A DNA stretch of 34,261 bases from Candidatus Aenigmatarchaeota archaeon (lineage in GTDB: Archaea > Aenigmatarchaeota > Aenigmatarchaeia > PWEA01): NCBI GenBank assembly GCA_003555465.1, contig PWIB01000024.1, positions 1 to 34,261 of the forward strand, in the 5' to 3' direction. This document shows, piece by piece, positions 1-34,261 of this stretch. Below the pieces are notes generated by a model. The model worked only from the letters and a program-made list of their open reading frames with translations, did not search any database and was not told where the DNA came from. Position 1 is the first letter of the stretch. Each line of letters starts with the position of its first letter. The position numbers were made by a program, and so were the translations under genes.

Positions 1-46
1 AGAGGAAAAAGATAAAAGTAAGCGCGAATTAAGTTATCTTGGTACG

Positions 47-763
47 ATGAAAAGATTGAGCAGTGGAATTTCCGACCTAGACGGAAAGATCGAAGGAGGC
101 TTCTTCGAGGGTTCAGTAAACCTCGTTACAGGCAAAACCGGGACAGGTAAGACAGCCTTTTCTGCTTCATTTATCCACGAAGGCATCGAAAACGGTGAGC
201 CGGGGGTTTACATAACTACAGAGGAAGAAGAGGAAGACATAGTAAAGGATGTAAAGGAGATGTTCGGCTGGGATCTGACGGAGTATATGGAAGATGGCGG
301 TAATTTGAAGATAGATTCCGTAAAGCCTGTTTTTCCTACACGGGAAGTTGAAAACATAAACAGCTTGATACGCGGCTACGTCTCTGACTTCATGGAGAAG
401 CTGGAAGAAGACATTGAAGAAGTAGATGCTGAAAGAGTAGTAATTGATTCAGTTTCGCTTATAGAGATGTTCGTAAAGGACGAATACATGGCCAGAGTCG
501 TTATTTCTTCTGTTATAAGAAAGCTGAAGGAGATGGAGGTTACAGCTCTTTTGGTAGGAACAATACCGGAGACATCCGAAGGTCTCACGGAAGGAGGTAT
601 AGTTGAGTATCTGGTCGATAGTGTAGTAAAGCTTGAATTTACGCCGATATCGGATAGGTACAACAGAACTCTGGAGATAAGGAAGATGAGAAGGACAGAT
701 CACGAGATAGAGATCTTTCCTATAGAAATATCTGATACAGGTCTAAGGTTAAAGGAGAAATAA
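47..763 (+). CDS. KaiC-like (RecA superfamily) ATPase
   Basis: 238-aa ORF; Walker A GKTGTGKT, KaiC-type N-terminus 'SSGISDLDGKIEGGFFEGSVNLVTGKTGTGKT' and 'VVIDSVS' Walker B. Confidence 0.85.
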   Translation: MKRLSSGISDLDGKIEGGFFEGSVNLVTGKTGTGKTAFSASFIHEGIENGEPGVYITTEEEEEDIVKDVKEMFGWDLTEYMEDGGNLKIDSVKPVFPTREVENINSLIRGYVSDFMEKLEEDIEEVDAERVVIDSVSLIEMFVKDEYMARVVISSVIRKLKEMEVTALLVGTIPETSEGLTEGGIVEYLVDSVVKLEFTPISDRYNRTLEIRKMRRTDHEIEIFPIEISDTGLRLKEK

Positions 764-769
764 TTCCAG

Positions 770-1444
770 CTAGACTATGGACTGGCCTACGTCTATTCCC
801 TTGTCAGTTATCTCGAAGGAAACCGTTTCCGTGGATATATCACTTTTCCTCATTTTTCTGACTTGCAGTGACCTGTATCCCTTTTCGCCGACTCCTTGGA
901 AGTAGAGAGCTATGACCCCGTCTACTGCGTACTGTACTACGTCGTGTCTCGTTAACCTTTCACTTCCTGATGGAGATTCAGCCGTTATGACTGCTGTAGT
1001 TCCCGTTTCCTTGATCGTCTTTATCATCTCGTATATAGCTTTCCTTATCTCATAGGGATCTTCATGGTAGAGTGTTAGGATTGATGTAGAGTCTATCGCA
1101 AGCCTGTCTATATCCTTTCTCTCAAGTTCGTTCCTGAACCAGAAGAGCTCTTCGTCCTCCTTTTCAAAGGGATCCTTTGTCTTGAAGTTTACCTGCTCTT
1201 CATACTTCTCGAAGTCCCAGCCGAAAAGCTTTGCTTCTTTTTTTATCTGTGAAGATGGCTCCTCGAAGGATACGAACATGCAGTTTTCTCCTTCCTGAAG
1301 GCCTTTCCACAGAAACTGGCTACAGAAAGTAGTCTTGCCTGCTCCAGATTCTCCGCTTACCAAAACAACATTACCTTCAGGTATTCCTCCTTTCAGAAGT
1401 TCGTCAAGTCCCGGCAGACCGGTTTCAACTCTATCGATTTCCAT
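770..1444 (-). CDS. KaiC-like (RecA superfamily) ATPase, paralog of 47..763
   Basis: 224-aa ORF; 'TGLPGLDELLKGGIPEGNVVLVSGESGAGKTTFCSQFL', Walker B 'LAIDSTS'; convergent with the first copy. Confidence 0.85.
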   Translation of the reverse strand: MEIDRVETGLPGLDELLKGGIPEGNVVLVSGESGAGKTTFCSQFLWKGLQEGENCMFVSFEEPSSQIKKEAKLFGWDFEKYEEQVNFKTKDPFEKEDEELFWFRNELERKDIDRLAIDSTSILTLYHEDPYEIRKAIYEMIKTIKETGTTAVITAESPSGSERLTRHDVVQYAVDGVIALYFQGVGEKGYRSLQVRKMRKSDISTETVSFEITDKGIDVGQSIV

Positions 1445-1487
1445 AAGCTCACTGAAGTTAATAGTGGTCTAGAACTTTAAAAGATTT

Positions 1488-4340
1488 TTAACCCTTTATT
1501 ACGCCCATGGTGTCTAGCTTTAGAACCTTTTCTACAACTCCCAAATCATGTGAAGTCTCTACTACTTCCCTCAGGTCCTTGTAGGCCCCGGGTGCTTCCT
1601 CCGCGACAACCGGCATCGAGGCTGCCTTTACAAGTATACCTTTGGTTTCTTCGAGGTCCTTCGCTACCGTTTCGCCCCAGAACTTACCTTTGGCCTTACT
1701 TCTGGACATCGTCCTCCCTGAACCATGTGGTGCAGTTCCGAAGGAAAGGTCCATTGACTTCTCCTGGCCTCGAAGTAGATAGCTTCCTTCGCCCATGTTA
1801 CCTGGTATGAGAACTGGCTGCCCGACGTCTCTGTACTTTTCTGGAACCTTTTCGTGACCCGGTGGAAATGCACGTGTAGCTCCCTTTCTGTGTACATAGA
1901 CCTCCTTCTCCCCGCCGTTTATTTCATGCTTCTCTTTCTTCGCTACGTTGTGGCAAACTCCGTAGACGAGTTCCAGATCTTTGTAATCGATATCAAATAC
2001 CTCTTCAAAGGCTTTTCTTGCCTGGTGCATTATCACCTGTCTGTTGGCGAAGGCGAAGTTTACTGCGCAGCTCATAGCCTTGAAGTATCTGTCCGCCATC
2101 TTTGAGCCGCCTGGTGCATAAACCAGCTCCTTGTCAGGAAGCTTTCTAACCAGGTTCTTGTACTTCTTCTCCGTTTCACGAAGATAGTCCGTGCAGACCT
2201 GATGGCCGAATCCCCTTGATCCTGTATGTATCATTAAGCATACCTGATCCTCATCGAGTCCAAACTCTCCGGCAACTTTTTCATTGTCGATGTTTCCTAC
2301 CTTTTCGACCTCGAGGAAATGGTTGCCTGCTCCCAAACAGCCTACCTGATCCTTGCCACGGTTTAGCGCCTTTTGTGAAACTTCGGATGAGTCTGCGCTT
2401 TCCATTCTCCCGTTTTCCTCAAGTGTTTCGAGATCCTTCTCCAGCCCGTATCCGTTTTCAACTGCCCATTTTGCGCCGTTTTCGAGAAGCTCCTTGAGCT
2501 CGTCTTCCGAAAGAGAGATGTTTGAGCCTTTTCCTACACCGGAAGGAACCTTCTGGAAAAGTACATTTATGAGCTCTTTGAGCTTTCCTCTTACCTCAGA
2601 AGCCCCCAAAGGTGTTTTAACGAGCCTGACTCCACAATTTGAAACCACAAACTCGTTGCCTATGAAGTTGTGATCAGAATGCTTTACACCTATATCGTAA
2701 ACCTTTTCCTTGGGCCTCCTTTCTATAAAAGAAATGGGTACTTTTGCAGTGAGATTGTCTTTCACTTGGATTTCCTCGGCAAATTCGTCATATCCTGGAA
2801 AGTTTTCTGAAGGTCTGGAGCCTGTCTTCCTTTCACCGTAAATACTTCTCTGGATAAACCTATCATTAATCTCAAATTCTCCTTTTATTTTCTGTGCGCC
2901 CTCACCACTCTCATACATCTCCAATGCCTTAGATGCAATCTTATCACGTTTCCGTACATTCTCGCGTTTCGCTTTTAGGTAAAGTGCTGCCTTCACAGCC
3001 TCTTTCTGTTTAGGGAGGCTATATCGGAAACCGACCTTAGTGAAAAATCTTATAAGGTTGTCTGTATCGTTTTTTACACCAAATCTAAACCGAAGATTCT
3101 CTTTGTTGGATTCAGCTTCGAACACCTCTAAGTTATTTGTCTTTATCCCTATTTCTTCCAGATGTTGTTTAAGGCCCTCCATAAACTTTTTGGCACTCTC
3201 TTTGTGTTTTTTTGATCTGTTGTGTGAGAGAGCGGGTGGATACATATTCTTATTGGTTTGTGCAGCAGGCGTGGACATCTCGGCCCCAAAAAATGTGGAC
3301 ATATAGAGGGCTTTCTGCCAATTAGTTAACCTTTCAAAATAATCTGGCAGTGTAAAATCATTTTCCCCTTTCTTTCCTTCGGGGACTCCAAGTTTCTTCA
3401 AAAGCTTCTGAAAAGCACGAGAGGTCGAACGAACACTGTATTCAGTAGTTTCAAACTCTTTCCCGTCTATATTGTGCTCCCTGTCCCTAGAATATATTTT
3501 TGAGGGTTTGACACCCAATCTTTCAATGTCCTTCTGGATCATCTCCAAGCTTTCTGGATCACCGTAGAACCAGGTCTGCTTTTCACCACTGAAGGAACCG
3601 TCTCCAGTGTGATAACCCACAAGTTTAAGAAGTATGTTGAACTTTCTGTCTGTACTTTTTAAAGGCAGTAAGTCTCTTTCTTGGAGATAGTTTAATATCT
3701 GATGGTTTTCCCCTTGAAAATCCCCCTCATCCAAAACTGTAAACTCCTCGGGACTCTCATCCTCAATTCCTTGGAAGGGGTTCACGTATACGAAAGAACC
3801 TTCCTCGAGTTCCTCCAATTTCTTCATACCGTTGGGGGTTAAAAAATTATGATCAGGAGAAGCTTTAATATCCTGACCTGTTGCAGTTTTTACCTCAAAG
3901 ACTGTCTTTTCACTCTCCGTTAGGAGCTGGATTTTTGATTCCGTCTTTCTCTCTGAGGCTACAATGGCTCTTTCTTCCTCAAGATCAGGTCTCAGTTCTT
4001 TTATTTCCCTTTTTCTACCGAACTCTAAAAGTACCTCCGAATCTCCAGACAAGCAGTTAATATCGTAGCCCACACCCCCCGGACTTATACCGCCTTCTTC
4101 CGTGTCTAAGGCCGCCACGCCTCCGATCGGGAAGCCGTAGCCTTGGTGAGCGTCGGGCATGGCTATAGAGTGCTTGTATATACCAGGGAGATGAGCTACG
4201 TTTTTTATCTGTTCGAGTGTTTTATCCTGTTTTATTCCTTTGAGAAGATCCTCGGAAGCGTAGACTCTACCTGGGACGTTCATCTCGTTCTCTTGTTCAA
4301 TTTCCCATGTATTTTCATCGATCTTTCTGAGTTCGACCAT
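1488..4340 (-). CDS. rtcB: RNA-splicing ligase RtcB, interrupted by an in-frame intein
   Basis: 950-aa ORF; RtcB N-extein 'AMPDAHQGYGFPIGGVAALD...GGISPGGVGYDIN' and C-extein 'CGVRLVKT...GCLGAGNHFLEVEKV...IHTGSRGFGHQV'. Confidence 0.93.
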   Translation of the reverse strand: MVELRKIDENTWEIEQENEMNVPGRVYASEDLLKGIKQDKTLEQIKNVAHLPGIYKHSIAMPDAHQGYGFPIGGVAALDTEEGGISPGGVGYDINCLSGDSEVLLEFGRKREIKELRPDLEEERAIVASERKTESKIQLLTESEKTVFEVKTATGQDIKASPDHNFLTPNGMKKLEELEEGSFVYVNPFQGIEDESPEEFTVLDEGDFQGENHQILNYLQERDLLPLKSTDRKFNILLKLVGYHTGDGSFSGEKQTWFYGDPESLEMIQKDIERLGVKPSKIYSRDREHNIDGKEFETTEYSVRSTSRAFQKLLKKLGVPEGKKGENDFTLPDYFERLTNWQKALYMSTFFGAEMSTPAAQTNKNMYPPALSHNRSKKHKESAKKFMEGLKQHLEEIGIKTNNLEVFEAESNKENLRFRFGVKNDTDNLIRFFTKVGFRYSLPKQKEAVKAALYLKAKRENVRKRDKIASKALEMYESGEGAQKIKGEFEINDRFIQRSIYGERKTGSRPSENFPGYDEFAEEIQVKDNLTAKVPISFIERRPKEKVYDIGVKHSDHNFIGNEFVVSNCGVRLVKTPLGASEVRGKLKELINVLFQKVPSGVGKGSNISLSEDELKELLENGAKWAVENGYGLEKDLETLEENGRMESADSSEVSQKALNRGKDQVGCLGAGNHFLEVEKVGNIDNEKVAGEFGLDEDQVCLMIHTGSRGFGHQVCTDYLRETEKKYKNLVRKLPDKELVYAPGGSKMADRYFKAMSCAVNFAFANRQVIMHQARKAFEEVFDIDYKDLELVYGVCHNVAKKEKHEINGGEKEVYVHRKGATRAFPPGHEKVPEKYRDVGQPVLIPGNMGEGSYLLRGQEKSMDLSFGTAPHGSGRTMSRSKAKGKFWGETVAKDLEETKGILVKAASMPVVAEEAPGAYKDLREVVETSHDLGVVEKVLKLDTMGVIKG
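2637..4055 (-). other. Intein inside RtcB (473 aa, with LAGLIDADG-type homing endonuclease domain)
   Basis: Starts at Cys96 'CLSGDSEVLLEFG' (codon 4055-4053); block B 'ASPDHNFLTPNG'; LAGLIDADG-like 'LVGYHTGDGSF' and 'LYMSTFFGAEMS'; ends 'HSDHNFIGNEFVVSN' before Cys+1 of 'CGVRL' (codon 2636-2634). Confidence 0.92.
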
Positions 4341-4402
4341 TTCATCACCCGGACATGCTAATATTCTTCTTTAAGAACTTATAATTATGGGAGAACTTCG
4401 GC

Positions 4403-4891
4403 TTACACAGTCTTCAGCTTGAAAAATACGCCGCAGCCCTTCAGTGCCTCGTAAACTCTATCGGCCACTTCAAGTGCTCCTTCTATGTTACTGTCTTCGG
4501 GCCAGCGGTATACGTAGTCGTATTCACCCTTTATAGGCTCAAAGCCTATCGACATGAGGTCGGCTATCTTCTCATCTATGTCCGAAGGAGCCTCGCCACC
4601 TTCACTTCTAAAGACAAGCTTTAGATAAGTCTTCATTTCATCCTCGTCGGGCTCTTGATGTTTTCCACCCTCACTGTTTTCCAACTGGAACAGTATCTTT
4701 TTCCCTTTCAGAAGTTCCTGGATCTTGTCGCCTATGCTTTCAATCTGTTGAGAAGATGTGTCTTCGTCCCAGTCGTACCTGTAGTCGTAGTCCCCTCTCG
4801 TTAGCTTGAAACCTAGGTCCTTGAAGGTCTTCGTAACTTCAGAGGGCCTGTCGCCGTCGGAGTTGAAAAATACTGTAAGGTAGGTCTTCAT
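4403..4891 (-). CDS. Uncharacterised protein made of two tandem copies of a ~75-aa domain
   Basis: ORF 4403..4909, start chosen at MKTYL; copy 1 'MKTYLTVFFNSDGDRPSEVTKTFKDLGFKLTRGDYDYRYDWDED', copy 2 'MKTYLKLVFRSEGGEAPSDIDEKIADLMSIGFEPIKGEYDYVYRWPED'. Confidence 0.75.
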   Translation of the reverse strand: MKTYLTVFFNSDGDRPSEVTKTFKDLGFKLTRGDYDYRYDWDEDTSSQQIESIGDKIQELLKGKKILFQLENSEGGKHQEPDEDEMKTYLKLVFRSEGGEAPSDIDEKIADLMSIGFEPIKGEYDYVYRWPEDSNIEGALEVADRVYEALKGCGVFFKLKTV

Positions 4892-4960
4892 CTTTCCACC
4901 CAGTACCACTTTCCATGGGAGACTTAAATTCTTTTAGGGTGTCGAGAAAACATGTCGGAT

Positions 4961-5392
4961 TTATACATCAGGCGTTATAATTGTTTCCCATATACCGTCC
5001 TTCTTTTCTACTTTCATACCGAAGTAGGTTATTGCCTTGATTTCTGTTTTTACTTTGTGTCTTTCCCCGTCGAATGTTTCACCTTTGCACTCCGCCTTTA
5101 ATACAAGACCTTCACCTTCTTTACTTATCTCACAGGAGAAGTCAGAAAATAAAATCTTCTCGACATCCCATCTGTAAATGAGCTCGTTCAGAAAGTCGAG
5201 AAGGAGAGCCTCCTTGTCCTCGGCTTCAACGGTAATCAGGTCCACCTGCTTCACGTCCACGGATTTTATATCCGTTATAAGGCTGAAGAGGCCCAGGGCA
5301 GCATTGCTGTACATTTCCTCGAGACTTTCGCCGTAAGCTTTGTAGGCTACGTCGGCTGTAGCCTCTTCTTCGAGAACTTCAAACTTCTTCAT
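4961..5392 (-). CDS. Archease (RtcB-activating protein)
   Basis: 'MKKFEVLEEEATADVAYKAYGESLEEMYSNAALGLFSLITD...DFLNELIYRWD...IKAITYFGMKVEKKDG'; start moved to 5392 because the upstream ORF extension runs into tRNA-Tyr. Confidence 0.88.
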   Translation of the reverse strand: MKKFEVLEEEATADVAYKAYGESLEEMYSNAALGLFSLITDIKSVDVKQVDLITVEAEDKEALLLDFLNELIYRWDVEKILFSDFSCEISKEGEGLVLKAECKGETFDGERHKVKTEIKAITYFGMKVEKKDGIWETIITPDV

Positions 5393-5475
5393 ACCTTTAC
5401 CTTCAGATTTCAGAAATATAAACATGACCGAAAGATAAATAAAGGGAACTGCAAAACAATTGAACGTCTGAGTGT

Positions 5476-5654
5476 CCCCCGATAGCTCAGGCTGGCAGAG
5501 CGGTCGGCTGTAGACGAGCACCTTGGATGATTACAAAGCGATGGACGTAGCCTAAATCTGCGTCTTTTCGTATCGGTATGATGACATGGTGCTTTGGATT
5601 AGCGCCTCTGCCGATACCGACAGGCCCCGTGTTCAAATCACGGTCGGGGGACCA
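5476..5654 (+). tRNA. tRNA-Tyr(GUA) with ~102-nt intron at the canonical 37/38 position (intron ~5514-5615); CCA encoded
   Basis: Acceptor CCCCCGA/TCGGGGG + A + CCA; D-stem GCTC/GAGC; anticodon stem GTCGG (5503-5507)/CCGAC (5617-5621) with loop CTGTAG^A; T-arm CCGTG-TTCAAAT-CACGG; C1-G72 as expected for archaeal tRNA-Tyr. Confidence 0.9.
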
Positions 5655-5812
5655 CTTCCTATTCTTCAGTAAAGAGTGGAATGTCCTTGCCTACAACGCT
5701 TCCTGATGTTCAATCATTATCATGCTTGCATGCATCTTCAACTTTTCCTTACTGAAAGCTGATCTTGTTTAAAGTTAAAAATCCAGAATCCCTATCTTAC
5801 TATGGTGTTTGT

Positions 5813-6331
5813 ATGAACGTTTCCGAAGCTATTCTGACGCGAAGATCCGTTAGGTCTTACAAGGACAAGGATATCCCTGAGGAAAAGTTGCACAAAGTAA
5901 TAGAGTCCGCAAGGATGGCTCCATCCGCGAGAAACAAACAGGACTGGAAGTTCGTGATAGTACAGGACGAGGAGAAGAAAGACGAACTGCACGAGGCAGC
6001 CAACGGACAGAAGTTTGTCAAGGAAGCCCCTACAGTTATAGTGGGCGTAGCTACCAAACCTGAGGACGAGATGAAATGTGGAGTCGGAACAGGAGTCGTT
6101 GACGTAACTATAGCGATGGACCACATTACACTGAAGGCAACTGAGGAAGGACTCGGAACCTGCTGGATAGGTGCCTTCGACCAAGAAGAGGTCAAGGATA
6201 TACTTAACGTGCCTGAAGGCTGTAGAGTCATAGCTTTGATGCCTATTGGTTATCCTGAAGAGGAACTTGGGGTCATGTACAAAGAAAGGAAGAATCCCGA
6301 GGATATAACCTGCAGAGACACTTATTACTGA
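5813..6331 (+). CDS. Nitroreductase family protein
   Basis: 'MNVSEAILTRRSVRSYKDKDIPEEKLHKVIESARMAPSARNKQDWKFVIV...GLGTCWIGAF' typical FMN nitroreductase; start set at MNVSEAI. Confidence 0.88.
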   Translation: MNVSEAILTRRSVRSYKDKDIPEEKLHKVIESARMAPSARNKQDWKFVIVQDEEKKDELHEAANGQKFVKEAPTVIVGVATKPEDEMKCGVGTGVVDVTIAMDHITLKATEEGLGTCWIGAFDQEEVKDILNVPEGCRVIALMPIGYPEEELGVMYKERKNPEDITCRDTYY

Positions 6332-6333
6332 GA

Positions 6334-7299
6334 CTAGAGACCGACGACCTTCGAGTAGATTGACCTAGCCTCTTTCCTATCCTTTGCTTTAACTTGCATC
6401 CTACCGTTTTCGAAGAGTATGATTTCTTTACCGGACAAGGTGAAGGTTGTGAACAGGCCCTTGTACTCGCCGCTGTAGTTTTCGGCGATCCTTTCAAGGT
6501 CTACGTCGGCACTTTTAGGCACTACATTGTAACCTTCGCAGGTCTCTTCTACTATTATATCTCCACCTTCCTCTATTATATCAAAGCTATTATGACTGCA
6601 GACCTCACAGCCCTCGTTCTTATCTACCTCCACGGTTCGGAACTCACCCTTCTTCATATCAAAGACAAGGAGGTCCTTGTTAACGTTTCCGAAGCCCGTT
6701 AAGTGTTTGATTACCATATTGCTCTGAACAGAAGATACTAAGGATGTCGCGCTGTTGAGAACTCCTGACTGGGAACAGGTCTCGAGCTTTCCTGGTTCAG
6801 GTGTCCGCGGATACAGACAGCGGAAGCACTCGTTTTCGGAATCGAAGAACTTCACTCTTCCTTCGGCTCTTATAGCGCTACCATGGACGAAGGGAACTCC
6901 TTTCTTGACGCTTACCTCGTTTAGAAGGTAACGTGGTAGCATCGAGTCGAGACAGTCAGCGACTATGTCCACGTCCTTCATCATCTCTTTCCAGGTAAAC
7001 CGGTTGAAGTCCTTCACCAAAGCTTCTATCCTTACCTCGCTTCCTTCTTCAATTATTTCTTTGAGAGCCTCAGCCTTAGGCCTGCCGACGTCAGCCTTCC
7101 TGAAAAGTGTTCTATGTAGGTTGGACTCCTCGACTACGTCTCTGTCGACAAGCCTTAGATTAACTCCTGCTCTGGCTAAATTGTTAGCAACAAGGTTTCC
7201 TAAAGCTCCACAACCAAGGACGAGAACCAAAGAGTCCTGCAACTCTTTCTGTTTATCCTCGCCGAAAAGCGTAATCTGCCGATCGTAGACCTCGGACAT
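6334..7299 (-). CDS. ThiF/MoeB/HesA family E1-like adenylyltransferase
   Basis: 'YDRQITLFGEDKQKELQDSLVLVLGCGALGNLVANNLARAGVNLRLVDRDVVEESNLHRTLF'; CxxC-type Cys motifs 'CFRCLYP' and 'CEVC'. Confidence 0.88.
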   Translation of the reverse strand: MSEVYDRQITLFGEDKQKELQDSLVLVLGCGALGNLVANNLARAGVNLRLVDRDVVEESNLHRTLFRKADVGRPKAEALKEIIEEGSEVRIEALVKDFNRFTWKEMMKDVDIVADCLDSMLPRYLLNEVSVKKGVPFVHGSAIRAEGRVKFFDSENECFRCLYPRTPEPGKLETCSQSGVLNSATSLVSSVQSNMVIKHLTGFGNVNKDLLVFDMKKGEFRTVEVDKNEGCEVCSHNSFDIIEEGGDIIVEETCEGYNVVPKSADVDLERIAENYSGEYKGLFTTFTLSGKEIILFENGRMQVKAKDRKEARSIYSKVVGL

Positions 7300-7346
7300 A
7301 AGAGAATCTTAAAACTCTGAAGATTAAAATAAGTTGTCAGGCATCT

Positions 7347-7772
7347 CTACGGAAGCTCGCAGCCTGTCTCTTCGGCTAGCGTCTCAGGAGGAATCACTCC
7401 TGTTTCATAGTATCCGTTGATGTGAACTTCGGGAACTCCTTCACCCTCCATCTCTTCCTCACATCTCTGACCTTCCACGGTACACTCAACCCAGATAGGA
7501 TCCACTATCTCATAGCCTCCTAAGCTTTCGGCGAGCTGGCCGCAGGCAGGGCACCACTCTGCTCCGTAGACTGTAAGTCCGCCTTCGTCCAGACAGTCTA
7601 TGAAGTCGGTTGCTTCTTCCTCTGTAACTTCGCTACCGGCTATCATGTATCCGGCTGGTGTCTCCTCTCCATCACCTGTAGTAAGGTAAAGACCGGCACC
7701 TATAAGCAGAACTACAACCAGTGAAGCACCCAGAAGGTTCTTACCTGTTATCGTTATCTTGTCATCTGACAT
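7347..7772 (-). CDS. Membrane-anchored thioredoxin-like protein
   Basis: Start chosen at 'MSDDKITITGKNLLGASLVVVLLIGAGLYL' (TM anchor); 'LTVYGAEWCPACGQLAESLGG...GVPEVHINGYYETG'; the listed longer ORF is an N-terminal over-extension antisense to 7870..8157. Confidence 0.8.
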   Translation of the reverse strand: MSDDKITITGKNLLGASLVVVLLIGAGLYLTTGDGEETPAGYMIAGSEVTEEEATDFIDCLDEGGLTVYGAEWCPACGQLAESLGGYEIVDPIWVECTVEGQRCEEEMEGEGVPEVHINGYYETGVIPPETLAEETGCELP

Positions 7773-7869
7773 ACTGTTTTTATTTTGAGAAAAAGTATTT
7801 AAGTCTTTGTTTAGGTCGCTCCCGAACAGAGTCGAAAGAAATATAAGCGGTGAAAAACAACCGTTCTCT

Positions 7870-8157
7870 ATGAAAAGAACACCTTTGGTACTTTTTGCTG
7901 CAGGCATAATTTTAACGGCCTTTCTCATTACAGTCTCGTTTGAAGACGAAAGGAGAGACAGGCAGGTAATAGACCACGAAGAGAATATAAACAGGGCACA
8001 ACAGTACTCCGAAGAGCAGGAGGTATGTACAGACGAATATAAGGAGCTGGTTTCGCCCGATGGAGAAGTTACATATGGAGCATCCGACGGATGTGAGATA
8101 TTCTTCCTTGAGGAAAGAGGCTGGAGACCACCAGGAGAAGAAGCTCCGAACAAATGA
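7870..8157 (+). CDS. Small exported/membrane protein of unknown function
   Basis: 'MKRTPLVLFAAGIILTAFLITVSF' hydrophobic N-terminus then a short polar domain with 2 Cys; start moved from 7807 to 7870. Confidence 0.6.
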   Translation: MKRTPLVLFAAGIILTAFLITVSFEDERRDRQVIDHEENINRAQQYSEEQEVCTDEYKELVSPDGEVTYGASDGCEIFFLEERGWRPPGEEAPNK

Positions 8158-8384
8158 TAGTGACAACCTGCCTTGAAGACGAGGAATGTGGCTGGGTAAG
8201 CACCAACTGCTGTCCTGAAAACATGGGAGCGAACTGGGAATGTGTGAACAAGGAAGAGACCGTACTTGACTGTCCCGAAGATCCTGTATGTCCTGCAGTC
8301 ATGAGTCCAGTGCCGGACCAGGAATGTGCATGTGTGGATGGATCCTGTGAGGCTCTTGGAGAAAACGGAGAAGTTTTAGAATAA
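8154..8384 (+). CDS. Small cysteine-rich protein (10 Cys in 76 aa), translationally coupled to upstream ORF
   Basis: ATGA start/stop overlap at 8154-8157; 'TTCLEDEECGWVSTNCCPENMGANWECVNKEETVLDCPEDPVCPAVMSPVPDQECACVDGSC'. Confidence 0.6.
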   Translation: MIVTTCLEDEECGWVSTNCCPENMGANWECVNKEETVLDCPEDPVCPAVMSPVPDQECACVDGSCEALGENGEVLE

Positions 8385-8390
8385 GTAAAG

Positions 8391-9419
8391 TTACTTCGCA
8401 AGTGTTGTAACGTCCTTGGAAACCACCACTACATTTTCTACATCGTCTGATTCAGTATGCTTAACAGGACTTAGAGTTCTGAGGAAATGTCTCTCAGGAT
8501 CTTCCCATGAGTGCCTGTGTTTAACTGTCTTCCCGGTTTCAAAAACCTCCCCTACCTTCTTCCTGAATTCCTCCGTTTCCTCTTCATCATGGAAAAATTC
8601 GAACTTCTCACCGATTATCTCGTTTTCACTGGCGTCTATTCTCCGTGTCAGTTCCTCGTTGACAAGTACGTAACGATAGTCTTCGTCTACCATGTAGATG
8701 GAGTCATCGGAAGCGTTGATTAAAGATCTCAGTCTTTCCTTCGTCCTCCTGACTTCCTCCGTTCTTTCCTTTACAAGCTCCTCCAGCCTTTCTCTGTACT
8801 TCTCACACTGCTTCCTAGCTTTCTTTCTTTCGGTTATATCCTTGAAAATGAGAGTAATTCCGGTCATGCCGTTCTGGAAGGTAGTTGGTATCATATCCAC
8901 TTCCAAATAGCATGCATCCGAACCTTCACCGAAGGAAACCTCCACATTTCTCTCTTCATCCTCGTTCAAGGCAGACTGTATCTCAGGTATAACGCTTCCA
9001 CTGGGGAATGCAGGAACGGATTCATCTTCACCTTCGTTCCTCTCGAAAGGAGGTATACCAATCTCATCCACAGACTCTCCTAGTACTTCCTCTTTCTCCA
9101 GATTAAAGCTCTCAAAGAAATTTCTGTTGGCCTGGACAAGTTTCATAGACTTGTCAAGCACGGCTATAGAATCATCGCTGTAGTCAAGTACAGCACTCAA
9201 AGGAACCTTTTCCGAAAGGCTGTAGACCTTTGCAGGACCTATCCTTTTTCTTTCAACTTCACCGGATATCGTTAAAATCTCCAGGTATTTCGCCACAGAG
9301 TTTCTGTTTAGATCCACTTCCCTTGAGATATCCCTTATAGTCATTCCACTGGGATTGTCCTCTAAAACCTGCTTTATCTCTCTGATGTTGCCATTCTTCC
9401 TGGGAGTTTTAGAATTCAT
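8391..9419 (-). CDS. HTH-PAS-PAS one-component sensor/regulator
   Basis: N-terminal HTH 'IKQVLEDNPSGMTIRDISREVDLNRNSVAKYLEILTISGEVERKRIGPAKVYSL', two PAS segments ('DITERKKAR...', 'FLRTLSPVKHTESDDVENVVVVSKDVT'); no histidine kinase domain. Confidence 0.82.
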   Translation of the reverse strand: MNSKTPRKNGNIREIKQVLEDNPSGMTIRDISREVDLNRNSVAKYLEILTISGEVERKRIGPAKVYSLSEKVPLSAVLDYSDDSIAVLDKSMKLVQANRNFFESFNLEKEEVLGESVDEIGIPPFERNEGEDESVPAFPSGSVIPEIQSALNEDEERNVEVSFGEGSDACYLEVDMIPTTFQNGMTGITLIFKDITERKKARKQCEKYRERLEELVKERTEEVRRTKERLRSLINASDDSIYMVDEDYRYVLVNEELTRRIDASENEIIGEKFEFFHDEEETEEFRKKVGEVFETGKTVKHRHSWEDPERHFLRTLSPVKHTESDDVENVVVVSKDVTTLAK

Positions 9420-9462
9420 CTATAACTAAGTTTCTCTCAGTAAAGGTTTTTATGCTTTACGG

Positions 9463-9490
9463 TTTTGCATATCACTACTGATTTGCAAAA
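9463..9490. promoter_or_regulatory. Candidate operator: inverted repeat TTTTGCA-N14-TGCAAAA between regulator and divergent unit
   Basis: Perfect 7-bp dyad: TTTTGCA 9463-9469, TGCAAAA 9484-9490, in the divergent intergenic region of the HTH-PAS gene. Confidence 0.4.
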
Positions 9491-9498
9491 ACACAAAC

Positions 9499-9506
9499 TT
9501 TAAGTA
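9499..9506 (+). promoter_or_regulatory. TATA-box-like element
   Basis: TTTAAGTA preceded by A-rich BRE-like sequence (AAACACAAAC). Confidence 0.4.
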
Positions 9507-9524
9507 TTTCGAACCGTAATATTC

Positions 9525-9605
9525 AATTCCCTCGCATAGCAGTTTGTGTCTAAGCGAGGGTTGGGGGCCGAAAAGCAGCTACCTAGTCCTTAGTACCCTG
9601 AATAC
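9525..9605 (+). ncRNA. Candidate structured transcript/leader RNA
   Basis: Begins ~25 nt after TATA-like TTTAAGTA; hairpin CCCTCGC (9529-9535)/GCGAGGG (9554-9560), second possible GGGT/ACCC closure; no ORF until 9638. Confidence 0.25.
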
Positions 9606-9637
9606 GTAATCTAAACCTGGGAAAAGAAAACGACTAG

Positions 9638-9841
9638 ATGGGGGTGTCTCGTATCAAGTACGCATTGAAAGATCTTCAAAACCTCTCCGAAAAGCTTTCG
9701 GAAAATCTCAGGATCGAAGGAAAAAGAGTAAACGAGCTCATAAGCATCATGATTTTCTTCAGAGAAGGAAGCATTGACCTGGAAACTGCAGTAAAGGACA
9801 TCGACTCGATCTACGAAAGCGAATTCATTTTCAGGAGGTGA
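9638..9841 (+). CDS. Small uncharacterised helical protein (67 aa)
   Basis: 'MGVSRIKYALKDLQNLSEKLSENLRIEGKRVNELISIMIFFREGSIDLETAVKDIDSIYESEFIFRR'; followed 4 nt later by a zinc-ribbon ORF. Confidence 0.5.
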   Translation: MGVSRIKYALKDLQNLSEKLSENLRIEGKRVNELISIMIFFREGSIDLETAVKDIDSIYESEFIFRR

Positions 9842-9845
9842 GAAA

Positions 9846-9980
9846 ATGAGGAAAGACGATTCCTGTCCTCGCTGCCACAGCAAGGTAGTGTCGAACGCAT
9901 TGGAATGTCCGAAGTGCGGAGTAAAACTGAGGATAATTGATGAAAGCAGCGGACGTGGAATTCTTGAGGGTGCTATATAG
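9846..9980 (+). CDS. 44-aa zinc-ribbon protein (not in ORF track)
   Basis: Read directly: MRKDDSCPRCHSKVVSNALECPKCGVKLRIIDESSGRGILEGAI*; two CxxC knuckles. Confidence 0.6.
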   Translation: MRKDDSCPRCHSKVVSNALECPKCGVKLRIIDESSGRGILEGAI

Positions 9981-10089
9981 AACATAAACAAAGGATTGAG
10001 TATCCATAGCTTCTAAAGTAAAGGCCAAAGGTTCCGTTCTGTATATGCCTTTCTATTTCCTAGCTGCTTAACAACCTGTTAAGAAAAAC

Positions 10090-10097
10090 TTTAAGTT
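10090..10097 (+). promoter_or_regulatory. TATA-box-like element upstream of YjbQ-family gene
   Basis: GAAAAACTTTAAGTT, ~26-33 nt upstream of ATG 10123. Confidence 0.45.
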
Positions 10098-10122
10098 TGT
10101 TATAACGTAAATTTCTGATAAG

Positions 10123-10533
10123 ATGAAGGTATTAACTGACAAGGTAACTTTTTCGACCTCCGACGAGGAGGTAAAGGACCTGACAAAAGAGGTACAGAGA
10201 AAGGTAAAGGAGTCTGGAGTAGAGGAAGGGATATGTCTTCTCTTTGCTCCACACGCGACAGGAGTTTTAATTCTCAACGAGAACGAGGAGGGAATTAAAC
10301 AAGACTATCTGAAAGCTTTGAATAAAATAGTTCCCAAGGAAAAAGACTGGAGCCATGATCGGATAGACAACAATGCCCATGCACACATCAAAAGCGCCTT
10401 GGTGGGAACCGACAGAACAGTACCTATAACCGACGGGAAGCTGGACCTTGGGACCTGGCAGAACGTGTTTTTCATAGAGACCGATGGTCCTAGAAGGAAA
10501 AGAACTGTGAAACTGAAGCTTTTGGGAGAGTAA
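10123..10533 (+). CDS. YjbQ/UPF0047 family protein
   Basis: 'GICLLFAPHATGVLILNENEEGIKQDYLKALNKIVP...NAHAHIKSALVGTDRTVPITDGKLDLGTWQNVFFIETDGPRRKRTVKLKLLG'. Confidence 0.92.
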   Translation: MKVLTDKVTFSTSDEEVKDLTKEVQRKVKESGVEEGICLLFAPHATGVLILNENEEGIKQDYLKALNKIVPKEKDWSHDRIDNNAHAHIKSALVGTDRTVPITDGKLDLGTWQNVFFIETDGPRRKRTVKLKLLGE

Positions 10534-10542
10534 TAATCAGTC

Positions 10543-10977
10543 TCAGAGCTCCAAAGTCTGAGAACGTTCAGGGGCACCTACAGGAGCAACTTCGACCTCG
10601 TCAGCTTCAGTCATGCTACCTTCAAGCTCAGTTCCTGTTAGGTTAAGGGTCTGGGCATGCCCTGAAGAAAGAGAGCTGTTTTCGACTTCCAGGGACTCTG
10701 CCACGTCGCCGTAGACTGTAACTACAAAGCCTTCGATATCGTTCTGGCCTGAGTTTCTAACTGCAATGTTATCGTTTTCCTCATCGATGTCTATTATCTC
10801 TATATCGGTGAAGATAGACCCGACCGGGTCCTCTTCCTCTATCTCTCCGCCCCAGTCCTCGGCAAGATCCATGAAAAGAGTAGAAGCTATCGCTGCCACA
10901 GCTATTACGAAGGCTATGAGTATTACGGACGCTATCAGCGGAGAAATACCTTCCTTACTGTTAAAAACTACCTTCAT
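10543..10977 (-). CDS. Archaeal type IV pilin-like protein
   Basis: Class III signal-like 'KEGISPLIASVILIAFVIAVAAIASTLFMDLAEDWG'. Confidence 0.82.
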   Translation of the reverse strand: MKVVFNSKEGISPLIASVILIAFVIAVAAIASTLFMDLAEDWGGEIEEEDPVGSIFTDIEIIDIDEENDNIAVRNSGQNDIEGFVVTVYGDVAESLEVENSSLSSGHAQTLNLTGTELEGSMTEADEVEVAPVGAPERSQTLEL

Positions 10978-11146
10978 CGTTCAATACATCGATTTCAATA
11001 TAAAAAAAGGTTAAGATTTGATGACCGAAACCTATTTAAGTGTCGGGACTTCTACTATCAGGGAGAAAAAGAGAAGGTTAACAAGAAAGGGTATAAAGAT
11101 GCTTTTTCTTGTCTTCACTCGATAACGAATTTAGGAGGTAATTTGA

Positions 11147-12274
11147 ATGCAACAGTTTGCAGATTTCAATCTTTCAAACCAGATTTTAAAATCTATAGAG
11201 GACAAGGACTTCGAAAGTCCTACACAAATACAGGAAAAGGCCATTCCGCCAATAATGGAGGGTAAAGATGTTATAGCTGGCTCCGCAACGGGGTCGGGTA
11301 AAACACTTGCCTTTGCGGCAGGACTTGTGGAGAACGTGGATCCTGACAAGGACGTAATACAGGGTCTTGTTCTGGCACCGACGAGAGAACTAGCAAAGCA
11401 GGTCAGTAACATGGTGGACGACTTTTCTAGACACCATGAGTACGACATAGCAACAATACATGGAGGAGTTCCATACGAGCCGCAGTACAAAGCGCTCAGC
11501 AAAGCCGAAATAGTAGTATCTACACCAGGAAGGCTCCTAGACCTTATAGGTAAAGGGAGAGTTGACCTATCCAACGTCAACACCTTCGTTTTAGACGAAG
11601 CTGACAGGATGCTTGACATGGGATTCATAGACGACGTAGAAGAGATAATGCAGGAGACGCCAGAGGAAAAACAGACTGTATTCACATCGGCGACTATAAA
11701 GGGAGAGATTCTGAAGCTCGCTGACAGATACATGGATGATCCTGTAAAGACCTTTGCAGAGAGGAAGGTGGATCCGGAGAAACTTGAGCAGGTGTACTAC
11801 GATATACCCGGGCACCTCAAGCTATCGCTTCTGGTTCATCTGTTGGACGAAGAGGAGACAGACCTTTCGATGGTTTTCTGTAATACGAGAAGGACTGTAG
11901 AGTTTGTGGAGAAAAATCTGAAGAACCAAGACATAAGAGCACAGGCAATCCATGGAGGCTTTTCTCAGAATCAGAGGGACAGAGCCATGGAGAAGTTCGA
12001 GGAAGGAAACATAGACGTTTTAGTATGTACGGATGTCGCTGCAAGAGGTCTGGATATAGACAATATCTCCCACATCTACAACTTCGACATACCCAACGAC
12101 AGCAAGCAGTATATGCATAGAATTGGAAGAACGGCCAGGGCCGGAGAGGAGGGTAAAGCTATCAACCTCTTGGAAAAGGATCAACATGAAGACTTCCGCA
12201 GAGTACTGAAGGACAACGACGTAAACGTAGACAAGGCAGAGACACCTTACGTAGACAAGGTGAACATCAAGTAG
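11147..12274 (+). CDS. DEAD-box ATP-dependent RNA helicase
   Basis: 'GSATGSGKT', 'VLDEADRML', 'TSATIK', 'ARGLDIDNISHIYNFDIP', 'HRIGRTARA'. Confidence 0.96.
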   Translation: MQQFADFNLSNQILKSIEDKDFESPTQIQEKAIPPIMEGKDVIAGSATGSGKTLAFAAGLVENVDPDKDVIQGLVLAPTRELAKQVSNMVDDFSRHHEYDIATIHGGVPYEPQYKALSKAEIVVSTPGRLLDLIGKGRVDLSNVNTFVLDEADRMLDMGFIDDVEEIMQETPEEKQTVFTSATIKGEILKLADRYMDDPVKTFAERKVDPEKLEQVYYDIPGHLKLSLLVHLLDEEETDLSMVFCNTRRTVEFVEKNLKNQDIRAQAIHGGFSQNQRDRAMEKFEEGNIDVLVCTDVAARGLDIDNISHIYNFDIPNDSKQYMHRIGRTARAGEEGKAINLLEKDQHEDFRRVLKDNDVNVDKAETPYVDKVNIK

Positions 12275-13388
12275 TTCGGTCCATGAACTCGTTAAGCTTC
12301 TCCAAACTCTTCATTTTCTCTTTCTTTCCTATTTTTGCTTTCTCCAGGGCTTCCTTTAGGAACTGTATAGAACTGTCGTATTCCTCCCTATCGACAGGCC
12401 TAGGATAACCGTCCTTACCTCCATGTGCATAGCTGTACTTAGCCGGATCCTTCCAATCGTTCTCGGTTCCATGGACAAGCTGTGCCACCAGGGCCAGAGC
12501 TCTGAGGGACTTCTTCCCTACACCTTCGGTTTCGACGAGTTCCTCGTAGTTTTCCGGCTGCCTCTGCTCTGCCTTCTTGAGGTTTTTCAGAGTCTGCTGA
12601 GTCAGTTCGGACACCCTAACGTCATGGTGTGAAGGCATATCCAGTTCTTTCTTCATTTTCGGTGAACCCGAAAAATTGAATACAGAGGTCTGGCTCTTCG
12701 GTTTGAGGTACCTTTCAAGGTGCTCGGGTCCGTCGTTGACCAGGTCCACAGAAACTTCTCTGGTCTCTTCGGAAAGTCTGGAAGTCAGGTTGAGGACTCT
12801 GTCCTCTCTTTGCTGTGCCGAAATTCCCCTATGAGGCTCTTCGACGAAACTATTCACGCGGTCTGAAAGCCAGTGGTAGCGTCGGGCGTACCTGTCTCCA
12901 GGATTCATGCCCTGCTGTACGACAGTCCAGTCCCCCTTTTCAGTGAAGATAAGCACGTGGTGGTAAAGGTTGTATTTATCTTGAACGCAGTTAGAGTCGA
13001 CCTTGGCGGAGAGTTTACTGGTCTCCGCAAGCTCCTCAAGTGTCGAGAAGTTGCATATATCTGAGCTGAGAATTTCATCCGGAGCTTTTCTTGACGTGGA
13101 GCCCTTTCCACCGACCACCTTTATGCCATGCTCCTCCTCGTCCAGGGCTTCCTTTAGAGCGCCGGTAAGAGTCGTTGTAAGCCCCGATGAGTGCCAGTCA
13201 AACCCTACGACGCAACCCAGCGACTGAAACCAGTATGGATCGGAAAGTCTCTGTAGAAGCTCTTCCTGGCTGTACTCGTGAATCACGACCTCTGATATAG
13301 CGCCGGTTAGTTTTTCCATTCTCTTGAATAGCCAGCGAGGCGCTTTACCTCCGTGAAGCGGAAGGTCCGCGGAGCCTGTTTTCTCCAT
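12267..13388 (-). CDS. DUF763 family protein
   Basis: 'EKTGSADLPLHGGKAPRWLFKRMEKLTGAISEVVIHEYSQEELLQRLSDPYWFQSLGCVVGFDWHSSGLTTTLTGALKEAL' characteristic of DUF763. Confidence 0.85.
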   Translation of the reverse strand: MEKTGSADLPLHGGKAPRWLFKRMEKLTGAISEVVIHEYSQEELLQRLSDPYWFQSLGCVVGFDWHSSGLTTTLTGALKEALDEEEHGIKVVGGKGSTSRKAPDEILSSDICNFSTLEELAETSKLSAKVDSNCVQDKYNLYHHVLIFTEKGDWTVVQQGMNPGDRYARRYHWLSDRVNSFVEEPHRGISAQQREDRVLNLTSRLSEETREVSVDLVNDGPEHLERYLKPKSQTSVFNFSGSPKMKKELDMPSHHDVRVSELTQQTLKNLKKAEQRQPENYEELVETEGVGKKSLRALALVAQLVHGTENDWKDPAKYSYAHGGKDGYPRPVDREEYDSSIQFLKEALEKAKIGKKEKMKSLEKLNEFMDRTT

Positions 13389-13440
13389 GAATACCTCCAA
13401 GTTTAAGTTTGCCTCTCACAAATATTAGTTTGGTGGTTAT

Positions 13441-14049
13441 CTGAACAGAAAGGAGTGTAAAAGGCAGCTTGTTCACCTATCAGGTGTCTTTCTTGCTGTG
13501 ATTACCCTGAGTCTAGGCAAGAGGGTAACCGGAATAGCTGCACTTTCTATAGCCGCTTTTCTACTATTCCTTTCTTGGTGGGTCAGGAACAAGGACAAGA
13601 TAAGGAAGAAGCTTCCCGTGAGGTTAGAGGAATGGGAGGAGATCGAGGACGAGACCTACAGGTTCATAAACTCCTTTGAGAGGGAGGAAGACCTGAAGGA
13701 GAGGCCTTACATAGGAGCTATAATGTTTATGGTGGCAATTGGTTTTACCCTATTAGTCTTTCCTGAAACCGCCGCAATCCTTGCTGTTCTTATACTTTCA
13801 ATAAGCGACTCGGCATCAACTCTTGTAGGAATACATCTCGGTGTGACGGACCTCCCTCACAACCGTGACAAGAGCTTCGAAGGTTCATCTGCGTTCTTCC
13901 TTACTTCCATAACTTTAGCACTTCTCTTTACGTCTCCCCTTAACTCAGCTATAATAGCTCTCGGAGGCGCTTTTGCGGAATCGCTTCCACGTGTGGACGA
14001 CAATTTCTCTGTACCGATAACAGTAGCTCTTCTCTTCATAATTCTCTAG
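13441..14049 (+). CDS. SEC59/DGK1/VTE5-type dolichol kinase-like membrane protein; start codon uncertain (CTG 13441 or GTG 13498)
   Basis: In-frame upstream translation '(CTG)NRKECKRQLVHLSGVFLAVITLSLGKRVTG...' matches the conserved family N-terminus; C-terminal 'LSISDSASTLVGIHLGVTDLPHNRDKSFEGSSAFFLTS...GGAFAESLPRVDDNFSVPI'. Confidence 0.78.
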   Translation: MNRKECKRQLVHLSGVFLAVITLSLGKRVTGIAALSIAAFLLFLSWWVRNKDKIRKKLPVRLEEWEEIEDETYRFINSFEREEDLKERPYIGAIMFMVAIGFTLLVFPETAAILAVLILSISDSASTLVGIHLGVTDLPHNRDKSFEGSSAFFLTSITLALLFTSPLNSAIIALGGAFAESLPRVDDNFSVPITVALLFIIL

Positions 14050-14055
14050 AAGTGT

Positions 14056-14847
14056 TCAAAGAAGGTCGTCGAGCACGTTCTGTATCCTCTCGAAGTCCTT
14101 TATCGTGCATTCGTAGACCCTTTTGTCGGGAAGACTTCCTTCCAGATCCTTTACTTCTTCTTCGTCCAGATCCAGAAAATGGGCGGAATCTTTGAGGGAG
14201 TTCTTTACAAGCTTTCGTTTGTGGTGGAAAGCTGCTTTAACTATCTTCCAGAACTCCCTGTCCTTCCCTTCCACATCCTTCTTTTCAAGCCTAACCACAG
14301 CAGAGTCAGTAACCGGCTCAGGATGGAACTTATCGGAGGTTATAACCCTGACCAACTCTGTGTCGCAGTGGTAGTTTACCTTGAGGGCCATGCGAGAGTT
14401 GTTCATGGTTCCAGGTTTACCTGTAAGTCTTTCGGCGAACTCCTTCTGGTAGATAAGGACTGCAAGGTCCCAGTCGAGGTTCAGAAGTTTGAAGGTCAGG
14501 GGTGTAGAAACGGAGTATGGAAGGTTCGAAACTATCTTGTTGAACTCGAGGTTCTTCAGGTGCGTGGACATAACGTCTCTCTGAAGAACTGTTATATTGT
14601 CCAGTTCGAGATGTCTCAAAACCGCAGCCATCCTGCCGTCCTTTTCTATAGCTGTAACCTGGCAGGTTTGGGCTATATACTTGGTCAGGTTGCCTATACC
14701 GGCGCCTATTTCGAGAACCCTGTCCCCTTCTTCCAGATTCGCAAGCTCCACGACTTCCTTCTGTATGTCTTCGTCCTCTATGAATATCTGATCTTTATGC
14801 TCCTTCGGCTCAAGGTTATACTTCCTTAGAACCTTCTTTACTTTCAT
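14056..14847 (-). CDS. ksgA: rRNA small subunit (adenine) dimethyltransferase KsgA/Dim1
   Basis: 'VLEIGAGIGNLTKYIAQTCQVTAIEKD...KIVSNLPYSVSTPLTFKLL...FHPEPVTDSAVVRLE...AAFHHKRKLVKNSL'. Confidence 0.94.
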   Translation of the reverse strand: MKVKKVLRKYNLEPKEHKDQIFIEDEDIQKEVVELANLEEGDRVLEIGAGIGNLTKYIAQTCQVTAIEKDGRMAAVLRHLELDNITVLQRDVMSTHLKNLEFNKIVSNLPYSVSTPLTFKLLNLDWDLAVLIYQKEFAERLTGKPGTMNNSRMALKVNYHCDTELVRVITSDKFHPEPVTDSAVVRLEKKDVEGKDREFWKIVKAAFHHKRKLVKNSLKDSAHFLDLDEEEVKDLEGSLPDKRVYECTIKDFERIQNVLDDLL

Positions 14848-14900
14848 TCCGCATAACCCCAATGTATTTATAACCTACAAATTAAAATAGTTTGACCTAT

Positions 14901-15045
14901 GGGCCGGTGGTGTAGCCAGAAGAAAAGGTTCCTTTTCATTTTGTAGGAACCTAGCTTCCTACAATGGACTAGCATCGGGGCTTTGGGAGCCTCAGACAGG
15001 AGAGGTCCTTTGGACCCCTGAATTCAAATCTCCTCCGGCCCACCA
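14901..15045 (+). tRNA. tRNA-Pro(UGG) with two non-canonical introns: D-loop intron 14918-14964 (47 nt) and T-loop intron 15003-15022 (20 nt); CCA encoded
   Basis: Acceptor GGGCCGG/CCGGCCC + A + CCA; anticodon stem GGGGC/GCCTC with loop TTTGGGA; T-stem AGGAG (14998-15002)/CTCCT (15030-15034) around TTCAAAT only after removal of 20 nt; D-loop AGCC|TGGACTA only after removal of 47 nt; 4-bp helix + 3-nt bulges at both introns. Confidence 0.9.
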
Positions 15046-15768
15046 ATCCTTTATCCTTTTTGGATTTCTTGGTTCAATTTTTCTAAGAAATTCCCTTGCT
15101 TCGTCTTTTGTAAGATAGACAAAGTTCATTGTATTATGACCCTCCCTATTGTCTTTATAGTTATAGAAAGTTGGATCGAAATCCAACCTTTCAATTAATT
15201 CTGAAATTTGATTTATCATATCTTTCGACGTACCAAAGAAGGATGCCTTTGGATAATCTTTATAACAATAACCATCAGAATCCAAATATCCTCTAAGAAA
15301 ACTCTTTATGAAGCATTCTTGGTGATCAAGTTCCTTTAATCTTACACTATAAGTCTTCTCATCCTGCCATTCTAAATATTCTGATATGAAATTCCTTATC
15401 CTCTTTGACACATATCTAACTTCTATTAGGTTCGCTTTATTGTATTTAAAAATATTTGGATCCTTATTGAACAGATCAGATAAAATTTCTTTTAGACTTT
15501 CCACATATTTATTCTCATCCCCGGAAAAATACAGCCTTATTCTGTGTCCGCCACATGACTTGTGGTAACTCCCATCACCTGCAAATACACCTAAAAATTC
15601 ACCGATTAATTCTTCACATTTATTTATGGATACTTCTTTGTAAGTCTTTCCAAAATTCTTCTTTATATGATAATAAGCTGTACTCTTACCTACGTTTAAT
15701 TCTTCACATATCTCAGTTAAGGACAAGCCATTTTCTCTGAGCTCAACAACCTTTTCTCCAAGAGACAT
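14992..15768 (-). CDS. LAGLIDADG homing endonuclease with N-terminal HTH; C-terminal ~17 aa encoded antisense to tRNA-Pro
   Basis: HTH 'NGLSLTEICEELNVGKSTAYYHIKK'; LAGLIDADG-like 'LIGEFLGVFAGDGSYH' and 'CFIKSFLRGYLDSDGYCY'; tail 'WWAGGDLNSGVQRTSPV' is antisense tRNA. Confidence 0.85.
   Translation of the reverse strand: MSLGEKVVELRENGLSLTEICEELNVGKSTAYYHIKKNFGKTYKEVSINKCEELIGEFLGVFAGDGSYHKSCGGHRIRLYFSGDENKYVESLKEILSDLFNKDPNIFKYNKANLIEVRYVSKRIRNFISEYLEWQDEKTYSVRLKELDHQECFIKSFLRGYLDSDGYCYKDYPKASFFGTSKDMINQISELIERLDFDPTFYNYKDNREGHNTMNFVYLTKDEAREFLRKIEPRNPKRIKDWWAGGDLNSGVQRTSPV
15035..15056 (+). repeat. Left direct repeat (tRNA-Pro 3' end plus downstream sequence)
   Basis: CCGGCCCACCAATCCTTTATCC; 19/22 identical to 15935-15956. 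Confidence 0.8.
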
Positions 15769-15882
15769 CTAATAATCCTCTAAAAGGTCCTCTATCACAT
15801 CGTTTACTTTCCTTCTATCCCCCTCGATTTTCATTTTCATTAATTTTTCCCATACACCCTCCGATACTTTGATGTTTTTCAT
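15769..15882 (-). CDS. 37-aa ribbon-helix-helix / VapB-antitoxin-like protein (not in ORF track), stop codon abutting the endonuclease ATG
   Basis: Read directly: MKNIKVSEGVWEKLMKMKIEGDRRKVNDVIEDLLEDY*; TAG at 15771-15769, next ATG at 15768. Confidence 0.65.
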   Translation of the reverse strand: MKNIKVSEGVWEKLMKMKIEGDRRKVNDVIEDLLEDY

Positions 15883-15934
15883 GTTTATCTTTTTATACTT
15901 CTATCTTTATATGTTTTTTGATCCAGAATCACGG

Positions 15935-15956
15935 CCGGCCCACTATTCCTTTGTCC
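15935..15956 (+). repeat. Right direct repeat (degenerate tRNA 3'-end copy)
   Basis: CCGGCCCACTATTCCTTTGTCC; preceded by T-arm-like TCCAGAATCACGG. Confidence 0.8.
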
Positions 15957-15998
15957 GATAAACCTTTGACACGTACCGATTTATCTTCAAGCAAAACC

Positions 15999-16006
15999 TT
16001 TAAATA
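15999..16006 (+). promoter_or_regulatory. TATA box upstream of PPDK
   Basis: GCAAAACCTTTAAATAACC, ~31-38 nt before ATG 16037. Confidence 0.55.
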
Positions 16007-16036
16007 ACCGGAAGTGTATTACCAACGCTGGTATCC

Positions 16037-18658
16037 ATGACCAAATATGTATACTCTTTCGACGAAGGCAGCGCGGACATGAAAAACCTCTTAGGTGGAA
16101 AAGGTTCTAATCTAGCTGAAATGACAACAATAGGTCTAAACGTACCTTCTGGCTATACCGTCACGACGGAGGCCTGTGTAGAGTACTTGGATGAGGGAGA
16201 GTTGACGCAGGAAATGGAAAAGCAGATGAAGAAGTATATGAAGAAACTGGAAAAGGAGATGGACCAGGAGTTCGGAGATCCGGAAGATCCTCTACTGGTT
16301 TCTGTACGCTCCGGCGCTGCTGTATCTATGCCTGGTATGATGGATACCATTCTCAACCTGGGACTAAACGATGAAACTGTCGAAGGACTAGTAGAGAAGA
16401 CGGACGAGAGGTTTGCCTACGACAGCTACAGACGTTTCATAAACATGTTTGGTGAGGTAGTGAGAGGAATACCTCACAGAAAGTTCGAGGAGAAGATGGA
16501 CGAAGTCAAGGACAAAAGAAATGCGGACAAGGACGTTGACCTCGGCGCAGAGGGAATGAAGAAAGTCGTTGAAAAGTACAAGGAACTTGTCGATGATATC
16601 CCCTCGGATCCATGGGAGCAGCTCCTCGAGGCCACAAAGGCTGTTTTCGAGTCCTGGGACAATGACAGAGCTATCAGATGGAGGAACATCCAGGGACTTC
16701 CACACGACATGGGAACAGCTGTAAACGTGCAGACCATGGTTTACGGAAATACAGGTAACAACTCCGGTAGTGGCGTCGCGTTCACGAGAAATCCTTCCAC
16801 AGGTGAGAACGAGGTCTATGGTGAATTCTTGAGGAACGCACAAGGAGAAGACGTTGTTGCAGGAATAAGGACGCCTCTTGATATTTCTGAGTTAAGGGAA
16901 ATATGGCCAGATATCTACGAAGAGCTCGAAGAGGTATGCAAGATTCTCGAGGACAAGTACAAGGACATGCAGGACCTCGAGTTTACAGTTGAAGACGGTG
17001 AACTTTACATCCTTCAGACGAGGACAGGCAAGAGAACGCCTAACGCCGCAGTGAAGATAGCACACGACATGTGTGAAGAAGGAATAATCAGCAAGGAAGT
17101 AGCTCTTCTGAGAGTTGAAGGTGAACAGATAGAAAAAATACTACATAAGAGAATAGATCCTGAAGCCGAGCTTGAAGAGATGACTCAGGGTATAAACGCT
17201 TCCCCTGGAGCAGCTTCAGGCAGTGTCGTCTTCGATACGGACGAGGCCGAAAGAAGAGGTGAAGACGGTGAAGATATAGTTCTCGTAAGACCGGAGACTA
17301 CGCCGGAGGACATCCACGGTTTAGCGGCTTCGGAGGGAGTTCTTACAAGCAGAGGAGGAATGACAAGCCATGCAGCCGTTGTCGCAAGAGGCATGGGAAA
17401 GCCCTGTGTCGCAGGAGCCGAGGAGATCGACATAAACCTTGAGGAGGAGTACTTCGAGGTCAACGGAAAAAGGATAGAAAAGGACGATGTAATCACAATA
17501 GACGGAACTACAGGTGACGTAATAGAAGGCGAAGCACCGTTGATAGAACCCGAGTTCACCGAAGAGTTCGAGAAGCTCCTTCAATGGGCCGACGATATAA
17601 GAAAGATGGGCGTCAGAGCTAATGCTGATACACCCGAAGATACAAAGCAAGCGATAGAGTTCGGTGCTGAAGGTATCGGTCTCTGCAGGACGGAACACAT
17701 GTTCTTCGAGCCTGAAAGACTCGAGGTCATGCAGGAGCTGATAATCTCCGAGGAGAAAGAAGAAAGACAAAGAGCTTTGGACAAGCTTATGCCTATGCAG
17801 AAGGAGGACTTCAAGGGACTGTTTGAAGCGATAGAAGGAAGACCTCTTATAATCAGACTTCTGGATCCACCTCTGCATGAGTTTGCTCCAACTGAGGAAG
17901 GAAGACAGAAAGAACTGGCGCAGAAGCTCGACATAACCAAGGAAGAGATAGAGGCGAAGGTCGAGAGGCTTGAAGAGGAGAATCCGATGCTTGGTCACAG
18001 AGGATGTCGTCTCGGAATAACCTTCCCTGAAATCTACAGGATGCAGGTCCGTGCTATCCTTGAAGCAGCTTCAGAGGTCAAGGAGGAAGGTCAGGAAGTG
18101 AAGCCTAAGATAATGGTTCCGCTTATAGGAAACGTAAAGGAGCTGGAGAACGTCAAGGAGCAAGTTGTAAAGGAAGTAGAAGAGGAAATCTTTGAAACCA
18201 AGGAAGGGGTGGACTACGAGGTCGGTACGATGATAGAGATTCCAAGGGCTGCTGTCACAGCAGACAAAATTGCAGAAGAAGCGGAGTTCTTTTCCTTCGG
18301 AACCAACGACCTGACTCAGATGGGCCTAGGATTCAGCAGAGACGACGCAGGAACCTTCATTCCGAACTACATAGATCAGGGAATATTCGAGGAGGATCCG
18401 TTCCAGGTGCTCGACCAGGACGGAATAGGTCAGTTTGTAGAAATGGCCACGGAAAGAGGAAGGAGTACGAAGGAAGATTTATCCGTAGGAATCTGTGGTG
18501 AACACGGCGGTGAGCCTTCCTCGGTCAAGTTCTGCTACAAAGCCGGCCTTGACTACGTCAGCTGCTCACCGTACAGAGTTCCAGTGGCACGTATAGCTGC
18601 AGCGCAGGTAGTCATTGAAGAAGAAATGGACGTGGACGAAGGAGTCGAGGGCTACTAA
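16037..18658 (+). CDS. ppdK: Pyruvate, phosphate dikinase
   Basis: 873 aa; 'GGKGSNLAEMTTIGLNVPSGYTVTTEAC', 'LTSRGGMTSHAAVVARGMGKPCVAGAEE', 'GICGEHGGEPSSVKFCYKAGLDYVSCSPYRVPVARIAAAQ'. Confidence 0.97.
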   Translation: MTKYVYSFDEGSADMKNLLGGKGSNLAEMTTIGLNVPSGYTVTTEACVEYLDEGELTQEMEKQMKKYMKKLEKEMDQEFGDPEDPLLVSVRSGAAVSMPGMMDTILNLGLNDETVEGLVEKTDERFAYDSYRRFINMFGEVVRGIPHRKFEEKMDEVKDKRNADKDVDLGAEGMKKVVEKYKELVDDIPSDPWEQLLEATKAVFESWDNDRAIRWRNIQGLPHDMGTAVNVQTMVYGNTGNNSGSGVAFTRNPSTGENEVYGEFLRNAQGEDVVAGIRTPLDISELREIWPDIYEELEEVCKILEDKYKDMQDLEFTVEDGELYILQTRTGKRTPNAAVKIAHDMCEEGIISKEVALLRVEGEQIEKILHKRIDPEAELEEMTQGINASPGAASGSVVFDTDEAERRGEDGEDIVLVRPETTPEDIHGLAASEGVLTSRGGMTSHAAVVARGMGKPCVAGAEEIDINLEEEYFEVNGKRIEKDDVITIDGTTGDVIEGEAPLIEPEFTEEFEKLLQWADDIRKMGVRANADTPEDTKQAIEFGAEGIGLCRTEHMFFEPERLEVMQELIISEEKEERQRALDKLMPMQKEDFKGLFEAIEGRPLIIRLLDPPLHEFAPTEEGRQKELAQKLDITKEEIEAKVERLEEENPMLGHRGCRLGITFPEIYRMQVRAILEAASEVKEEGQEVKPKIMVPLIGNVKELENVKEQVVKEVEEEIFETKEGVDYEVGTMIEIPRAAVTADKIAEEAEFFSFGTNDLTQMGLGFSRDDAGTFIPNYIDQGIFEEDPFQVLDQDGIGQFVEMATERGRSTKEDLSVGICGEHGGEPSSVKFCYKAGLDYVSCSPYRVPVARIAAAQVVIEEEMDVDEGVEGY

Positions 18659-18733
18659 CCCCACATCCTTTCTTTTATTATTTCTCAGTAGCTTCTTCAG
18701 TATTAAATATTTTGAAATAAAATCTTTCAAAGC

Positions 18734-21412
18734 ATGAAACTTAAGATTATAGCTCTGTTGGTTTTGGCACTCTTCTTCCTAGTTCCACAGGCAGCGGAGA
18801 TATGGGTAGACTACCTGTGGTTTGAGTCGCTTGGATACCTTTCCGTGTTTACAACGATAATATCGACAAGGATAGCACTGGCTGCAGGAAGCCTAATATT
18901 TACTTCTCTCTTTATATGGCTCAATCTCAGGGCTGCAGGCAAAAGCATAAACCTAGAAGAGCTAAGGTTGAAGGCAAGGGTAAAGGGCTTCGAAGTTTTC
19001 GGGGCTGCATCCATACTCGTAGGAGTTATAGCTGCCTTCGTCTGCTCGGCATTCTACATGACCGTACTCAAGTTCTTCAACTACACGTCCTTTGGCACAC
19101 AGGAAGCGGTTTTCGGTAACGACATCTCCTTTTACTTTTTCCGTCTCCCCTTCTGGAACCTGACGTTAGGTTACTTCTTGGCACTGGTTGGTGTGACTAT
19201 AGGAATCGTTGGTGCCTTCTACTACTTAGCTGTAATCAAGAAGAAAGAAGCCGAAGAGGAGTTTGGAGATATCTTAAAGGGTGCGAAGAAACACCTTTAT
19301 CCACTTGGAGGAACCTTCTTTATTCTTCTGGGTGCAAGAGTGTTCCTGGCCCGTTATTCAGTACTTTACTCGGACATGGGTGCGGTCTTCGGTGCTGGAT
19401 ACGTGGACGTCAATGTTCTGTTGCCCGTTATAACCATAGCTTCCGTTGTTTGTTTAGCCGTAGGTGGACTGTTCTTTGCTAACCTAAAACTCGACAACTT
19501 CAGATATCCTGCCTACGGCCTGGCAGCACTTCTCCTTCTACTGGTTTTGGGCGGAATTGGCTCCGCATTAGTCCAGTCCTACTACGTGGAGCCAAATGAG
19601 TTTAACCTAGAGGAGGAATATCTGGAGAGGAATATAGAACATACCAGGCAGGCATACGGTTTGGAAAACATGGAGGTGGTCGACTTTGAACCAACCTACG
19701 ATCTGACTGCAGAGGATCTCGAGGAGAAAAGCCAGACCATGGACAACATAAGGTTGTGGGACTACCGCGTTCTACAGGATACTTACTCAAGTACACAGGA
19801 ACTCAGAACTTATTACGAGTTCGAGGACGTAGACGTAGATCGGTACAGGTTTAACGACGACAAAAAGCAGGTGATGCTTTCTCTGAGGGAGATGGACGTC
19901 GACCGTTTACCACAGAGGGCGCAGTCCTGGGTCAACAGGCATCTGGTATATACTCATGGAACAGGAGCTGTGATGTCCCCTGTAAGGGAGGTCCAAAGAG
20001 GACAGCCTCAGTTCTGGCTAAAGGACATACCGACACGGGTCACAGAGGAAGTTCCAAATCCCGAACCCATAGAGGTGGAAAATCCTGATATCTATTTCGG
20101 CGAAGCCACGGACAACTTTGTGGTAGTTGATACAGAGATGGAGGAGTTTGATTACCCGGCCGGCGACGAAAACGTATACACTACATACGATGGAGATGCA
20201 GGAGTCGAACTGAGCTTTGTGGACAGGCTTGCCTTTGCAATAAGTCTCGGCGACTTCCGTCTTCTTGTCTCCGACGCTCTTAAACCGGAATCAAAGATAA
20301 TGATAAGGAGAAACATCCACGAAAGGGCCAGAGAGATAGCTCCGTTTCTCCAGTACGATCAGGATCCCTACCCTGTTGTCAACGACGGGAGGATATTCTG
20401 GATCTACGACTCGTACACAACCTCCGGTGCGTATCCCTACTCCGAAAGGCTCAACGGTATAAACTACATACGTAATTCCGTAAAGCTGACAGTAGACGCT
20501 TACAACGGAAACGTGGACTACCATATTGTAGAGGAGGACCCGCTTGTCGAGACCTATCAGAATATATTCCCCGACCTCTTCAGGGATCAGGAAGAGATGG
20601 ACGAAGGTCTACAGGAACATATAAGGTATCCTGAAGACTTGTTCAGCGTCCAGGCGGAGGTGTTGACCACTTACCATATGACGAACCCACGGGTCTTTTA
20701 CAACCGCGAGGACCAGTGGGAGATTCCAAGGGAAAGCTACAGAGGAAGGACACAAGAGATGGAGCCGTACTACGTGACCCTCGAACTTCCGGAGCAGGAC
20801 GAAACCCAGTTCACGCTTATGCTTCCATTCACGCCCGAGGACAGGCCAAACATGGTTGCGTGGCTAGGAGCAAAGAGCGACGAGCCAAGCTATGGAGAAA
20901 CGATACTTTACAGGTTTACGAAGGAGGAACTCATCTACGGGCCGAGCCAGATCGAAGCAAGGATAGATCAGGACGCCGAAATTTCCGAGCGTCTGACCTT
21001 ATGGGATCAGAGAGGAAGTGAAGTCATAAGAGGAAATTTACTTGTTATTCCCATCAAAAACTCCGTACTATACGTGGAGCCAGTCTTCCTCGAAGGTCAT
21101 GAGGAAGCGATACCTGAACTGAGGAGAGTAATAGTCGCCTACGAGGACGAGATAAGCATGCAGCCCACCCTTGAGCAGGCCCTTGTTGAAATATTCGGCG
21201 AGTACGAAGGTATAGAGGATGTCCCCGAGGTGCCTGTGGACCCGGAAGATCCGGACGAAGTGATTGAGGACCCGTTGGTGGACGCGGAGCTTCTGGAAAG
21301 GGCGAGGGAGCATTATGAGAAGGCACAGGAGTATCTCAGGCAAGGAGAACTAGGTAAGTATCAGGAGGAAGTGGAAAAGTTAGGTGAAGTACTGGAGGAT
21401 ATGGACCTGTAA
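18734..21412 (+). CDS. UPF0182 family large membrane protein
   Basis: 892 aa, ~7 N-terminal TM segments then soluble domain 'NIEHTRQAYGLENMEVVDFEPTYDLTAEDL...NIRLWDYRVLQDTYSSTQELRTYYEFEDVDVDRY'. Confidence 0.9.
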   Translation: MKLKIIALLVLALFFLVPQAAEIWVDYLWFESLGYLSVFTTIISTRIALAAGSLIFTSLFIWLNLRAAGKSINLEELRLKARVKGFEVFGAASILVGVIAAFVCSAFYMTVLKFFNYTSFGTQEAVFGNDISFYFFRLPFWNLTLGYFLALVGVTIGIVGAFYYLAVIKKKEAEEEFGDILKGAKKHLYPLGGTFFILLGARVFLARYSVLYSDMGAVFGAGYVDVNVLLPVITIASVVCLAVGGLFFANLKLDNFRYPAYGLAALLLLLVLGGIGSALVQSYYVEPNEFNLEEEYLERNIEHTRQAYGLENMEVVDFEPTYDLTAEDLEEKSQTMDNIRLWDYRVLQDTYSSTQELRTYYEFEDVDVDRYRFNDDKKQVMLSLREMDVDRLPQRAQSWVNRHLVYTHGTGAVMSPVREVQRGQPQFWLKDIPTRVTEEVPNPEPIEVENPDIYFGEATDNFVVVDTEMEEFDYPAGDENVYTTYDGDAGVELSFVDRLAFAISLGDFRLLVSDALKPESKIMIRRNIHERAREIAPFLQYDQDPYPVVNDGRIFWIYDSYTTSGAYPYSERLNGINYIRNSVKLTVDAYNGNVDYHIVEEDPLVETYQNIFPDLFRDQEEMDEGLQEHIRYPEDLFSVQAEVLTTYHMTNPRVFYNREDQWEIPRESYRGRTQEMEPYYVTLELPEQDETQFTLMLPFTPEDRPNMVAWLGAKSDEPSYGETILYRFTKEELIYGPSQIEARIDQDAEISERLTLWDQRGSEVIRGNLLVIPIKNSVLYVEPVFLEGHEEAIPELRRVIVAYEDEISMQPTLEQALVEIFGEYEGIEDVPEVPVDPEDPDEVIEDPLVDAELLERAREHYEKAQEYLRQGELGKYQEEVEKLGEVLEDMDL

Positions 21413-21543
21413 AAGATTTATAAATATTAGGAGAAAAGAATAGGTTCAGTGGTTGTTATGGTAGGTGGACACGTTCCACGTCTGTAAGACAAATCTTCTT
21501 TTAAATCCTTCCAGACAAAAAACTAACTTATTCACTGGTAATC

Positions 21544-22980
21544 ATGTCTGAAGAGCTTGGTATAACTACAAAGAAAGAAGAGGATATAGGCGAGTGGTAC
21601 AGAGAGGTCATAACGAAGTCAGGCATGGCGGACTACACCTCTGTCAGCGGCTGCATAGTCTTCAGACCACTTTCTTACAAAATATGGAATAAAGTCAAGG
21701 AAGAGGTTGACAGAAGATTCAAAGATATCGGCATAGAGAACGCTTATTTTCCCCTTTTTATCCCCGAGAAACTCTTGGAGAAGGAAGCGGAGCACTTTGA
21801 GGGTTTTAGTCCAGAGGTCGCATGGGTTACAAGAGCCGGAAGCTCAGAGCTGGACGAGAACCTGGCAGTAAGACCGACCTCAGAAGCGATAATGTACGAA
21901 TCCTACAAGGACTGGATAAGATCCTGGAGAGACCTTCCTCATAGGATGAACCAGTGGAACAACGTCGTGAGGTGGGAGTTCAAACACGCCACGCCCTTTC
22001 TGAGGACGCGCGAGTTCCTATGGAACGAAGGTCATAACGCCTATGCCTCAGAGGAGGCGGCATTAGAGGACAGGGACAAGGTTCTGGACGCCTACCAGGA
22101 AGTATGTGAAGACTACATGGCTATACCCTGTGTACGCGGAAGAAAGACAGAGAGGGAGAAGTTTGCAGGTGCTGTAGATACATATTCCTTGGAGCACCTG
22201 CTTCCCGATGGGCAGGCTATACAGGGACCTGACTACCATTACGACGGGATCAACTTCGCAGAAGCCTTTGATATAAAATATACGGACGAGGACGGCGAAG
22301 AAAAGTACGTTCATCAGTCTACCTACGCTATAACCACGAGAGAACTGGGTGTAATGGTTCTCATGCACTCAGACGATAAAGGCCTTGTACTACCTCCCAA
22401 GTTGGCGCCTACAAAGACAGTGATAGTACCTATTTACCACGAGGAGGAGGAGAAGAAGGAAGTTTTAGGCATGGTTGAAGAGCTGGAAGGTAAGCTGGAG
22501 AAATGTAAAGTGGATGACAGAGACCACAAAACGCCTGGCTGGAAGTTCAACGAATGGGAGGTCAAAGGAGTACCACTTAGGATAGAGATAGGAAGCAACG
22601 AAGTTGAAGAAGAGGAGGTCACGATAGTGAGACGTGATACAGGCGAAAGAACCAATGCAGACGTTGGAAATATAGACGAGGTAGTTGCAGAAGAGCTCGA
22701 AGAGATGCAGAAGAGGCTTTACAAAAAAGCTAAGGATTACATGGAGGAAAACATACGCGAAACTGAGGACTACGACGAGCTTAAGGAAATAATAGAGGAA
22801 AAAGGCGGCTTTGTGAAGGCTCCGTGGTGCGGTAAGGATCTATGCGAGGAGATCGTAAAGGACGAAACCACAGCGAAGATAACCAATATACCGTTCCGGT
22901 ACGAAAAGCCCGAAGGAAGGAAGTGTGTCAGATGCGGCGAAGAAGCGGAGCACTGGGTGCATTTTGCAAAATCAAGGTGA
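21544..22980 (+). CDS. proS: Prolyl-tRNA synthetase (archaeal/eukaryotic type)
   Basis: 'VSGCIVFRPLSYKIWNKVKEEVDRRFKDIGIENAYFPLFIPEKLLEKEAEHFEGFSPEVAWVTRAG...LAVRPTSEAIMYESYKDWIRSWRDLP'. Confidence 0.97.
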   Translation: MSEELGITTKKEEDIGEWYREVITKSGMADYTSVSGCIVFRPLSYKIWNKVKEEVDRRFKDIGIENAYFPLFIPEKLLEKEAEHFEGFSPEVAWVTRAGSSELDENLAVRPTSEAIMYESYKDWIRSWRDLPHRMNQWNNVVRWEFKHATPFLRTREFLWNEGHNAYASEEAALEDRDKVLDAYQEVCEDYMAIPCVRGRKTEREKFAGAVDTYSLEHLLPDGQAIQGPDYHYDGINFAEAFDIKYTDEDGEEKYVHQSTYAITTRELGVMVLMHSDDKGLVLPPKLAPTKTVIVPIYHEEEEKKEVLGMVEELEGKLEKCKVDDRDHKTPGWKFNEWEVKGVPLRIEIGSNEVEEEEVTIVRRDTGERTNADVGNIDEVVAEELEEMQKRLYKKAKDYMEENIRETEDYDELKEIIEEKGGFVKAPWCGKDLCEEIVKDETTAKITNIPFRYEKPEGRKCVRCGEEAEHWVHFAKSR

Positions 22981-22989
22981 AGGATAAAC

Positions 22990-22997
22990 TTTAAATA
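22990..22997 (+). promoter_or_regulatory. TATA box upstream of psmB
   Basis: GGATAAACTTTAAATACTT upstream of 23053. Confidence 0.5.
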
Positions 22998-23052
22998 CTT
23001 TTATTATAAAAGGAAATATGATTCTTCTGAGTTATCTCAGGGGGTTTCTAAT

Positions 23053-23703
23053 ATGCAAGGAATGAAACAAAAAGGTGAAGAGGAAGTTAAGACGGGTACA
23101 ACAACAGTTGGCGTTAAATACAACGAAGGCCTAGTCCTAGCTACTGAGAAAAGAGCTTCTATGGGTTATCAGGTTTCGAGTAAAAACGCCAAGAAAGTAT
23201 ACGAAGTCGACGAAGGCATAGGAATAACTACAGCCGGTTCTGTTGGTGACATACAGACCGTTGTACGCTACATGAAGGCTGAAACCAACCTGTTCAAGTA
23301 CCGCAAGGATAGGAAGATGTCCCCGAGATCGGTAGCAAGCCTCATGGCAAACATACTACAAGGGTCGAAGATGGTTCCTTACATGGGTTTATTCATACTA
23401 GGCGGCTACAACCACGAGGAAGATCAGCCAGAAGTCTACCAGCTTGATCCTGCCGGTGGAGTTTTAGGTGGCGATCCCTACTATGCGACAGGTTCCGGAT
23501 CACAGGTCGCCTACGGACTTCTCGAGGACCTTTACGAGGAAGGTATGGACAAAGACACAGCCGTTAGCATTTCACTGAGATCGATAAAGAGCGCTTCGAA
23601 CAGAGACATAGCCTCAGGAAACGGATTTTCAGTCATGGTGATAGACGCGGAAGGTTGTGAGGTTTTAGGAGACGAAGAAGTTGACAACTACCTAGAAGAG
23701 TGA
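23053..23703 (+). CDS. psmB: Proteasome subunit beta
   Basis: 'TGTTTVGVKYNEGLVLATEKRASMGYQVSSKNAKKVYEVDEGIGITTAGSVGD' with the catalytic Thr after a propeptide. Confidence 0.96.
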   Translation: MQGMKQKGEEEVKTGTTTVGVKYNEGLVLATEKRASMGYQVSSKNAKKVYEVDEGIGITTAGSVGDIQTVVRYMKAETNLFKYRKDRKMSPRSVASLMANILQGSKMVPYMGLFILGGYNHEEDQPEVYQLDPAGGVLGGDPYYATGSGSQVAYGLLEDLYEEGMDKDTAVSISLRSIKSASNRDIASGNGFSVMVIDAEGCEVLGDEEVDNYLEE

Positions 23704-23736
23704 TTTCATTTTGTTTGCCTTTTGGAATTTCTGTAG

Positions 23737-25626
23737 GTGTTTTATGTGGAAATTATAGACAAAGTAAAGGACGGGCTTCCAAGCGATGCGATGATCTCGG
23801 AAGTCTGTTTCGAAGGGAGTGACATAGTCCTCTATACGAAGAACAAGAAGATGTTCAAGAGTAATGGGGATTTCATAAAGAAGCTCGTCAAAAAGCTGAA
23901 GAAGAGGATAGAGCTTAGACCCGACGCTTCTATAAGAAAGGACATAGAAAACGCAAAGGAAATAATTGAAGAGAAGGTTCCCGAGGAAGCTGGAATAGAG
24001 GAGATAACCTTCCAGCCTGGCTTCGGAAAGGTAATAATAGAGGCACATAAGCCAGGTCTTGTGATAGGTAAAGGTGGAAGTACCTTAGAAGAACTGAAGA
24101 AGGAGACTGTCTGGAAGCCCCAGGTCAAGATCGCCCCGGCGATATCTTCCGACGTCGTAGATACCGTGAGAAAGGTTCTTTATCAGGAGTCTGAGTGGAG
24201 AAAGGACTTTCTGAACGATATAGGTGAAAGGATACACTCGAAAGAAGTTGAGGAGGTGGACTGGGCGAGGATAACAGGTCTAGGTGGTTGCAGGGAGGTG
24301 GGAAGAAGTTCCTTCGTACTTCAAACCCCTGATTCACGTATAATGATAGACTGTGGTATAAAACCCGGCAACAAACACGAGTATCCGTACCTTCAGGTAC
24401 CTGAAGGTGATATAAGTTCTCTGGATGCAGTAGTCGTTTCACATCCACACCTCGATCACATAGGTTTCGTCCCATACCTATACGAGTACGGCTACGAAGG
24501 ACCGCTTTACCTGACAGCTGCCACCAGAGACCTTATGGTCCTTTTATGTTTGGATTACTTGGATGTCGCAAAGAGAGAGGGTAACGAAGTTCCGTACTCA
24601 TCGAAGTCCGTGGAAAAGGCTGTAAAACACTCAATAGCTCTTGACTACGGACAGGTCAGTGATATAACTCCTGATGTTGGACTGACCCTACAGAACGCCG
24701 GGCATATCTTAGGGTCTGCCCTGGCACACTTCCACATAGGAGAAGGTGACCACAACCTCGTTTACAGTGGTGATCTGAACTTCGGCGAGTCAAAGCTCTT
24801 CGACAAAGCTTCGACCGACTTCCAGAGGGTAGAAACCCTTATAACGGAGTCCACATACGGTGAAAACGACGCTATACAACCATCCAGAGATGATGCCGAG
24901 AAACATCTTCTAGAATACGTGAATAAAACTATAGACCGTGGTGGAAAGGTAATAATACCTTCCTTTGCAGTCGGTAGAGCCCAGGAAATAATGTGTATAC
25001 TCGACGAAGAGGCAAGAAACAACGGCCTTGATGCACCGGTTTATCTGGAGGGTATGATGTGGGACGCTACAGCCATACATACAACCTATCCTGAAGACTT
25101 GAATGATAAGATTCAGCATCAGATATTCCACAAGGACCACAACCCACTTACCTCTGATATATTCCACAGGGTTGCTTCCAACGAGGAAAGGGAAGAGGTC
25201 ATAAACTCTCCTGATCCTGCAATAGTTCTGTCCACGTCAGGAATGCTTACAGGAGGACCGGTAATGGAATATCTTAAGGAGTTTGCTCCTGATGAGAACA
25301 ACATGCTAATTTTTGTAGGTTACCAGGCCGAAGGAACTATGGGAAGAAGGATACAGAAGGGCTGGGATGAGATACCTGTTCAAAGAGAAGGTAAAAGGAA
25401 AGTAGTGGAGTTGAACTTAGAAGTAGGAACCGTAGACGGCCTTTCCGGACATTCCGACAGGAATCAGATTATAAACTTCATAAACGCATTGGACAGCAAG
25501 CCCAACAAGATACTTACAGTTCATGGTGACGAGAACAGCTGTATCCAGATGGCCAGAACTCTGCATAATATATTCAACAGGGAAACTATACCACCGAAGA
25601 ATCTTGAGACGATAAGGCTGAAGTAG
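23737..25626 (+). CDS. aCPSF1-type KH-domain beta-CASP ribonuclease
   Basis: KH 'KVIIEAHKPGLVIGKGGSTLEELKKETVWKPQVKIAP' + metallo-beta-lactamase 'VVSHPHLDHIGFVPYL' + beta-CASP 'GGKVIIPSFAVGRAQEIMCIL...LSTSGMLTGGPVMEYL'. Confidence 0.95.
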   Translation: MFYVEIIDKVKDGLPSDAMISEVCFEGSDIVLYTKNKKMFKSNGDFIKKLVKKLKKRIELRPDASIRKDIENAKEIIEEKVPEEAGIEEITFQPGFGKVIIEAHKPGLVIGKGGSTLEELKKETVWKPQVKIAPAISSDVVDTVRKVLYQESEWRKDFLNDIGERIHSKEVEEVDWARITGLGGCREVGRSSFVLQTPDSRIMIDCGIKPGNKHEYPYLQVPEGDISSLDAVVVSHPHLDHIGFVPYLYEYGYEGPLYLTAATRDLMVLLCLDYLDVAKREGNEVPYSSKSVEKAVKHSIALDYGQVSDITPDVGLTLQNAGHILGSALAHFHIGEGDHNLVYSGDLNFGESKLFDKASTDFQRVETLITESTYGENDAIQPSRDDAEKHLLEYVNKTIDRGGKVIIPSFAVGRAQEIMCILDEEARNNGLDAPVYLEGMMWDATAIHTTYPEDLNDKIQHQIFHKDHNPLTSDIFHRVASNEEREEVINSPDPAIVLSTSGMLTGGPVMEYLKEFAPDENNMLIFVGYQAEGTMGRRIQKGWDEIPVQREGKRKVVELNLEVGTVDGLSGHSDRNQIINFINALDSKPNKILTVHGDENSCIQMARTLHNIFNRETIPPKNLETIRLK

Positions 25627-25673
25627 AAGAAATCTCCTCCTATTTTTTAATCTCAAGAAACAATATAATTCTT

Positions 25674-26456
25674 ATGGTTGTCTGCAGCTACTGTGATGAT
25701 GAAGTAGACGTACCGTTCAAATGCAAGTTTTGTAGCGACACTTTCTGTTCAGAGCACAGACTGCCTGAAAACCATGAATGTGTTGGTCTAGATAAATATA
25801 AAGAAGAGGCTCAAGCAGATAATAAAGTGGTTTACGAACCTTTCCAGGCATCAAATAAAAAAGAATCATCGGATCTTTTGTCCGGATTCCTTCAAGCAGT
25901 TACAAAGAGCTATTCGCTCTTGATAATATTCATATGCTTTGTAGTTTTCTTACTCCAGGCTACGATACCAGGCTTCACCGAGTACCTCTGGCTTTCTCCA
26001 GAGTTAGGGGAAATACTCAGCAGGCCTTGGACCTTCATAACCTCTATATTTCTCCACGGAAACGGTTGGCACCTCTTTGTAAATATGCTTGTGTTGTTTT
26101 TCTTCGGAGGAGAACTTGAAAGAAGGATAGGAAGTAAGAAATTCCTTGAGATATTCCTTGTGACAGGAATCGCAGGAAATATAGGCTTCACACTGTTTTC
26201 CTACGTCACCGCAGACTTCATCCCTGCTGTAGGTGCATCAGGAGCGATATTCGGTGTCTTCGCGACCCTTGCTATTATAGCACCAGAGATAAGAGTACTG
26301 ATATGGTTCGTCTTTCCTTTAAAGATAAGACAAGCGCTTGTAATATTCGGACTCTGGGATCTTTTCCTTCTTCCGAGGGGCGGACCGGTAGCAAATTCAG
26401 CACATCTAGCAGGACTGGCTATAGGACTGGTCTACGGCTACAGATTAAAAAAATAA
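25674..26456 (+). CDS. Rhomboid family intramembrane protease with N-terminal AN1-like zinc finger
   Basis: 'CSYCDDEVDVPFKCKFCSDTFCSEHRLPENHEC' + 'HGNGWHLFVNMLVLFFFGGELERRIG...VGASGAIFGVFA...NSAHLAGLAIGLVYGY'. Confidence 0.88.
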   Translation: MVVCSYCDDEVDVPFKCKFCSDTFCSEHRLPENHECVGLDKYKEEAQADNKVVYEPFQASNKKESSDLLSGFLQAVTKSYSLLIIFICFVVFLLQATIPGFTEYLWLSPELGEILSRPWTFITSIFLHGNGWHLFVNMLVLFFFGGELERRIGSKKFLEIFLVTGIAGNIGFTLFSYVTADFIPAVGASGAIFGVFATLAIIAPEIRVLIWFVFPLKIRQALVIFGLWDLFLLPRGGPVANSAHLAGLAIGLVYGYRLKK

Positions 26457-26510
26457 AGGAACCAGTGCAGCATCTAAGAAAATAACAAGGAAGTTGTGAA
26501 AGGGTTTTTT

Positions 26511-26873
26511 CTACTCCTCTTCTCCACGGACCACTTCTGCGTAAGAAGGAGCTACAACGATGTAGTTCTCGTCAACTCCTGCTATGTCTCCGTCAACAGC
26601 TGTGCAGGTCTTCCTTATCCTCTCTATAGCTCTCTTCAGATCCGACATGTCCTTGTCCTTGATCTTCTTTATTTTAACGAAGACAATTCTCCCTTCTCTG
26701 ACTGACTTCTGTACATCTTCTGCATCCTTGTATTCTTCAAGTTCTACTACTTCAATAGGAACAGCTCTAACTTCTCCTTCGCTAACTTCCTCAGAAAGCT
26801 CAAGAAGATCTCTATCCTCAATTTTCTCTTCCTTCTTTCCTAAAATGTCTTTCAAAGCCAAGTTTCTCACCAT
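26511..26873 (-). CDS. sepF: SepF-like cell division protein
   Basis: 'YKDAEDVQKSVREGRIVFVKIKKIKDKDMSDLKRAIERIRKTCTAVDGDIAGVDENYIVVAPSYAEV'. Confidence 0.85.
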   Translation of the reverse strand: MVRNLALKDILGKKEEKIEDRDLLELSEEVSEGEVRAVPIEVVELEEYKDAEDVQKSVREGRIVFVKIKKIKDKDMSDLKRAIERIRKTCTAVDGDIAGVDENYIVVAPSYAEVVRGEEE

Positions 26874-26912
26874 TTTAGTTTTTTCAATCAACTTATATAA
26901 AACTTCACAGGT

Positions 26913-27194
26913 TTACTCTCTGCTAGCTGATTCTAACATCGAAACTATGTTCCAGACCTGTGTTCTAGTATACATCGGAATATTTGCGTCGTTCGCGACG
27001 TTGTCCAGCTTGGATGTGCATGAGTTTATCCTGACCGAGAGTTCTTCCTCCCCGTCCTTTAAAATTTCTATACATTCCTGGCATTCTTCCTGTATATTTC
27101 TGGGTACGGAGCTATCTTCTGAGACTTGCTCCAACATATCAACCGCAGGTTCTAGACTTTCTTCCATTTTGACCACCAATATCTGTTTGGACAT
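26913..27194 (-). CDS. UPF0147 family protein
   Basis: 'LEPAVDMLEQVSEDSSVPRNIQEECQECIEILKDGEEELSVRINSCTSKLDNVANDANIPMYTRTQVWNIVSMLE'; start uncertain. Confidence 0.85.
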   Translation of the reverse strand: MSKQILVVKMEESLEPAVDMLEQVSEDSSVPRNIQEECQECIEILKDGEEELSVRINSCTSKLDNVANDANIPMYTRTQVWNIVSMLESASRE

Positions 27195-27249
27195 AAGAGG
27201 ATCTTGGACTATCAATTTATGAAAATTTAAGTATAAAAAGCTTTTCGTG

Positions 27250-28200
27250 TCATAGCACCTTTGCTTTGGCTCCAAAAATCTCTTCAAACCTCTCTAAAAA
27301 GGCCTGTTTCACTTCTTCTAAATCCGTGTTACTTCCGTTTCCTGAAGCAGCTGCATCGTGACCACCTGCTGAACCTCTTAAAACTTCTTCCAGCTCTGAA
27401 AAGACGTCCTCACCCAGATGAACTATATCTGTAAGACCTCTCCTGCACCTTCCACTGACCCTGATCTCATCATCTCTCTGAGAAAACACCACAGAAACGT
27501 CGGAGCCTACCTTCAGGAAGGATCGGGCAGAAGCTGCCTCGAAGGATCCGACCTCCGAGAAGGAAATAAGCTTTCCATCGATATCGTAGTTTTCCAGTCT
27601 GGAGGCGGCCTTCAGCCTTGCTATCCTCTCGGAGCGATCTACGGGCGGGCTCAAAATGGATAGGATATCGGAGTAGTTCTTTCCCGATTTCGGAAGAAGT
27701 TCGGAGATATATCGAAACTGCTCCTTGTCAGCGAACCTGAGGTGCGAGGTGTCAGCAACTATCCCACAGATAAGAGCCTCGGAGGCCTTTTCATTTACTT
27801 CCTCTTTGAACAGTTGATAGATTAGTTCAGATGTAGACCTCGCCTCGGAATCAATATACTTAAAATCAACTAGTTCGTGGAGATCACCAGGACTGTGGTG
27901 ATCGACAAGCATAGTCGTGCCTTCAAAGCTTCCGATATCGAACGATCCAAGCTGTTCTGTAGAAGGACAGTCCACTACAATCAGAGTCTCGAACTCATCT
28001 TGGTCTGGCTTCTCAATGAAGTTATATCCATCGGCAAGCTCTTTCGCGCCTTTTGATACGGTATCAGGGACAGTTAAACTTACTTCATTATCTAAGATCT
28101 CATAGAGGGCTATGGCAGAGGCCACTGCATCGATATCGGCATTGTGATGAGCTAAAACTAAGATACCATTAGAACCTTTCAGTTTTTCCTTAAACTTCAT
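27250..28200 (-). CDS. DHH family phosphoesterase
   Basis: 'ILVLAHHNADIDAVASAIALYEIL...LIVVDCPSTEQ...MLVDHHSPGD...GIVADTSHLRFA'; GGHDAAAS DHHA1 motif. Confidence 0.9.
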   Translation of the reverse strand: MKFKEKLKGSNGILVLAHHNADIDAVASAIALYEILDNEVSLTVPDTVSKGAKELADGYNFIEKPDQDEFETLIVVDCPSTEQLGSFDIGSFEGTTMLVDHHSPGDLHELVDFKYIDSEARSTSELIYQLFKEEVNEKASEALICGIVADTSHLRFADKEQFRYISELLPKSGKNYSDILSILSPPVDRSERIARLKAASRLENYDIDGKLISFSEVGSFEAASARSFLKVGSDVSVVFSQRDDEIRVSGRCRRGLTDIVHLGEDVFSELEEVLRGSAGGHDAAASGNGSNTDLEEVKQAFLERFEEIFGAKAKVL

Positions 28201-28243
28201 AAAACCACCTTGGTTATAGAAAAATAGATATGAGGGGGAATTT

Positions 28244-28618
28244 TTATCCTGCTTCTCCTGAGTTTCCACCAGACATAAGTCCTCTGAGCTCCTTCTGCTT
28301 CTCCTGTGCTTCCTTTTCGATGTCCTTCTCCTTCTTCTCGATGGACTCGATCTTTACTTCGATGGACTCCTGCTTCTCCTCAAGTTCTTCGAGGAAGTCT
28401 TCCTTGTCGGTCTTTATAACAGCTGGACCTGCTACCTTGAAAACTTCGTCATCGTCACTGGCTTCCTTGAGTGCCTTGACGGCCTGGTCGATCTGTGACT
28501 TCTGTGCCTTCATCTCTGCTTTCTGCTGCTCCATCTGCTGAAGCTGTTGCTGCTGCTGCTGAAGCTCACCGATCATCTGCTGTGCCTCTGGTGGCATATC
28601 CTGTGGATTTTGTGGCAT
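28244..28618 (-). CDS. pfdB: Prefoldin subunit beta
   Basis: 'MPPEAQQMIGELQQQQQQLQQMEQQKAEMKAQKSQIDQAVKALKEASDDDEVFKVAGPAVIKTDKEDFLEELEEKQESIEVKIESIEKKE'. Confidence 0.88.
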   Translation of the reverse strand: MPQNPQDMPPEAQQMIGELQQQQQQLQQMEQQKAEMKAQKSQIDQAVKALKEASDDDEVFKVAGPAVIKTDKEDFLEELEEKQESIEVKIESIEKKEKDIEKEAQEKQKELRGLMSGGNSGEAG

Positions 28619-28845
28619 TAATTTTCACCTCCTGTAATTGATTTTTCTGTCGTCTTTACGAGTCTTAGTATAGTGTTTACACCTGCCCTTAGATTCGAAA
28701 TACTTTCAGCATCGACATAAACCCCTAGTTTGTCGTCTTTGATTTCCATATTGACTTCAATTGAACTTGATTCGTCCTTCTCGACTTCGATAGCTTTCTT
28801 CGCTAGCTCAGGAGACTGTACATCGATTTCAAGTTCAGCTTTCAT
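28618..28845 (-). CDS. KEOPS complex subunit Pcc1
   Basis: 75 aa 'SSIEVNMEIKDDKLGVYVDAESISNLRAGVNTILRLVKTTEKSI' in the conserved superoperon position. Confidence 0.75.
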   Translation of the reverse strand: MKAELEIDVQSPELAKKAIEVEKDESSSIEVNMEIKDDKLGVYVDAESISNLRAGVNTILRLVKTTEKSITGGEN

Positions 28846-28846
28846 C

Positions 28847-28984
28847 CTATCTGGCTTTGATCTCCTTTACACCTGCAGCTCTCTTCTTCTTTAGAATCCT
28901 GTATCCGCAGAAAGGACATCTAATCCTTCTTCTGAGGTCGTCCTTCTCAATATCCTCTTCACATTTCAAGCATTTGTATGTCAT
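28847..28984 (-). CDS. rpoP: DNA-directed RNA polymerase subunit P (45 aa; not in ORF track)
   Basis: Read directly: MTYKCLKCEEDIEKDDLRRRIRCPFCGYRILKKKRAAGVKEIKAR*; overlaps the stop of L37Ae. Confidence 0.93.
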   Translation of the reverse strand: MTYKCLKCEEDIEKDDLRRRIRCPFCGYRILKKKRAAGVKEIKAR

Positions 28985-29241
28985 TATTCTTCACCTGATT
29001 TTTCAAGAACTCTTTCTACCATACTCTTTCCCTTTGTCTTAGGTCTCCAAGCACCACCTGCTATCTTATTGCCGCATTTCTCGCACTTCCATATACCTTT
29101 GGCTTGTCTCTTCAAGGAATCGGAGCCGCATTCAGGACACTCGTGCTTGGACTTCTGGTCCTTCTCTATCTCAGATACCTTACTTCTTATCCTCTTTCCG
29201 TACCGGGCTCCGTATCTCTTTCCACTATCGTTATCGGACAT
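28984..29241 (-). CDS. rpl37ae: Ribosomal protein L37Ae
   Basis: 'RYGARYGKRIRSKVSEIEKDQKSKHECPECGSDSLKRQAKGIWKCEKCGNKIAGGAWRP'. Confidence 0.95.
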   Translation of the reverse strand: MSDNDSGKRYGARYGKRIRSKVSEIEKDQKSKHECPECGSDSLKRQAKGIWKCEKCGNKIAGGAWRPKTKGKSMVERVLEKSGEE

Positions 29242-29248
29242 ACTATCA

Positions 29249-30019
29249 CTAGATGAATTTTCTGAGCTCCGAGGATTTCTCCTTGGCTAGCTCGAAGATC
29301 TCAAGTAGCTCTTCCTTCTGGAAGCCTCCGTTTCCTCTCTTCTGAAGCGAACAGAGCTCTTCCTCTGTCCAGGTAACTGTGACCATACCATCCACTACTT
29401 CCTCTTCGACCAGTCCTGGATCAACTATATACTTGTCATCTACCTTACCGATGGTGCAAGCTATCGGAGTCTTGAGAACTTCAAAGTCCTCTCCTTCATC
29501 GCGAAGGACTTCACCGTCCTCGTAACCGGGCATCTCAGCTTCCTTGAGAGCCTTTATAGCTCCAAGTGCAGAAGCGTCCATCAGGTTTCCATCGTGGTCA
29601 AGTACATGTATGTCGACCATGACCTTCCAGACCTTTTCACCTTCTTCGATGCAGAGCTCTTCAAGAGGAATTGCTTCACATTCCCTCAGTCCTCTGTCTA
29701 TGACTCTTGCGAGCTCCGTGGCATCCTTTCCTGGAGGGCCAGACTCGAAGTCAGGTGAAGCCATTGGTCCAAGTTCTGCGTTAACCATCAACATTCCTTC
29801 GTCCGGTGTATCAGGGAACGGCTCACCTAAGCCAAACTTAACTCCGACTATTACCTTGGTATCTCCAAGGACAACTTTTGCACTTCCTTCGGCTTTTTTA
29901 GCTACTCCGGTAACTACCTCTATATCTCTGAATTCCTTGAGGTCTCTGTCGTCTATCCTTTCACCACTTTTTATGTTATCCAGAGCAGCTTCTTCTTCAA
30001 TTTCAGTTATTTCCATCAT
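29249..30019 (-). CDS. rrp42: Exosome complex component Rrp42
   Basis: RNase PH fold 'GERIDDRDLKEFRDIEVVTGVAKKAEGSAKVVLGDTKVIVGVKFGLGEPFPDTPDEGMLMVNAELGP'. Confidence 0.95.
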   Translation of the reverse strand: MMEITEIEEEAALDNIKSGERIDDRDLKEFRDIEVVTGVAKKAEGSAKVVLGDTKVIVGVKFGLGEPFPDTPDEGMLMVNAELGPMASPDFESGPPGKDATELARVIDRGLRECEAIPLEELCIEEGEKVWKVMVDIHVLDHDGNLMDASALGAIKALKEAEMPGYEDGEVLRDEGEDFEVLKTPIACTIGKVDDKYIVDPGLVEEEVVDGMVTVTWTEEELCSLQKRGNGGFQKEELLEIFELAKEKSSELRKFI

Positions 30020-30732
30020 TTTTTATCCCCAAATGTTTCCATTAAAGCTTCTCTTTGTTTTTCGGCGACCTTTTCACAACCATCTATCGCGAGGTCAAGC
30101 ATCTTGTCCATCTCGTCGATGTCTGTCATGCCGTCCATCTGTAGTAGGGTTATCTCACCTGTTTCAATGTTCATCGCTATCGGTAGGTCAACCTGACCAT
30201 CCTTGTCTTCCTCGCCTTTGAGATCTAGTACTGGTGTATCCTCTATCTTACCTGCTGCACAGGATGAAATCAGTCCTTTCATAGGTATTCCTGCGTCGGC
30301 AAGTGCTATAGCCCCTGCATTGAGGGCGACACATCTTGTTCCTGCGTCAGCAGAAATAACTTCCATGTAGACATCGATAGTAGCTGTCGGGAACTCTTCC
30401 AAGAAGACTATCGAGGAAAGTGCTCCTTCGGCTACCTTTCCAATTTCTTTACCTCTTCTCGAGGGACCTGGCCTCTTCCTGTCATCCACGGAAAAAGGAG
30501 CCAGGTTGTATCTACATTGAATAATTCCTCTCTGTGGCTTTTGCTTGTGTTTTGGATGCAGCTCCCTGGGACCAAAGACGGAAGCAATTACTTCTGTACC
30601 TCCCATACGGAAGTATCCTGAGCCGTCGGCTCTCTTGAGAATCCCTGCTTCAGCTTCCATGTCCCTGAGCTCATCCTTAGCTCTACCGTCTATCCTTTTA
30701 CCATCTTTCAAAAGTTCTTTATCTTCACTCAT
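30016..30732 (-). CDS. rrp41: Exosome complex component Rrp41
   Basis: 'GKRIDGRAKDELRDMEAEAGILKRADGSGYFRMGGTEVIASVFGPRELHPKHKQ...KRPGPSRRGKEIGKV'. Confidence 0.96.
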   Translation of the reverse strand: MSEDKELLKDGKRIDGRAKDELRDMEAEAGILKRADGSGYFRMGGTEVIASVFGPRELHPKHKQKPQRGIIQCRYNLAPFSVDDRKRPGPSRRGKEIGKVAEGALSSIVFLEEFPTATIDVYMEVISADAGTRCVALNAGAIALADAGIPMKGLISSCAAGKIEDTPVLDLKGEEDKDGQVDLPIAMNIETGEITLLQMDGMTDIDEMDKMLDLAIDGCEKVAEKQREALMETFGDKK

Positions 30733-30736
30733 ATTA

Positions 30737-31432
30737 TCACCTTTTATCCAGTATTTTTTCTACTTTATCTGTAAGGCCTCTTTCATGACCTCTCTCGTCC
30801 ACGGTCTTGACCGCCTCGACAGCAAGATCCTCGTCGCCGCCGTTTACCCAGACTATGCCGTTCTGGCCGATGATTATCCTTGAGTCAGTTCTGTCCTTGA
30901 TCATCTCGACCATTGAACCACCCTTGCCAATAAGTCTCGGAACCTTACTGGGACTTATCCTTATGATCCTTCCACCTGTAAGCTTCTTGCATATCCTGTC
31001 CTGCATCGAAAGCTTGACATCCTTTTCGCTTGTTACTTTTATAACCTCGGTGTAGATCATATCTCCGATGTCGTAGACATCCGAAAGCTCCGTTTCATCT
31101 AGATCAATGAACTCGTCGGAACCTTCTGCCAGAGACAGATAGCCATCGTACGGTGAATCGAGTTCAACCCACCAGTGGCTTGGACCTATACCGGATATCT
31201 TTCCGATTACATTGTCCCCTTCCTGGGGAATGTAACCTCCACTCAAAGGTATTACTCTCATCCTGTTTTTCTTTGTCCTCGCTACTCCGAGAACCTTAGA
31301 TTTTACCTTTCCGTTTTCTTTGTAAGTACCTCTTCCCGAAAGTATATCACCCTCAGCTATTACGTCTCCGGGAAGTACGTTCGATTTATCTTCAACTAAT
31401 TTTTTTCCCATTTTATTCACCTCATCAATCAT
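30737..31432 (-). CDS. rrp4: Exosome complex RNA-binding component Rrp4
   Basis: 'VLPGDVIAEGDILSGRGTYKENGKVKSKVLGVARTKKNRMRVIPLSGGYIPQEGDNVIGKI' plus KH 'ISPSKVPRLIGKGGSMVEMIK'. Confidence 0.95.
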   Translation of the reverse strand: MIDEVNKMGKKLVEDKSNVLPGDVIAEGDILSGRGTYKENGKVKSKVLGVARTKKNRMRVIPLSGGYIPQEGDNVIGKISGIGPSHWWVELDSPYDGYLSLAEGSDEFIDLDETELSDVYDIGDMIYTEVIKVTSEKDVKLSMQDRICKKLTGGRIIRISPSKVPRLIGKGGSMVEMIKDRTDSRIIIGQNGIVWVNGGDEDLAVEAVKTVDERGHERGLTDKVEKILDKR

Positions 31433-32123
31433 CTATTATTTTAGTTTCAACTTCACCTTTTGTTACTGAATTCGCCTTCTTATAAAACTTGTCCTGTAAA
31501 CCTGCAGGCATTTTTACGACAGCTCTCCACGAACCATCGTTACCCCAGTCCTCCTTTTCAATTTCTCCTATATCCCTCAGTTTTCCTGAGGCCTCACCGG
31601 CGTGATCGGCCGGAACTCGCACAGCGATCTTGACCTCTTCTATGGATATAGGCAGTATAGCCTTTATCTCATCTATTACCTCTTTGACCTGCTCCTCGAC
31701 GTCCCTCATCTCGTCAACGTGTATCCCTGCTTCGTCCATCGCGTTGCTTATCCTCTTCGGTGGATGTGGCTTGCCTGTCTGTGGATCCACTGCACGCCGC
31801 GCTATAGTCGACGCGATCTCCTTCCTCATTTCCTCACGCATCTCTCTTCGCTGTTCAGTGGTAATCTGAACCTCGCCTTTCCTTATTATCTCGTAAACTA
31901 TATCCTTTATATCGTTGGTTCCGAAGACCTTATTAAGCTCTTCGTCGCCGACTCTCTTTCCTTTTTCTGCGTCCTCGAATACCTCGTCCGCGGCTATGAG
32001 ATCGTCTAGATCTATATCCTCGCCTTCCTTCACTTCAAGGGCTTTATCAGGATCCACTAGCACCTCAAAGTGCTCCCCATGCGAGTCGAGACGAGCTATC
32101 ACCGCGTCGTCAACAGATATCAT
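31425..32123 (-). CDS. Ribosome maturation protein SBDS homolog
   Basis: 'DDLIAADEVFEDAEKGKRVGDEELNKVFGTNDIKDIVYEIIRKGEVQITTEQRREMREE...YTRRAVDPQTGKPHPP'-type SBDS motif (ARRAVDPQTGKPHPPKRI). Confidence 0.96.
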   Translation of the reverse strand: MISVDDAVIARLDSHGEHFEVLVDPDKALEVKEGEDIDLDDLIAADEVFEDAEKGKRVGDEELNKVFGTNDIKDIVYEIIRKGEVQITTEQRREMREEMRKEIASTIARRAVDPQTGKPHPPKRISNAMDEAGIHVDEMRDVEEQVKEVIDEIKAILPISIEEVKIAVRVPADHAGEASGKLRDIGEIEKEDWGNDGSWRAVVKMPAGLQDKFYKKANSVTKGEVETKIIDD

Positions 32124-32127
32124 CGGA

Positions 32128-32835
32128 TCACAGGAGCTCTTCGCACTCCTCCTGATCTAAGTATCTGAAACCGTCTTCCTCTGTTATAACCGCCATCTTG
32201 ACGGTATTTTTGTTCATATCTGTCTCACCTTCTGAAAGCACTTCCACGGCCAGCTCCTTTGCTTGCTTCTTTGACATCCCTTCTTCCCATTTCTCCTCTA
32301 GAAGTTCTTCACCGCCTTTTCTTCCTTTACCGATGACCTGTGCATTCCATCCGTAGATGTCACCGCCTACGTCCGTTTCGAAGATCATAGGCTCGTCCTT
32401 GTAGACTCCACCGACCAGGAAGGAAACACCCATCGGTCTCAGGCCGCCGTACTGCGTATGCTGCTGCTTGTAGTCGCCTATCTCCTCTGCGAGTGAACGT
32501 ACGTCTATCTTCTCCTGGTATGAAATCCTGTAGACCTGTGCCTGCTGTCTTGCGTTGTTTACAAGGACTCTTGTATCTCCGACCAGTCCAGCGGAAACAG
32601 CTCCTATGTGTTCGTCCAGCTGATGTACCTTTCTGCTTCCTCTATCGTCGGAAAGCTTGTCACAAGGTCTCAGACCAGCTAGAACGACACCGTCTTCAAA
32701 TTTCAAAGCTGTGCATGTCGCGGCTCTTTTGATAGCTTCTCTAGCGTACTCTACCTGGAAAAGACGTCCGTCTGGTGAGAACGTAACGATAGCTCTATCG
32801 TATCCCATCTTTCCTTGTTTCTGCATCATTCCCAT
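32128..32835 (-). CDS. psmA: Proteasome subunit alpha
   Basis: 'GYDRAIVTFSPDGRLFQVEYAREAIKRAATCTALKFEDGVVLAG'. Confidence 0.97.
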   Translation of the reverse strand: MGMMQKQGKMGYDRAIVTFSPDGRLFQVEYAREAIKRAATCTALKFEDGVVLAGLRPCDKLSDDRGSRKVHQLDEHIGAVSAGLVGDTRVLVNNARQQAQVYRISYQEKIDVRSLAEEIGDYKQQHTQYGGLRPMGVSFLVGGVYKDEPMIFETDVGGDIYGWNAQVIGKGRKGGEELLEEKWEEGMSKKQAKELAVEVLSEGETDMNKNTVKMAVITEEDGFRYLDQEECEELL

Positions 32836-32922
32836 GATTGTTCACCAAATTCATCTATTTTATTATTGAAATGGCTAGAATTGCCACATCTCCCTTTTTT
32901 CCAAATACTTATTACACCCAAC

Positions 32923-32932
32923 CTTTAAAAGT
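32923..32932 (-). promoter_or_regulatory. TATA-like element for the psmA-exosome superoperon
   Basis: Minus strand GTAAAAACTTTTAAAGG upstream of psmA. Confidence 0.4.
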
Positions 32933-33027
32933 TTTTACACAACCAGAAATTCAGTCAAAATACGCTTCCTTGGCCTGAAAACTACTCGGTCTTTATCGAA
33001 ACCTGTATCCAGCTAAACATTTGATTA

Positions 33028-33726
33028 CTAAAACCCGGAACTGTTGTCCTTGTTCGTTAGATAAAAATCACATATATCCTTTAAAGGACATTTTTCACAC
33101 AACGGCTTCCTTGCCTTGCAGATTTCCCTCCCATGTTTTATAAGATTTATATGGAACTCCTGCTTTCTTTCACCGGGGACCTTGTCCTCCAGAATAACAT
33201 GCGCTTTCTCCCTTTTTGCTTTCTCTGGTATCAGACCAAGTCTCTTCGTAACTCGGAATACATGCGTGTCAACAGGGAAAGCTTCTTTATCAAAGGTAAA
33301 GTTGAGGACTACCGCAGCACTCTTGGGGCCTATACCCGGAAGCTCTCTCAACCACTCCTTACCCTCTTCTACATCAAGATCTTCCAGAAAACTCAGGTCC
33401 AGCTCGCCCCGCTTCTCCTTTATATCCTCTAGACATTTCTTTATACGTTCCGCCTTCGTGTTGTGGAGACCTGCGACGGATATAGCCTCCGCTACCTCTT
33501 CCACATCCGCGTCCATTATCTCTTCCATACTTTCGAACCTTTCCTGGAGCCTTCTCCAGGCTCTGTCCCTGTTCTTGTCGTTTGTATTCTGTGAAAGTAT
33601 TACCTGAACCAGGGACTCGACAGGCTTTCCTCTATCAGAGACTTCAGGGACTCCATAGATTTCCCTCAGCAAGTCCATGGCCTCGTCAACCTTCTCCACG
33701 CTACCACATAACCTACTTGCTGCCAA
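33028..33726 (-). CDS. nth: Endonuclease III-like DNA glycosylase with Fe-S cluster
   Basis: 'VQVILSQNTNDKNRDRAWRRL...ELPGIGPKSAAVVLNFTFDKEAFPVDTHVFRVTKRLGL...HGREICKARKPLCEKCPLKDIC'. Confidence 0.94.
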   Translation of the reverse strand: MAASRLCGSVEKVDEAMDLLREIYGVPEVSDRGKPVESLVQVILSQNTNDKNRDRAWRRLQERFESMEEIMDADVEEVAEAISVAGLHNTKAERIKKCLEDIKEKRGELDLSFLEDLDVEEGKEWLRELPGIGPKSAAVVLNFTFDKEAFPVDTHVFRVTKRLGLIPEKAKREKAHVILEDKVPGERKQEFHINLIKHGREICKARKPLCEKCPLKDICDFYLTNKDNSSGF

Positions 33727-33762
33727 AACAATAAAAACTTTCGCGGACCATCTTTACAGGAT

Positions 33763-34092
33763 ATGACCGAAAAGACAATAAAGGAGTGGCAGGAGGAGAT
33801 CCACAGCATAGCGAAGGATAAGGGTTGGCATGATGAACAGAGGAGCGAAGCAGAGATAATAGCCCTCATGCACAGTGAGCTTTCCGAAGCTCTGGAGGAA
33901 TACAGAGAGGACAACAAAGACGTATACTACGAAGACGGGAAGCCAGAAGGCTACGTCGTGGAGCTCGTGGATGTGCTGATACGTATCCTTGACCATCTCG
34001 AGGGAAGAAATGTAAATACGGAAGAGGTTCTAAGGGAAAAATGTGACTACAACAGAAGCAGAGAAGAAAAGCATGGCGGTAAGAAGATATAG
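33763..34092 (+). CDS. MazG-like nucleotide pyrophosphohydrolase
   Basis: 'AEIIALMHSELSEALEEYREDNKDVYYEDGKPEGYVVELVDVLIRILD'. Confidence 0.85.
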   Translation: MTEKTIKEWQEEIHSIAKDKGWHDEQRSEAEIIALMHSELSEALEEYREDNKDVYYEDGKPEGYVVELVDVLIRILDHLEGRNVNTEEVLREKCDYNRSREEKHGGKKI

Positions 34093-34142
34093 AAGGGAGA
34101 AAACTTTTTAACCTTAGGCCAAGAGTTTTTAGGCAGTCAGAG

Positions 34143-34261
34143 GCGGGGGTACCCAAGTGGCCGAAACCTCAAGGTTTCGTACCTTGCCATTGCCTCTTTT
34201 CAAGAGTAGGCTGACAAGGTGGCTAAAGGGGCAGCGTTGAGGGCGCTGTGCACGTAGGTGC
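34143..34261 (+). tRNA. tRNA-Leu(GAG), truncated by window end, with 62-nt D-loop intron (34165-34226)
   Basis: 5' acceptor GCGGGGG; D-arm CCCAAGTGGCCGA|AGGGG; anticodon stem CAGCG (34232-34236)/CGCTG (34244-34248) loop TTGAGGG; long variable arm begins GCACGTAGGTGC. Confidence 0.85.

Follow-up and report, generated by a model that had tools for sequence, protein, structure and literature searches.

The window, by which we mean the whole stretch of 34,261 nt that was analysed, belongs to a metagenome-assembled genome of the DPANN phylum Aenigmatarchaeota, with 631,996 bases (0.63 Mb) in 62 contigs and a completeness of 90%. Its nearest named relative, Candidatus Aenigmatarchaeota T1Sed10_94 (PWEA01000003.1), is syntenic with it over most of the shared stretch. 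All the evidence considered below is sequence, mostly from metagenome-assembled genomes. A tRNA-Pro(UGG) gene with CCA and two introns occupies positions 14901–15045 (+). Exon 1 (14901–14917) comprises the 5′ strands of the acceptor and D-stems and the start of the D-loop; exon 2 (14965–15002) comprises the end of the D-arm, the UGG anticodon arm, the variable loop, and the 5′ strand of the T-stem (AGGAG); and exon 3 (15023–15045) comprises the T-loop, the 3′ strands of the T-stem (CTCCT) and acceptor stem, and CCA. Intron 1 (14918–14964, 47 nt) lies in the D-loop between position 17 and the base preceding G18G19, and intron 2 (15003–15022, 20 nt) lies in the T-loop, at T-arm position 53/54. 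The sequence directly upstream (14880–14900, +; AATTAAAATAGTTTGA...) is conserved in sister species and is a probable tRNA promoter. On the opposite strand, a 258-aa ORF for a LAGLIDADG_3 homing endonuclease (14992–15768, −) is flush at its 3′ end with the tRNA 3′ end (15046), and its frame continues antisense into the tRNA. A 37-aa ORF (15769–15882, −) lies directly upstream of the endonuclease.

Each intron is accompanied by a BHB motif of its own. The first (14912–14965) consists of the helix GTAG/CTAC (14912–14915/14959–14962), the bulges CC^A and AA^T (14916–14918 and 14963–14965), and the inner helix GAAG/CTTC (14919–14922/14955–14958). The second (14997–15023) consists of the helix CAGG/CCTG (14997–15000/15017–15020), the bulges AG^A and AA^T (15001–15003 and 15021–15023), and the inner helix GGTCC/GGACC (15004–15008/15012–15016) closed by the loop TTT. 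The initial annotation had called both motifs relaxed, which holds for the outer side, where the helix is weak (1–2 bp), and not for the rest, as both motifs have a strict 4-bp helix, two 3-nt bulges, and an inner helix (4 bp in the first motif, 5 bp in the second). Its coordinates were all exact, and the cuts it had predicted after the second bulge base coincide in both introns with the junctions that the cloverleaf requires.

With both segments removed, ARAGORN returned a perfect 78-nt tRNA-Pro(UGG) including CCA. Removal of intron 2 alone gave a wrong Lys call, and no tRNA was obtained after removal of intron 1 alone or from the unspliced window, for which an Rfam search of the raw sequence likewise gave no match. 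A BHB can be formed at 40 of the 7,381 placements within the gene (0.54%), so that two exact coincidences with the required junctions are unlikely to have arisen by chance (~3e-5). The junctions are unambiguous, since no base is repeated at either intron boundary, and the exon borders were confirmed by syntenic intronless orthologues in two sister genomes. The fold containing both BHBs lies 1.3 kcal/mol above the minimum free energy at 37 °C and equals it at 60–70 °C. We considered whether the tRNA might be dead or its segments misassembled, as could be feared for a metagenome-assembled genome in 62 contigs; this is very improbable. The gene is the only one for Pro(UGG) found in the ~90% complete genome, which carries Pro(GGG) and Pro(CGG) genes elsewhere; all its stems are intact, including the changed T-stem described below, the upstream region is conserved across species, and the BHBs are exact. 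A second Pro(UGG) gene, by which the initial annotation would have recognized a pseudogene, was thus not found, and an assembly error, its other reservation, is unlikely given that four separate genomes have intron 1. Overall, the window carries a functional-looking tRNA-Pro(UGG) gene with two BHB introns outside the anticodon loop.

In archaeal tRNA splicing, EndA cuts the BHB and RtcB acts as the tRNA exon ligase. Both genes are present in the genome, and by this known biology the Pro(UGG) transcript would be cut at its two BHB motifs by EndA and its exons joined by RtcB. The RtcB gene lies within the window (1488–4340, −) and is interrupted by an intein; the splicing ligase thus itself carries a selfish element. 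In the genus, EndA is a single 360-aa chain, a fusion of a structural lobe and a catalytic one. Conservation of Tyr, His, and Lys is confined to the second of these, and the first is variable at the lysine position. At least three more distant relatives in the class encode the lobes as two neighbouring genes, and the alpha-beta enzymes, which are of broader specificity, have a like separate-gene arrangement (PMC12397907, PMC4090602). Broad-specificity EndA has a specificity loop (CSL/ASL) with a key lysine and cleaves non-canonical BHB motifs. The initial annotation had looked to EndA for an architecture of broad specificity, and this expectation is answered in part: the chain joins a structural and a catalytic unit, one of which has the Y/H/K triad, but the narrow alpha-prime-2 type is also two-lobed, so that the architecture alone is not diagnostic of the type. 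We infer that the EndA of the genus is broad in specificity. Two full-length EndA genes occur in the sister genome G005 (C36:8286-9362 and C26:1074-2150), with 75 and 74% identity to that of the window genome, respectively.

The Pro(UGG) gene is one of many interrupted tRNA genes in this genome. A BHB-aware finder, which splices out BHB introns and scores the resulting cloverleaves, detected 22 tRNA genes above the cut-off, and none in a dinucleotide-shuffled copy of the whole genome. Combining the finder with a looser run and ARAGORN, we counted about 36 introns among the 30 tRNA genes that could be resolved, a few intron borders being uncertain; 24 genes were interrupted, 10 had at least two introns, and two tRNA-Ser genes had three each. 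Among the finder calls, the intron borders of the Thr-like L042 and L063 are uncertain, and L042 is more likely a tRNA-Asn. Using tRNAscan-SE 2.0, densities of 0.84 introns per tRNA gene in Thermoproteales and 0.21 over all archaea studied have been reported, with a maximum of 71 introns in 46 tRNA genes (PMC8450103). The intron density of the host genome exceeds the Thermoproteales average. In the literature covered, mostly without subscription journals, we found no paper on Aenigmatarchaeota tRNA introns.

Several interrupted tRNA genes, here and in related genomes, deserve separate mention. The tRNA-Tyr(GUA) gene of the window (5476–5654, +) has a 102-nt canonical intron, was missed by the default tRNA search, and overlaps an ORF on the opposite strand. 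The second intron (44 nt) of tRNA-Val(CAC) is identical in two species (L064:1399-1552 and, in G001, L192:1102-1273). A GAA-CTTTT/AAAAG-TTTC-like stem recurs in introns of Ile, Leu, Val, and Cys genes within the genus, and these introns may form a family. A tRNA-His gene of G001 (L190:245-342) combines a 53/54 intron with TTCAAAT, against TTCGAAT in intronless relatives, as if the 3′ exon had accompanied the intron.

Intron 1 was compared among the Pro genes of related genomes. Beside KsgA, the syntenic Pro(UGG) gene has no intron in G002 or in G005; the G005 locus is the same as the one in T1Sed10_94. At the same syntenic place, G001 has a Pro(CGG) gene carrying the same 47-nt D-loop intron (46/47 identical); the intron is identical at 47/47 positions in Pro(CGG) of G002 and at 45/47 in Pro(UGG) of G001 and of G003. 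A different intron of 63–67 nt, also with a BHB, occupies this site in both Pro genes of G004. The identity of intron 1 across four species and two isoacceptors was 91–100%; other introns at shared positions were mostly 36–67% identical, with a few at 79–93%, and the DNA of the neighbouring KsgA gene was 72–74% identical to that of the window. The simplest reading is that intron 1 is a mobile BHB intron that has recently spread among Pro genes and species of the genus, as the window copy is 96–100% identical to those in Pro genes of sister species, in which the flanking genes are only ~72% identical.

The T-arm half of the gene appears to have had a different history. The endonuclease ORF matches PF14528 (E=1.5e-14) and retains both LAGLIDADG motifs with their acidic residues (FAGDG and LDSDG; alignment A1). 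Its GC content and GC3 are 0.32 and 0.29, respectively, against 0.47–0.49 and 0.52–0.58 in neighbouring genes, and a composition step marks the insertion (GC 0.31 vs ~0.47). This endonuclease was absent from five congeners. Beyond it, the native 3′ end of tRNA-Pro lies displaced at 15927–15943 (+); its sequence (AATCACGGCCGGCCCAC) is exactly that with which the Pro(CGG) and Pro(GGG) genes of this genome terminate. In G002, the PPDK gene follows directly after the tRNA-Pro 3′ end, which represents an empty site, and with the insert taken out the two window flanks are collinear with it. The displaced end was recognized by inspection of the flank and verified by comparison with this empty site; a direct-repeat search with present tRNA ends had missed it because the T-stems differ. 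The window gene has the T-stem AGGAG/CTCCT; CCGAG/CTCGG or CCGTG/CACGG stands in its place in every Pro(UGG) and Pro(CGG) gene seen in the genus, and a 53/54 intron is absent from the other Pro genes of the genus that were examined.

The displaced native end and the collinear empty site together indicate that a segment of ~0.9 kb entered the T-arm and supplied a new intron-bearing 3′ end. By this reconstruction, the inserted or replaced segment would span 14998–15926 and comprise the new T-arm with its intron, the new 3′ end, the endonuclease, and the small ORF; exon 3 was probably supplied by the inserted element. Because the 5′ strand of the T-stem was also replaced, the crossover on the left must have occurred upstream of the presumed cut. 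The remnant begins inside the T-loop, 3′ of position 53/54, and by itself does not prove the T-loop intron to have been absent from the native gene; its absence is suggested by the congeners. T-loop introns at 53/54 with the AGGAG stem occur in Pro(UGG) at L141, from a distant family in the class, and in a Val gene (L144, read directly), so such termini exist in the class and are available as donors. A donor combining the window-type T-arm with the endonuclease was not found.

These observations are probably best explained by two processes, namely a mobile D-loop intron and a LAGLIDADG element that swapped the T-arm and 3′ end of a functional, spliced tRNA-Pro(UGG). The element would have been copied into the T-arm of a native, CACGG-stemmed tRNA-Pro gene; its own tRNA 3′ end, with the AGGAG/CTCCT T-stem, the 20-nt BHB intron at 53/54, and CCA, would have restored the gene; and the native 3′ end would have been pushed ~0.9 kb downstream. 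The endonuclease likely cleaves an allele or paralogue that is free of the element, within a conserved tRNA arm, and repair of the break likely copies the endonuclease together with the adjoining, often intron-bearing, tRNA terminus. What we propose as new, and what was absent from the initial annotation, is that the T-loop intron belongs to the endonuclease insertion, which would account for the T-loop half of the gene.

It is also conceivable that both introns arrived by ordinary tRNA intron transposition, as in Thermoproteales, and that the endonuclease was inserted beside the tRNA later by chance. Intron 1 in G001, G002, and G003 does move without a visible endonuclease nearby, and 53/54 introns are found in Pro genes of another family (L141 and L145), where the flanks of L141 are without such an endonuclease. 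We nevertheless regard this course of events as unlikely at the window, since the native 3′ end beyond the endonuclease and the different T-stem point to insertion into the T-arm, at the intron.

A second locus bears on the same question. In G028 (L260/L320), an endonuclease lies at the 5′ end of a tRNA-Gln(CTG) gene whose D-arm holds an intron of 29 nt. Across the endonuclease from this gene lies an 18-nt remnant, GTCTAGTGGTCAAGGATA, identical to the spliced tRNA-Gln over the intron site. As this remnant spans the intron site without an intron, the native tRNA-Gln lacked this D-arm intron, contrary to what chance insertion beside an already interrupted tRNA would lead one to expect. At the sequence level, it is G028 and not the window that directly proves the native gene to have had no intron at the breakpoint. 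In G111, which shares its upstream flank with G028, the tRNA-Gln gene has neither the endonuclease nor the D-arm intron; the same is true of the tRNA-Gln gene of G112, whose flank matches G028 only partially. At a third locus (L272), the tRNA end is repeated exactly, over 25 nt, on the far side of the endonuclease.

The endonuclease family was then surveyed across the class. The first query covered 15046–15768 only, which contains no tRNA-encoded residues, and matched relatives at tRNA genes; a profile built from seven relatives found matches in 93 of 156 genomes. The last columns of the profile hold a few tRNA-encoded residues, a small possible bias that does not apply to the first query. Score and frame length, and not neighbourhood, decided which 70 free-standing copies were examined. 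A detectable tRNA was present within 60 nt of the endonuclease 3′ end in 40 of these, mostly overlapping it, and the tRNAs were of many kinds. As a control, 14 of the 516 ORFs in the window's own genome (all of those ≥150 aa) were near a tRNA, giving an expectation of 2.7% (P ~5e-44); this control replaced EndA loci, which are poorly suited because EndA is often near tRNA-Phe. Such linkage is not chance, which again counts against later, fortuitous insertion beside the tRNA. In the remaining 30 copies, no tRNA could be detected at the 3′ end. Of the 40 linked loci, 3 had a clear duplicated tRNA end, against 0.5 expected from a swapped control; a match at L315, 230 nt away, was left out of this count, as it may be part of another tRNA. 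Most linked loci no longer show a duplicated tRNA end. No relatives of the endonuclease were found in viral contigs. In the sister species G001, a 319-aa ORF of the same family (L307, C121) is flanked by EndA and tRNA-Phe, the tRNA adjoining its 5′ side. Two long ORFs on C57 and C35 of the window genome (L230-L232), 1,817 and 1,068 aa in length and with LAGLIDADG domains, are probably inteins.

A displaced tRNA end resembles the attL/attR of elements that target tRNA genes, and the exact 25-nt repeat at L272 would also be expected if an integrase-type element had used the tRNA gene as an attachment site, the endonuclease being cargo or a leftover after deletion. We consider this improbable, even more so than ordinary transposition. 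The ~0.9-kb insert contains no ORF of note besides the LAGLIDADG ORF and the 37-aa ORF, leaving no room for an integrase, and the two tRNA ends in the window have diverged and are not identical repeats. Moreover, the linked endonucleases are commoner at tRNA 5′ ends than at 3′ ends (27 vs 13), a preference that is, to our knowledge, unusual for integrases. Under the terminus-swapping model, related endonucleases would do likewise in many tRNA genes of the class, at either the 5′ or the 3′ end.

Multiple, non-canonical BHB introns in tRNA genes are known from Thermoproteales, and the tRNA-Pro(UGG) of Pyrobaculum islandicum has introns at 25/26 and 56/57 in addition to a canonical one (PMC4090602). 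The window gene is alike in isoacceptor, in having two introns outside the anticodon loop with BHB-type junctions, and in that introns are common to different genes and species. It differs in its sites (D-loop and 53/54), in the T-arm half that would have come with the endonuclease insertion, and in its host, a DPANN aenigmatarchaeon, so that the initial annotation's tRNA-Pro(UGG) with two non-anticodon introns does lie outside Thermoproteales, a case that it had said would be unusual. Large-scale tRNA intron transposition, with near-identical introns in different tRNA genes and species, was described by Fujishima et al. (2010), as summarized in a field review that states the mechanism of archaeal tRNA intron transposition to be unknown (PMC4090602). 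In contrast to that work, a candidate vehicle is visible here, namely a homing endonuclease at the tRNA end together with a displaced native terminus.

The closest likeness in the way of working is to the mORFs of fungal mitochondria, which bring a replacement gene terminus to atp6, atp9, cox2, and nad3 in Glomus and to atp6 in Allomyces; they are mostly LAGLIDADG, the native end lies ~1 kb downstream in atp6, and the hybrid gene is transcribed (PMC3630166). Both in the window and at the tRNA-Gln of G028, an endonuclease ORF similarly stands beside an inserted new gene end, with the native end displaced. The likeness is one of operation, and no common descent is claimed: here the setting is an archaeal chromosome, the target is a tRNA gene and not a protein gene, the replacement terminus carries a BHB intron, and either gene end can be targeted. 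Phage T4 SegB is another free-standing homing endonuclease adjoining tRNA genes, located in a tRNA region that it spreads by intronless homing (PMC2988022); unlike the window endonuclease, it is a GIY-YIG enzyme of a phage, targets a tRNA intergenic region, and involves no tRNA introns.

We propose that elements of this kind swap tRNA termini and thereby install introns, which is a plausible route of archaeal tRNA intron gain. The before-and-after series of empty site, insertion, displaced end, and new intron points to a testable mechanism for intron movement in archaea, and it extends a tRNA intron density like that of Thermoproteales to DPANN archaea with very small genomes, many of whose interrupted tRNA genes escape standard tRNA finders. 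The linkage of one endonuclease family to many tRNA genes suggests that the mechanism may be general in one archaeal phylum. We give about even chances to the wider proposition that there is a phylum-wide class of LAGLIDADG endonucleases at tRNA ends that cut tRNA arms and install termini with BHB introns, such that homing would drive the gain and movement of tRNA introns.
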